Shown piece by piece: positions 1-64,000 of a stretch of 64,000 nt of DNA. Every line of letters starts with the position of its first letter. Position 1 is the stretch's first letter. The position numbers and the translations under genes are program-made. Origin of the DNA: Nitrosomonadaceae bacterium (GTDB lineage: Bacteria > Pseudomonadota > Gammaproteobacteria > Burkholderiales > Nitrosomonadaceae); the NCBI GenBank assembly GCA_014190895.1, contig BJGV01000004.1:26061-90060 (forward strand), in the 5' to 3' direction. Under the pieces are notes generated by a model. The model was given only the letters and a program-made list of their open reading frames with translations. It did not search any database and had not been told where the DNA came from.

Positions 1-285
1 GCACACCTCCCCGGGATGATCGCCGCCAAAACTACCCTGCCGGTGCTGGGTGTACCGGTTACTTCCAAGCAATTGCAAAGCCTCGATTCTCTTCTTTCCA
101 TCGTGCAGATGCCCAAAGGTATTCCCGTCGCCACTTTCGCTATCGGCGAGGCGGGGGCGGCAAACGCCGGTTTGTTTGCTATTGCCCTGCTCGCGCTCTC
201 CGATCCGACGATGGCCGAGCAGCTTGAGGCCTTTCGCAAAATGCAGGCAGAAAAGGTCAAGGCGATGACGCTTCCAAAATTATGA
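1..285 (+). CDS. purE: PurE, N5-carboxyaminoimidazole ribonucleotide mutase, 5'-truncated by window edge
   Basis: Frame open from base 1: [60 protein letters not shown], typical PurE C-terminal half; GC-rich. Confidence 0.93.
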
Positions 286-1451
286 GCATCATGCCAGGAG
301 CGATGCTAGGCCTCCTGGGCGGCGGCCAGCTGGGGCGCATGTTCACCATGGCGGCGCAAAGCATGGGCTACCGCATCACTGTGCTGGATCCGGCTAATAA
401 CAGCCCCGCAGGCAACGTGGCCGACCGGCATTTGCGAGCCGATTACCTTGATAGCTACGCTTTACGTGAGCTGGCCTCCACCTGCACTGGTATTACCACC
501 GAATTCGAAAACGTGCCGGCGGAGTCGCTTAAAATTCTGACTGAACATTGTGTCGTCAGCCCCCCTGCGGGCAGCGTGGCCATCACCCAGGATCGCATTC
601 TGGAGAAAAAGTTTCTAGTGGCCAATGGTTTTGCGGTTACACCGTTTGCAGTGGTCCAGAACTCCAGTGAAATGCTGTCGCAAACGCATCCGGAGCTGTT
701 TCCAGGCATTCTCAAAGTAAGCCGCCTCGGTTACGACGGCAAGGGTCAGGCGCGGATCGACAACGCGGCGAAACTTGATGCGGCATTCGCCGACATGAAG
801 CGGGAGCCATGCGTACTGGAACAATTGCTGCTGCTGGATAACGAAGTTTCGGTCGTGGTGGCGCGTGGATTTGATGGTGAGGTAGTTGCATTCCTAGCAG
901 CGGAAAACCATCATCGCCACGGCATTCTTGATGTCAGCATCGTCCCCGCCAGAGTATCCCCGGCGATTGTCCGGGATGCATGCGACACCGCGATCCGAGT
1001 TGCCGAGAAGCTCGACTACCACGGCGTATTATGCGTGGAATTTTTTGTACTGGCCGATGGCCGCCTGTTGGTAAACGAGATCGCGCCACGCCCGCATAAC
1101 AGTGGTCATTACACGCTGGATGCGTGCGTTACTTCCCAGTTCGAACAACAAGTGCGAGTACTCTGTGGCCTGCCGCTGGGTGCCACCGCAATGCAGGGAG
1201 CGGCGGTGATGGTAAATTTGCTGGGCGATTTGTGGCGGCGGGGAGAACCGAAATGGAAAGAGGTGTTGCGGCATCCCCATGTCAAACTGCACTTATACGG
1301 CAAGCTCGATGCCCGGCCTGGAAGAAAAATGGGTCACTACACCGTGCTCGCCGGAACCACTGAAGCTGCGTTGCGGCTGGCGCTGGAAATCAAGCTGTCG
1401 CTAGCAGCTTGTCGGACTTCTCGCATTAAAAAACCACTAAAAATCTCCTGA
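282..1451 (+). CDS. purK: PurK, N5-carboxyaminoimidazole ribonucleotide synthase; GC-rich with AT-rich terminal codons
   Basis: [15 protein letters not shown]-grasp start, [21 protein letters not shown]; overlaps purE stop by 4 bp. Confidence 0.93.
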
Positions 1452-1565
1452 ATTAGCATTGTTAATATGATATAACTCGCGTTAAATCATACTGTTAAGC
1501 TACTTTCGACATGAGCTGATTCAAGCCGATCAAACGCGACATGAACTGCCTGTTCCCGCCTTTAA

Positions 1566-1706
1566 CCCAGAGAGAATGCTAAAAGGATTATCTTTGAATA
1601 CATTGAAGTGTTTTATAATCGCATTCGGCGACATGCAAGAATTGGCAATCAAATGCCTACTGACTTCGCCAATATGTATTACATTAACAATCAAATTGTT
1701 GCATAA
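1566..1706 (+). pseudogene. IS3-family transposase (OrfB C-terminus) remnant
   Basis: In-frame PRENAKRIIFEYIEVFYNRIRRHARIGNQMPTDFANMYYINNQIVA*, matching the FEYIEVFYNRxRRHxxLGxxxPxxF C-terminal motif of IS3-type OrfB; no complete transposase ORF. Confidence 0.72.
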
Positions 1707-1743
1707 TTATGATGACTTGCCCGTCCACTAAATCGGGTCTAGC

Positions 1744-1839
1744 TCACTATCCGATCCAATCATAGCTCACCAACTTAAAATTTTCCGTGAACAACAAGTG
1801 GAAAAAGTTAAAGCGATGACTCTTCCTATACTTGGATAA
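1744..1839 (+). pseudogene. C-terminal stump of a second, AT-rich purE
   Basis: [31 protein letters not shown] aligns with [30 protein letters not shown] of the intact purE; in-frame stop at 1729. Confidence 0.85.
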
Positions 1840-1846
1840 ACACAAC

Positions 1847-2740
1847 ATGAATTTATCTGAAACAACATTACTCGAGTCTAGTCTCACTAGCTTAGAATTC
1901 TTGCACCGTGGCAAGGTGCGTGATATTTACGCAATTGATCAGGATAAATTACTAATTATTCAGACTGACAGACTATCGGCATTTGATATGATTTTACCAA
2001 CACCAGTACCCGGCAAGGGCAGAATACTAACTGCTATGTCTAACTTCTGGTTCAATAAACTCAATCACATTATTCCTAATCACCTCACTGACCTATTACC
2101 CGAGTCGATGGTAACATCTGCAGAGCGGGATCAAGTGACCAAACGAGCATTTGTAGTAAAACGACTGAAACCGTTACCAATAGAAGCTATTGTGCGAGGC
2201 TATGTAGTTGGTTCTGGATGGAAAGATTATCAAAGAACCGGTATGATAGGCGGCATTAAACTCCCAGCTAAATTACAAGAAGCAGAAAAATTACCAGATG
2301 GAGCAATCTTCACACCTTCCACTAAGGCAGCCATGGGGGCTCATGATGAAAATATTACTTTTGCCGAAGCAGGGAAGCTCTTAGGATATGATTTAGCTTT
2401 ACAGATTCAAAATAAGGCTCTTGCTCTCTACACCGAAGCAGCCGATTATGCTGCAAAAAAAGGAATTATCATCGCCGATACTAAATTTGAATTTGGCCAA
2501 GATAATACGGGGAAACTCTATCTCATTGATGAAGTACTAACCCCTGACTCATCTCGTTTTTGGCCAATTGACCAGTATGTCTCTGGAAAAAATCCACCCA
2601 GTTATGATAAACAATTTGTGCGGGACTGGCTAGAAACTCAAGACTGGAACAAGCAAGCTCCCGCTCCAGCATTACCTCCGGATATCCTTGCTAAAACATC
2701 TGAAAAATATCAAGAGGCTTTAAAAAAATTGATAGGGTAA
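1847..2740 (+). CDS. purC: Phosphoribosylaminoimidazole-succinocarboxamide synthase
   Basis: [42 protein letters not shown] 1847 preferred over TTG 1832. Confidence 0.95.
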
Positions 2741-2751
2741 TAAACTTATTA

Positions 2752-3549
2752 CTATAAAATTCCAATTAACATCTTAGTTCCCAGTGAATAAAGTAACAAT
2801 ACAAAAATATTCTTAATCATTTTAGTCGGCATAATGTGTACAGTTCTTGCACCCAAAGATGCTGTCAATATACTGGCTATACCCATCCATCCGAGTGCCG
2901 GTAAATAAACATAACCAAGACTATATTCCGGTAGCGCTTGGGATTGAAGCATGCCATTAACAACGTAGCCAATTGTCCCTGCTAAGGCAATAGGAAGACC
3001 CATTGCAGCTGCAGTACCGATAGCATGCTGTAGTTTGACATTGCAAAGAGAGAGAAATGGAACGGTTAGCAGACCCCCGCCAATAGCAACTAGACTAGAA
3101 ATTCCCCCGATTAGATTACCGGCTATAAACATCTTTATCTTATGCGTAAAATTATAGTTTGATCCAGGGACTATCCCAAATAATAATTGAGTGGCAGCGC
3201 AATAGGTAAACACAATAAAAATAATACTAAGGAACTTAGTAGAAATAACTCCTGCCAGTGTTGCACCACTCAATGCACCAATAATAGTACCAGGTGTCAT
3301 ATTCTTTACTATCAACCAATTTACTGCGCCATGGGCATGATGGGTACGTAGACTGGCAATAGAACTAAAAAAAATTGCTGCCATGGAGGTACCGAGAGCC
3401 AGATGCAGAATGTGATCGGGCGGGAAATTCTGAGCACCGAAAATAAGAGTTAATATCGGCACCATAATGAGTCCGCCGCCAATACCCAACAAGCCAGCAA
3501 AGAAGCCAACAATAGAACCTAGAAATAAATAACCTAACCACCATTCCAT
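2752..3549 (-). CDS. TauE/SafE-family membrane permease
   Basis: GxxxGFFAGLLGIGGGLIMVPIL and repeated GGGLLTVPFL motifs; multi-TM. Confidence 0.85.
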   Translation of the reverse strand: MEWWLGYLFLGSIVGFFAGLLGIGGGLIMVPILTLIFGAQNFPPDHILHLALGTSMAAIFFSSIASLRTHHAHGAVNWLIVKNMTPGTIIGALSGATLAGVISTKFLSIIFIVFTYCAATQLLFGIVPGSNYNFTHKIKMFIAGNLIGGISSLVAIGGGLLTVPFLSLCNVKLQHAIGTAAAMGLPIALAGTIGYVVNGMLQSQALPEYSLGYVYLPALGWMGIASILTASLGARTVHIMPTKMIKNIFVLLLYSLGTKMLIGIL

Positions 3550-3637
3550 GCTGTGTTTTACTTACTAAGATTAATATTAGTGCTGGTATTTATTACGCTG
3601 ACTAAATTAAAAAAATTGATCAGTTGCGAATAAATTG

Positions 3638-4093
3638 CTATAAAATTTCTAGGATGAATTTCCATTCAGTTGGATCTAACGGCGTGATAGATAAACGATT
3701 GCCTACTTGAAGAATGCGCATATTAATTAGATCCGGATATCCACGCAGCTCTTTGATGCCGATCTCACGAGTTTTTTTAACAAACCTTACATCTACGTTA
3801 AACCAGCGTGGGTTTATCGTTGTAGCTTTTGGGTCAAAATATTTACTACTAGAATCGAATTGAGTGCTGTCAGGATATGCGAGCTTACATACTTCTACAA
3901 TCCCAGCGATACCTGGTTTCTTGCAACTTGAATGATAAAAAAATATCTGATCGCCAACTCGCATTTGATCGCGCATAAAATTACGTGCCTGATAATTACG
4001 TATTCCGTACCATGCAATAGTCTGTTGTGACATCATTGCTAGACTGTCAATACTCACATCCGATGGCTCAGATTTTATCAACCAATAACGCAT
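3638..4093 (-). CDS. EVE domain-containing protein
   Basis: MRYWLIKSEPSDVSIDSL...WYGIRNYQARNFMRDQMRVGDQIFFYHSSC. Confidence 0.9.
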   Translation of the reverse strand: MRYWLIKSEPSDVSIDSLAMMSQQTIAWYGIRNYQARNFMRDQMRVGDQIFFYHSSCKKPGIAGIVEVCKLAYPDSTQFDSSSKYFDPKATTINPRWFNVDVRFVKKTREIGIKELRGYPDLINMRILQVGNRLSITPLDPTEWKFILEIL

Positions 4094-4236
4094 ATCAGGT
4101 TCTTCTTACACAGAAAAATTAAATACATTTATTTGCTTACAACACAAAAATTTATTGACCTCAATATTTCTTGAGCATTTCATATTACAAATAATATCGA
4201 AGAGAAGATATTGAGATCCCAATAATGTTAAGAAAC

Positions 4237-4638
4237 TCATATGCACTCACCTCTGGTATCTTGACTAAAAATATTAATCCATCTAGCGTCACGATGTTCC
4301 CAAATTGAGGTAATGTGGTAAAAACAATGGCTTCTATTGTGCTGATTACCAATGGGAATCATAATAGCTGAGTAAGTCAAACTCACAATCTTTTCACCAA
4401 GACAGAGCAACCGAGGATTTTTTATCTGGTACTCAGAAATTATAGGGCCATTCAAAAGTTTACTAACATGCTCCTCTTTGGTGCTGAAACCAGTTTCATA
4501 AACACCTAAAAAATCATCCGAGAGGAGACGTGCATCGGCTTCACTATCACCATTCTTTAAAGCTTCCCAGACTTCTCGCTCTAACTCAACAAAAAAATTT
4601 AAGTTATTCTTTAAATCAGTGCTTACGATATTTAACAT
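4237..4638 (-). CDS. SnoaL/DUF4440-like (NTF2 fold) protein
   Basis: ELEREVWEALKNGDSEADARLLSDDFLGVYETGFSTKEEHV pattern. Confidence 0.6.
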   Translation of the reverse strand: MLNIVSTDLKNNLNFFVELEREVWEALKNGDSEADARLLSDDFLGVYETGFSTKEEHVSKLLNGPIISEYQIKNPRLLCLGEKIVSLTYSAIMIPIGNQHNRSHCFYHITSIWEHRDARWINIFSQDTRGECI

Positions 4639-4771
4639 TTATCGGCAGACCTTCAGAAAGTAAACCAGCAAATGACATCATTTTTTAATACCCCTTGCGG
4701 CATAATATATTTCTAAAGCGGTTAATTTATTAATTATATATGCGATTTTTACACCACAGATCGACTAGGCT

Positions 4772-5080
4772 TTAGAATAACTTTTCCTGTTCCGGTATTA
4801 CTGCATCAAGTGTCGCTTGCATACGATTAATCCGGTGCTTAAATTCTCTAATATCAATCCCTCCCCTAACTTTCACGGCCAGAAGTTCCTGAGTGATATT
4901 TAGCGCCGCTACAATAGCAATGCGCTCAAGACCCATAACTTTTCCATTATTCTTAATTTCACACATTTTCTGATCGAGATAAGCTGCAGACTGCAATAAT
5001 TCTTCGCGTTCTTCTGGGGAACAAGTGAAATGAAATTCACGGCCCATAATCGCAATGTCTACAGTTTTGCTAATGCTCAT
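4772..5080 (-). CDS. zapA: Cell division protein ZapA
   Basis: VDIAIMGREFHFTCSPEEREELLQSAAYLDQKMCEI...RIAIVAALNITQELL. Confidence 0.88.
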   Translation of the reverse strand: MSISKTVDIAIMGREFHFTCSPEEREELLQSAAYLDQKMCEIKNNGKVMGLERIAIVAALNITQELLAVKVRGGIDIREFKHRINRMQATLDAVIPEQEKLF

Positions 5081-5277
5081 GTTTCATTCCTTGGAATTTC
5101 TGTCAGGAGGATTTCTAAACGATTAATGGCAGCATCCATTTTTCCTGATAAACGTGTATTTTCGCTAATGACAACGGCCAATTGTTGACGCAGTTGAATA
5201 TTTTCAGATTGCTGGCATTGACACAATTTTACAAATTGAGTAATTTTTTCTTCTAAAGATTTCAGTTCTGTCTCCAT
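5077..5277 (-). CDS. ZapB-like / TIGR02449-type small coiled-coil protein upstream of zapA
   Basis: 66-aa coiled coil overlapping zapA by 4 bp. Confidence 0.65.
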   Translation of the reverse strand: METELKSLEEKITQFVKLCQCQQSENIQLRQQLAVVISENTRLSGKMDAAINRLEILLTEIPRNET

Positions 5278-5365
5278 CGATTCACTATAATTTGAAAATC
5301 CCTATTAGGTCAACTGATAATAAAATATCCTTGCTATATACGATGAATTTGGATATTCTCCTATC

Positions 5366-5545
5366 GTATTTGAGGTGCTGTGATTGCTTGTTGCAATCAA
5401 GTTAAACGGGAACTAGGTGTATATACCTAGGCTGCCCCCGCAACGGTGAGTAAGTGTGGACATGTCTGTTTGTACCACTGTGAATTCTCCAATTCATGGG
5501 AAGGTGGTATGTCAAATCTTACGAGCCCGGATACCGGCCTTAAAT
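5366..5545 (+). promoter_or_regulatory. Cobalamin (AdoCbl) riboswitch
   Basis: Conserved segments aagttaaacgggaac...ctgcccccgcaacggtgagtaagt...cgagcccggataccggcct directly upstream of a TonB receptor. Confidence 0.92.
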
Positions 5546-5683
5546 CTAGACGGAAATATCACGTGGGGTGATAGGCCGGATGATGATTTATGGACGCAAT
5601 ATATCCAATTTCTCTCTAAGCTTTTCCCTTGATAATTCCATTATATCGATAAGTAGCAACACATCACCTCAAGAAAAATTTAA

Positions 5684-7753
5684 ATGCAGTCTTTTCGTCA
5701 GATTGTCTGCTCGCTTCTGATTATTTTTTTCACCCCCATCTACTTATGGGCAGATGATTCTTCTAATAATCAACTTAGCGAAGTTACTGTTACTGCAACG
5801 CGTTTTGAGCGACGCATCCAAACGCTCCCGATGAGCATCTCTGTCATTAACAGTCAGCATATAAAAGATAGTGCTGCGACAACTCTACCAGAACTTTTAC
5901 AACAACTAGCTGGAGTGCATACCCGTAATATAGATGGTAGCCCAGACTCACAAATAGATTTGCGTGGATTTGGTATGACTGGCAATCAAAATACATTAGT
6001 ACTACTTGATGGTCAGCGTATAAATGAAATGGAGATGGTTGGTATTCGTTGGTCAACTATTCCGCTAAGTTCAATTAAACGCATTGAGGTGCTACGTGGA
6101 GAAGGTGCGGTAACTTATGGTAGTGGTGCAACGGGGGGTGTAATTAATATTATCACGCATGCTGCCGTCCCTAATAAGGTGTCTAGTAATGCTGGGTTCT
6201 CTTATGGAAGCTATAGAGGGACTGAATTTAACGGCGCACTAAATGCTGCTGGTGAGAATTTTGGATTGGCATTAATTGCCAGCACACTTGAAACGGATAA
6301 TTACCGAGTTCACAATGCATTAAATCAAAGAAATCTACAAGGTGATCTGCGCTATAAGTTTTCTAATGGTAGTGCAATGTTAAAATTTGGTTTAGATGAT
6401 CAGACATTAGAGTTACCAAGTAATCGAACCGCAACACAGCTAATAAATGATCGCAGAGGGAGTTCAACACCGCGAGATTTCAGTACACGAGAAGGGGCTT
6501 ATGTCACTCTCAGAGGGGAGTATAGTAATAATTTTGCAGACTTTGCTGCTGATTTATCTTTTCGTAAAAATCATCGTACGGCACTTTTTGATGACTATTC
6601 TATAGATTACTATGACGCAAAATCATTCATCAACACATCTTCTGACACGTGGCTATTTAATCCTCGTATTAAATTTCCACTCAAAATTCTGAACGTAGAT
6701 CATGAACTAGTATTAGGGGCTAATCTTGAATGGTGGAACTATCATTCAAAACGCTTTACTGGATCGGAAACAATTCCGGGAGCAGAGTCTGCCGATACTC
6801 TGCAAGCTAATATATTATCAGGACAACAAAATCAAGCACTTTACTTACAACACACTGTCACCCTGCCTTCAAATACGATTATTACCTCAGGAGGTCGAAT
6901 ACAGTCAGCACAAAGCAAAGCTGATGATCACTCTAATTCGGAAACTTATGCCAGAGATCGACAAAAACGCACCTTGTATGCTTATGACGCAGGAGTGCGT
7001 CAGCCTTTTGGATCCAATCTCTCACTATATAGCAGGTATGCTCATAGTTTTAGGTTGGCTACAGTGGATGAAATTTATAATCAATACGGTGGCCAGGGAT
7101 ATGATTCTATAATTCAATTGCTTGAACCACAGACTGCTGATACAGGGGAGCTTGGAATAGAGTATAGAAAGAATACGTTGCGCGTGCGAACATCATTCTA
7201 TCGAACTAGCCTTAACAATGAAATTAGTTATATGAACATTAATCAAGGGGCTGGGTTTTTCTCTGCCAACACGAATCTTCCTCCCACTCGACGTCAAGGC
7301 GTTGAATTTGAGAGCTCTTGGTCACCTATCGAAAAACTTGATCTATTTAGTAACTATACTTATACCGACGCACGTTTTCGCGAAGGACTCTTCGGTGGCG
7401 TGGATGTTTCTAATAAAATAATCCCAATGGTGCCACAACACAAAATTTCGGCGGGTGGTGTATTTCGATTGACAACAAAAACACGTTTCTCAGTAGCCAT
7501 GAATTACGTAGGGAAGCAAATATACGATAATGATCAGGCAAATAGCTTCTCTCGCCGTATGCCAGATTACACCACGGTGGATCTTAAACTTGCTCACCAG
7601 ATCACCAATCTGACACTAAGTTTCTCGGCAAACAATCTATTCGATGAAAAATATTATTCGTATGGAATCCGTAATGGCTCAGGAACATCATTTTCTGCGC
7701 TACCGGCACGCGGACGCAATTTTTGGTTCACTATCAAATATCAACTCAATTAA
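5684..7753 (+). CDS. TonB-dependent outer membrane receptor, BtuB-like
   Basis: Signal peptide, TonB box-like LSEVTVTATR, plug domain, C-terminal beta-barrel strand ending NFWFTIKYQLN; under cobalamin riboswitch. Confidence 0.88.
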   Translation: MQSFRQIVCSLLIIFFTPIYLWADDSSNNQLSEVTVTATRFERRIQTLPMSISVINSQHIKDSAATTLPELLQQLAGVHTRNIDGSPDSQIDLRGFGMTGNQNTLVLLDGQRINEMEMVGIRWSTIPLSSIKRIEVLRGEGAVTYGSGATGGVINIITHAAVPNKVSSNAGFSYGSYRGTEFNGALNAAGENFGLALIASTLETDNYRVHNALNQRNLQGDLRYKFSNGSAMLKFGLDDQTLELPSNRTATQLINDRRGSSTPRDFSTREGAYVTLRGEYSNNFADFAADLSFRKNHRTALFDDYSIDYYDAKSFINTSSDTWLFNPRIKFPLKILNVDHELVLGANLEWWNYHSKRFTGSETIPGAESADTLQANILSGQQNQALYLQHTVTLPSNTIITSGGRIQSAQSKADDHSNSETYARDRQKRTLYAYDAGVRQPFGSNLSLYSRYAHSFRLATVDEIYNQYGGQGYDSIIQLLEPQTADTGELGIEYRKNTLRVRTSFYRTSLNNEISYMNINQGAGFFSANTNLPPTRRQGVEFESSWSPIEKLDLFSNYTYTDARFREGLFGGVDVSNKIIPMVPQHKISAGGVFRLTTKTRFSVAMNYVGKQIYDNDQANSFSRRMPDYTTVDLKLAHQITNLTLSFSANNLFDEKYYSYGIRNGSGTSFSALPARGRNFWFTIKYQLN

Positions 7754-7878
7754 GGTTATGTAGCAATTTTGACAGTCATTTGTCTGCTTTAAGAAAATAA
7801 AAAATTAACATTATTCCGTCAAAATTATTTATGGCATTACTTTTTCTTGTTCTCTTCAAACTCTGATATTGTATATTC

Positions 7879-9633
7879 ATGTCAAATATGCGTGCTCCAG
7901 ATAGCTATTGTTCCTTGTTAGCTCTACTAAACTACACCAAGCCTTATTGGAAAGTTTTGACCCTAACACTATTAAGTATGACGTTAATGGCAATCACTGA
8001 ATTAATGTTACCAGTGCTACTAAAAATAATATTTGATGACATTTTTATTCTTAATAACTACGCTTTAATACAATTAATTCCATTAGTTATTCTTACACTA
8101 TTTGCAGTGCATAGCACAGCAAATTATGTTGGCAATTATACAACGTACTGGGTAGGGAATAAATTACTCATTAACCTGTACATCAGAGCATTTGAGAAAC
8201 CATTAACTCTATCTACATACTATTCTACTGACATAATTAATAATCAACTGATTCAAAAATTTACCACTGAAGTGGCTGAGATTAATAAAACTATAGTCGG
8301 CGTAATCACAATATTAATTAAAGATACTCTCACTATTATTGGACTTCTGTTATGGATACTCTATCTGAACTCAGATTTAGCACTCCTAACTTTACTAATA
8401 TTGCCAGTGATCATTCTGGCAACACAACTTATCAATAAGAGACTGTGCATAATTGAGAAGCAGAAACGGGAAACAATTGATGAAAATACCCAAGCGCTGC
8501 AAAAATCAATTGAGAATTATAGAATGACCGTACTATATGGTGGACAGCAGCACGAAATCCTGCATTTTAAGAGTGGCGCCAATCAGCTCTATCGTTTAAT
8601 TATTAAGCAATTTAGTACCAGAGCCTTGGGCACGCTATTCGCACAAGTAATTCTTGCTACTATACTAACAATTACGGCTTATCTTACTATTCAACATGCC
8701 CCCGTTAGCGGAAATACAGCAAGCAATCTCATTTCTTTTATCGTGGCTGCATTAATTCTAATTAAATCATCAAGGCGTTACGCTAATGTAGATCAGTTAC
8801 TGCAATACTTAATAATTACTACCCAAAGTATATTTCTATTATTAAATCGGAGAAAAATACCGGACACAGGACATATTGTAATAGGTCGCACTTACGGAGA
8901 TTTACAATTTGAACAAGTCAATTTCCATCATGCTTCAGAGACAAAAGTTACGTTAGATAATATAACACTGACTATAAAATCTGGCGAAACAGTGGCGATA
9001 GTTGGAACTTATGACCTCAGCAAGATCGCATTAGTTAATATGGTAGGACGCTTCTGCTGTCCTAGTGCCGGCAGAATTTTACTTGATGGTCAGGATTTGG
9101 CAAACATAGAATTAACAAGCTTGCACGCCAATATCAGTCTGGTATCACAAGAGTTTATGCTGCTCAATGACACGATTGCTGCCAATATTGCTTATGGCGC
9201 AATGAATACGGCTGTTGAAGCAAAAATAGTGACCGCAGCACATGCCGCTAATGCAATGGAGTTTATTCGGAAGTTACCCCAAGGTTTGCAAACACTGGTT
9301 GGCAGATATGGTATAGAGCTTACAGAGGGACAGAAAGAACGTATTGCTTTTGCCCGCGCTCTGCTTAAAAATTCTCCCATTTTGATTCTGGATGAAGCAA
9401 TCTTAACAATGGATTTAGATTCTGAATATCATGTGCAGGTAGCCTTAAATACATTAATAAGAGACCGTACTACTCTTATCATTGCCCGCCGTTTATCTAC
9501 TTTAAAAAAAGCTAGCCGTATTATTGTACTGGAGAACGGTAGAATCGTCGAGATCGGTTGTCACCAAGAACTACTTGCACAGAAGGGATTTTACACTCAA
9601 CTCTATCAATCTAGCTTACAACTACCTAAATAA
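7879..9633 (+). CDS. MsbA-like ABC exporter (TMD-NBD) with degenerate NBD
   Basis: Six-TM region plus NBD fold (LILDEA, VSQ, IARRLST); Walker A reads GTYDLSKIA, signature LTEGQ. Confidence 0.85.
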   Translation: MSNMRAPDSYCSLLALLNYTKPYWKVLTLTLLSMTLMAITELMLPVLLKIIFDDIFILNNYALIQLIPLVILTLFAVHSTANYVGNYTTYWVGNKLLINLYIRAFEKPLTLSTYYSTDIINNQLIQKFTTEVAEINKTIVGVITILIKDTLTIIGLLLWILYLNSDLALLTLLILPVIILATQLINKRLCIIEKQKRETIDENTQALQKSIENYRMTVLYGGQQHEILHFKSGANQLYRLIIKQFSTRALGTLFAQVILATILTITAYLTIQHAPVSGNTASNLISFIVAALILIKSSRRYANVDQLLQYLIITTQSIFLLLNRRKIPDTGHIVIGRTYGDLQFEQVNFHHASETKVTLDNITLTIKSGETVAIVGTYDLSKIALVNMVGRFCCPSAGRILLDGQDLANIELTSLHANISLVSQEFMLLNDTIAANIAYGAMNTAVEAKIVTAAHAANAMEFIRKLPQGLQTLVGRYGIELTEGQKERIAFARALLKNSPILILDEAILTMDLDSEYHVQVALNTLIRDRTTLIIARRLSTLKKASRIIVLENGRIVEIGCHQELLAQKGFYTQLYQSSLQLPK

Positions 9634-9671
9634 ACCACGTAATATAATATTACAATTTGAATATTTTTACA

Positions 9672-11033
9672 TTACTGTAACGTCTCATTTAATTGTTTGA
9701 TGACTTCCTCATCTAATTCCCCTGCCTCTGCTTGTAGTCTGAGCCTTGCCATCAGGAAACTATAACGTGCCTGAGCAAGGTCTCGTCGCGCAGAATAAAG
9801 AAGCTGTTGGGCGTTTAACACGTCTACTTCAGTTCTAATACCTATCTCCTGACCAAGTTTAGTTGATTCTACCTGACGTTGACTAGACAATAATGCCTGT
9901 TTTAAAGCCTTTACTTGAGCCATGCCGTTGGTCACATTAAGATACTGCTGAGTTACTTGAAGCACGCTATTGCGCTTAACAGTATTCATATCCTGAAATA
10001 CTTTCTCTTGATTAGCTAATGCCTCTCGTACTCGTGACTGCACAGAAAAACCAGCAAATAACGGGATATTTAGCTGAAGACCTATTTCCTTTGAAGTAAG
10101 ATCAATCCCTCTTCCAGTAATAGCTGCCCCCACGTTTTTCTGGTTGCTATACAATGCAACCAAATCAAGTGTCGGATAATGTCCTGCCTTAGCTCTCTCT
10201 ACCTCCTGTTTCGCAATGTTGTATATTGCCTGTTGAACCTTTACAGTTAAGCTATTCTGTTCCGCTACTGTGAGCCAATCATCCATGCTGGTATACTTTA
10301 GAGTAAGTGCATCGGAAATAATTTCATTTTCACGTGCCAGATTATCTGGAAAATATCCTATGATTTGCTGCAAAGTGCGCTTACGAATCTCTAACATATT
10401 CTCAGCAGCAATTTCCTGAGAGGTTGTTAAATCGAAACGAGCTTGGGCCTCTGTGGCATCAATAATAGTCGAAGTGCCTACTTCAAAATTACGCTTAGCC
10501 TGTTTTAACTGTTCACCAATAGCTTTCTTCTGTGTTGTTGCAACTTCCGCATTGACTTGAGCAGCTAATACGTCAAAATATGCCTGCGCCACACGTAAAA
10601 TTAGATCTTGGGAAGCGATAATAAATTGTGCATCTGCTTGCATAACCTGAATTTTAGATTGCTCATAAATAACAAGGCTTTCCTTACGAAAGATTGGTTG
10701 AGTCGCCACTATATTTAAACTAGCATTATCAATTGCGTTTTCTGCAGACACGCTTGTATTAATGTATTGTCTCCGACGCAATCCAGATAACGTGAAGGTA
10801 GGAAGTAAAGTTGACAGACCTTGGGGTATCTTTTCCTGCGCTGCTTCATTAGCAAAACGAGCAGCAGCGTACTGTGCGTCATGTTCCAGTGCAGCACTGT
10901 AAACGGTCATTAAGTCGGCAGCATGCGATGGAGAGTGCGCAATTATTACAGCAATTAGAACCGTATAAATATATTGAAAAATGCCCCCTCTAACTCTAAA
11001 TTGCTCTGCTCTATTCATAAGATAAGACATCAT
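9672..11033 (-). CDS. tolC: TolC-family outer membrane efflux protein
   Basis: DLMTVYSAALEHDAQYAAARF...GTSTIIDATEAQARFDLTTSQEI...NVPLFAGFSVQSRVREA-type repeats. Confidence 0.9.
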   Translation of the reverse strand: MMSYLMNRAEQFRVRGGIFQYIYTVLIAVIIAHSPSHAADLMTVYSAALEHDAQYAAARFANEAAQEKIPQGLSTLLPTFTLSGLRRRQYINTSVSAENAIDNASLNIVATQPIFRKESLVIYEQSKIQVMQADAQFIIASQDLILRVAQAYFDVLAAQVNAEVATTQKKAIGEQLKQAKRNFEVGTSTIIDATEAQARFDLTTSQEIAAENMLEIRKRTLQQIIGYFPDNLARENEIISDALTLKYTSMDDWLTVAEQNSLTVKVQQAIYNIAKQEVERAKAGHYPTLDLVALYSNQKNVGAAITGRGIDLTSKEIGLQLNIPLFAGFSVQSRVREALANQEKVFQDMNTVKRNSVLQVTQQYLNVTNGMAQVKALKQALLSSQRQVESTKLGQEIGIRTEVDVLNAQQLLYSARRDLAQARYSFLMARLRLQAEAGELDEEVIKQLNETLQ

Positions 11034-11096
11034 CTAATTGAAAAAGATATTGAATAAATAGATCTTTTAATTATGTTATTCATAGAAATAGGAAAG

Positions 11097-11786
11097 TTAA
11101 AAAACAAATCTCTCTGGCTGTTGTACATTTTTAAGTGGGGGAATGCAGGTCTCAAATAATTCGACTCTGTTATATGTGTTCATTGTCAAACGAGTAACGA
11201 GCAAAGCTTCCATCATTGGTAAATCACCTACTACCGCAAATAGACGTCCGCCCACTGTCAAACTCTCCTGAAATACTATGGGCAAGGATGGTGTCGAGCC
11301 AGTCAACACAATCACATCATAAGGACCATATTCAGGCCAACCATTAGATGCATCGCCCTGTTCTAAAATCACATTGGTAACATTGGCAATCTGGAGATTT
11401 TTATCTGCCAAAATTCTTAGTTCTGGTATGATTTCTACGCTATAAACATAATTACCTTGTCTAGCCAATAATGCGGTCAAATAACCGCTGCCGCTACCAA
11501 TCTCTAGAATCCTATCAGTTCTTTTCACCTGCAATTCTTGTAAAATGCGAGCTTCCATTTTAGGGGTCAGCATTACCTCCCCATGTCCTAATGGAATTTC
11601 CATGTCTACAAATGCTAAGGAGCGATGTGCCGTATGGACAAAATTCTCACGTCGTAACTCAAACAATAATTTAAGAACTTCTGGGTCCAACACGTTCCAA
11701 GGTCGTATTTGTTGTTCTATCATATTAAATCGAATTTTTTCAAGATCCATTTTTAATCCAAAGTAATTTTTACTACATGCTTGCAA
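11097..11786 (-). CDS. Protein-L-isoaspartate O-methyltransferase family protein
   Basis: RFNMIEQQIRPWNVLD...RILEIGSGSGYLTALLA...ILEQGDASNGWPEYGPYDVIVLTGS. Confidence 0.88.
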   Translation of the reverse strand: MQACSKNYFGLKMDLEKIRFNMIEQQIRPWNVLDPEVLKLLFELRRENFVHTAHRSLAFVDMEIPLGHGEVMLTPKMEARILQELQVKRTDRILEIGSGSGYLTALLARQGNYVYSVEIIPELRILADKNLQIANVTNVILEQGDASNGWPEYGPYDVIVLTGSTPSLPIVFQESLTVGGRLFAVVGDLPMMEALLVTRLTMNTYNRVELFETCIPPLKNVQQPERFVF

Positions 11787-11820
11787 TTATTTCACATTTC
11801 CATTAGCTTCACAGCATCAG

Positions 11821-13845
<2,025 letters not shown>

Positions 13846-13975
13846 TTAATTCCATCTAAATTTTTCTTTACTCTTCATCAAGACAAACCGAAAAATTCTA
13901 GATAGTATGTAGTTGCGCATATTCATGGGTATACAATCAATTAAATTACGACTCAAATCTTCGAGATAATCAGGC

Positions 13976-14803
13976 ATGGACTGGCTTCTGCTCATCAAAG
14001 CATTAATCCTTGGTATCGTTGAAGGTCTAACTGAATTCTTACCAGTCTCCTCTACTGGACACCTTATATTAATTGGTGACTTACTCGATTTCAATGATGA
14101 GAGGGGCAAGGTATTTACAATCGTTATTCAGTTGGGTGCGATACTGGCAGTTTGTTGGGAATATAGAGTGAAAATTAGTACAGTACTCAGAGGAATTGGC
14201 TCGCAAGAGGATGCTAACCGCTTTGGGTTAAATCTTATTATTGCATTTCTACCTGCCGCAATTCTGGGGTTCTTATTTATTGGGGGTATTAAGCAATATC
14301 TATTTCAACCGACGCCAGTAGCACTTGCGTTTATTTTCGGGGGGATATTAATTTTATGGATTGAGCGCAAAAAACATTCAGTCACAGTTGAGCAGGTAGA
14401 GGATATGAACTGGAAGCATGCTCTCAAGATAGGATGCATACAGTGCCTCGCACTAATACCAGGAACTTCACGTTCTGGCGCTACTATTATTGGTGGATTA
14501 TTCCTTGGTTTATCACGCAAGACCGCCACCGAATTCTCTTTCTTCTTAGCAATTCCTATCATGTTTGCTGCTACTTTTTATGATATCTATAAACATCATG
14601 ATATTTTGTATATTGACAACATTGGTATTTTTTTGGTTGGTCTTGTCGCCGCATTTATCAGTTCATTACTAGCAGTACGAGGACTATTACATTTCATTAG
14701 TCATCATAACTTTACAATATTTGCCTGGTATCGTATTTTTTTTGGGATGGTGATATTAGCAACGGCTTATTTTAAAATAATAAAATGGTCAATAGCTTCA
14801 TAG
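13976..14803 (+). CDS. uppP: Undecaprenyl-diphosphatase
   Basis: KALILGIVEGLTEFLPVSSTGHLIL and PGTSRSGATIIGGLFLGLSR. Confidence 0.96.
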   Translation: MDWLLLIKALILGIVEGLTEFLPVSSTGHLILIGDLLDFNDERGKVFTIVIQLGAILAVCWEYRVKISTVLRGIGSQEDANRFGLNLIIAFLPAAILGFLFIGGIKQYLFQPTPVALAFIFGGILILWIERKKHSVTVEQVEDMNWKHALKIGCIQCLALIPGTSRSGATIIGGLFLGLSRKTATEFSFFLAIPIMFAATFYDIYKHHDILYIDNIGIFLVGLVAAFISSLLAVRGLLHFISHHNFTIFAWYRIFFGMVILATAYFKIIKWSIAS

Positions 14804-14819
14804 GAGTGTTAGATGTAAT

Positions 14820-15293
14820 CTACTTCTGTATCCACGGCAAACCTGCTGCTTTCCATCCTTCTTTAGTACCACGATGACCCTTTGCATCTCTGTCTCCCTC
14901 AAAACCCTCAAGGATGTTATAACAATTTGAATAGCCTAACTCAGAAATAGCTATAGCAGCTTGATGAGAACGGCCGCCAGTACGGCAAATAAACATCACA
15001 AATGCTTCTTTATCTATTTGACCTGAGAAATAAGTTTGAAAATTAGAGTTAGCCTGCATACCAGGATATGATTGCCATTCAATCTCAATTGCACCCGGTA
15101 TTCTCCCTACCCAATCCCACTCTGCCTTTGAACGCACATCTACTAATTTTGCACTGGGTGTTGCTTGCAACAAAGTCAATGCCTCTATAGGTAACAGTGC
15201 ACCTTTATACGATAAGTCCATTTCCTTTGCGCGCTGTTGCGCCCTTTCAAGTATTACAGAGATTGTTTCCATATTTCTCCTAGTAGATAGCAA
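14820..15293 (-). CDS. Rhodanese-like domain protein
   Basis: KLVDVRSKAEWDWVGRIPGAIEIEW...FICRTGGRSHQAA. Confidence 0.9.
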   Translation of the reverse strand: MLSTRRNMETISVILERAQQRAKEMDLSYKGALLPIEALTLLQATPSAKLVDVRSKAEWDWVGRIPGAIEIEWQSYPGMQANSNFQTYFSGQIDKEAFVMFICRTGGRSHQAAIAISELGYSNCYNILEGFEGDRDAKGHRGTKEGWKAAGLPWIQK

Positions 15294-15541
15294 TCTAAAA
15301 ATATCATGTTATTCCATTTTCATGCTCAATGCTCAACAAAACTTAATGCGAATTATCACTACTTTTACAACTACTCTCTCACTAGACCCATGTCTTAATT
15401 CCTAAGATATAAGAAAACCTTGTGGCATAATTCTTTATTTACTCAGATAATGAGATTATTCCTACTAATATAATGCAATCTGTTTTTAATACACTGTCCT
15501 TTTGTTGCGAAGTAAAATGATTACTCTATTCTGGAGAGAAA

Positions 15542-16951
15542 ATGGCAATAGTTGATGTTTTGAAGATGATCCAAGATAATGAAATCAAATTTGTTGATCT
15601 CCGATTCACTGACACCCGTGGCAAGGAACAACATGTAACTGTTCCGGCCCATGCCTTTAATGTTGACAAATTTGAAGATGGTCATGCATTTGATGGCTCT
15701 TCTATAGCTGGCTGGAAAGGTATTCAAGCTTCTGACATGCTGTTGATGCCCGATCCAGACACCGCGAATATGGATCCCTTCATGGATGAGCCTACGTTAC
15801 TTCTCACCTGTGATGTGGTAGAGCCCCTGAACGGCCAAGGTTACAATCGTGATCCACGCTCATTAGCGAAACGTGGCGAGGCCTACCTAAAATCTACTGG
15901 CATTGGTGACACCGTCTACTTTGGTCCAGAACCCGAGTTCTTCATTTTTGATTCCGTTACATGGCATACCGATATGTCGGGTTGTTCTGTAAAGATTGGA
16001 TCCGAGGAAGCTGCTTGGAATTCTATAGAGAAATACGAGAGTGGTAACATCGGTCACCGACCTATGGTTAAAGGGGGTTACTTCCCAGTTCCACCGGTCG
16101 ACTCTCTGCAGGATATCCGTTCAGCCATGTGTCTTGCACTCGAAGAAATGGGTGTGGAGGTAGAAGTACATCACCATGAAGTTGCTACTGCCGGCCAATG
16201 CGAAATTGGAACTAAATATAATAGTCTAGTAAAACGCGCTGACTGGACCCAAATACTCAAATATGTAGTACATAATATCGCGCATTCTTATGGCAAAACA
16301 GCAACTTTTATGCCCAAACCTATTGTTGGTGATAATGGCTCAGGTATGCATGTACATCAATCAATTTGGAAAAATAGTCAGAATCTATTCTCTGGAAATG
16401 GTTACGCTGGCTTATCTGAAATGGCTTTGTATTATATCGGCGGAATTATTAAACACGCCAAAGCCTTAAATGCCATTACCAACCCCAGTACTAATTCTTA
16501 CAAGCGTCTGGTTCCAGGTTTTGAAGCACCAATTAATCTTGCATACTCGGTAAGTAACCGTTCTGCTGCGATTCGTATTCCTTACACTAATAGTCAAAAA
16601 GGAAGACGCATTGAGGTTCGTTTCCCAGATCCTACTGCTAACCCATACCTTGCATTTACTGCATTAATGATGGCTGGGCTAGATGGCATTCAAAATAAGA
16701 TTCATCCAGGAGATCCGATGGATAAAAATCTTTATGATCTTCCTCCCGAAGAAGCAGCGGGGATTCCAAATCCTTGTTCATCCTTAGATGAAGCATTAGA
16801 TAATCTCGATAGAGATCGGGATTTCCTTATCCGCGGCGATGTGTTTTCCAGTGATATGATTGATGCTTATATTGAGTTAAAAATGGAGGAAGTTACGCGT
16901 CTTCGTATGACCACTCATCCAGTCGAATTTGATATGTACTATTCACTATAA
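15542..16951 (+). CDS. glnA: Type I glutamine synthetase
   Basis: [15 protein letters not shown]-like, [18 protein letters not shown], adenylylation region NLYDLPPEE. Confidence 0.98.
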
Positions 16952-17056
16952 CAGATGAATAAACCTAAAAAAAGGCTAGCAACAACAGCAACCCCCTTCC
17001 TCTATAGAGATATCCCCTCTAATACATCTGTATTTAAATCAGATTACAGTCTTATC

Positions 17057-17341
17057 TTATTTCCTTAAAACAGTTGGGCCTGTAACTGTAATAGCTGTAC
17101 GTAACTGTTCCATATCAACTGTATGGCTATTAATGCCATCAACTTTTTCTATATCATCTACATATTTAAATGCACCAGCCTTGGTACGGTAAGCGATAAT
17201 TGCTTTAGCTTTAATGGTAGTAATGCCTGCCGATTTTAGAGCTTCAAGCTCGGCTTGAGTTGCTGTATTGATATTAATTGCGGCATAAACACTTCCGGTA
17301 AATGCAAACAACATAACAACGGCTGTAAGTACTGTTTTCAT
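17057..17341 (-). CDS. ComEA-like helix-hairpin-helix protein
   Basis: Signal peptide + ININTATQAELEALKSAGITTIKAKAIIAYR. Confidence 0.85.
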   Translation of the reverse strand: MKTVLTAVVMLFAFTGSVYAAININTATQAELEALKSAGITTIKAKAIIAYRTKAGAFKYVDDIEKVDGINSHTVDMEQLRTAITVTGPTVLRK

Positions 17342-17470
17342 AAATTTCCTTTTTTAAGTTGATTAAAAACTATAACACAAAGTAAGATCTTCTTGTTATC
17401 AAAAAGTATTGATCAGACTTGTCATTAGAGGCTTCTATCTGAAATAAAATTTATGTTATAGCACCTATAT

Positions 17471-17505
17471 TTATCCTTATACATTGATACAATGTATAAG
17501 GATAA
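17471..17505. repeat. 35-bp perfect inverted repeat (16-bp arms, 3-nt centre)
   Basis: TTATCCTTATACATTG-ATA-CAATGTATAAGGATAA. Confidence 0.9.
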
Positions 17506-17782
17506 AAGAGAAATACAATATCAAAATTGATCTGAATTATTGATTTCTCTGCATCGCTTTTATTTACGTCAAAACAATAGCAATGATAAAATACAGTTAA
17601 ATACATTTATAATAATGTGCAAGCAGAAGTTTTCTACGTATTAAGATCATTATTGCTGTCAGTTGAGTATAAATATCCGTTGACATAACTGCCTGTGAAG
17701 CGAATGTGCATTGTCTGTCTGTATTTTTTGAATACGACATCCCTGGCAGTTATTTTATATCGATCCAATAAAGAGAATCTGG

Positions 17783-18451
17783 ATGAACTTTATAGTGACC
17801 CCTTTGGCTATCTTCTTACTTTCTTGTCTCTCGCTATCGCTCTTCGGTTGCGGGGAAAAAGAATCTGAAAATCAATCCAAAGTATTCGCATTAGGAAGTG
17901 AGATAACGCTTGAAACAGAGTTACCTGCGGTTCTTACAAAGGAGTTGACTCCTGAAGAAAAATCTAAATTAGCAAGTGAGATAATGCCGCCTGCACCAAA
18001 AAATGAACCGACAGCAGAAGAGAAATTCTTGCGTTTAAAAAAAGAAGCTGATGCGGGAAATGCTATAGCGCAAAACGGTCTTGGTGTATTGTACTTTACA
18101 GGCGCAGCCATATCTAAAGATACTGCTGGGAAAATTATGAATAATGATCCTGCGACAGCTGCGGCATGGTTTCATCGATCTGCTTTACAAGGAAATGCTG
18201 AGGCTCAATTAAATCTTGGTCTAATGTATGCTAATGGTGAAGGTGGGTTAGCCAAAGATGCTGCCAAAGCTGTCGAATTTTTCCAAAAGGCTGCTGCGCA
18301 AGGAAACGCTGATGCGCAAAATAATATTGCTGTAATGTATCTTACAGGGGAAGGTGTGCCAAAAAGTACTTCCAAAGCTGTCGAATTTTTCCAAAAGGCT
18401 GCTGCGCAAGGAAACGCTGATGCGCAAGCCAATCTTAATGCAATGAAATAG
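17783..18451 (+). CDS. Sel1-repeat (SLR/TPR) lipoprotein
   Basis: Lipobox-like LSLFGC; repeats AAAWFHRSALQGNAEAQLNLGLMYANGEG, KAVEFFQKAAAQGNADAQNNIAVMYLTGEG. Confidence 0.9.
   Translation: MNFIVTPLAIFLLSCLSLSLFGCGEKESENQSKVFALGSEITLETELPAVLTKELTPEEKSKLASEIMPPAPKNEPTAEEKFLRLKKEADAGNAIAQNGLGVLYFTGAAISKDTAGKIMNNDPATAAAWFHRSALQGNAEAQLNLGLMYANGEGGLAKDAAKAVEFFQKAAAQGNADAQNNIAVMYLTGEGVPKSTSKAVEFFQKAAAQGNADAQANLNAMK
18264..18427 (+). repeat. 56-bp perfect direct repeat, 108-bp period, within Sel1 repeats (18264-18319 and 18372-18427)
   Basis: ccaaagctgtcgaatttttccaaaaggctgctgcgcaaggaaacgctgatgcgcaa occurs twice; spacing equals 36 codons. Confidence 0.93.
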
Positions 18452-18568
18452 CAAGAAAAAATTTATATTTTTTATAAAAAATTGCAACTTTCCATGAATG
18501 TAAGTAGTCTTATAAGCTAATAAATAATTTTACACCGATTTGCTTAATCCAAGAATTAAGGAGCCATT

Positions 18569-19267
18569 ATGCAACCTGAATTACGATATTCAAATAAAGA
18601 TTCTCAGATAGCTGGTCTTGCAATTGCACCTAACAAGGTTCTGCGTAGCACCTATTGGATGCTTGGTTTAACTATGATCCCAACAATCTTAGGGGCATTA
18701 CTAGGAGTGGGGGCTAACTTCTCTTTCCTTGCACAATCTCCGATTATGGGTCCACTACTCATGCTAGCTGTGATGATGGGTCTAATGTTCGCGATCAATG
18801 CTACTCGCAACAGTGTTTGGGGAATAGTGTTACTATTTGGATTCACTTTTGTGGCTGGTTGGTGGTTGGGACCAATGTTACAATACGCCCTACATTTTAA
18901 AAATGGCGCACACTTAGTAGGTACTGCTGCTGCCGGTACTGGTATTATTTTCTTTACTCTAGCCGGAATTGCCACTGTTACCCGCAAAGATTTTGGTTTC
19001 ATGGGAAACTTTCTATTTGTGGGATTAATACTGCTAATCATCGCCTCTGTTGCTAATCTATTCTTTGCTATGCCGGCTGCATCACTTGCTATATCGGGAA
19101 TCTCAGTACTACTATTCTCTGGCTTTATCTTGTTTGATGTAAGTCGAATTATTCATGGTGGTGAAACTAACTATGTGATGGCAACACTTGGTATTTATCT
19201 CAGTATCTATAATCTGTTTGTCAGTCTACTGCAATTACTAATGGCATTTTCAGGAGATAGAGACTGA
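18569..19267 (+). CDS. Bax inhibitor-1/YccA family membrane protein
   Basis: 7-TM; GTAAAGTGIIFFTLAGIATVTRKDFGFMG; FDVSRIIHGGETNYVMATLGIYLSIYNLF. Confidence 0.93.
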   Translation: MQPELRYSNKDSQIAGLAIAPNKVLRSTYWMLGLTMIPTILGALLGVGANFSFLAQSPIMGPLLMLAVMMGLMFAINATRNSVWGIVLLFGFTFVAGWWLGPMLQYALHFKNGAHLVGTAAAGTGIIFFTLAGIATVTRKDFGFMGNFLFVGLILLIIASVANLFFAMPAASLAISGISVLLFSGFILFDVSRIIHGGETNYVMATLGIYLSIYNLFVSLLQLLMAFSGDRD

Positions 19268-19292
19268 CGTCTCGGAATGCCCCTTTCACTTC

Positions 19293-19327
19293 GTTTCTAA
19301 AAATGATCTACGGTCATTTTTAGAAAC
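19293..19327. terminator. Hairpin between convergent yccA-like and rlmD (14-bp arms), possible bidirectional terminator
   Basis: GTTTCTAAAAATGA-TCTACGG-TCATTTTTAGAAAC. Confidence 0.6.
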
Positions 19328-19356
19328 ATGTTCATGTCTCGTACAACCGTGGTAGA

Positions 19357-20664
19357 TTACAATTTATCAAACAATGCAATAGATTCAATATGTGCGGTAT
19401 GAGGAAACATATTAATTACACCTGCCGCTCTCAAGCGATAATTTTTCATGTGCACCAACACCTCGGCATCCCGTGCCAAAGTGGCGGGGTTGCAAGACAC
19501 ATAAACAATCCTTTTAGGGAGTAATCCCTTCTTCCCTAAAGCATTCACTACTGCAGCCGCCCCATCACGTGGCGGATCGATCAACATTTTGCTAAAGAAT
19601 CCCTGCTCTTCCATCCATGCTTCATTTATTTCAAATAAATTAGCCTTAATAAACTGAGTATTCTCTTCCAGTTTATTGCGTTTAGCGTTTACTCTTGCTC
19701 GTTGCACCGTCTCAGAATTACCCTCATAACCAACTACTTTAGTCCCATGTCGCGCAACTGGCAAAGTAAAATTTCCCAGCCCACAAAAAAAATCAGCCAT
19801 GCGTTCCTTTGGTTGTGGATTAAGTAGATTCACTACACTTCTAACTAACATACGATTCATAGTTGGGTTAACTTGAGTAAATTCAGTGGGGTGAAAAGGT
19901 ATTGAGATATTAAATTCTGGTAAGGTGTAACTCAACTCCGTTTCATCTAATGGATAAAATGGGTAAGCTGTATTTGCTCCTCCAGGTTGCAGAAAGAATT
20001 GGATACGATGATGATCGGCGAATACTTTAAGCGCTTCTTTATCTGCTCTATTGGGTTCTTCCATGATACGCAATACCATTACATTAACCTTATCTCCGAG
20101 CGATACCTCCAACTGTGGAATTTGATCGCGAATAGATAAATTGACCAGCAGCTCTCTCAATGGCAAGATAAGTGCCGATATATGTGGTGGCATAATTTTA
20201 CAGATCTGCATATCGGCAACAAAACTACTGCGTTTCTCATGAAAACCTATTAATACTCCTCCCTTTTTAGCAACATAACGTACTGAAAATCTTGCCCGGT
20301 AACGATAACCCCATACTTCCCCGTATATAGCTGGCAACATTACCTCTGGTTTAACTTTACCAATATGCTTAAAATTGTCTTCCAGAACACGTTGTTTAGC
20401 AGCTACCTGAGCGCGGGCATCCATGTGCTGTAAACTACATCCGCCGCATACCCCAAAATGCTTACATTGTGGCGTTACTCGCGTGAAGACTGGCTTGATA
20501 ATTCGCCCAATCTTTGCCAATTCAAAACTCGGTTTATTACGGTAAGTATCGTAAGTGACGGTTTCGCCTGGTAATGCGCCCTCGATAAAAATAATTTTAC
20601 CTTCATCCTGAGCAACGCCACGGCCTTCTTGATCAAGAGATGCAATAACAACGGGATTATTCAT
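19357..20664 (-). CDS. rlmD: 23S rRNA (uracil-5-)-methyltransferase
   Basis: HFGVCGGCSLQHM Fe-S cysteines, ADFFCGLGNFTLPVA, DPPRDGAAAVV, VYVSCNPATLARD. Confidence 0.95.
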   Translation of the reverse strand: MNNPVVIASLDQEGRGVAQDEGKIIFIEGALPGETVTYDTYRNKPSFELAKIGRIIKPVFTRVTPQCKHFGVCGGCSLQHMDARAQVAAKQRVLEDNFKHIGKVKPEVMLPAIYGEVWGYRYRARFSVRYVAKKGGVLIGFHEKRSSFVADMQICKIMPPHISALILPLRELLVNLSIRDQIPQLEVSLGDKVNVMVLRIMEEPNRADKEALKVFADHHRIQFFLQPGGANTAYPFYPLDETELSYTLPEFNISIPFHPTEFTQVNPTMNRMLVRSVVNLLNPQPKERMADFFCGLGNFTLPVARHGTKVVGYEGNSETVQRARVNAKRNKLEENTQFIKANLFEINEAWMEEQGFFSKMLIDPPRDGAAAVVNALGKKGLLPKRIVYVSCNPATLARDAEVLVHMKNYRLRAAGVINMFPHTAHIESIALFDKL

Positions 20665-20974
20665 GTTTAATTTATAACGTATACTTATACAAATCTATTA
20701 ACCCGCCACTTCCATTCAACACCAAATAATATCAATCATTTCTTAGAAGTACGAATATATGTTTATACAAATCTTTGCGGTAGAAAAATACGCTAAAGAG
20801 ACTATTACAGTCTGAAATACGAGTTGGTCTTACCCAAAAACATAGACCTATCAAGTCAAAAATTTGTAAATAAAAGGAAATAAGCGTTGATCAAACTAAT
20901 TTTATGAAGTCGCTGCTGCAAAAAATTGTATTCTTGACAGGCTACTACTCAAGCAGAATCGTCTATTAAGTCTA

Positions 20975-21382
20975 TTAATTTTCTATGCCTAACTTCAATT
21001 TCGCTAATTCATTAAGCTCCTCGCTATCATGTAATTTCCAACCATCTACAAGCAAACGAGTCATGTACTGTTTATTATATAAAAATGGCATTATTAGTTG
21101 AAACATTCCGAACGTGAAAAAAGTTAAAGCTAAATGTAGCATGCCGATTCCAATCTCACCTCTCACTATTGGTACCATCCAACCAATAAAAAAATAAGTC
21201 CAGCAATAATTGACATACCCTGATTTCAGTAAACCGGATCGACTGTGTCTCATGGTAATTCTTTTTTGCGCCCCCATTGTCATCAATCCAATAATCAAAA
21301 ACAGCATGACAAACCAAAATAGATAGGAAAAAATATTATTCCAGATTCCATCTATGTCCAAGAGAAAAGAAAAAAGACTCAT
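20975..21382 (-). CDS. Hypothetical multi-TM membrane protein
   Basis: Complete 135-aa ORF with several hydrophobic segments; family not recognised. Confidence 0.55.
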   Translation of the reverse strand: MSLFSFLLDIDGIWNNIFSYLFWFVMLFLIIGLMTMGAQKRITMRHSRSGLLKSGYVNYCWTYFFIGWMVPIVRGEIGIGMLHLALTFFTFGMFQLIMPFLYNKQYMTRLLVDGWKLHDSEELNELAKLKLGIEN

Positions 21383-21448
21383 GATAACCTTCAGATGTAG
21401 TTACTTAATTCTATACATAACATAGAAAACGCATAATGCATTATTTTA

Positions 21449-22228
21449 TTATTTATGTGTCCACTGACTCATAAATCTTTTCCAGTGAGGCTCGACAGAA
21501 TTTCCTAGTGTTGCTCGAACTAATTCACACTCATATTGATATTTTTCATTAGAAAAAATACCACGTATAAACTGAAAACGTAGGAATATAAGATAGGTAT
21601 TCACTACATCAGTTTCACAATAATTTCGGATTGCTGCAATCTCTCCATTCTGGAATGCGCTCCAAATTTGAGAACCATCCATTCCCAATTTTCCAGGAAA
21701 ACCTACCAATTTTGCAATATCGTCTAATGGAACCGCAGCCCGTGATTGATAGAGCGCTAACATATCCATTAAATCAAGATGTCGGGCGTGATACCGACCA
21801 ATATAATTATTCCATTTAAATTCCCGATTATTATCGCCTGTATCCCAATAATGAAGGGCTTGAATTCCGTGGATTAAACTACGATAGTGCAACACCGGTA
21901 GATCAAAACCACCGCCATTCCAAGAGACCAGTTGAGGAGTGTATTTATCAATACCATCAAAAAATCTTTGAATAAGCTCCGCTTCGGAACCTTCTTTGTT
22001 TTCTAATGACCACACTCGAAAACTATTCTCGTCACGTAGCACACATGAGATTACTATGATTTTTTGCATGTGTAATTGTAAAAAATCAGTACCAATAACT
22101 TGACGACGTGACTGGAAAGCCATTTCTGCAATATCGGCAGACGAGAGCTCTAAATCAAGATTATGGAGTTTACGAAATCCTTCGGTATCAGGAACCGTCT
22201 CAATATCAAAAACTAGAATCGCAGTCAT
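21449..22228 (-). CDS. PolB-like 3'-5' exonuclease
   Basis: ILVFDIETVPDTEGFRKLHNL; VSWNGGGFDLPVLHYRSLIHG; CETDVVNTYLIFLR. Confidence 0.9.
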   Translation of the reverse strand: MTAILVFDIETVPDTEGFRKLHNLDLELSSADIAEMAFQSRRQVIGTDFLQLHMQKIIVISCVLRDENSFRVWSLENKEGSEAELIQRFFDGIDKYTPQLVSWNGGGFDLPVLHYRSLIHGIQALHYWDTGDNNREFKWNNYIGRYHARHLDLMDMLALYQSRAAVPLDDIAKLVGFPGKLGMDGSQIWSAFQNGEIAAIRNYCETDVVNTYLIFLRFQFIRGIFSNEKYQYECELVRATLGNSVEPHWKRFMSQWTHK

Positions 22229-22337
22229 GTTAATTTACCTATATAGATTCTTAATTCTACTCACTGAGACAGTACAATTATTTAATATCAATTTCTTCAG
22301 ATTATTAAGGATTCTATACCCACCTTAATAAGTTGAT

Positions 22338-23225
22338 TTAAGCAAGAAATATTCCAGTAGAGAGGTAACGATCTCCACGGTCGCATGCAATAAAAACAAT
22401 CACCGAATTTTCAGTCTCAGCAGAAATCTTCAATGCTCCTGCTAATGCGCCACCAGATGAAACTCCAGCAAAAATTCCTTCTTCACGTGCCAGACGTCGA
22501 GTAAAATTCTCTGCTTCTGCTTGAGAAGTCAGCATAATACGATCTACTCGCTTAGCATCATAAATCTTTGGCAAGTAAGCAATTGGCCATTTACGAATAC
22601 CTGGAATTTGGGCGCCATCCTCTGGCTGCACGCCTATTATCTGAATTGCAGCATTCTTTTCCTTAAAATACTTAGAGCAGCCCATGATGGTGCCAGTGGT
22701 ACCCATGCTACTTACAAAATGCGTGATTTTTCCTGCAGTATCGCGCCAAATCTCTGGCGCAGTTCCCTCATAGTGCGCCAGTGGATTATCAAAATTAGTA
22801 AATTGATTGAGAATAGTTCCAAGCCCTTTTTCACACATAGATTCAGCTATATCTCGTGCTTCTTCCATACCCCCTTCCTTAGGAGTTAATATAATCTGCG
22901 CACCAAATGCACCCATTGATTGCCGTCGCTCTATACTTAAATGCTCGGGCATTATCAGTATCATACGATAGCCCATCATCGCCGCTGCCATTGCCAAGGC
23001 TATGCCAGTATTGCCACTAGTAGCCTCGATTAAGGTATCTCCAGGTTTAATATCTCCACGTTCTTGTGCACGCAAGATCATTGAAATTGCAGGTCGATCT
23101 TTCACTGATCCAGCTGGATTATTACCTTCTAGTTTAGCCAGAATCACATTACTAGTTTCTCCAGGAAGGCGCTTGAGTTTGACCAAAGGAGTGTTACCGA
23201 TAAAATTTTCAATAATCTTAAACAT
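22338..23225 (-). CDS. cysM: Cysteine synthase B
   Basis: IGNTPLVKLKRLPGETSNVILAKLEGNNPAGSVKDRPA; EATSGNTGIALA. Confidence 0.93.
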   Translation of the reverse strand: MFKIIENFIGNTPLVKLKRLPGETSNVILAKLEGNNPAGSVKDRPAISMILRAQERGDIKPGDTLIEATSGNTGIALAMAAAMMGYRMILIMPEHLSIERRQSMGAFGAQIILTPKEGGMEEARDIAESMCEKGLGTILNQFTNFDNPLAHYEGTAPEIWRDTAGKITHFVSSMGTTGTIMGCSKYFKEKNAAIQIIGVQPEDGAQIPGIRKWPIAYLPKIYDAKRVDRIMLTSQAEAENFTRRLAREEGIFAGVSSGGALAGALKISAETENSVIVFIACDRGDRYLSTGIFLA

Positions 23226-23286
23226 ATTTAAAACACCTGTTCATAGGCTACTAAATAATCGGAATTTATCTAAATTACTTATCGTA

Positions 23287-24588
23287 CTACTTTATTAGGC
23301 GCCTTGATGGGAATTGGGCGCTAAAACAACTACCTTTTCCGATTTCACTAACGATCTTTAATTCTGCTTGATGACGATTCAATGCATGTTTGACAATAGC
23401 CAGCCCCAAACCAGTGCCACCAGTTGCACGTGAGCGACTTAAATCCACTCGATAAAAACGTTCAGCTAGACGCGGGATATGCTCTGAACTAATACCAATA
23501 CCGTTATCCTGCACGGAGAATACACCTCGTCCATCTCCGAGGATCTCCCATTTTAGAGTGACCGTCCCTTCATCAGGGGTATACTTGATAGCATTGGTAA
23601 TAAGATTACTAAACACACTTCGTAATTCACTCTTACTTCCTAATAATTTGATGTCCGTATTTAGCTCTGAGTTGATATGATGACGTCCAGAATCTATAGA
23701 TTCAGTCTCTTGATATATTTCTTTTAATAAATCGACCATATCAATAATTTCCTCGTGCACTTGGTTTCTGACATTCTCTAGCTGTGACAAAGTCAATAAA
23801 TCTTCCAATAGACCCTTCATGCGATTTGCTTGTTCAGTCATCAGGACTACCGCCTGCTTATACATTTTAGAGTCTATCTCGTCTTCTTCTGAAAAAATCT
23901 CAAGAAAGCCGTAAATTACCGTCAACGGTGTACGCAACTCATGCGAAACATTAGCCACAAAATCCTGCCTCATAACTTCCATTTCCCGGAGACGAGTGAC
24001 ATCATGACTAATCAATAATTTCTGCTTATCACCGTAAGGTACTAATTGCAGTGAAAGAAGCAACCCATGATGACGAGATTGCTCCATTACTAGCGGTTCA
24101 CTGTAATTTCTTGTTAGCAGATAATTAGCAAACTGCGGTTGACGCACTAAATAAGTAACTTGTTGGTAAGCATCCTGACTAAAATTAATACCGAAGTGCT
24201 GTTCGGCCATTTTATTAGACCATTCAATACGATTCTCTTCATCTAGGATTACAATGCCCTCCGGCATTGCTGCAGTCGCCCGTCTCAAACGCTCTAAGGC
24301 AGAGTTTAATTGTTCTTGATTTTGATCTTGATTACGTACGAGACGCGCCAGAAGTGAAAAAATACCTCCCCATGCGCCAGAGCTATTAGGTAAATTAGCC
24401 GTCCCATGTGCAAGAGATTTTAACCAAACTTCTAAGGCTATCAGATTGCTCAGGTGATAAGTATGCAGCAAGAGCAGAGTGGTACTATAAAATACTAAAG
24501 CTGTGATAACGTCCCATATTATCCAAAAAAATCCAGCAACAACCGTAAGAATAATAGTAGAAAAAAAACGTTCTAGAAGAGTAGGCAC
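23287..24588 (-). CDS. phoR: Phosphate regulon sensor histidine kinase PhoR
   Basis: PAS region, FVANVSHELRTPLTVIYGFLE, GTGLGLAIVKHALNRH; next to phoB. Confidence 0.93.
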   Translation of the reverse strand: MPTLLERFFSTIILTVVAGFFWIIWDVITALVFYSTTLLLLHTYHLSNLIALEVWLKSLAHGTANLPNSSGAWGGIFSLLARLVRNQDQNQEQLNSALERLRRATAAMPEGIVILDEENRIEWSNKMAEQHFGINFSQDAYQQVTYLVRQPQFANYLLTRNYSEPLVMEQSRHHGLLLSLQLVPYGDKQKLLISHDVTRLREMEVMRQDFVANVSHELRTPLTVIYGFLEIFSEEDEIDSKMYKQAVVLMTEQANRMKGLLEDLLTLSQLENVRNQVHEEIIDMVDLLKEIYQETESIDSGRHHINSELNTDIKLLGSKSELRSVFSNLITNAIKYTPDEGTVTLKWEILGDGRGVFSVQDNGIGISSEHIPRLAERFYRVDLSRSRATGGTGLGLAIVKHALNRHQAELKIVSEIGKGSCFSAQFPSRRLIK

Positions 24589-24640
24589 GACGTTGTTAAA
24601 AATAAAGAAGGTTAATTATCACTCTTATATTATTCCACAT

Positions 24641-25342
24641 TTAATGACTTGTATTGATAGACATTCGATAACCAGATCCTCTTACCGTTTGCAGAATATC
24701 TTCCTTGTGAAAAACCTGTAATATCTTCCGCAATCTTCTAATATGCACATCAACAGTACGATCCTGAATAAACACATGATCTCCCCATACTTCATTGAGC
24801 AACTGTAAGCGTGTGTAAACTCTTTCAGGATGAGTCATAAAAAAATGTAACAATCGAAACTCTGTTGGGCCCACCTCTACATTCTGATCATCAATTGTGA
24901 CACGGTGAGTGGTTGGATCGAGACTTAACCCCCTTATTTCTACTATATCGTTAACTAATTCTGGCGCGCGTCGTCGGAGTACTGCTTTGATTCTAGAAAT
25001 TAACTCGCGTGGTGAAAAAGGCTTGGTAATGTAATCGTCCGCACCAGCCTCTAACCCTGAGACTATATCGCTCTCTGCAGAACGTGCGGTGAGAAGAATA
25101 ATAGGAAGAATTTTAGTGCGCGAAACTCCTCGTAAAATTCTAATCAATTCGACACCATTTATTCCTGGCAACATTAAGTCGAGCAAGAGTAAGTCAGGCA
25201 AAATATCTTTAATTACCTTCATTGCTTGCTCTGCATCTTCCGCGAAAATAACAGTATGGCCAGCCCTTTTTAAACTGTGCCCAATTAATTCTTGAATTGC
25301 TAATTCATCTTCGACCACCAGTACTCTTGCTGATGTACTCAT
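24641..25342 (-). CDS. phoB: Phosphate regulon response regulator PhoB
   Basis: Receiver + winged helix: VGPTEFRLLHFFMTHPERVYTRLQLLNEVWG. Confidence 0.94.
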   Translation of the reverse strand: MSTSARVLVVEDELAIQELIGHSLKRAGHTVIFAEDAEQAMKVIKDILPDLLLLDLMLPGINGVELIRILRGVSRTKILPIILLTARSAESDIVSGLEAGADDYITKPFSPRELISRIKAVLRRRAPELVNDIVEIRGLSLDPTTHRVTIDDQNVEVGPTEFRLLHFFMTHPERVYTRLQLLNEVWGDHVFIQDRTVDVHIRRLRKILQVFHKEDILQTVRGSGYRMSINTSH

Positions 25343-25493
25343 AAATTTTATTTTCTTAAAATAAACACTCTATCTAATCAATATCAGTATAAAACATTAC
25401 GATGCTCTATTGGCAAGAAAAAACTAGTCTGAATCTAAACAACTTAATTTTTTCGATAAGTTATCTTTACGCAAAAAACTTTCTTGTAAAATG

Positions 25494-28313
25494 TCATAAA
25501 TTAAGTGCAGTCCTTAAGTAATAGCCAGTAAAACTCATTTTGTTTTCCGCCACTTCCTCTGGCGTGCCCTCGGCAATAATGTGACCCCCATACTCACCAC
25601 CTTCTGGACCAAGGTCAATAACCCAATCAGCGGTCTTAATTACATCAAGATTATGCTCTATAACCACTACAGTATTACCATTATCACGTAGCCGATGCAA
25701 TACTTTCAACAATAAGTCAATATCTTGAAAATGTAAGCCAGTAGTCGGTTCATCTAACACATAGAGAGTGCGACCTGTATCGCGCTTTGAAAGCTCTAAT
25801 GACAATTTCACTCTCTGAGCCTCTCCGCCGGAAAGTGTTGTTGCAGATTGTCCTATTTTAATATAGCCCAACCCCACTTCCAGCAATGTTTTTAACTTTC
25901 TCGCCACCACTGGAATTGAATTAAAAAACTTATATGCTTGCTCCACTGTCATGTGCAAAATTTCGTTAATATTTTTATCTTTATATAAAATTTCTAATGT
26001 CTCACGGTTATAACGTTTGCCATGACAAACATCACACGAAACATATATATCTGGCAGAAAATGCATTTCTACCTTGATTGCACCGTCCCCTTGACAAACT
26101 TCGCAACGTCCACCTTTAACATTGAAAGAGAATCGTCCTGGACCATAACCACGTTCACGCGCTTGGGGTGTATCAGAAAACAATTCACGAATTGGTGTAA
26201 ATAATCCAGTATAGGTAGCCGGATTAGAACGAGGAGTGCGTCCGATAGGACTCTGATCCATGTTAATGACTTTATCAAAAAAAGCCAATCCGTCTAAATT
26301 TCTATAGGGTGAAGGTTCCGCATTACTGCCATAGAGATGTCGCGCCATGGCATTATACAAAGTGTTATTAATAAGGGTGGATTTACCTGAACCAGATACG
26401 CCGGTAACACATACAAATAAGCCTACTGGTAAGCTAAAGGTGACATTTTTTAGATTATTACCAGAGGCTCCTTCAATTACCAACCAACGATTATTTTTTG
26501 GTTTCGTACGTCTTTCTGGTAACGCAATAATTAACTTTCCAGAAAGATATTTACCTGTGAGCGAATCTAAATCTTTTTTAATAATTTCGGGCGCACCCTG
26601 AGCGACAATTGATCCACCGTGTTCGCCTGCGCCAGGACCCATATCAACTACATAATCAGCCGCAAGTATAGCATCTTGATCATGCTCAACTACAATTACA
26701 CTGTTACCAAGATCGCGTAAATTTTTGAGAGTTTCCAAAAGTCGTCCATTATCCCGCTGATGCAAACCAATGGAAGGCTCATCTAGCACATACATCACAC
26801 CAGTCAGTCCAGACCCGATCTGACTAGCAAGACGAATGCGTTGAGATTCTCCGCCAGATAGCGTATCAGCAGACCTATCTAGCGATAAATAATCAAGCCC
26901 AACATTGTTAAGAAACAGTAAACGGCCAGAAATCTCTTTTACAATTCTTTCCGCAATAACATGTTTATTTCCAATCAGCCTCATTTGATCAAAAAATTTC
27001 TGAGCTTCTTTTAAAGATAATGCATTAATTTCGTAAATGGCTCGCCCTCCTACCTGCACGTGACGAGCTTCACGACATAAACGAGTGCCGCTACATGCAG
27101 AACAAGACTGGGAATTCAAGTATTTTCCCAGTTCCTCACGCACCGCTAATGAGTCCGTCTCTTTATAACGTCGCTCCAAGTTAGGAATAATACCTTCGAA
27201 AATATGCTCTCTATGATTTTTAGATCCACTCTCATTTAGATACAAAAATAAAATTTTCTCTTTCTCAGATCCTCTTAGAATAATTTGTTGAATATCTGTA
27301 GAGAGTTCTTCAAATGGAATCTCCAAATCAAAATTATAGTGTCTTGAAAGACTTACTAACATATGAAAATAAAATTGATTGCGCTGATCCCATCCCTTAA
27401 TCGCCCCAGAGGCCAATGACAGATGAGGAAAAGCAACAATGCGCTTAGAATCAAAAAATGTTACCTGTCCAAGACCGTCACATTTAGGACAGGCTCCCAT
27501 CGGACTATTAAAGGAAAATAATCTTGGTTCTAGTTCTGGTAATGAATAACTGCATATTGGACAACTAAATTTAGCGGAAAATAGATGCATATGGCCAGAA
27601 TCCACCTCCATTACTAGGGCTCGTCCGTCAGCGTGACGTAGCGCGGTTTCAAATGATTCCGCTAATCGTTGTTTAAGATCAGAAGAGACTTTTAGCCTGT
27701 CTATCACCACCTCTACTATATGTTTTTTATTTTTCTGTAGTTTCGGCAATGCGTCGATTGCATATACTTTCCCATCTATCCTTAAGCGCATAAAACCTTG
27801 TGCACGTAACTCATCAAATAAATCCGCCTGCTCTCCTTTGCGATCTATTATCAGGGGAGAAAGAATCATTAATCGAGTGTCTACTGGTAATTGGAGCACG
27901 TAATCTACCATTTGTGAAACGCTCTGTGCCGTCAATGTAGTGCCATGATCAGGACATTGCGGATCTCCTGCACGTGCAAATAATAAACGCATGTAATCAT
28001 GGATCTCCGTGACAGTGCCAACGGTAGAGCGTGGATTATGCGAAGTGGCTCTTTGTTCAATAGCAATAGCTGGGGAGAGACCCTCTATTAAATCTACATC
28101 TGGTTTCTCCATCAATTGCAGAAATTGTCTTGCATATGTAGAAAGTGACTCTACATAACGGCGCTGACCTTCTGCGTAAAGTGTGTCAAATGCAAGCGAA
28201 GATTTACCGGATCCAGATAAACCGGTAATTACGATCAACTTATTGCGCGGAAGATCGAGATTGATATTTTTTAGATTGTGGGTACGTGCACCACGAATTT
28301 TGATAAATTCCAT
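25494..28313 (-). CDS. uvrA: Excinuclease ABC subunit A
   Basis: Full-length UvrA; two Walker A motifs, Zn-finger cysteines. Confidence 0.98.
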
Positions 28314-28379
28314 TGACTACCTAAGAACTGGACAACCTGCTACTATACTAAAAATTTTAATAAATTCCCAATTTTATCG

Positions 28380-29765
28380 ATGCCCACCCCATCCTCTCCT
28401 GAAAAAATGTCTTCAATAGAGCTTAGAGCCACTGCTGGCTTGGCAAGCATCTATGGATTGCGAATGCTGGGAATGTTTATTATTTTGCCTGTATTTGCGT
28501 TTTATGCTGAGCATTTGCCTGGTGGCGATAATTACACACTAGTCGGTATTGCACTTGGTGCATACGGACTCACCCAAGCAATACTACAAATTCCCTTTGG
28601 ATGGTTGTCCGATCGCATTGGACGTAAACCAGTTATTTGTATTGGATTAATTCTATTTGGCATCGGCAGCTTTGTTGCCGCTTCCGCCACTGATATTTAC
28701 TGGGTAATTTTTGGTCGCGTTATCCAAGGTTCTGGAGCAATCTCTGCCGCAGTGATGGCGCTTGCTGCCGATCTTACTCGTGAAGAACAGCGCACCAAAT
28801 CAATGGCCGCAATTGGTATGACTATTGGCATTACTTTTGCTTTCTCCCTAATCATTGCCCCCACATTAAATCACTTAATCGGCGTACCAGGAATTTTTGT
28901 TATGACAGGTGTGCTTGCATTATTAGCCTTAATAGTAATTTATAAAGTTATTCCAGATCCTCTAATCAGTCATTTCCATTCCGATACCGAGACATCTGGA
29001 AAGAGATTTCACAATGTACTGCGTGACCCTGAATTATTACGTCTGAATTTTGGTGTGTTCACGCTTCACGCAACACTCATGGCATTGTGGTTAGTAATCC
29101 CCCTATCACTACGCAACGCTGGACTGGCAATAGATCATCATTGGCAGATCTACTTACCAGTATTAATACTGTCCATGGCATTAATTATTCCGGCTATTAT
29201 TTATGCAGAAAAGAAGGCTAAACTCAAACCGGTATTTGTTTCAGCTGTAGCGGTATTAATGGTGGCTCAATTATTGCTGGCGTTGATGCTAGATTCCTTA
29301 TGGGGAATAGCAGTAGCATTATTAGTATTCTTTGCTGCATTTAATTTATTAGAAGCTAGTTTGCCATCGCTCATTTCCAAGATTGCTCCAGTAGGTATGA
29401 AAGGTACTGCCATTGGGGTTTATAGCAGTATTCAATTTCTCGGTTCCTTTGTTGGCGCAACCACAGGGGGCTATTTATACGGAAATTATGGCGGCCCTGC
29501 ACTATTTATATTCTGCGGTACTCTGTTAGCATTATGGCTATGGTTAGCTGCAACCATGAAAACACCGGCTGCTGTACGCACCAAGATGTATCCCGTACAA
29601 AAAATTAATACCAACAGAGCTAACGAATTATCGTGTGAATTAGCAGCTTTAACGGGTGTACATGAGGCTTTGGTAATGGCAAATGAAGGGGTGGCTTATC
29701 TAAAAGTAGACTTAAATGGTTTTGACGAGAAACAGGTTATTCAATTACTAAAGGGGGAAATGTAA
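28380..29765 (+). CDS. MFS transporter, YajR-like with C-terminal domain
   Basis: 12-TM MFS motifs GWLSDRIGRKPV; C-terminal ~60-aa ferredoxin-like extension. Confidence 0.87.
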   Translation: MPTPSSPEKMSSIELRATAGLASIYGLRMLGMFIILPVFAFYAEHLPGGDNYTLVGIALGAYGLTQAILQIPFGWLSDRIGRKPVICIGLILFGIGSFVAASATDIYWVIFGRVIQGSGAISAAVMALAADLTREEQRTKSMAAIGMTIGITFAFSLIIAPTLNHLIGVPGIFVMTGVLALLALIVIYKVIPDPLISHFHSDTETSGKRFHNVLRDPELLRLNFGVFTLHATLMALWLVIPLSLRNAGLAIDHHWQIYLPVLILSMALIIPAIIYAEKKAKLKPVFVSAVAVLMVAQLLLALMLDSLWGIAVALLVFFAAFNLLEASLPSLISKIAPVGMKGTAIGVYSSIQFLGSFVGATTGGYLYGNYGGPALFIFCGTLLALWLWLAATMKTPAAVRTKMYPVQKINTNRANELSCELAALTGVHEALVMANEGVAYLKVDLNGFDEKQVIQLLKGEM

Positions 29766-30215
29766 ATGGCATCAATTAATAAAGTCATACTTATCGGCAA
29801 CCTTGGCAAAGATCCTGAAACTCGTTACATGCCAAATGGCGAAGCTGTGACTAATATTACTTTGGCAACCACAGAAACCTGGAAAGATAAAAATGGTGAA
29901 AAACAAGAGAAAACTGAATGGCATCGTGTCACTTTTTATCGGAAACTTGCTGAAATTGCAGGTGAATATCTAAAGAAAGGTCGGCCAGTATACGTTGAGG
30001 GAAGACTAGAAACCCGTAAATGGCTTGATAAAGCGGGTGTTGAGCGTTACACCACCGAGATTATTGCTAGCGATATGAAAATGTTAGGCAACAAGCCAGG
30101 TGCCTCTAGCTTCGAAACAGAAGAAAAAGACAATGACACAATAGCACCTAAAAGCAAACCCGTTACCAAAAGTAATAGTGGGTTTGATGACATGGATGAC
30201 GATATACCATTTTGA
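29766..30215 (+). CDS. ssb: Single-stranded DNA-binding protein
   Basis: [29 protein letters not shown]-terminal DMDDDIPF. Confidence 0.98.
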
Positions 30216-30240
30216 GATATACCTAGTTTAAATATGTAAA

Positions 30241-30277
30241 TATTAACCCAGCAAGCTTGAAGTTTGCTGGGTTAATA
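30241..30277 (+). terminator. Hairpin downstream of ssb
   Basis: tattaacccagcaa-gcttgaagt-ttgctgggttaata, 14-bp perfect stem followed by ttt. Confidence 0.8.
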
Positions 30278-30416
30278 TTTATTCACAATCACTTAATAAT
30301 TTACTAGAAATTAAATACCGCCGAGATGCGCACCGATTTACCTTAAACTGATTATTGCTGTGTATGGGCTGAAGAGAATGTGCTGCCGTTTATGCAAGGC
30401 ATAAGAACCTTAATGC

Positions 30417-32924
30417 TTAGGCAATTTTCCGTAATGTCTGTAGCGGTGGTCTTGTGAGAGCGCCTCTAGTTCCAATTAACCCCACCACAACTACACCTAT
30501 ACCACCAAAGAGCAGGCCTGCTAAAAATACCCATGGATTAAAGGTGTAAGGCATGTTTAGCGCATACTTGCCAACAATATAATTTAACGAACTTGCTCCT
30601 ATTGCGGCAAGCAACCCAGCCAATCCACCAAGTATCGCAAACTCTATTACCCAGACCCTAACTAATTGTCTGCGATTTGCCCCCAGAACGCGAAATATTG
30701 CGGCTTCATAGACACGTTCATCGTGAGTGGTGACAATCGCTGCATATAACACAGCAAGCCCAGAAAGTAGAGTAAATAAAAAAACAAATTCAATTGCTTT
30801 GGTCACTTGCTCCATAATTTTCTGTACTTGTGCAATGATAGCTTCTACATCTATTACTAAAAAATTAGGAAAATTCTTAACTAATTTATTAATGACAGTT
30901 AACTGTTCTTTTTGCAAATAAAGACTGGTGATGTAAGTTGCCGGGTACTGTTTCAGAATACTCGGCGGCGTAACTACAAAGAAATTAACGCGAAATGAAT
31001 CCCAATTTACTTTACGTAAACTAGTTACGGTAACAGAAAGAATTTGGCCTGCTATTTCATAGGTTAATACATCGCCTAAGTGAATGCCTATTGTTTTCGC
31101 AACACCTTCTTCTATTGACACCACTGCCTCTCCTATACCTCCGTTTTCCCACCAATGGCCTGCAATGATCTTATTATCACTTCGAATTTCTTCTGCCCAC
31201 GATAAGTTAAATTCACGCTCTATCAATCTCTTAGCTCGCGTATCAAAATAATTTTCTGATAATACGATTTTATTATTAATAGAAATTAAGCGGCCCCGCA
31301 CCATTGGAAAAACAGTTGGTGACAAGATTTCATTCTGCTCAAAAAAATTTTCTAGTGGCCGTAATTGATCTGTTTGAATATTTACTAAAAAATAATTTGG
31401 TGTATCTGATGGTAAACCGGCCCGCCAATCTTGTAAGAAATTATTCTGAATTAACGTTAAAGTTAATAAAGCCATTATTCCCAATCCTATTGCTATTATT
31501 TGCACTACATTAATAGCGGTACGTCTTAAGATACTTGCTAGTCCGTAATGCCACACTCCTCGAGTTTGGCCAAGTAAACTTGAAAGAATTTTGATCATTA
31601 AAAAACCAAAAAAACCAAAAACTACTACCGCAAGGATGAATGTGCTCATAACAGAAATACCGAGCTGAGCGTCTCCAGCCTGCCATAAAAATAATACTAG
31701 TAATGTTACCAATCCTGTAGCATAACCCGCCAGACTACCGGTATTCTGCGAACCAATATCTCGATGCAATACGCGCAGCGCTGGCACACTTTTTAAATTT
31801 AGTAGTGGCGGTAACGCAAAGCCTAGTAGTATCGCCATACCAAATAATAATCCATGTATAGCCGGCAATAAACTGGGCGGCGGTATCTCTACCTCTGCTA
31901 TTGTAGAGAGCCAGTACGTCAATACTTCCTGTGAAATTAGACCAAGTACACACCCAATTGAACTAGCCGCTATTCCAAACATAATAAAATAATATAGATA
32001 TAACTTTAGTATTTTTTTCTGACTAGTGCCTAAACAACGCATCACGGCACAGGTATCGAGATGGCGCAGAATGAATTGACGAACTGCAAGTGCAATTGCT
32101 ACTGTTGCGAGAACTACGCTCGCCATAGCGGCTAGACTAAGAAATTTCTCCGCCCGCTCTAATACCGTTTTAATTTCAGGTCGAGCGTCACGAATATCCT
32201 CAATTCTTTCTCCAAGCACTAGACGTGCCTGTGCCCAACTCTTAAAAGATTTAACTAATCCGGCATCACCTGCGATTAAAAGACGATATGTAACACGACT
32301 CCCCTGTTTTATTAGATTGGTTGCAGGTAAATCAACTGCATTAATTAATAAACGCGGGGCAAGGCTAATAAAACCAATAGAATGATCCGGTTCTTGAGTT
32401 ATTAACGCAGTCACAGTTAATTTTGTTGCGCCCACTTCAATTGTGTCACCTTGTTTAAGAGTAAGGCGATTTGCGAGTTTATCATCCACCCATACTGAGC
32501 CGGATGATGGAATTGCATTGGGAATATAATCTGCTCTAGGAGATGATACATTACTGATATTATCTGAAATTCTTAACTCGCCGCGCAAAGGATAGTCTGT
32601 GGCTACTGCTTTAATTTCTGTTAATAGGCTATTTTCTCCTTTCGCTACCATGCTAGGAAATTTCAGTGCATTGGAGACGACTAATCCAAGTCGTAATGCT
32701 TCATCCGTATAATGTTGGGAAATCTGATGGTCTGAAACAATAATTAAGTCTGCACCAAGCAATTGATTGCCTTGACGAGAAAGTGTCAATTGCACTCTAT
32801 CAACAAAAAATCCTACCGTGGCGATTCCGCCCACTGCAATGACTAATGCAAATAGCAATAAGTTTAACTCACCTGCACGCCAATCACAGACAAGCATGCG
32901 GAAAGAAATTCTGGGAAGATTCAT
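30417..32924 (-). CDS. FtsX-like ABC transporter permease (YbbP type)
   Basis: 835 aa, ~10 TM; LRHLDTCAVMRCLGTSQKKIL and VYEAAIFRVLGANRRQL. Confidence 0.9.
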   Translation of the reverse strand: MNLPRISFRMLVCDWRAGELNLLLFALVIAVGGIATVGFFVDRVQLTLSRQGNQLLGADLIIVSDHQISQHYTDEALRLGLVVSNALKFPSMVAKGENSLLTEIKAVATDYPLRGELRISDNISNVSSPRADYIPNAIPSSGSVWVDDKLANRLTLKQGDTIEVGATKLTVTALITQEPDHSIGFISLAPRLLINAVDLPATNLIKQGSRVTYRLLIAGDAGLVKSFKSWAQARLVLGERIEDIRDARPEIKTVLERAEKFLSLAAMASVVLATVAIALAVRQFILRHLDTCAVMRCLGTSQKKILKLYLYYFIMFGIAASSIGCVLGLISQEVLTYWLSTIAEVEIPPPSLLPAIHGLLFGMAILLGFALPPLLNLKSVPALRVLHRDIGSQNTGSLAGYATGLVTLLVLFLWQAGDAQLGISVMSTFILAVVVFGFFGFLMIKILSSLLGQTRGVWHYGLASILRRTAINVVQIIAIGLGIMALLTLTLIQNNFLQDWRAGLPSDTPNYFLVNIQTDQLRPLENFFEQNEILSPTVFPMVRGRLISINNKIVLSENYFDTRAKRLIEREFNLSWAEEIRSDNKIIAGHWWENGGIGEAVVSIEEGVAKTIGIHLGDVLTYEIAGQILSVTVTSLRKVNWDSFRVNFFVVTPPSILKQYPATYITSLYLQKEQLTVINKLVKNFPNFLVIDVEAIIAQVQKIMEQVTKAIEFVFLFTLLSGLAVLYAAIVTTHDERVYEAAIFRVLGANRRQLVRVWVIEFAILGGLAGLLAAIGASSLNYIVGKYALNMPYTFNPWVFLAGLLFGGIGVVVVGLIGTRGALTRPPLQTLRKIA

Positions 32925-32966
32925 AAAAATTTATTTATTTAAAATAGATTTAATCAATACATTCAT

Positions 32967-33653
32967 CTAATTTATTATTTCTCCTCCTGCCAATCTCACT
33001 CGCTGCGTACAACGACTAGAGATCGCCTCGTCATGAGTTACCAATAACAACGTTGCTCCACGCTCACGATTAAGCTCAAACATAAGATTAATAATGTGCG
33101 CTCCGGTAACAGAATCCAAATTGCCAGTAGGCTCATCGGCTAAAAATAATTTTGGCTGAGTAACAAAAGCACGTGCAATAGCTACGCGCTGTTGTTCACC
33201 ACCGGAGAGTTGTTTTGGATAGTGTTTTAGACGCATTCCTAACCCAACTCGCCCAAGTAAATCTAGCGCAGTGGTTCGTGCATTACTACTACCTAATAAC
33301 TCTAGCGGTAGCATTACATTCTCGATCGCGGTTAATGCCGGGAGCAGCTGAAATGATTGAAAAATAAAACCTAATATACGTCCGCGTATAGCTGCACGCT
33401 CATCTTCATTCAATGAAAAAATATTCACTCCATCTAAATAAACTGTACCACTGGATGGTGTATCTAATCCTGCTAATAATCCTAACAATGTAGATTTACC
33501 GGAACCAGAGGCACCCAAAATAGCAACAGTCTCACCTGCATTAATAACTAAGTTAATATCTTGTAAAATGATTAGTTGCGTATCGCCAGTCCTAACTTTT
33601 TTATTTAAAGAAACGGCTCGCACAATGGGCTGTATAATAGGATCAACCGCCAT
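32967..33653 (-). CDS. ybbA: ABC transporter ATP-binding protein (YbbA type)
   Basis: [43 protein letters not shown]; start assigned to MAVDPIIQ. Confidence 0.88.
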   Translation of the reverse strand: MAVDPIIQPIVRAVSLNKKVRTGDTQLIILQDINLVINAGETVAILGASGSGKSTLLGLLAGLDTPSSGTVYLDGVNIFSLNEDERAAIRGRILGFIFQSFQLLPALTAIENVMLPLELLGSSNARTTALDLLGRVGLGMRLKHYPKQLSGGEQQRVAIARAFVTQPKLFLADEPTGNLDSVTGAHIINLMFELNRERGATLLLVTHDEAISSRCTQRVRLAGGEIIN

Positions 33654-34290
33654 GAAAAATCTTCTCTTTCTCTTAAGTATTTCATTAGGTGTTGTGCTTA
33701 GTTCCTCGTCCACTGGTACAGACACAACCGCTTTGTTAAAAACCGCTACCACTGTCATGGTATTTGGGGACAGTTTATCATCTAGTTACGGCATTCCTTC
33801 CGAAGCTGGATGGGTAAATCTGTTAAAAAAACGACTACAAATACAATCGTCCAGTTATCAAGTAATAAATGCCAGTGTTAGCGGTGAAACTACACTAGGC
33901 GGCCGCAACAATATCGAACAAGCACTCAAAAACCACCGGCCCAATATTGTTATTATAGAACTTGGTGCTAATGATGGACTACGCGGTCTATCTACTAAAT
34001 CTGCTTACGAAAATTTAGAAAGCATTATCAAAGTCTGTCAACGAAATCAAATCACCGTGCTCTTGGTAGGTATGCGTCTACCGCCTAATTATGGCATAAC
34101 ATATACAAAACAATTTCAGGATATCTATCTACAATTAGCGAAATATCATCGGCTCAGGTTGGTGCCGTTTTTGCTAGAGAATTTTGGTGATAAACCGGAA
34201 TACTTCCAAGAAGATGGATTGCACCCAAACACACAGGCACAAGAAAAAATATTAGAGAATGTGTGGAAAGAATTGCACCTATTAATTTAA
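33652..34290 (+). CDS. tesA: Arylesterase / lysophospholipase TesA-like GDSL hydrolase
   Basis: Signal peptide, VMVFGDSLSSSYG, ELGANDGLRG, DGLHPNTQAQ. Confidence 0.92.
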   Translation: MKNLLFLLSISLGVVLSSSSTGTDTTALLKTATTVMVFGDSLSSSYGIPSEAGWVNLLKKRLQIQSSSYQVINASVSGETTLGGRNNIEQALKNHRPNIVIIELGANDGLRGLSTKSAYENLESIIKVCQRNQITVLLVGMRLPPNYGITYTKQFQDIYLQLAKYHRLRLVPFLLENFGDKPEYFQEDGLHPNTQAQEKILENVWKELHLLI

Positions 34291-34476
34291 CTTAATTAAC
34301 TACTATTATTAGACTGAAGCATGATCAAATAGTTCAATAAGATTAGAGATTTTTTACAGTCTAACTTTCTTCAAGATATCAATCCAAGAAAGCTGGATTT
34401 AGGGTGCATTTTCTTGACTAAATACCCATTTTCCTTTAAATTATAGCGTCTTTTCACTTTATAGCAGTCAATGTAA

Positions 34477-35661
34477 ATGAGCTACATAAATATGATCTCT
34501 GGTCTTGTTGATTTGCCTTGGTGGGGCTATGTTCTAGTAACTCTGATGTTAACCCATATCACCATTGCCAGCATTACCATCTATCTTCATCGTCACCAAG
34601 CTCATCGGGCATTAGAATTACACCCCCTTGCTAGTCATTTCTTTCGCCTATGGCTCTGGCTTACCACTGGAATGATAACCAAAGAATGGACGGCAATACA
34701 TCGCAAACATCATGCAAAATGTGAGACCCTTGATGATCCCCATAGTCCGCAAATTTTAGGCATAGGAAGGCTATTAAAGGAAGGATCAGAGCTATACCGA
34801 AAAGAAGCTAAAAATTTAGAGACTCTTACAAGATATGGTCATGGTACGCCGGATGACTGGTTAGAACGTAATATCTATAGTAAACATAGCGCCAAGGGTG
34901 TTACGCTAACATTGATTATCGATCTCATTTTGTTTGGTCCCATTGGACTTACTATTTGGGCTATTCAGATGATCTGGTCACCGATTATGGCTGCAGGTAT
35001 CGTTAACGGTGTTGGTCACTACTGGGGGTATCGCAACTTCCAAGCAGAGGATGCTAGCCGCAATATCGTTCCATGGGGCATCCTCATTGGAGGAGAAGAA
35101 TTGCATAACAACCATCATGCTTACGCTACCTCTGCACGATTATCTAATAAATGGTATGAATTCGATATTGGCTGGATGTACATATGCATTCTTAAGTTAA
35201 TAGGGCTCGCCAAAGTAAAAAAAGTGGCTCCCAAACTACGTTTTAATATGGCCAAAACTAAGTGTGATCTTGATACATTACACGCCGTCATTTCTCACCG
35301 TTATGAAGTACTTGCAAAATATGCTAAATCTCTTAAGCATGCGCTTGCCAAAGAAACTAGTCACTTAAGCGAGGCGCTGATACATCATGGTATAGATCGC
35401 TCCACTATTAAACGTTGGGTATTGGCTGATTCCAAAACCTTACAAGCACATGAACGTACCCAGTTAAGCTTGGTGTTAAATAAAACCAAAGCGCTTGACA
35501 AAATGTACTGTATGAGAGAGGAATTAATGTCGGTGTGGCAACGATCTTCTGCATCAGGAGATGAATTAGTCAAACAATTAGAAGACTGGTGTCACCGTGC
35601 AGAAGAAAGTGGTATAGAAGCACTGGAGAAATTCTCTCGCAGACTCCGTTGCTATGCTTAA
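34477..35661 (+). CDS. DesA-type fatty acid desaturase with C-terminal extension
   Basis: HRHQAHRALELH, HRKHHAKCE, GEELHNNHHAY histidine boxes. Confidence 0.93.
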   Translation: MSYINMISGLVDLPWWGYVLVTLMLTHITIASITIYLHRHQAHRALELHPLASHFFRLWLWLTTGMITKEWTAIHRKHHAKCETLDDPHSPQILGIGRLLKEGSELYRKEAKNLETLTRYGHGTPDDWLERNIYSKHSAKGVTLTLIIDLILFGPIGLTIWAIQMIWSPIMAAGIVNGVGHYWGYRNFQAEDASRNIVPWGILIGGEELHNNHHAYATSARLSNKWYEFDIGWMYICILKLIGLAKVKKVAPKLRFNMAKTKCDLDTLHAVISHRYEVLAKYAKSLKHALAKETSHLSEALIHHGIDRSTIKRWVLADSKTLQAHERTQLSLVLNKTKALDKMYCMREELMSVWQRSSASGDELVKQLEDWCHRAEESGIEALEKFSRRLRCYA

Positions 35662-35689
35662 CAAATCAAGAATTAACACCAGAAGAACG

Positions 35690-35845
35690 CTACTTAAGTT
35701 TAGTTTCTTTATACTTAACATGCTTACGTGCCACCGGATCAAATTTTGAAATTTCTATTTTTTCTGGGGTGGTACGTTTATTCTTAGTAGTGGTATAAAA
35801 ATGGCCGGTTCCGGCAGAAGACTCTAGTTTTATTTTCTCACGCAT
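35690..35845 (-). CDS. rpmG: 50S ribosomal protein L33 (not in ORF track)
   Basis: [51 protein letters not shown]. Confidence 0.96.
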
Positions 35846-35900
35846 AATAATAAAATTCCTAACTTCTTAAAATTGAAAATTATCTACAGTTGCTAATGGT

Positions 35901-36137
35901 TTAGATCTTGTCGCCGCGAGCTCGCATACCGGCTAACACCACATCGATGCCATTTTTATCTATAGTACGTAATGCTGCGTTAGATAAACGCAAGCTGATC
36001 CAACGCTTCTCGCTCTCAACCCAAAATTTACGATGTTGCAAGTTTGGTAAGAAACGTCGCTTAGTTTTATTGTTAGCATGAGAAACATGATTCCCAGTCA
36101 TGGGTTTCTTGCCAGTAACTTCACATACTCGTGCCAT
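35901..36137 (-). CDS. rpmB: 50S ribosomal protein L28
   Basis: [34 protein letters not shown]. Confidence 0.97.
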
Positions 36138-36500
36138 GATCATGCGCTCCAGAATTCACAAAGTGCCCTTATTATACCCTACTTCTGCGCACTCTCTCAA
36201 ATCAAATTAGCTTGGATTCAGTGAATGGCTGAATATACGCACCAACTCTCAAAAAAGAGGAATCAAAATTTCTGTAACATCAAGTACGAATGATTTTCCT
36301 TGTATGTGTTTGTAGGTAAATAATAACGAGTCGACCTAGTAAGAACTGACTAAGAATGTTATTCTGAACCTTAAAAATATTAATCATCATATTTCTCTAG
36401 AACTTATGTCACAGATATCTTGACTCGAAATAATCGGAGAAAATAAATTCTTTAAAGAAGATTGAACTCTTGCTCCTGCATCAAACGACTCAAGATAATA

Positions 36501-37727
36501 ATGACTAATATCCCTTTAAGCAATTCGAAACGTTTACTACTCGGTTTGACTGGCAGTGTAGCGGCCTACAAGACAGCTGAGTTGTCACGTCTTCTGATAC
36601 AAGATGGTCTGAATGTACAAATAGTCATGACTGAATCGGCTTGTCATTTTATCGGGCCTGTCACACTACAGGCATTAACAGGCAAACCGGTTTTTGTTGA
36701 GTTATGGGATGCCCGTATTAAGAATAACATGGCACATATTGATCTTGTGCGTAATACAGATGCTATCTTAATTGCCCCTGCCAGTGCTAATTTCATCTCT
36801 AAGATTGCTCATGGCCTTGCTGATGACCTGCTCTCGACACTGTGCTTAACAAGAGATTGCCCATTGTTAGTTGTTCCAGCTATGAATCGACAGATGTGGG
36901 AAAATCCTGCTACTCAGCGAAATTTAGCTACTCTAAAAAATGATGGTGTGATAATACTCGGGCCCGCTTATGGGGATCAGGCTTGTGGTGAAACCGGAGT
37001 GGGCCGCATGCTAGAAGCACAAGAATTAGCCAGAGCAATACAAAGTTTCTTTCAGCCTAAGCCGCTGGAAAACAGATGCGTTCTTATTACTGCTGGACCA
37101 ACCTACGAGGCTATCGATGCGGTTCGTGGTATTACAAATTTAAGTTCTGGAAAAATGGGTTATGCAATGGCTTGTGCTGCAGTCGAAGCAGGTGCGCAAG
37201 TTACCCTTATTTCCGGCCCAGTATCCCTAGAAACTCTTTCTGTAGTTAAGCTCATTAAAACAGTAAGTGCGCGAGATATGTTGGCAGCCGTGAAGGATGA
37301 GATAAAAAACACCGATATCTTTATAAGTATCGCAGCTGTAGCAGATTATCGTTCTGCCGAAATTAACAAACAGAAAATTAAAAGAGCTACTGACAACATC
37401 GTCCTGGAATTCATTCCTAATTTTGATATCTTGGGGTATGTAACGGACCTCCCTGCACCTCCATTCTGTGTGGGATTTTCTGCAGAGACAGAGAATCTTG
37501 AGGAAAATGCACGGACTAAAAGACATAAGAAAAAATTACCTCTAATTGTCGCCAATTTGGCCCAAGATGCTATTGGCTCGAATGATAGTGAGCTGCTCTT
37601 ACTTGATGATATGGGCACGCATTTTTTATCCAAAGCCACAAAAATAGAACAGGCACGACGCCTAATAAAACATATTGTACCGTTATATAATTCACACTAT
37701 CTTAAACTACTTAATCATGAAAATTGA
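36501..37727 (+). CDS. coaBC: Bifunctional phosphopantothenoylcysteine decarboxylase/synthetase
   Basis: [55 protein letters not shown]. Confidence 0.95.
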
Positions 37728-38163
37728 CATTAAAATTCTTGATCTGCGTCTCAAGGATGAAGCCCCGAGATATGCTACGCGTGGGTCAGCCGGATTAGAT
37801 CTGCGTGCCTGTATTGATTGCCCAATGATCATAAATCCGGGAACAGTAAACCTAATTCCTACTGGTATTGCCATCCATCTGGCTAATAAAAACTTTGCTG
37901 CAATAATATTACCGCGCTCTGGATTAGGTCATAAACACGGGATTGTTCTAGGTAATCTAGTGGGATTAATTGATTCTGATTATCAGGGACAAATACTCAT
38001 ATCCTGTTGGAATCGTAGTCAAACGGCATTCGTGCTAAATCCGCTTGAACGGATTGCGCAATTAGTAGTGCTACCAATAGTACAAATAGACTTTAATTTA
38101 GTAGACACTTTTGATGAGAGTCATCGGGGCGAAAAAGGATTTGGCAGCACCGGAAAAGACTAA
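37717..38163 (+). CDS. dut: dUTP diphosphatase
   Basis: [42 protein letters not shown] 37717. Confidence 0.96.
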
Positions 38164-38166
38164 AAT

Positions 38167-38601
38167 ATGATGCGCTTTCTTCTGATTATTGTTATTTCCA
38201 TTCTATCAATCCCCGCCAGTGCTGAAACGCCACTAATCGATCTTAAGATTTCTAGTCACACACTTTCTGTTGAAGTTTCTTATACCAAAGCATCCAGAGA
38301 ACGGGGGTTGATGTATCGCAAATCAATGAAAAAAAATAATGGAATGCTCTTTGTTTTTCCAGAAGTTGGCTATCACAATATTTGGATGCTCAATACTAGC
38401 ATTCCATTAAGCGTTGCTTTTCTTGATAAGAATGGTGTAATTCTCAACATTACCAATATGATTCCTCATACTCAAACAATTCATAGTCCAAATAGTCCGG
38501 CCAAATACGTAATTGAAACAAATCTTGGTTGGTTTGAAACAAAAAAAATAAAACCTGGCCATCAGGTTGCTTGGTTGAAAGAGATACCAACTGCAGAATA
38601 A
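38167..38601 (+). CDS. DUF192 family protein
   Basis: ERGLMYRKSMKKNNGMLFVFPEVGYHNIWMLNTSIPLSVAFLD. Confidence 0.9.
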   Translation: MMRFLLIIVISILSIPASAETPLIDLKISSHTLSVEVSYTKASRERGLMYRKSMKKNNGMLFVFPEVGYHNIWMLNTSIPLSVAFLDKNGVILNITNMIPHTQTIHSPNSPAKYVIETNLGWFETKKIKPGHQVAWLKEIPTAE

Positions 38602-38633
38602 TTAATATATACCGTTAATGTCCTTATTCTGAC

Positions 38634-39983
38634 TCACCGTATTCCTGGAAGCATTCCTTTTAGTCCGCGCATCATCTTTGCCATACCACCCTTATTCATT
38701 TTCTTCATCATTCTCTGCGTCTGCTCAAATTGCACTAATAGGCGATTTACCTCTTGTACTGTAACGCCTGAGCCGGCAGCTATACGACGCTTTCTTGAGG
38801 CTTTAAGTACTTCTGGTTTGGCTCGTTCTTGTAGAGTCATAGAATTAATGATGCCTTCGGTACGGCCTATAACCCTATCATCCATTTTTATGTTTTGGGC
38901 CGCTTGGCTAAATTGCGCAGGTAATTTGCTTATTAAAGCACTCATGCCTCCCATATTTCTCATTTGCTGAAACTGCATCTTAAAATCATCTAAATCAAAA
39001 TTCTTACCAGATTTAATTTTTATTGCTAACTTCTCAGCTTCATCTCGATCAATGTTACGCTGAGACTCTTCAATTAACCCTAAAACATCACCCATACCAA
39101 GAATACGTGAGGCCATGCGGTCAGGATAAAATACCTCTAGTCCTGTTAATTTTTCAGCCAAACCAACAAATTTAATTGGCTTACCCGTCATGTATTGCAC
39201 TGAAAGTGCCGAGCCACCGCGTGCATCGCCATCAAGCTTGGTAAGAATGATGCCGGTCAGAGGTAGTGCTTCAGCAAACACTTTGGCAATGTTAACCGCA
39301 TCCTGCCCCTGCATTGAATCAACCACGAACAAGGTTTCTATAGGTTTAAGTAGTGTCTCTAATTTACTAATTTCATCCATCATGACTTTGTCTACAGACA
39401 ATCTCCCGGCGGTATCTACAATCATGACCTCGTGGTGGTGTCGGCGAGCAAAATCTAATGCAGCAACGGCAATTTCTTGCGGCGACTGTCCCAACTGTAC
39501 CGGAAAAAAATCTGTATCAATCTGCTTGGCCAATACTTCTAATTGATGAATTGCTGCTGGACGGTAAATATCACAAGAGACTAATAACACTTTTTTCTTC
39601 TTCTGCTCCATTAACCATTTTGCTAATTTAGCGCTAGTAGTGGTCTTGCCGGCACCTTGCAAACCTGCCATAAGTATTACTGCAGGCGGTGTGGTAGCAA
39701 GATTAATCTCAGATTTTTCTCCACCCATGATCACAATCAACTCACGATGCACAACACCTACTAAAGCATGCCCTGGAGAGAGACTGCCTATCACCTCTTG
39801 ACCAATCGCTTTTTGCTTAACGCGTTCCATAAATTCTTTAATCACAGGTAAGGCAACATCGGCTTCCAATAAAGCTGTGCGGACCTCGCGCAACGTTTCC
39901 TGGATATTGATTTCAGTCAGTCTTGTTTCGCCCCGCAAAGTTTTTATGACACGGGAAAGTCGACTTGTAAGATTGTCAAACAT
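38634..39983 (-). CDS. ffh: Signal recognition particle protein Ffh
   Basis: GLQGAGKTTTSAKLAKWL; C-terminal Met-rich M domain. Confidence 0.97.
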   Translation of the reverse strand: MFDNLTSRLSRVIKTLRGETRLTEINIQETLREVRTALLEADVALPVIKEFMERVKQKAIGQEVIGSLSPGHALVGVVHRELIVIMGGEKSEINLATTPPAVILMAGLQGAGKTTTSAKLAKWLMEQKKKKVLLVSCDIYRPAAIHQLEVLAKQIDTDFFPVQLGQSPQEIAVAALDFARRHHHEVMIVDTAGRLSVDKVMMDEISKLETLLKPIETLFVVDSMQGQDAVNIAKVFAEALPLTGIILTKLDGDARGGSALSVQYMTGKPIKFVGLAEKLTGLEVFYPDRMASRILGMGDVLGLIEESQRNIDRDEAEKLAIKIKSGKNFDLDDFKMQFQQMRNMGGMSALISKLPAQFSQAAQNIKMDDRVIGRTEGIINSMTLQERAKPEVLKASRKRRIAAGSGVTVQEVNRLLVQFEQTQRMMKKMNKGGMAKMMRGLKGMLPGIR

Positions 39984-40051
39984 GTTAAATACCTCTCAAG
40001 AAAAATTGGTGTAGACTATACTTAATACTTTTATTCTGATTTGTAATATCA

Positions 40052-40879
40052 ATGTTTAGTAATTTAATTTATTTCTCTGCCGTCCTGTTTTATGGACTGA
40101 TTGGTTGGTATTTTTGGCGCGCCAAATGGAATGCGCCAGAAATGCCTGCAAGGGGAATCATTGTATCCTCTGATTGGGTAAGTTACTTAATTTTTGTACC
40201 ACTTATACTGCATGGTTACACGCTTCATCAATCTATATTTGTTAATGCGGGGCTAAGCTTTGGTGTGGGGAATGCGATTTCTTCCATAGTATGGCTAACT
40301 GCTTTGATTTATTGGATATCTGGTTTTTTCTATCGTCTAGAAGGACTGCAAGCTTTGTTTTCACCGATTGCGGCAGTGGCGGTACTGTTGCCACTAGCAT
40401 CCCCCTCATTACATCCTTTAGCAAATACAGAATCTCCTGCATTCAAAGCACATATCTTAGTTGCCATGATGGCTTATAGTCTCCTAACCATTGCCGCACT
40501 ACATGCTTTTCTGATGGCGGTAGCAGAAAATCGCATCCATCATCCAACTATGCCGTCTGCCCTGGCTAATTTGCCACCGCTTTTAACTATGGAGAAATTA
40601 TTATTTCGTATTATCTGGATAGGTTTTACTTTACTTACACTAACACTTATTAGCGGAGCAATATTCTCTGAAGAAGTATTCGGTCAGCCGCTAAAATTTA
40701 CCCATAAAACCTTATTCGGTTTACTCTCTTGGAGTATATTTGCCGGTCTACTTACGGGTAGAAAATTTCATGGTTGGCGCGGACGCATTGCTGTCCGCTG
40801 GACACTCGCTGGATTTGTTATCTTATTACTAGCCTATCTTGGTAGTAAATTTGTGCTAGAAATAATTCTACAGCGCTAA
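40052..40879 (+). CDS. Cytochrome c assembly-type inner membrane protein (YpjD-like)
   Basis: 8-TM CcsA/CcmC-like; adjacent to ffh as in other proteobacteria. Confidence 0.8.
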   Translation: MFSNLIYFSAVLFYGLIGWYFWRAKWNAPEMPARGIIVSSDWVSYLIFVPLILHGYTLHQSIFVNAGLSFGVGNAISSIVWLTALIYWISGFFYRLEGLQALFSPIAAVAVLLPLASPSLHPLANTESPAFKAHILVAMMAYSLLTIAALHAFLMAVAENRIHHPTMPSALANLPPLLTMEKLLFRIIWIGFTLLTLTLISGAIFSEEVFGQPLKFTHKTLFGLLSWSIFAGLLTGRKFHGWRGRIAVRWTLAGFVILLLAYLGSKFVLEIILQR

Positions 40880-40998
40880 CATGCTCTGAGATAAAATTAA
40901 CTGATACCAAATTTCTAGAACTCTATACTTATTAGATTCTTGACAAAAAATCTCCCTCCTTCGATACTGAATTCCCTGCATTAATATAAAGGCATTTC

Positions 40999-42264
40999 TT
41001 GGAAGACATTCCGCTATACGTACTACTTGCTGTATTAATTGCTTTATTAATTATATCTGCACTCTTCTCGCTCTCAGAAACCAGCATGATGGCGGTCAAT
41101 CGTCATAGATTAAAATATCTTGAAACACAAGGGCATCATGGTGCCCATCTCACAATTCAGTTACTGGCAAAAACTGATAGGTTGCTAGGGGTAATCTTAC
41201 TTGGCAATAATCTAGTGAATAGCGCTGCTGCAACGCTAGTGGCGATTATTATTTCTATTTCCTTTGATCATAGTGATCTGGCCTTATTTATCGGTACGCT
41301 ATGCGTAACCTTTGTTATCCTGATATTTAGTGAAATCACACCAAAAATAATTGCCGCTACTTATCCAGAGCCTATCGCGCTAGCTTCAAGCTATCTATTA
41401 ACACCATTATTAAAACTCTTTTATCCCATAGTATGGTTCATCAATTTGTTTGTACAAGCGTTACTCTTTGTGCTGCAACTACAGCCTAAGGAGAATAATC
41501 TTGCTCATAGAATCAATCCGGAAGAGCTCAGGGCGCTTGTACTTGAGGCCGGGCACTTTATCCAGAAAAGTCACCAGAGCATTTTGCTTAATTTACTTGA
41601 TCTCGAGACTATATCGGTAAACGATGTAATGTTGCCACGCGGAAAAATAGAAGCCATAGATTTAGATAATGGTGATGAAATTCAAAACCAACTTCTTACT
41701 TGTCGACACACTCGTCTGCCAATATACCGAGGGACTCTAAATAATATAATTGGAATAGTTCATGTACGTAAAGTACTGAATCAAATGGGTAGTGGAAAAA
41801 TTACATCTTCTAAATTAGAAGAAATTATGCATAAACCTCATTTTATTTTGTCTGGAACCCTCCTGTTATCACAATTACAATTATTCCAAGAGAATCAAGA
41901 ACGCTTTGGGCTAATAGTGGATGAATACGGTAAATGGATGGGAATCATAACGTTAGAAGATATTCTTAGAGAAATTATTGGTGAATTTACTACACAATTA
42001 CCATCACAAGCAGATTCATCTATAAAACAAGAGGATGGCAGCGTCCTAGTTGATGGCAGCACTCTATTACGCGATCTCAATCGTAAACTTGGATTAAAAT
42101 TTTCTCTACGTGGCCCAAAAACTCTAAATGGATTAATTATTAACCATTTCCAAGATACTCCTAACGCAGGTACTAACTGCAAGATTTCTGGTTACCCAAT
42201 GGAGATTATTCGAACGCAAGATCTGGCTATAAAAATAGTTAAAATTTTTCTTACTAAAACCTAA
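40999..42264 (+). CDS. HlyC/CorC-family (DUF21 + CBS) transporter; TTG start
   Basis: LFSLSETSMMAVNRHRLKYLE; CBS domains; VDEYGKWMGIITLEDILREIIGEF. Confidence 0.92.
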   Translation: MEDIPLYVLLAVLIALLIISALFSLSETSMMAVNRHRLKYLETQGHHGAHLTIQLLAKTDRLLGVILLGNNLVNSAAATLVAIIISISFDHSDLALFIGTLCVTFVILIFSEITPKIIAATYPEPIALASSYLLTPLLKLFYPIVWFINLFVQALLFVLQLQPKENNLAHRINPEELRALVLEAGHFIQKSHQSILLNLLDLETISVNDVMLPRGKIEAIDLDNGDEIQNQLLTCRHTRLPIYRGTLNNIIGIVHVRKVLNQMGSGKITSSKLEEIMHKPHFILSGTLLLSQLQLFQENQERFGLIVDEYGKWMGIITLEDILREIIGEFTTQLPSQADSSIKQEDGSVLVDGSTLLRDLNRKLGLKFSLRGPKTLNGLIINHFQDTPNAGTNCKISGYPMEIIRTQDLAIKIVKIFLTKT

Positions 42265-42387
42265 GTAAACAGCATCTACAGATTCTTCATATACACCTTG
42301 AGGCATGATGCATTCGTACGCAATTTGCTCTGAATTAACTAATCAACAAGCTATTAAGGGAGCCATTATTTTAAGTAGATTAAATTT

Positions 42388-42993
42388 ATGTCTCTAATAA
42401 TAGGCCTGACTGGAGGGATTGGTAGCGGCAAAACAAGTGCCGCGAGATTCTTTTACGCACTTGGTGCCGGAATTATTGATACAGATGAGATCGCGCGCAC
42501 TCTTACAGATTCACATGGCGTGGCTATCAGAGATATACGGCAAACTTTTGGCCAAGACTTTATTACCCAAGATGGGGCGTTAGACAGGAAAAAAATGAGG
42601 GACTTAGTATTCTCTGATAATCTTTCGCGATGGAAACTTGAAAAAATTCTTCACCCTCTCATTTACAAAGAAGTAGTCCGTCATCAGACATTTATCTTGT
42701 CACCGTATACGCTGATAGTCTTACCATTACTGTTTGAAACAAGCAATTATTTTAATATGATTCAAAGAGTTTTGGTCATTGATTGTGATGAAAGGCAGCA
42801 GGTTGAGCGAGCCATTAAACGTGATAGCCTGAATGAACAAGAAGTACGTGCCATTATGTCTACCCAAATTTCACGCTTAGAGCGTCTACAAAGAGCACAT
42901 GACACTCTTATTAATGACATGGATATACAGAATTTAAAAGAGCAAGTAGAAATTTTTCACAGGAAATATCTTTCTTTGTCGCATAAAAATTAG
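42388..42993 (+). CDS. coaE: Dephospho-CoA kinase
   Basis: IIGLTGGIGSGKTSAARFF; IIDTDEIAR. Confidence 0.96.
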   Translation: MSLIIGLTGGIGSGKTSAARFFYALGAGIIDTDEIARTLTDSHGVAIRDIRQTFGQDFITQDGALDRKKMRDLVFSDNLSRWKLEKILHPLIYKEVVRHQTFILSPYTLIVLPLLFETSNYFNMIQRVLVIDCDERQQVERAIKRDSLNEQEVRAIMSTQISRLERLQRAHDTLINDMDIQNLKEQVEIFHRKYLSLSHKN

Positions 42994-43104
42994 ACGACGC
43001 ATTATCACTAATTTTATTTTTATTTAATTGTTATATTCGCTTGCTATAATAGCTTGTGAATTGTAGTCAATAGATTTGTGTTGTTTTCTGGGTACTGTAA
43101 AATT

Positions 43105-43863
43105 ATGATTCTCTACGAACACCCTCTTACGGAACGCATTCGCGTTCTATTACGCCTTGAAGCTCTATTCAATAGGGTGACACTATCTTCGGCTAAAGAT
43201 GACGACATCGATCATCACGTTGCACTTTTTACTCTATTTGAGATTTTGGATATCGTCAGTCGTATTGATATAAAATCTGACTTAATCAGGGAATTGGAAC
43301 GGAAGAAAAAAACATTAGAGTCTTTATACGGAAACCCAGAAATTGATGAAGAGACTCTTAATCAGACTATAAGCAACATTCAAACTATCTCCAGTAACAT
43401 GTTGATTATGCATGGAAAAATAGGGGAATATCTGCGTGAAAATGAGTGGCTAATGGCCATCAAAAATCGCATTTATACACCTGGTGGCACATTCGGATTT
43501 GACCTACCCTCTTATCACTACTGGCTAAATATGGACTCTACTCTACGTCGTGAGAATATTGATAAATGGCTTAAACCTCTGCTACCAATTCAAGCTGGGG
43601 TCTCTATCGTTTTGCGATTATTAAGAAGTAACGGGAAAGTTACTAATGAAGTTGCTGTTCTAGGTGTACTTCATAAAACGGGATGGGGATCTTCTGCAGT
43701 CCACTTGTTACAAATAGAAATAATTGATAATTTCCCTTGCACTCCATTAATCAGCGCTAATAAATATGCTCTTAATATTCGATTTATGCTCTTTAATCAA
43801 GAGGAAAGACCCTTACCGTGTGAAGAAAAAATAAATTTTACATTAACTAGATGCAGTTACTAA
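43105..43863 (+). CDS. zapD: Cell division protein ZapD
   Basis: MILYEHPLTERIRVLLRLEALFNR; between coaE and yacG. Confidence 0.93.
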   Translation: MILYEHPLTERIRVLLRLEALFNRVTLSSAKDDDIDHHVALFTLFEILDIVSRIDIKSDLIRELERKKKTLESLYGNPEIDEETLNQTISNIQTISSNMLIMHGKIGEYLRENEWLMAIKNRIYTPGGTFGFDLPSYHYWLNMDSTLRRENIDKWLKPLLPIQAGVSIVLRLLRSNGKVTNEVAVLGVLHKTGWGSSAVHLLQIEIIDNFPCTPLISANKYALNIRFMLFNQEERPLPCEEKINFTLTRCSY

Positions 43864-43918
43864 TTAACGAATATCTCGACTGCACAAACTCTTGTATTTA
43901 GATGCCTCCTGATTTTCT

Positions 43919-44098
43919 ATGAAAGAAATTACCGTTAACTGTCCGCAATGTAAAAAAACTGTTATTCCAGATACCGCTGACTGTTATCTTCCATTTTGCT
44001 CCGAGCACTGCAAAATGATTGATCTAGGGAAGTGGGTCACTGAGTTATATCGTATTCCGGAAGTAGAGAAAATTGAGGATAAGAGGAAGGGGAATTAA
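43919..44098 (+). CDS. yacG: DNA gyrase inhibitor YacG (not in ORF track)
   Basis: MKEITVNCPQCKKTVIPDTADCYLPFCSEHCKMIDLGKWVTELYRIPEVEKIEDKRKGN*. Confidence 0.93.
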   Translation: MKEITVNCPQCKKTVIPDTADCYLPFCSEHCKMIDLGKWVTELYRIPEVEKIEDKRKGN

Positions 44099-44151
44099 TA
44101 AATTTAAAATACATGGTGCTCAATATCTCGGCCGCACATCCATTAATATTT

Positions 44152-45093
44152 TTATATTGTACCTCGCATCATCGCGATACCGTGACTGCCATGTTCAAAA
44201 GCTGTGGCTAGATCTTCTTGATGCAAACCCCCTAAAGCATAAACTGGGAGGGCATAATCACGAATTAACTTTGCAAATCTCTGCCAACCAAGCGTAGCAG
44301 AATTAGGATGACTTAACGTAGGCAGTACTGGTCCAAGTGTCACAAAATCTAAACCTAACTGTTCGGCGTAAAAGAGTTCTTCGGCATTATGGCAGGATGC
44401 CCCACACCAACTAACATCAGGGCGACTATGCAGACTCATTAGTTGCGACGAAGAGAGGTGTACTCCATCTGCATTGACTTCACTCAATAATTTAACATCT
44501 TTATTGATTAGTACTTTCGCGCCATAACGATGAGCAAGAGAAACTATGTTCTCAGCAAATACTTGTAACTCATTCTGCGCCATTACTCGTTCACGTAATT
44601 GCACCAACTTTAATCCTTGCTGTAGAGATCTCTCTAATTGTATCAATGAAACCTCTGCGCCTAATTCTGCAGCATTGGTGATTACGTAGACGGGGGGTAA
44701 CTTCAACAATTTTAACATTGGTACATTATTTGGTAACATCGTTTCTATCTGTATATCCTGCACAAATTGCCACAACAACTCCTGATTCTCGCAGGCTTGT
44801 GGCTCACCATGCCACTTAACAACCCGATAAAAATAAAGACGCAAAATCTTATCGGTACGCGTAAAAACTCTACTAATCCAAGGATATGCAAGTTCAACAT
44901 GTATACCAAGCTCTTCTAACAATTCACGATTGAGAGCAGAGAATAAGGACTCGCCGAATTCTACTTTTCCACCAGGGAATTCCCAATAACCAGCATAAGT
45001 TTTACCATGAGGTCTGCGAGCAAGAAGAAAACGGCCATCAGGCTGCATTATAATCGCTGCAACTACTTCAGTAATCTTTGGGCAGTTAATCAC
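44152..45093 (-). CDS. Nudix hydrolase fused to thiamine-phosphate-synthase-like domain
   Basis: Nudix box GKVEFGESLFSALNRELLEELGI; C-terminal TenI/ThiE-like HLSSSQL...LGPVLPTLSHP. Confidence 0.9.
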   Translation of the reverse strand: MINCPKITEVVAAIIMQPDGRFLLARRPHGKTYAGYWEFPGGKVEFGESLFSALNRELLEELGIHVELAYPWISRVFTRTDKILRLYFYRVVKWHGEPQACENQELLWQFVQDIQIETMLPNNVPMLKLLKLPPVYVITNAAELGAEVSLIQLERSLQQGLKLVQLRERVMAQNELQVFAENIVSLAHRYGAKVLINKDVKLLSEVNADGVHLSSSQLMSLHSRPDVSWCGASCHNAEELFYAEQLGLDFVTLGPVLPTLSHPNSATLGWQRFAKLIRDYALPVYALGGLHQEDLATAFEHGSHGIAMMRGTI

Positions 45094-45170
45094 ACTAATA
45101 TGAACAGGAGAATATTAAATAGGCATTACTGATGTTTTCGGTTCTACACAACCAGACTTTTTGGCGTCAA

Positions 45171-46409
45171 TTAACTCCGGTAATCGGCATTTATCTTAAT
45201 ATAGTCATAAGAGAAATCACAAGTCCACGTCGTCATAGATATCTGGCCGCGATTAAGTATAACTTTTACAATTATTTCAGGTTGCTTCATTACTCTCTGA
45301 CCGTCTTGTTCGCAATAACTCTGTGCTCTACTGCCGTTCTCTACAACCAACACGTTATCTAGATACAATTGCAATCTACTCACATCTAGATCATTTATTC
45401 CTGCGTAACCAATAGCTGCAAGTATCCGACCAAGATTTGGATCAGATGCAAAAAATGCAGTCTTCACTAACGGGGAGCGAGCAATGGCGTGTGCGACCTT
45501 AGCACACTCATCTAGTGATACTCCCTTTTCCACATTTATTGTAATAAACTTAGTAGCACCTTCACCATCACGCACAATAGCTTGTGCAAGTTGTATTGCA
45601 AGCTCCTGTATCGCATCTTGCAATGCCCTAAATTCAGCACTATGATTATCTGAAATTTCTACATTACCTGCATAACCTGTCGCAATAAGAACAAAGGCGT
45701 CATTAGTCGAAGTATCCCCATCCACAGTAATTCGATTAAATGAATTGTCTACGACAGATCGCATCATTAATTCCAACAATGGCTGACTTATAGCCACATC
45801 AGTTGCAATATATCCTAACATGGTTGCCATATTAGGATGAATCATGCCAGAACCTTTTGCAATTCCAGTAATAGTTATTACCTTATCATCAAGCACAATC
45901 TGTCTTGATACCGCTTTTGGCACAGTATCGGTAGTCATGATTGCTTGGGATGCAGCAAACCAATTGTCTGATTTGAGATTGGCTATCACTAAAGGTAAAC
46001 CGAAAATAATTCTCTCTAGTGGCAAGGGTTCCATGATCACACCAGTTGAGAATGGCAGTATCTGCCGCGAGTCACAATCTAATAATCTAGCTAATTCTGA
46101 GCAAGTAGAACGAGCGCATGTAACTCCTGTTTCACCATTCCCGGCATTAGCATTGCCAGTGTTAATAATTAATGCCTTGATTGGCAATTTAGAATTAGAA
46201 TCCAAGAGATGTTCTTTCGCTACCGTCACTGGTGCGGCACAGAAACAATTTTGTGTGAACACCGCGGCAACTTTTGCATTCTGATCTAATGCAATCAGAA
46301 GCAAATCTTTGCGATTAGCCTTTTTAATGCCGACTTCTGCAATTCCAAGGGACACGCCCCTTACTGGCAACAACAACTCGGGTAATGGGGGGGTAAGATT
46401 GACTGCCAT
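45171..46409 (-). CDS. argJ: Bifunctional glutamate N-acetyltransferase/acetyltransferase
   Basis: GIAKGSGMIHPNMATMLGYIATD cleavage motif. Confidence 0.97.
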   Translation of the reverse strand: MAVNLTPPLPELLLPVRGVSLGIAEVGIKKANRKDLLLIALDQNAKVAAVFTQNCFCAAPVTVAKEHLLDSNSKLPIKALIINTGNANAGNGETGVTCARSTCSELARLLDCDSRQILPFSTGVIMEPLPLERIIFGLPLVIANLKSDNWFAASQAIMTTDTVPKAVSRQIVLDDKVITITGIAKGSGMIHPNMATMLGYIATDVAISQPLLELMMRSVVDNSFNRITVDGDTSTNDAFVLIATGYAGNVEISDNHSAEFRALQDAIQELAIQLAQAIVRDGEGATKFITINVEKGVSLDECAKVAHAIARSPLVKTAFFASDPNLGRILAAIGYAGINDLDVSRLQLYLDNVLVVENGSRAQSYCEQDGQRVMKQPEIIVKVILNRGQISMTTWTCDFSYDYIKINADYRS

Positions 46410-46560
46410 ATTGATAAAATTACTATATATTGTGCCATTAATTACGCTATCCTAACTCATCTTCAGTGTTCCGTTTTGTATCTCCTCACTTCCTTGGAGA
46501 CAATAGAAGAAAGAATTCTTAACATTTTAATTATTATTAGTATTCCTATCAAGAAAAAAT

Positions 46561-46788
46561 ATGCATTTTGACAAAGAATTAGATGTGCGTGGCCTTAATT
46601 GTCCACTTCCCATTCTGCGTACTAAAAAAACTTTAGCGGGTATGGTTACAGGACAGGTACTTAAAATTATTGCTACCGATCCAAGTACGACTATTGATTT
46701 TTTAGTTTTTACTGACCAAACAGGAAACTTACTACTAACTTCGTTAAAAGTAGATAACGAATTCATATTCCACATCAAGAAAAAATAA
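46561..46788 (+). CDS. TusA-family sulfur carrier protein
   Basis: LDVRGLNCPLPILRTKKTLAGM. Confidence 0.93.
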   Translation: MHFDKELDVRGLNCPLPILRTKKTLAGMVTGQVLKIIATDPSTTIDFLVFTDQTGNLLLTSLKVDNEFIFHIKKK

Positions 46789-46849
46789 AATACTGACCGC
46801 GATGGCACACTTACTTGGCTCTAATGGTCATACTCTGTATAATTAACCG

Positions 46850-47899
46850 TTATATGAACGGTAACTCTCCATTACCGAATCCAATACCTGTGATTTCCTT
46901 CATCGCTTTAATAAAATTAACATTCTCATTCAATTCAACCATCGAATCAGGGTAAGGTCGTCCGCGCATACGACTAAGGCGAAGTAAACTAATGGCTGAA
47001 ACATTCCATTCCAGATTCTTTAATACGTCGTCCGCTCCTTGTGAATCATTACATACTAGCACCATGTCGCAGCCTGCGCTTAATGCACTTTCAGCACGCT
47101 GTACAATATCACCAACAACTGCAGCACCTTTCATGCTTAGATCATCGCTAAAAATACAGCCATTAAAATTCAGTCTGTCACGCAACACTTCTTTTAACCA
47201 TTTTTTAGATAGACTTGCAGGGAATGAATCTATTTTAGGGTAAACAACATGTGCTGGCATAATACCAGCAATACCAGAGTGGATCATACGCTGGAATGGA
47301 ATTAAATCATTATTTTCAATATCGGTATAAGTACGCTTATCTATTGACCAGTCCGTATGAGAATCTGATGAAGTGTAGCCATGGCCAGGGAAATGCTTTC
47401 CAACTGCTGCCATGCCGCCTATTTTTAAACCTGATACTAGACTAAAGGCTAAATCAGCAATAGCTTCTGGTTTACTGTGAAAAGCGCGATCATTAATAAT
47501 ATGGCTCCGCCCATGATCTACATCAAGCACCGGGGTGAAACTGAAATCTACACCACAAGCACGCAATTCTGCAGCTAATACATAACCTGTTTTCTTTGCC
47601 AGATATTTAGCTTGACTACGGTCGTTATCCCAAACTCTACCAAATTCACGCATCGCTGGTATTCGGGTAAAACCTTCTCGGAAACGCTGCACTCTACCAC
47701 CTTCATGATCTACTGTAATAAGTAGAGGCGGAGTTTTTAATGCATGGATATCGGCAGTCAGCTCTGTTAATTGCTGAAGAGATGTGTAATTACGCGCAAA
47801 TAAAATAACGCCACCGACTAGAGGATGCTGAAGTTTCTTTCTTTCGTCAGCAGTAAGTTGTGTACTTTCGATATCGAGCATGAGCGGCCCAATCGACAT
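46850..47899 (-). CDS. nagZ: Beta-N-acetylhexosaminidase
   Basis: TVDHEGGRVQRFREGFTRIPAM; KHFPGHGYTSSDSHTDW. Confidence 0.96.
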   Translation of the reverse strand: MSIGPLMLDIESTQLTADERKKLQHPLVGGVILFARNYTSLQQLTELTADIHALKTPPLLITVDHEGGRVQRFREGFTRIPAMREFGRVWDNDRSQAKYLAKKTGYVLAAELRACGVDFSFTPVLDVDHGRSHIINDRAFHSKPEAIADLAFSLVSGLKIGGMAAVGKHFPGHGYTSSDSHTDWSIDKRTYTDIENNDLIPFQRMIHSGIAGIMPAHVVYPKIDSFPASLSKKWLKEVLRDRLNFNGCIFSDDLSMKGAAVVGDIVQRAESALSAGCDMVLVCNDSQGADDVLKNLEWNVSAISLLRLSRMRGRPYPDSMVELNENVNFIKAMKEITGIGFGNGELPFI

Positions 47900-47901
47900 A
47901 A

Positions 47902-48279
47902 TTATTGTTCCAAAATAACGAAAGCATAGGCAAAATCTACTTCATCACTAATAGAGATGTGGCAATTGATAATACCTTTATCTTTAATGAATGTGCTTAA
48001 TTCTGGATGAAAATTAAAGTATGGTTTTCCAAAACAGTCATGAGTAATTCCAATGTAATTTAAATTTACAGGATAACGGAGACCTGTTCCGATAGCCTTA
48101 GAGAAGGCTTCTTTAGCAGCAAAACGTTTAGCAAGGAATCTTGCTGGTCTGGCGCTATTAATAAATTCAGGCCACTCGCTATCCGTTAAGAGTTTCTTAG
48201 AAAAACGCTCATCATATTTTTTTAGTATTTTTGCAATACGTGATAACTCAACAAGATCAGTTCCAATTCCATAGATCAT
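47902..48279 (-). CDS. acpS: Holo-[acyl-carrier-protein] synthase
   Basis: [32 protein letters not shown]. Confidence 0.95.
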
Positions 48280-49001
48280 TTGCGCGCATCTAACATTAAT
48301 TTTTTCATTTCTCTTATTGCACTCTCAAAGCCGACGAACAGGGACCGAGATACAATAGCATGACCAATATTGAGTTCGGATATATCAGCAATCGCTGCGA
48401 TAGGCTGAACATTATGGTAGTGTAATCCGTGTCCGGCATTAACCTGCATGCCTTGATTAGTCGCATAAGATGCAACCGAACGAATTTGTTCTAGCGCGCA
48501 TTGCTGTTCGCTTGTAATTAATAAATTGGAATAATGGCCTGTATGAATTTCAATAATGGGTACGGAAACTTTTAAAGCAGCATCGATCTGTAAAAAATCT
48601 GCATCAATAAATAACGAAACACGGATACCTGCCTCAGAAAGTCTATCGCTTGCATATTTTACTTGCTTAAAGTGTCTCACTACATCTAGCCCGCCTTCTG
48701 TTGTCAATTCTTCGCGCCGTTCCGGCACCAAACAAACTTCTTGCGGCTTAATGTGCAATGCAAAAGCTATCATTTCATCATTCACCGAGCTCTCTAGGTT
48801 CATATCAATTTGAAGTAACTCACGCAGCATTTCTACATCTCTGTCCTGAATATGTCTACGATCCTCGCGTAAATGAACAGTAATTGCATCTGCTCCTGTT
48901 GACTCCGCAATTAGCGCCGCCTCTATAGGGCTAGGATAAACTGAACCACGCGCTTGCCGTAAAGTGGCAACATGGTCAATATTAACGCCTAATCTAATCA
49001 T
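48276..49001 (-). CDS. pdxJ: Pyridoxine 5'-phosphate synthase
   Basis: [22 protein letters not shown]. Confidence 0.97.
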
Positions 49002-49726
49002 AATTGCTGTAAATCTTTTAGTAATTGGCGTGTATGCAAGGGTTGATCTCCTAGATAATGATTGAGTATATAGCGCATTAACGCCTTACTTTGTTGTCGA
49101 GTAATAGAGTCGGAATAGTCACCAGTTTCCATATCCAGTAAAGTTCTGCCACTTAGCTGCAGACCGCGACTACAATCACCAGCTCCCAATATCTTTGGTC
49201 CGCGCTCGATCTCGTAGCAATATTTCTCTTGTGCATTCAATGGTTTATTTGTTGTTACATCATAACTTAATGTTAGGGCATAACCTAGTTCCTTCAGCAT
49301 ACGTTGCTCAAAATGTCGAAGTATAGGGGTGTAGTCCTGTTGACTACTCAATGCTATCAATGTTTCCTGATAATATTCAAATAGCTGTTCGTGTGGATCT
49401 TCACGACGCAGTAATCGTACCAGTAGCTCATTTAAATAAAAACCACAAATTAAGGCCATCCCTTGCAAAGATGGTTGACCGCCCTGCCATTCTACTTTGT
49501 GTAAAGTACGTAACTCTGATTTTCCCGCCCAAGAAAGATGCAATGGTTGAAATGCTAAGAGCAATCCTCTGAGAGCCGATCTAGGGCGCTTAGCGCCCTT
49601 TGCAATCATTGGAATACGCCCAAAATTTCTGGTAAATGTCTCTACGACAAGACTTGTTTCTAGATAGGGATAGGCATGTAGAACAAAGGCAGGCTCGGTA
49701 TCTTGCCTGTACTTATTTGCTATCAC
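48998..49726 (-). CDS. recO: DNA repair protein RecO
   Basis: [41 protein letters not shown]. Confidence 0.93.
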
Positions 49727-49767
49727 AAAAACTCTTCCCTAAGAAACTGATATCTATTATTTCTATA

Positions 49768-50652
49768 TTATTCATACCCAAGACTCTTTAGCGCCTGTGC
49801 GTCATCAGCCCAACCATTTCTAATTTTTACCCAGACCTCGAGATACACTCTGCTTTCAAAAAACTCTTCCATACTTTTTCTTGCCTGAGTAGCAATCACC
49901 TTAAGTTTTTCGCCATTTTTTCCAATAATTATAGATTTTTGACTTCCTTTCTCTACAATAATAGAGACGTAGATCTTACGTAAATCGCCCTCAATTATGA
50001 ATTGATCGATAGCAACACTAATAGAATAAGGAATCTCTTCCCCCATTAAACGAAATAATTTCTCACGCACTAATTCAGCAGCAATAAATCGTTCGCTACG
50101 ATCCGTTATCTCATTCTCGCCAAATAACGGTGGATTCTCTGGCAAATATGGACGAATTACATTTATCAATTCTAGTAATTGCAAATCTTTTTCTGCGCTT
50201 ACCGGAACAATTGCTGTAAAAAGAAATTTCTCATTCATTATGGCAAGGAATGGAAGCAATCTTGATTTTTCGGCCAGTCTATCTATTTTATTAACCACCA
50301 AAATTACTGGTTTATTGATAGGCAAGAGCCGCATAACAAGAGCATCTCGGTCATCAAAGTGCGTGGTTTCAACAACAAATAAAACCACGTCCACATCCCG
50401 CACACTCTGAATCACAACGCGATTCATTCCACTATTTAATTGATTTGTATGTCGCGTCTGAAAACCAGGCGTGTCAACAAAAATAAACTGGGAGCAACTG
50501 TCTGTCAGAATACCATTAATGCGGTGACGTGTAGTCTGAGCTTTTCTTGAGGTAATACTAACATTCTGCCCAATCAGGTGGTTCAGTAGTGTAGATTTAC
50601 CAACATTGGGGCGCCCTACGATAGCAATATATCCGGTGCGGTAATTTAGAAT
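49768..50652 (-). CDS. era: GTPase Era; probable AUU start at 50652 (track ORF from 50427 lacks the G1 motif)
   Basis: Frame continues upstream of 50427 as (I)[50 protein letters not shown]...; stop at about 50674-50676; KH domain in C-terminus. Confidence 0.88.
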
Positions 50653-50704
50653 AGCCAGTACCTCAGAAATACTTTAACAAAAAAATTTAAGCCAATTCAG
50701 GGAA

Positions 50705-51409
50705 TTAAATAATAGTTCCATTTTTTTTAGACTTCTTACTATACAAATGGATTCTCTTATATACCAGTAATGCCGCTTTCTGTTGTGCATTACGATGACT
50801 GACACCCTCTCCAAACTCAGAAATGCCTAATGTACGAACAGAGCACTCTATCCGAAAGAGCTGTTGATGAGCGTCTCCGCTGGTAGCTATAACGGAATAG
50901 TGTGGTAACGGCAATTTATGTTTCTGCAAGTATTCCTGAAGAATAGTTTTAGGGTCCTTCTCCAAAGTATCCAGATTTATTTTATTTATCCTAGACATGA
51001 AGAGAGTAGTCACAACTCTCTGAACCCCTTCAAATCCTGCGTCAAGATATATTGCTCCTAGGATTGCTTCTAGTGAGTCAGCGAGAATAGATGGGCGAGA
51101 GTATCCGTCATCTTTTAATTCTCCGTCACCTAATCTTATCTCCTTTCCTAAATCAAGTACCAATGCTAATGCAGATAACGCTCGTTGATTAACAAGACTG
51201 GCACGAAATCTAGACAAATCTCCTTCATTAGAATCAGGGAAGCACTTGAACAGCAATCCGGTAATTATGCAATTCAGAATACTGTCGCCCAGAAACTCAA
51301 GACGCTCATTGTTCTGAGATGAATAGCTACGATGAGTTAACGCTTGTTGAAGCAAATCTAACTTATTAAATTGATAATTAAGTTTTAAACACAGCTCTTC
51401 AGCACTCAT
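50705..51409 (-). CDS. rnc: Ribonuclease III
   Basis: ALTHRSYSSQNNERLEFLGDSIL; ADSLEAILGAIYLD. Confidence 0.96.
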   Translation of the reverse strand: MSAEELCLKLNYQFNKLDLLQQALTHRSYSSQNNERLEFLGDSILNCIITGLLFKCFPDSNEGDLSRFRASLVNQRALSALALVLDLGKEIRLGDGELKDDGYSRPSILADSLEAILGAIYLDAGFEGVQRVVTTLFMSRINKINLDTLEKDPKTILQEYLQKHKLPLPHYSVIATSGDAHQQLFRIECSVRTLGISEFGEGVSHRNAQQKAALLVYKRIHLYSKKSKKNGTII

Positions 51410-51533
51410 TTCATATCCGATATCAATATAGACCCAAGATGAACTATTTAGTTCAGAACCCTGCGGAAAAATACTTAATATACATTCTTTTTGATTTAAC
51501 TTAAAAAATGAAGTCTCCGTTAAATCATTCTGG

Positions 51534-52316
51534 TTATCTAATATTTAATCCGATTCTTCCTAGATCATTAAAATTCCACCAAATCATAAATGCTTTGCCA
51601 ACAATATTACGTTCTGGAACAAATCCCCAGTAACGACTATCGCTACTGCTATCTCGGTTGTCACCCATCACGAAATAGTGTCCAGCAGGAACTCTGCAAG
51701 TAAACTCGGAATCACCGTAAGAACAGTTTTCACTGTATGGGAACTGCTGTACTCCAGAAATTTGTATACTAGGCATGTCTGGATCAACAATAATAGTATG
51801 ACCCTCACTTATAAATTCTGTATACCCTTGACTATAAACGTAACTTAAACCAGATTCAACATAAGTATATTCACCCGTTGATTCTAGTCTAACCGGAACA
51901 CCGTTGATAATAAGTTGTTTATTGCGATACGTCACCAAATCACCAGGCACACCAATTATACGTTTAATATAATCCATAGAGGGATTTTCTGGATAACGAA
52001 AAACCAATACTTCGCCTCGCTCTGGTTCATTTATATCTATTATCTTGAGATTAATAACTGGTACCCGAATTCCATAAGTGTATTTATTTACTAAGATGAA
52101 ATCTCCCACCAATAAAGTGGGAATCATTGATCCGGATGGAATCTTAAAAGGCTCTACTAAAAAAGAACGTAAGCAGAATACAATTAGAATCACTGGAAAA
52201 AAACTCTTTGGATACTCTATCCACCATGGCTCAACAGCTTCTGGCGAGCGATTATGTCGAAATAAAAAGAAATCAAGTAGCCAGATTATACCAGTAGAAA
52301 CTAATAGAATCAGCAT
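51534..52316 (-). CDS. lepB: Signal peptidase I
   Basis: FKIPSGSMIPTLLVGDFILVNKYTYG; MGDNRDSSSDSRYWGFVP. Confidence 0.96.
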   Translation of the reverse strand: MLILLVSTGIIWLLDFFLFRHNRSPEAVEPWWIEYPKSFFPVILIVFCLRSFLVEPFKIPSGSMIPTLLVGDFILVNKYTYGIRVPVINLKIIDINEPERGEVLVFRYPENPSMDYIKRIIGVPGDLVTYRNKQLIINGVPVRLESTGEYTYVESGLSYVYSQGYTEFISEGHTIIVDPDMPSIQISGVQQFPYSENCSYGDSEFTCRVPAGHYFVMGDNRDSSSDSRYWGFVPERNIVGKAFMIWWNFNDLGRIGLNIR

Positions 52317-52427
52317 GATAAGAGGGAAATTTATGTTACGCTCCTTGAGTAAATAACAATTAATTTTTATGTGGTGAGAAAACTTGTATGAATATACACA
52401 AATCGGCTGCCTAGAATCTCTTATTCG

Positions 52428-54221
52428 CTATTTATCGCTTATCTGCAGTATTGCTAGAAATGCTTCTTGCGGAATCTCTACATTACCTACCTGCTTCATT
52501 CGCTTCTTCCCTGCTTTCTGTTTTTCTAGTAACTTGCGCTTGCGACTAACATCCCCGCCATAACATTTAGCGAGCACATTTTTGCGCAGCGCCTTGATAC
52601 TCTCTCTGGCTATAATGTGCGCACCAATAGCAGCCTGCACCGCAATATCAAACATTTGTCGCGGTATCAACTCACGCATTTTCTGTGCTAACTCACGCCC
52701 ACGATACTGACTATTTGCACGGTGTACTATCAACGACAGGGCGTCTATCTTATCTCCGTTAATGAGTATATCTAGCTTGACTAAATCCGCGGCACGAAAC
52801 TCTTTGAATTCATAATCTAATGAGGCATAACCGCGACTAATAGATTTTAATTTGTCAAAAAAATCCATGACCACTTCATTCAGCGGCATTTCATAAGTAA
52901 GCATCACCTGTCTACCCATATATTGTATATTTCTCTGCACTCCCCGCTTACTAATACAAAGTGTAATCACTGAACCAACATATTCCTGTGGAAGCAATAT
53001 GGTGGCAGTAATGATTGGCTCCCGTATCTCTTCTATTGTGGAAGGATCTGGTATTTTCGATGGATTTTCAATCTCTGTGATCGTACCGTTGCGCATCATT
53101 ATCTGATAGACCACTGTCGGTGCAGTAGTGATGAGGCTCATATCATACTCCCGCTCCAGACGCTCTTGTACGATATCTAAATGCAATAAACCAAGAAATC
53201 CGCAGCGAAAACCAAAACCTAGCGCCTGAGATGTCTCTGGCTCATATTGCAACGAAGAGTCGTTAAGTTTTAACTTCTCTAGTGCGTCACGTAAAGCATC
53301 GTACTGATTCGATTCAACCGGATAGAGTCCGGCAAATACCTGGGGCTTTATTTCTTTAAAACCAGGTAATGAATGAGTTGCGGGACGAGTTGCCAGTGTC
53401 AAGGTATCACCTACCTTTGCAGATTTTAATTCCTTAATGCCGGATATAACGAAGCCTACTTCTCCCGCGCTTAATAAAGCGCAATTTTTAGATTTTGGTG
53501 TAAAAATACCAACTTCTTCGCACAAGTAAATAGCTTTACTTGCCATAAGTAAAATTTTATCCTTGGGTCTAAGTGTCCCATCTACCACTCGTACTAACAT
53601 TACTACACCGACATAATTATCAAACCAAGAATCAATGATGAGAGCTTTCAATGGCGCGGTAATATCCCCATTTGGCGGGGAAATGCGTGCAATCACTGCT
53701 TCTAATATTTCTCTTACACCCTCACCAGTCTTCGCGCTAACACGTAAAGCATCTTGAGCATCTATACCAATAATGTCTTCAATTTCCTCTATCACGCGCT
53801 CAGGTTCAGCCGCTGGCAAATCAATCTTGTTCAAAACTGACAATACTTCAACCCCTTGCTCAATGGCAGCGTAACAATTGGCGACGGTCTGGGCTTCAAC
53901 GCCCTGCGAAACATCAACCACTAACAAAGCGCCCTCACAAGCAGCAAGTGAACGAGACACCTCATAAGAGAAATCTACATGTCCAGGAGTATCAATCAAA
54001 TTTAACAGATAAGACTGTCCGTCTAATGATTTATATTCAAGAGCTGCCGTCTGCGCCTTTATAGTGATCCCACGTTCCCTCTCAAGATCCATTGAATCCA
54101 GAACTTGGGCTTCCATCTCACGATCTGATAAACCCCCACACAGATGAATGATGCGGTCCGCCAGAGTAGATTTTCCGTGGTCTATGTGCGCAATAATAGA
54201 AAAATTACGAATATGTTGCAT
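52428..54221 (-). CDS. lepA: Elongation factor 4
   Basis: [20 protein letters not shown]; full-length LepA. Confidence 0.98.
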
Positions 54222-54387
54222 CAGAAGTAAAGGGATGGGTAATTAAAAGAATAATAATCAAAAGTTGCCAATGAAGTCACTAGAAAGGGCGCCCACCCAC
54301 TGCACCCCTTAAAGATCCAATAGCTTAATCTCATGAATCTTCGCAAAAATACAAAAAAACTGCATTCATGTCTAACAATTATATATT

Positions 54388-54651
54388 TTAACGAAGTTTC
54401 GCGAAATAAGCATCTAGCGCAACAAGATCAAGACGGTGATGACATATTTCTTCTTTTTCTGCTGTTAGCACGGGGACTAGTTCTCCGTAATTTTCCGCCA
54501 AAATAAGATCGCTATCGATGTCTATCACTCTAAAAGAAAAAGGAAACTGTGCTTGCAATTCAATGAGAGTAGCGATCATGTCACAACATAGATGACAATC
54601 TTTTCGACTATATACAATCAACTTCACTTTTTTGATACTATTTATTGTCAC
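54388..54651 (-). CDS. Glutaredoxin-family protein (DUF836 type)
   Basis: KLIVYSRKDCHLCCDMIATL. Confidence 0.85.
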   Translation of the reverse strand: MTINSIKKVKLIVYSRKDCHLCCDMIATLIELQAQFPFSFRVIDIDSDLILAENYGELVPVLTAEKEEICHHRLDLVALDAYFAKLR

Positions 54652-56119
54652 TGTCAGTAAGTTTCATGGTAATAAAAGTAGTCATTTCACCACGCCTTAC
54701 AAGTAGAGCAATATTGCGGCCTTTTTCAATTTTTTTAAGTAATTGATTAAATTGATCAACATTAGGAGCATCCTGATTATTGATTCCAAGAATGAGATCT
54801 CCGAGACGCATTCCTGCTCTACTAGCAACGCCTGACTGCATATCTTCTACTAAAAAACCACTGCTTACTTCCAACTGTTTCTTCTGATCAGGGGTAAGTT
54901 CACGCAGCGCAAGTCCAATACGATTGTACACTGTGGTCTTACTTTTTTTACTGTTTCGGTTTACCGCATTCTCTTCTGATATAATCTCTTCCACTGCTAT
55001 TACAATCTCTTTGCTGTGACCATCACGCCACACTTGCGCGTTTACTCTCGAGCCTGGCTTAACTGCGCCTACAATACGTGGTAAATCACTGGATGTGTAA
55101 ATAATCTTGCCATCAAATTTTAAAATAATATCTTTCACCTGAAGTCCGGCTTTCTCTGCGGGACCGCCTTTTTGTATTAAAGTCACGAGTGCGCCCGTAG
55201 CTCTAATCAGACCAAAAGATTCGGCTAGCTCCTTAGTCACTTCCTGAATAACCACACCAATTTTGCCGCGACTTACTTTTCCATTAACTCGTAACTGATT
55301 GGAAATATCCATAGCTACGTCAATGGGAATAGCAAATGACAATCCCATAAAACCACCCGTACGGCTATAAATCTGAGAATTGATGCCCACTACCTCACCT
55401 TTCATATTAAATAATGGACCACCAGAGTTGCCAGGGTTTATAGCTACGTCAGTCTGAATAAAAGGTACGTAATTTTCTTGCGCCAATGAGCGCCCTTTAG
55501 CGCTAACAATGCCCGCCGTTACGCTATTCTCAAAGCCAAAAGGTGAACCGATTGCCACAACCCACTCACCTACTCTTAGTTTATTGGGGTCACCTGGGCT
55601 CACCTGAGGTAGGTTATTAGCTTCTATCTTAAGAAGAGCTATGTCAGTCTTGCGATCAACGCCCACGACTTTGGCATAAAATTCTCGCTTATCGGTCAAT
55701 TTAATTGTGATCTCATCTGCTGAGTCAACAACATGGGCATTTGTTAAAATATGTCCATCCGCACTAATTATGAAACCAGAACCCAGTGACTTTGATTCAA
55801 ACTCTTTAGGGGTATTATCTGGCAATAATTCTCCAGGAATGTCATTGGGCGGCATATAACGACGAAAGAACTCAAAAAACGGACTATCCTCTGGAATATT
55901 TGGCATGCCTGGTAAAGTGCGATTACCCGATTTATTCTGAACTTGGATAGTACTAATGTTTACTACAGCAGCCCCTTGTTTCCCAACCAACTCAGTAAAA
56001 TCCGGAAGCTCTTTAATTTGAGCAAACCCAGAAGAAGAAAATACAATCAATACAACCAAAACCAACCGATCCATCATCTTATTGACCTCCTTTGATAAGA
56101 ATAGAGAAAATATGCACAA
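54638..56119 (-). CDS. Periplasmic serine protease DegP/MucD
   Basis: GSGFIISADGHILTNAHVVD; INPGNSGGPLFN; two PDZ domains. Confidence 0.95.
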   Translation of the reverse strand: MCIFSLFLSKEVNKMMDRLVLVVLIVFSSSGFAQIKELPDFTELVGKQGAAVVNISTIQVQNKSGNRTLPGMPNIPEDSPFFEFFRRYMPPNDIPGELLPDNTPKEFESKSLGSGFIISADGHILTNAHVVDSADEITIKLTDKREFYAKVVGVDRKTDIALLKIEANNLPQVSPGDPNKLRVGEWVVAIGSPFGFENSVTAGIVSAKGRSLAQENYVPFIQTDVAINPGNSGGPLFNMKGEVVGINSQIYSRTGGFMGLSFAIPIDVAMDISNQLRVNGKVSRGKIGVVIQEVTKELAESFGLIRATGALVTLIQKGGPAEKAGLQVKDIILKFDGKIIYTSSDLPRIVGAVKPGSRVNAQVWRDGHSKEIVIAVEEIISEENAVNRNSKKSKTTVYNRIGLALRELTPDQKKQLEVSSGFLVEDMQSGVASRAGMRLGDLILGINNQDAPNVDQFNQLLKKIEKGRNIALLVRRGEMTTFITMKLTDSDNK

Positions 56120-56246
56120 TTAATACTTTCAATCTCAAACCTTACGAATATTCGGCTGTCTTTGTCATGAGTAAATTGGATCGGATCTTTAGTGTAGGGG
56201 TTTTCACTGACTCTACCTCTCTACCTTACAGTATAGATCCGTCTCT

Positions 56247-57248
56247 CTAATTTTCGGTTTCTGAGTTCCTGTATGTTACTACTGAATTACCGATCTCGAT
56301 AACCCCTTCCAATGGAACCTCACCTACGGTTGTCACTATATGGCCCGCTATTGTTCTAGTATAGACATTGATAGCACCATGGCCAGGGAAAGATCTTTTA
56401 ACCGGCGAAACAACATTTCCTTTAGTTGTCTCAACGAACACCGATACTGTAGCAAGACCATCTGATAATGTAATGTGATCTACAAATTCTGGTTTTCCAG
56501 AGAGTTTGTGTCTCATTACCGAGATCTTCTTGAAGCCGTTTGGCAGACCCGATATCTGCCAATTAGACTCATTCCATTCCATTTCTAACGGCTCAGGATG
56601 AGTAATGTGGGGGGTAGTAATTTCTACTGGATATTTTGGTATTAATAGTTCTCTATCTATCTGATTATCAATTTTTAGCTCAGTAAAAAAAAATTGCTCT
56701 ATTAATTGATCCTTATATATTATCGCGGCCTTGAGTAATAAACCGGTACGCATATCTGCCCATAACTTGTGTTTGTAGCGTATGTTATCTTTAGGCTCTA
56801 ATAGAATCACTTGACACTCGTAATTGCTAATTCGCTCTTTCCCTGCTTTCTTAATTAAATAATTATCATCAATATTACTTAAAGATTTGGGCCGTAAAAT
56901 AGAGACATGTCCACGCAACCAACGCTTTTCGCTTACGGTATCTACATTCCTTGGGAAATAAGATCTAACTTCATCATTGTGTCGAACAATTTCACGCACA
57001 GGGCCATCTAGCAATTCTGTCCTCTCGTGTTCCCCTGTTTTATCTGCTATATGTACAATATGTGATGTCTCCGCATCGTTATTAGAAAAACGTACAAAAG
57101 TACCGACATAACTGTACTTAGTAGGAGCCGAAGCGATTTTATTTGCCCAGTATTCCGGTGTCTTAGATGACCCCAAGGTACCTTGTGCAGATACTGGTTG
57201 AGTAACATTAGACAAGAGTAATAAACTGAATAGTATCCGCCTAATCAT
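56247..57248 (-). CDS. rseB: RseB/MucB sigma-E regulatory protein
   Basis: SYVGTFVRFSNNDAETSHIVHI; position in rpoE operon. Confidence 0.9.
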   Translation of the reverse strand: MIRRILFSLLLLSNVTQPVSAQGTLGSSKTPEYWANKIASAPTKYSYVGTFVRFSNNDAETSHIVHIADKTGEHERTELLDGPVREIVRHNDEVRSYFPRNVDTVSEKRWLRGHVSILRPKSLSNIDDNYLIKKAGKERISNYECQVILLEPKDNIRYKHKLWADMRTGLLLKAAIIYKDQLIEQFFFTELKIDNQIDRELLIPKYPVEITTPHITHPEPLEMEWNESNWQISGLPNGFKKISVMRHKLSGKPEFVDHITLSDGLATVSVFVETTKGNVVSPVKRSFPGHGAINVYTRTIAGHIVTTVGEVPLEGVIEIGNSVVTYRNSETEN

Positions 57249-57262
57249 TCAATGCCTGTTTA

Positions 57263-57778
57263 TCATTGAAAATTTTTCTGAAGATCTGTAACCCTAGGTG
57301 TGCGGGGTTTTATGCTCTTAGACACCGCTTCTTTTGATAAAAATCCTTGATGCACTGTCATATAATCACTAATTCGAGCAGACACAGGAATACCGGTCAC
57401 AGCAGGAGTGCTCTCTACAGAAGCTTGCAGGGCTATTTGGTCAGCAGGGGTCGTATCCAATAGACCCGTGGGCTGACTGACCCACCCTATTACAATCCCC
57501 ACCAACATTGAAGCCGCAATTGAGAATATAGGCATATTATCTCGTCTTTTAAATGAAGAGTGCAATGCTGTGACATTTGACTCTAATGCTAGCCTCTCAT
57601 TAGCATTAGATGTAACATTATTAGACACCGTTGCCGATTGTCGCAAAATGTCTCCGATCAAGTGATAAGTTGCCCACTCTTCACGTAGTGCATGATCTTC
57701 ATTAATTTCAGAAATTGTTTTAACAACATCTTCATCATCTAATTCACCGTCCATTAGTGCCGATATTCTATCTTTCAT
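57263..57778 (-). CDS. rseA: RseA/MucA anti-sigma-E factor
   Basis: MKDRISALMDGELDDEDVVKTISEINEDHALREEWATYHLIGDILR. Confidence 0.92.
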   Translation of the reverse strand: MKDRISALMDGELDDEDVVKTISEINEDHALREEWATYHLIGDILRQSATVSNNVTSNANERLALESNVTALHSSFKRRDNMPIFSIAASMLVGIVIGWVSQPTGLLDTTPADQIALQASVESTPAVTGIPVSARISDYMTVHQGFLSKEAVSKSIKPRTPRVTDLQKNFQ

Positions 57779-57788
57779 CTTCCGTTCC

Positions 57789-58376
57789 TTATTTATCTGC
57801 CAAAATAGGCCCTAACTCGCTTAATATTAAATCACGAGCGCGAAATATTCGTGATCTTACTGTACCTATTGGACAACTCATTACATTTGCAATTTCTTCA
57901 TAACTCAACCCCTCTATTTCCCTCAGGGTAATTGTTGTATACAATTCTTTAGGTAGATTTTCTAAGGCTCGCTTAATTGTCTGAGCAAGCTGTTTGTTTA
58001 TCAACTCACGTTCAGGCGTTTTCCAATCCTGGAAGAGATTATTTGTTTCAAGGCCCTCAGAATCACTAATATCATACGTTATATTTCTATCAATGACTTC
58101 TCGTCCGCGAATTGTTAAAAAGTTTTTGGCTGTATTAACACCTACTCGGTATAACCAAGTATAAAAAGCACTTTCGCCACGAAAAGAAGATAGCGCTAAG
58201 TAAGCTTTGATAAAAGTTTCTTGTGCAACATCTTCGACCTCAGTACTGTCACGAATAAATCGTGACAGTACACGTATTAGTCTTCCCCGGTACTTAATTA
58301 CCAGTAAATCAAACGCTTTTTTATCTCCGTATTGCGCAAGTTCAACTAATTTTTGATCAATTTTTCGATCATTCAT
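57789..58376 (-). CDS. rpoE: RNA polymerase sigma factor RpoE/AlgU
   Basis: ECF sigma regions 2 and 4; VEDVAQETFIKAYLALSSFRGESAFYTWLYRVGVNTAKN. Confidence 0.95.
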   Translation of the reverse strand: MNDRKIDQKLVELAQYGDKKAFDLLVIKYRGRLIRVLSRFIRDSTEVEDVAQETFIKAYLALSSFRGESAFYTWLYRVGVNTAKNFLTIRGREVIDRNITYDISDSEGLETNNLFQDWKTPERELINKQLAQTIKRALENLPKELYTTITLREIEGLSYEEIANVMSCPIGTVRSRIFRARDLILSELGPILADK

Positions 58377-58640
58377 TCCTTAAATATAGTCCTTTATACT
58401 CAATGTTATCAATTCATCATTGTAAACATGATAACTTAAATATAGTCTCTATTTAAGAATCTATTCTCGGGCTCACTACAATTTTTTGGATGTATTGTAC
58501 TAATGACAATAAGCACCTGATATTAGTTCATGTTGTAATGAAATTATTCTCAATGCACTTAGCACTTAAGTGTATAAAGTAGCTTTACTGTTACAATTTT
58601 TAACTAGCCATTAACAAGAACAAAATTAACTGGGCTCCAA

Positions 58641-60233
58641 ATGCAAAACTCTTATTTTGATACCCTGATCATTGGTGGTGGTCTTGCTGGTCTTACACTA
58701 GCGCTGAACCTTGCTCAAAGTAAAAAAGTTGCGCTGATCACGAAACAAACTCTACTTGATAGTGCCAGTAGATGGGCCCAGGGAGGCATTGCTGCGACGT
58801 TGTCAAAAAACGACTCCCCTGAGGCTCATATTCAAGACACTCTTAATGCTGGTGCGGGTTTATGTGACAAGAAGATCGCTCGCTACGTGGTAGAAAATGG
58901 TCCGCAAGCTATCCAATGGCTCATTTCACAAGGAGTCCCTTTCACCCGAGATCAGGGTGACGAAACCGGTTATCATTTAACAAAAGAAGGTGGTCATAGC
59001 GCGCACCGAGTAATTCACGCAGCGGATGCTACTGGACAAGCGGTGCAACTGACTCTGAGCGAAAAGATCCGCGCTCATACTAATATCACTGTACTTGAAC
59101 AACATATTGCCATTGATCTTATAACCACCAAGAAGCTTGGTCATATTAACCATGCTGATGATAATAATTATTGCTATGGTGTTTATGCGCTAGACAGTAT
59201 GTCAAACAAGATTAAAACAATTGCCGCGCACAACACAGTGTTAGCAACTGGCGGTGCCGGAAAAGTTTATTTGTATACTACTAACCCTGACACAGCTACT
59301 GGTGATGGCATTGCCATGGGTTGGCGTGCAGGATGCAGTATTGCCAATATGGAATTCATTCAGTTTCACCCTACTTGCCTTTATCACCCTTACGCCAAAT
59401 CGTTTCTAATTACCGAGGCAATGCGTGGCGAAGGAGGCTTATTAAAACTTCCTGACGGCACTCGCTTTATGCCTAAGTACGACAAACGTGCCGAGCTTGC
59501 ATCGCGTGATATCGTTGCTCGCGCCATTGATTCTGAAATGAAGAAATATGGTCTTGATTGTGTATATCTGGATATCTCTCATAAACCAGCTAATTTTCTC
59601 AAAGAACGTTTCCCTAATATTTATAAACGTTGTTTGGATTTGGGTATAGATATAACCACACAGCCTATACCAGTAGTTCCAGCTGCTCATTATACTTGTG
59701 GTGGCATTGTCACTAATTCGAATGGCCAGACAGATCTAAAAAATCTCTATGCCATAGGTGAAACTGCTCACACAGGACTTCACGGTGCCAATCGATTAGC
59801 GAGCAACTCATTACTAGAGTGTCTAGTGTTTGGGCAAGCTGCAGCTAGAGACATTCTTAATCAGTCGCCAAAGTCTACTATAAAATTACCGCTGTGGGAT
59901 GCAAGTCGCGTGACCGATGCTGATGAAGAAATTATTATCTCTCATAACTGGGATGAACTACGTCGATTCATGTGGAGTTATGTGGGTATTGTCAGAACCA
60001 CTAAACGTTTACAGCGAGCACAGCACCGTATTCAACTATTGCGTGAAGAAATAAATGAATACTATGCTAATTTCCGAGTTACCAGTGATTTATTAGAGCT
60101 GCGCAATCTCGTGGATACCGCTAATCTGATTGTACAAAGTGCCGTATTACGACACGAAAGCCGCGGCTTACATTTTAGTCGCGACTATCCAGATATTCTG
60201 CCGCAAGCAGAAAATACGATACTAAAAAAATAA
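58641..60233 (+). CDS. nadB: L-aspartate oxidase
   Basis: FDTLIIGGGLAGLTLALNLAQ; GLHGANRLASNSLLECLVFG. Confidence 0.96.
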   Translation: MQNSYFDTLIIGGGLAGLTLALNLAQSKKVALITKQTLLDSASRWAQGGIAATLSKNDSPEAHIQDTLNAGAGLCDKKIARYVVENGPQAIQWLISQGVPFTRDQGDETGYHLTKEGGHSAHRVIHAADATGQAVQLTLSEKIRAHTNITVLEQHIAIDLITTKKLGHINHADDNNYCYGVYALDSMSNKIKTIAAHNTVLATGGAGKVYLYTTNPDTATGDGIAMGWRAGCSIANMEFIQFHPTCLYHPYAKSFLITEAMRGEGGLLKLPDGTRFMPKYDKRAELASRDIVARAIDSEMKKYGLDCVYLDISHKPANFLKERFPNIYKRCLDLGIDITTQPIPVVPAAHYTCGGIVTNSNGQTDLKNLYAIGETAHTGLHGANRLASNSLLECLVFGQAAARDILNQSPKSTIKLPLWDASRVTDADEEIIISHNWDELRRFMWSYVGIVRTTKRLQRAQHRIQLLREEINEYYANFRVTSDLLELRNLVDTANLIVQSAVLRHESRGLHFSRDYPDILPQAENTILKK

Positions 60234-60343
60234 TTCCTTAATTTAGACTCTCCTGCCTCTGCCGCAGAGCAATGTTTATAACCATCTCTATTGTATAGAT
60301 TGGTTGTATAATCAATTCCCCACAAAAATCATATATTTTCCGT

Positions 60344-61378
60344 ATGAACTCTGCTTGGAAGATTTACTTACAAAATTGTAATGCAATCATTGAGAATGAT
60401 TGCATTACCCACTATGGTAACGCCGCAATTGAACTTGAAACTACCAAATATAGTACAGCTCTGGTTGACTTGTCACACCTTGGCTTGATTTATTTTTCTG
60501 GTGAAGATGCCGAATCTTTTCTACAGGGTCAATTGAGCTGTGACGTTAAAAAAATTCACCCTTATTTAGCGCAATATGGTAGTTACTGCACTCCAAAAGG
60601 TAGAATACTAGCGAGTTTTTTAATGTGGCACGACGGAATCAATTACGTTATGCAGATACCTGCAACGTTATGCGCTAATGTAAAAAAATACTTATCAAAG
60701 TTTGTGTTACGTTCTAAAGTACAGTTAATTGATAACAGTGAAACACTGGTGCGTATTGGGATTTCTGGAAATAAAGCTAGAAAGCTTATGGAAGAAATTC
60801 TAGGCACGATTCCGGATTCTCACCTCGGCATCATACATAATGAACAAGAAAGTATTCTTCGTCTAGGACAAGACCGTTTTGAAATCATTGCAAAGCCGGA
60901 GAAAGCTCCTAAATTATGGGAATATTTAAGTAGCGTTGCTGTACCTGTGGGTTCTCCCTATTGGGACTGGCTAGAAATAAGAGCCGGTATTCCTGTTATT
61001 ACACCCGCAACTCAGGAACAATTTATACCGCAAATGGTAAATTTAGAAATGATTGGTGGGGTGAGTTTTCAGAAAGGTTGTTACTCAGGACAGGAGATCA
61101 TCTCTCGAACCCAGTATCTAGGCAAGATAAAGCGCCGCATGTATCTTGGGAATATTCATTCAAACACACCTATTGCGGCTGGAGATGAGCTCTACAGTGC
61201 TGAAATAGAAGATCAGCCAAGTGGAATAATAGTAAATGCGGCGCCTTCTCCTGATGGGGGATTTGACGTGCTGGCAGTGCTGCAAATTAGTAGTGTTGTA
61301 GCTGGGAAAGTGTACTGGAAAACTCTCGATGGTCCACAGTTAGAGATCATACCGTTACCTTATTCGTTTAATCACTAA
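60344..61378 (+). CDS. ygfZ: YgfZ-like tRNA-modifying / folate-binding protein
   Basis: FLQGQLSCDVKKI; FQKGCYSGQEIISRTQYLGKIKRRMYL. Confidence 0.94.
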   Translation: MNSAWKIYLQNCNAIIENDCITHYGNAAIELETTKYSTALVDLSHLGLIYFSGEDAESFLQGQLSCDVKKIHPYLAQYGSYCTPKGRILASFLMWHDGINYVMQIPATLCANVKKYLSKFVLRSKVQLIDNSETLVRIGISGNKARKLMEEILGTIPDSHLGIIHNEQESILRLGQDRFEIIAKPEKAPKLWEYLSSVAVPVGSPYWDWLEIRAGIPVITPATQEQFIPQMVNLEMIGGVSFQKGCYSGQEIISRTQYLGKIKRRMYLGNIHSNTPIAAGDELYSAEIEDQPSGIIVNAAPSPDGGFDVLAVLQISSVVAGKVYWKTLDGPQLEIIPLPYSFNH

Positions 61379-61449
61379 AGAGTCAAAGGGTGAATGGCGT
61401 TCCATTAATTATTACTGGAAAGGTAGCATCGATTAACTCAAATCATTTT

Positions 61450-63423
61450 TTATCTCGAATGCCTTGTCTCCATTGACTCATTTCTTAGTAAAAAAGATTG
61501 AACTTCACACAAATCTCGTGTGCGTCTCATTGGCGGCAGACTACGCCATATTTTTTTTCCATAGGATTTCGTAATAAGACGTGGATCGCAAATCATTACT
61601 ACACCACGATCGGCCTTATCACGAATTAATCGCCCAACACCCTGCTTAAGATTAATAATAGCTCGCGGCAGTTGATACTCCATAAAGGCATTGCGCCCCT
61701 CTTTATTTATTTTATCGATACGCGCAGAGAGTACAGGGTCATCAGGTGACGCAAACGGTAGTTTATCTATCACCACTAAAGACAACGCTTCGCCACGTAC
61801 ATCCACCCCCTCCCAAAAAGACTGACTGCCCACTAGAACTGCATTATCCATCCGACGAAAACGTTCTAACATATCGGAACGCGATCCTTGACCCTGTAAC
61901 AATATAGGGTACCCAAGTTTTTCCCGTTTAAATGCTTCCGATAATAAATCATATATTTGTTGCATTGCTCGCAAACTAGTACACAGAAAAAATGCACGAC
62001 CACGGCTAGCCATCAGCACAGGTAATGAGGCGTTTACCACGTCTTTGGTATACTGATGGCTAGCGGGCTCAGGTAAGCCAATTGGTACGTAAAGTAAGGC
62101 CTGGTTAGAGAAATCAAAAGGACTTTCCCAGTGAGCCAATTGAGGCATATTAGACCCCATATTCAAGCCCATTTCGCCGTTAAAATGTGAGAAATTTCCT
62201 TCCACTGACAATGTTGCAGAAGTAAATATCCATGCACGCGGAGAAATGTTTAACTGTTTATTAAATATCTCTGCGATAGACAGAGGTGTTGCATTCAATT
62301 GTAAAGTATGACTAAACACTTCTATCCAACGTACAAATTCTTCTGCTCCCTCCTGATTTTTCCAACTCTGTATATCGGCAGTTAATTCACATGCTCGTTG
62401 CCGGCAATTTTCCAGTCCCTCTGAACGTCCCGCTTGTTCCTGTAATAGATAAATTAACGCATTAAGTTTTCTAAGTAAATCATCCAACGCACTACTAAAC
62501 TGTGAGTTTCGCATTACAACAGGTAAAGACAATCGAGCATTCTCAGCTTTAACTGTTAGACGTAAATCAAGCACCGTTCTTTCCATGGCCGCAGAGGTTT
62601 CCGATAATACAGGGGAGTCTTTGGCGTTTAAGAAACTTTCGGTCTCCACATCGCGTGCAAGTTCTAGTAACTGACCAGTGCTTACTGACTTACCAAAAAA
62701 CAAACTAGCGGTCTCTGGCAATTGATGAGCTTCATCAAAAATCACCGTATTACAAGCAGGTAAAAGTTCCGATAGACCTTCGTCACGCAATAGTACATCG
62801 GCAAAAAATAAATGGTGATTGACAACAACTACATCTGCTATGAGCGCTTGTTTGCGAGCTTCCATGACGAAACACTCTTTATAATTGGGGCATTCTGTAC
62901 CAAGACAATTCTCGCGAGTAGAAGTCACTTTCTGCCAAATTGCAGCATTCTCTGGTATTTCGCTTAAACTACTTTTATCCCCACTCTTGCTAATACTAGA
63001 AAAACTTGCAATCAATTTCAAATACCCAACTTCATCGCGATTTGTAAAGCTAATGTGCTCATCTTCTAGGGTACGTTTCAAGTGATGATGGCACACATAA
63101 TTAGCGCGGCCTTTCAGTAGTGCTATTGTAACTGGAACCTTAAGAGCTAAACGCACCGCAGGGATATCACGGTTAAACAACTGATCTTGTAAAGTTTTCG
63201 TTCCGGTAGAAAGAATTACTTTGCCACCAGCTAATAAGGCAGGAACCAGATAAGCAAAAGTTTTACCAGTACCAGTGCCTGCCTCTGCTACCAGAATACG
63301 ACTCTCAGTTATGGCATCGGCTATTGTCTGGGCCATTTCCAGTTGCTGAGCTCGTGCACAATAATTAGATATAGAACGAGCGAGCACACCATCATCAGAG
63401 AAGTAAGATTTCAGATCTATCAT
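61450..63423 (-). CDS. DinG/YoaA-family ATP-dependent helicase
   Basis: EAGTGTGKTFAYLVPALL; CLGTECPNYKECF Fe-S cysteines; DEAH; GVGRLIR. Confidence 0.94.
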   Translation of the reverse strand: MIDLKSYFSDDGVLARSISNYCARAQQLEMAQTIADAITESRILVAEAGTGTGKTFAYLVPALLAGGKVILSTGTKTLQDQLFNRDIPAVRLALKVPVTIALLKGRANYVCHHHLKRTLEDEHISFTNRDEVGYLKLIASFSSISKSGDKSSLSEIPENAAIWQKVTSTRENCLGTECPNYKECFVMEARKQALIADVVVVNHHLFFADVLLRDEGLSELLPACNTVIFDEAHQLPETASLFFGKSVSTGQLLELARDVETESFLNAKDSPVLSETSAAMERTVLDLRLTVKAENARLSLPVVMRNSQFSSALDDLLRKLNALIYLLQEQAGRSEGLENCRQRACELTADIQSWKNQEGAEEFVRWIEVFSHTLQLNATPLSIAEIFNKQLNISPRAWIFTSATLSVEGNFSHFNGEMGLNMGSNMPQLAHWESPFDFSNQALLYVPIGLPEPASHQYTKDVVNASLPVLMASRGRAFFLCTSLRAMQQIYDLLSEAFKREKLGYPILLQGQGSRSDMLERFRRMDNAVLVGSQSFWEGVDVRGEALSLVVIDKLPFASPDDPVLSARIDKINKEGRNAFMEYQLPRAIINLKQGVGRLIRDKADRGVVMICDPRLITKSYGKKIWRSLPPMRRTRDLCEVQSFLLRNESMETRHSR

Positions 63424-63753
63424 AAAAAAATAACCAGTGGAAGTGTCGTTATAGCGTAATGTTTTGGATAACTTAACCTTACAATAAGAACGCAGGTATC
63501 AGTTGCCATTTTTTTCAAGCTCCCCAATCTCCAATTATAACTATGTTCAGTCTCTCGCTATGTCTATGTTATTGATTAAACTCTAAAGTTAATAATGTCT
63601 CTCCAAGATCTCTCTCCACGTGTAATTTGATTTACTAAATTCAAAAAAATAATCAAGAGGCTAATAAATGTTCCTTATTTTTATTAAATCAGTAGAGTCT
63701 TATTCTTGTAATTATAAGTAGTTTAAAAATATAGCCATTAGCGGACAAATGAC

Positions 63754-63782
63754 TTGACTCAAAGTACTTTTCTCAGATAATC
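63754..63782 (+). promoter_or_regulatory. Predicted sigma70 promoter of amoC
   Basis: TTGACT - 16 nt - GATAAT; predicted start ~100 nt upstream of amoC ATG. Confidence 0.6.
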
Positions 63783-63891
63783 TGCCTAGACAGATGGTCA
63801 GTTAAGGCCACAGGAGCATTCTAAGAAAGCTTTTCAGATACAAATCAGTAACGAAATCGTTGTTCACAATAATGGAATAGGGGGTATAAGA

Positions 63892-64000
63892 ATGGCAACA
63901 ACACTAGGATCAGCTGGCGCAGCTCGCATGGGCTCAGGCGACGGTGATATGTCGCTGTGGTATGACTCAAAATGGTACAAATTTGGTATGGCACTTATGT
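63892..64000 (+). CDS. amoC: Ammonia monooxygenase subunit C, 3'-truncated by window edge (not in ORF track)
   Basis: ATG then [35 protein letters not shown], highly characteristic AmoC N-terminus of beta-AOB; SD-like ataggggg upstream. Confidence 0.9.

Follow-up and report, generated by a model that had tools for sequence, protein, structure and literature searches.

An MsbA derivative with a degenerate ATP site in a family of ammonia-oxidising bacteria

Background

MsbA, the flippase of lipid A-core (equivalog profile TIGR02203; E. coli MsbA), is a full-length half-transporter in which a transmembrane domain (TMD) is followed by a nucleotide-binding domain (NBD). In heterodimeric exporters such as TM287/288, PatAB and ABCB2/B3 a degenerate NBD is selectively retained. 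The B12 transporter of Mycobacterium tuberculosis is an exporter-fold ABC protein. ABC-exporter-type TMDs are moreover able to work without ATP hydrolysis, as is the case for SbmA/BacA (SLiPT) and the NBD-less constructs MsbA-MD and LmrA-MD: E. coli MsbA without its NBD carries out pH-gradient-driven transport of ethidium and chloramphenicol (PMC4979069), and the ABC-like TMD of SbmA is powered by protons (PMC13316013). For the ammonia oxidisers, the loss of lipid A genes was reported in 2010 for two species, all that was left being lpxK in N. europaea and lpxA in N. multiformis (PMC3087551); later, sphingolipid genes were described in N. eutropha, which was reported to have the genes for ceramide phosphoglycerate lipids but no orthologue of CC_1166, the potential sphingolipid flippase of Caulobacter (PMC11324152).

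Here we describe a gene within a stretch of 64,000 nucleotides (the window) of a Nitrosomonadaceae genome (assembly GCA_014190895.1, contig BJGV01000004.1), and its orthologues within a family, f1, that consists of four genera (g1-g4) of ammonia oxidisers, presumably the Nitrosomonadaceae. The encoded protein, hereafter pseudo-MsbA, is orthologous to MsbA by tree and synteny, has the same full-length TMD-NBD layout and largely keeps the lipid-phosphate-binding basic residues in two genera; unlike the lipid A flippase, it has a degenerate ATP site, scores under the profile cut-off and resides in a host without LpxB and LpxC. It shares with TM287/288, PatAB and ABCB2/B3 the selective retention of a degenerate NBD, but it has no adjacent intact partner, its own Walker A and signature are both broken, and its motif losses vary by lineage and are not fixed. 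The likeness to SbmA/BacA, MsbA-MD and LmrA-MD is a functional analogy: these have no NBD, whereas pseudo-MsbA retains a pseudo-NBD under purifying selection, and proton coupling is hypothetical here. With CC_1166 it would share a niche, that of moving lipids in an outer membrane that contains sphingolipid, although in f1 it is a distinct ABC exporter with intact motifs that adjoins spt, the gene for serine palmitoyltransferase.

Results

The gene occupies positions 7879-9633 of the window (+ strand, as are all window features given below) and is an ORF of 584 aa with zero internal stops, identified as a half-transporter with a degenerate ATP site from the ORF itself, Pfam and NCBIfam profiles, orthologues and the tree. 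Both ABC_membrane (PF00664, 83 bits, aa 30-296) and ABC_tran (PF00005, 73 bits, aa 359-507) matched above their curated cut-offs and, with the alignment to E. coli MsbA for the former, they delimit a TMD of aa 1-330 (7879-8868) and a pseudo-NBD of aa 331-584 (8869-9633). The best equivalog was MsbA (TIGR02203), at 497 bits under a curated cut-off of 602. The ATP-site motifs, taken from sequence and alignment and given in E. coli MsbA numbering, which coincides with that of the window protein, include: a degenerate Walker A, GTYDLSKIA (9004-9030), in which K382 is kept and G379, G381 and S/T383 are replaced by D, S and I; a kept Q-loop, VSQ (9142-9150); a degenerate signature, LTEGQ (9319-9333); a kept Walker B, ILILDE, followed by a degenerate D-loop, ILTMD, with its last D kept (together 9379-9414); and a degenerate H-loop, IARRLST (9481-9501), in which the catalytic histidine has become arginine. 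The A-loop tyrosine (E. coli Y351) is gone as well, and K382, Q424, D505, the catalytic E506 and D512 remain. The preliminary description of this gene, as an uninterrupted MsbA-like protein of 584 aa with altered Walker A, signature, D-loop and H-loop and with Walker B (ILILDEA) and Q-loop (VSQ) in place, thus agrees with the sequence in every motif quoted. The sequencing error in Walker A, or frameshift, that might have produced such a picture was rejected, because relatives carry degenerate orthologues too and the ORF is intact. Judged by these motifs the protein is predicted not to hydrolyse ATP, and it may still bind ATP through K382, Q424, Walker B and E506. The AlphaFold2 model built from a three-sequence alignment was poor (mean pLDDT 47.5).

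We searched 61 genomes for orthologues. The host genome (G000) has 1.32 Mb in 25 contigs and is rated 99.97% complete; with less than half the size of most g3 and g4 relatives, it belongs to a strongly reduced member of the family. Every orthologue recovered from f1, in all four genera, had a degenerate ATP site, and those from other families of the order were canonical: of 13 residues that are hallmarks of the ATP site, the 37 f1 proteins (with the window's among them) lack 3-11 and so keep 2-10, and 12 orthologues from other families retain the 13. Among the orthologues recovered, those with canonical motifs, close ones of which were named in the preliminary description as a sign of simple decay, were found only outside the family. 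The Walker A losses are lineage-specific, with ALVGSSDDGMNTF, ALVSSSDETINAL, ALVDPVDSGKLIL, ALVGLSECDKGTL, AVVGCAETMDVL and VFTGYTEDEKNAF among the f1 variants and a deletion in most of g2, where six genomes (G008, G014, G017, G020, G023 and G029) have in common the removal of most of the Walker A loop from an otherwise intact ORF. Least eroded are some members of g3, of which G067, G081 and G085 keep 10 of the 13 residues; five g3 proteins just exceed the TIGR02203 cut-off with degenerate motifs, an altered Walker A among them, and a few members of g3 retain the signature motif. The catalytic glutamate is retained in 95% of the degenerate proteins. In the tree the 37 proteins of f1 group together in a single clade with an SH-aLRT support of 100; this clade lies within the canonical MsbAs of the order, and E. 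coli MsbA and the paralogues fall outside it. The simplest reading is that the functional ATP site was lost once, in a common ancestor, and that each lineage eroded on its own from there.

A canonical MsbA elsewhere in the genome, which the preliminary description had proposed looking for, was not found in the 99.97% complete host assembly. Scores of its other exporters on TIGR02203 were 399, 465 and 209 bits; the full-length ones comprise a general exporter (contig C1), a family-specific exporter (contig C2, see below) and an ABC protein of the cyanophycin-associated type. The last of these (contig C13, 34519-36267; locus L078) matches the cyanophycin-associated ABC transporter profile NF052233 at 1354 bits and has behind it two large ORFs that resemble cyanophycin synthetases. 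Two canonical-looking sequences from relatives were set aside: a fragment in G032, which adjoins two large proteins like those behind the host's cyanophycin-associated exporter, and a match in G016, which groups with the paralogues in the tree. Pseudo-MsbA appears dispensable, since G016 (genus g4, 100% complete) has the paralogue only and the gene was not found in the draft genomes G003, G004 and G005 of genus g1; in G003 the 1.4 kb beyond TolC contained no MsbA-like sequence.

Where the gene is present, it is under constraint. Close relatives compared in pairs, genus by genus, gave a dN/dS of 0.17-0.34, with overall bootstrap limits all below 0.5, and values were similar for TMD and NBD (the pair G008/G029 being too imprecise for the NBD); both domains were well below 1 in all but one of ten pairs. 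Most neighbouring genes are held more tightly (0.04-0.2) and pseudo-MsbA is among the faster-evolving genes there, so that its constraint, though relaxed, is real. No internal stop was present in the full-length orthologues of four genera, at pairwise dS reaching beyond 1.5; in simulated neutral drift, the ORF had gained about 6 stops by 0.08 substitutions per site, a number that rose to about 24 at 0.88. Of the residues that are invariant in the canonical orthologues, the ATP site has kept 44%, against 70% for the remainder of the NBD (p=0.001), and the TMD has kept 57%; the NBD scaffold positions G340, G398, I437, F462 and G469 were kept at 100%. The ATP site is thus the least protected part of the protein and the NBD scaffold is kept. 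The lack of stops and the purifying selection together make simple or recent decay of the gene unlikely; the early decay offered as one option in the preliminary description, with a dN/dS near 1 as its mark, is contradicted by these values, by the intact ORFs and by a loss that is common to four genera in one clade.

The upstream neighbour of pseudo-MsbA encodes a TonB-dependent receptor of 689 aa (5684-7753; ORF and profile matches), which is preceded by a cobalamin riboswitch (RF00174, 92 bits; 5356-5556). The position directly downstream of a B12-riboswitch-controlled receptor, pointed out in the preliminary description, is therefore real, but it is ancestral: the order TauE, EVE domain, ZapA, TonB receptor and pseudo-MsbA recurs in g1-g3, and the same order is found in two other families with a canonical MsbA (794 and 714 bits on TIGR02203), cobalamin riboswitches preceding the receptor in both kinds of locus. 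The B12-receptor neighbourhood was thus inherited from before the catalytic loss and is not a new partnership, and the riboswitch has no place in the mechanism proposed below. The linkage is also dispensable, as the gene persists in G001, G002, G006 and the g4 genomes with no receptor next to it. Neighbours of pseudo-MsbA in the related loci are the TonB receptor and TolC or sugar-polymer genes. A scan of the interval between receptor and pseudo-MsbA in the window yielded no terminator, and promoter-like matches were near chance. Elsewhere in the neighbourhood, a 6S RNA (RF00013) adjoins the EVE-domain and ZapA genes in g1, g2 and g3 relatives and in one outgroup; the equivalent place in the window (4093-4772) has no 6S RNA match, a DUF4440 gene filling the interval. 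A TPP riboswitch (RF00059, 57.7 bits) lies at 11813-11919, upstream of a ThiC-like ORF (11950-13845).

Profile searches with positive controls showed LpxC and LpxB to be absent from all ten f1 genomes searched, which cover four genera, and present in both outgroups and E. coli. Nothing matched above the LpxD cut-off in the same ten, and LpxK was absent in g1-g3, the host genome included, and present in g4. The lpx loss reported in 2010 for two species hence extends to their small-genome relatives; one g4 genome carries amoCAB, which supports f1 as ammonia oxidisers. As LpxB and LpxC are missing, no lipid A substrate is expected in the host, and the loss of this substrate is probably the cause of the loss of the ATP site of MsbA.

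LptF and LptG are retained in all f1 genomes examined. The host furthermore has an operon that encodes, in the gene order known for aasR-cerR-acpR-spt, an AMP-binding enzyme, a NAD-dependent epimerase-type protein, an acyl carrier protein and Spt, the serine palmitoyltransferase, which scores 594 bits on NF047599 against a cut-off of 500. Its only LptF-LptG pair lies behind an NTP-transferase-like gene and a 384-aa ORF, which has no Pfam or NCBIfam match and which we take, from its position, to be a putative ceramide synthase. The family-specific ABC exporter has intact motifs and is found in the host on contig C2 (134165-135841; locus L079, 8163-9842, - strand), where it adjoins a desaturase-lipid kinase protein, and in loci L135 (11029-12777), L149 (7267-8985) and L150 (7761-9464). 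Ten other f1 genomes have it at 53-64% identity, four outgroups have only 25-31% matches, and in G035 and G008, which belong to two genera, it lies directly behind spt; in the drafts G003 and G004 it is missing as well as pseudo-MsbA. It is the better candidate flippase, for a sphingolipid that seems to replace lipid A.

Discussion

The history that we propose begins with the vertically inherited lipid A flippase of the family. On the present evidence, MsbA lost its canonical ATP site once, in the ancestor of f1, and then eroded differently in each genus; LpxB and LpxC, and hence standard lipid A synthesis, are missing from all ten f1 genomes tested; and purifying selection, which acts on both NBD and TMD, has kept the ORF at its full length. 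Together with a retained non-hydrolytic function, this course of events is in our opinion probable as a whole. A ceramide-based sphingolipid would then have replaced LPS in the outer membrane and would be flipped by the family-specific ABC exporter with intact motifs whose gene adjoins spt. No longer needed for lipid A export, MsbA may have been kept as an ATP-independent, probably homodimeric protein in which the pseudo-NBD would serve as a structural clamp and the cavity would bind, or passively or proton-dependently move, an envelope lipid or amphiphile.

The purifying selection on the ORF speaks for a remaining role that needs a folded TMD and a structural NBD and not hydrolysis. An ATP-independent role in lipid binding or movement is favoured by the precedents of MsbA without NBD and SbmA, and is put forward tentatively; a little more doubtful still is a naturally evolved lipid translocator or lipid-handling protein, in which MsbA, after ceramide-phosphoglycerate-type lipids replaced LPS, would have lost ATP hydrolysis and would now act as a lipid chaperone or as a flippase, passive or coupled to protons, with its pseudo-NBD serving as structure. 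Some residues bear on the ligand. R78, R148 and K299, which we take to be the basic residues contacting the lipid A phosphates in E. coli MsbA, stay basic in 8 of 8 proteins of g2 and 15 of 15 of g3 and less consistently in g1 and g4. The pattern points to an anionic lipid as the ligand in at least two of the genera, but the triad does not stand out clearly from the other basic TMD positions that are conserved. The acidic residues D41, E149 and D252, implicated in the proton coupling of E. coli MsbA, do not form a conserved set, not even among the canonical orthologues, so that proton coupling cannot be read from them.

Several other explanations have to be weighed against this one. Pseudo-MsbA might be the degenerate half of a heterodimer, energised by an intact half encoded elsewhere such as the exporter near spt. 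In favour of this, its NBD is under purifying selection, degenerate halves are common in heterodimeric exporters (PMC7756269), the same genomes hold intact exporters, and G003 and G004 lack both genes. The heterodimer is nevertheless unlikely: no gene for a partner half is adjacent, the candidate exporter is unlinked to the locus, and G007 (79% complete) has pseudo-MsbA and no detected copy of the family-specific exporter. Moreover, most members, though not the few of g3 that keep the signature, have lost this motif together with Walker A, and in these neither composite site would be canonical with an intact partner; the catalytic glutamate, usually altered in degenerate sites, is kept in 95% of the proteins. 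The pseudo-half dimerising with another half, as the preliminary description had it, finds little support. A slow decay, in which the loss of lipid A left the gene useless and drifting towards disappearance without a function today, would fit a dN/dS of 0.2-0.34, among the highest of a neighbourhood with mostly 0.04-0.2, an ATP site eroded differently in every lineage, and the absence of the gene from G016 and from the flank of TolC in G003. We regard it as quite improbable, given that, with one exception among the ten pairs, dN/dS is well below 1 for both domains and that orthologues of four genera are full-length and free of stops beyond a dS of 1.5, whereas under neutrality many stops are expected even at small distances.

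An exporter that is still driven by ATP and tolerates unusual motifs could be argued from K382, Q424, D505, E506 and D512 in the window protein and from the 10 of 13 hallmark residues in G067, G085 and G081; the window protein, however, is without the A-loop, the P-loop glycine, the Mg-ligand S/T383 and the H-loop, and other members have lost K382 or, in g2, most of the P-loop with the rest of the protein kept, which renders this reading very unlikely. Just as remote is the suggestion, prompted by the order riboswitch, receptor and MsbA that is conserved in g1-g3 and two other families and by the B12 transporter reported for M. tuberculosis (PMC3603451), that pseudo-MsbA is the inner-membrane partner of the B12 receptor, an exporter-fold cobalamin transporter in a riboswitch-controlled locus. 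Against it, a FecCD-type (BtuC-like) permease is present in the host genome, g2 and g3, the receptor is not beside the persisting gene in G001, G002, G006 and g4, and a bona fide canonical MsbA occupies the same locus in other families. Pseudo-MsbA is therefore most likely a retained, repurposed, ATP-independent membrane protein, the activity of which we infer; among the three options of the preliminary description (a pseudo-half, a repurposed membrane protein, a gene in early decay), it is the second that fits best.

Conclusions

The pseudo-ATPase derivative of MsbA is real, family-wide and apparently undescribed: our literature search, for which subscription papers and preprints were mostly beyond reach, found no description of a degenerate MsbA in ammonia oxidisers. 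The lipid A gene loss in two ammonia oxidisers and the sphingolipid genes of N. eutropha were already known; that a whole family keeps MsbA catalytically dead yet selected is noted in no paper that we found. The family offers a natural experiment on a disputed point, namely whether the transmembrane domain of MsbA can do useful work without ATP hydrolysis. The database name MsbA for such genes overstates LPS export in the ammonia oxidisers of f1, and the findings single out one ABC exporter, so far unstudied and intact in its motifs, as the candidate flippase that may serve an LPS-free, sphingolipid-based outer membrane in these globally important nitrifiers.
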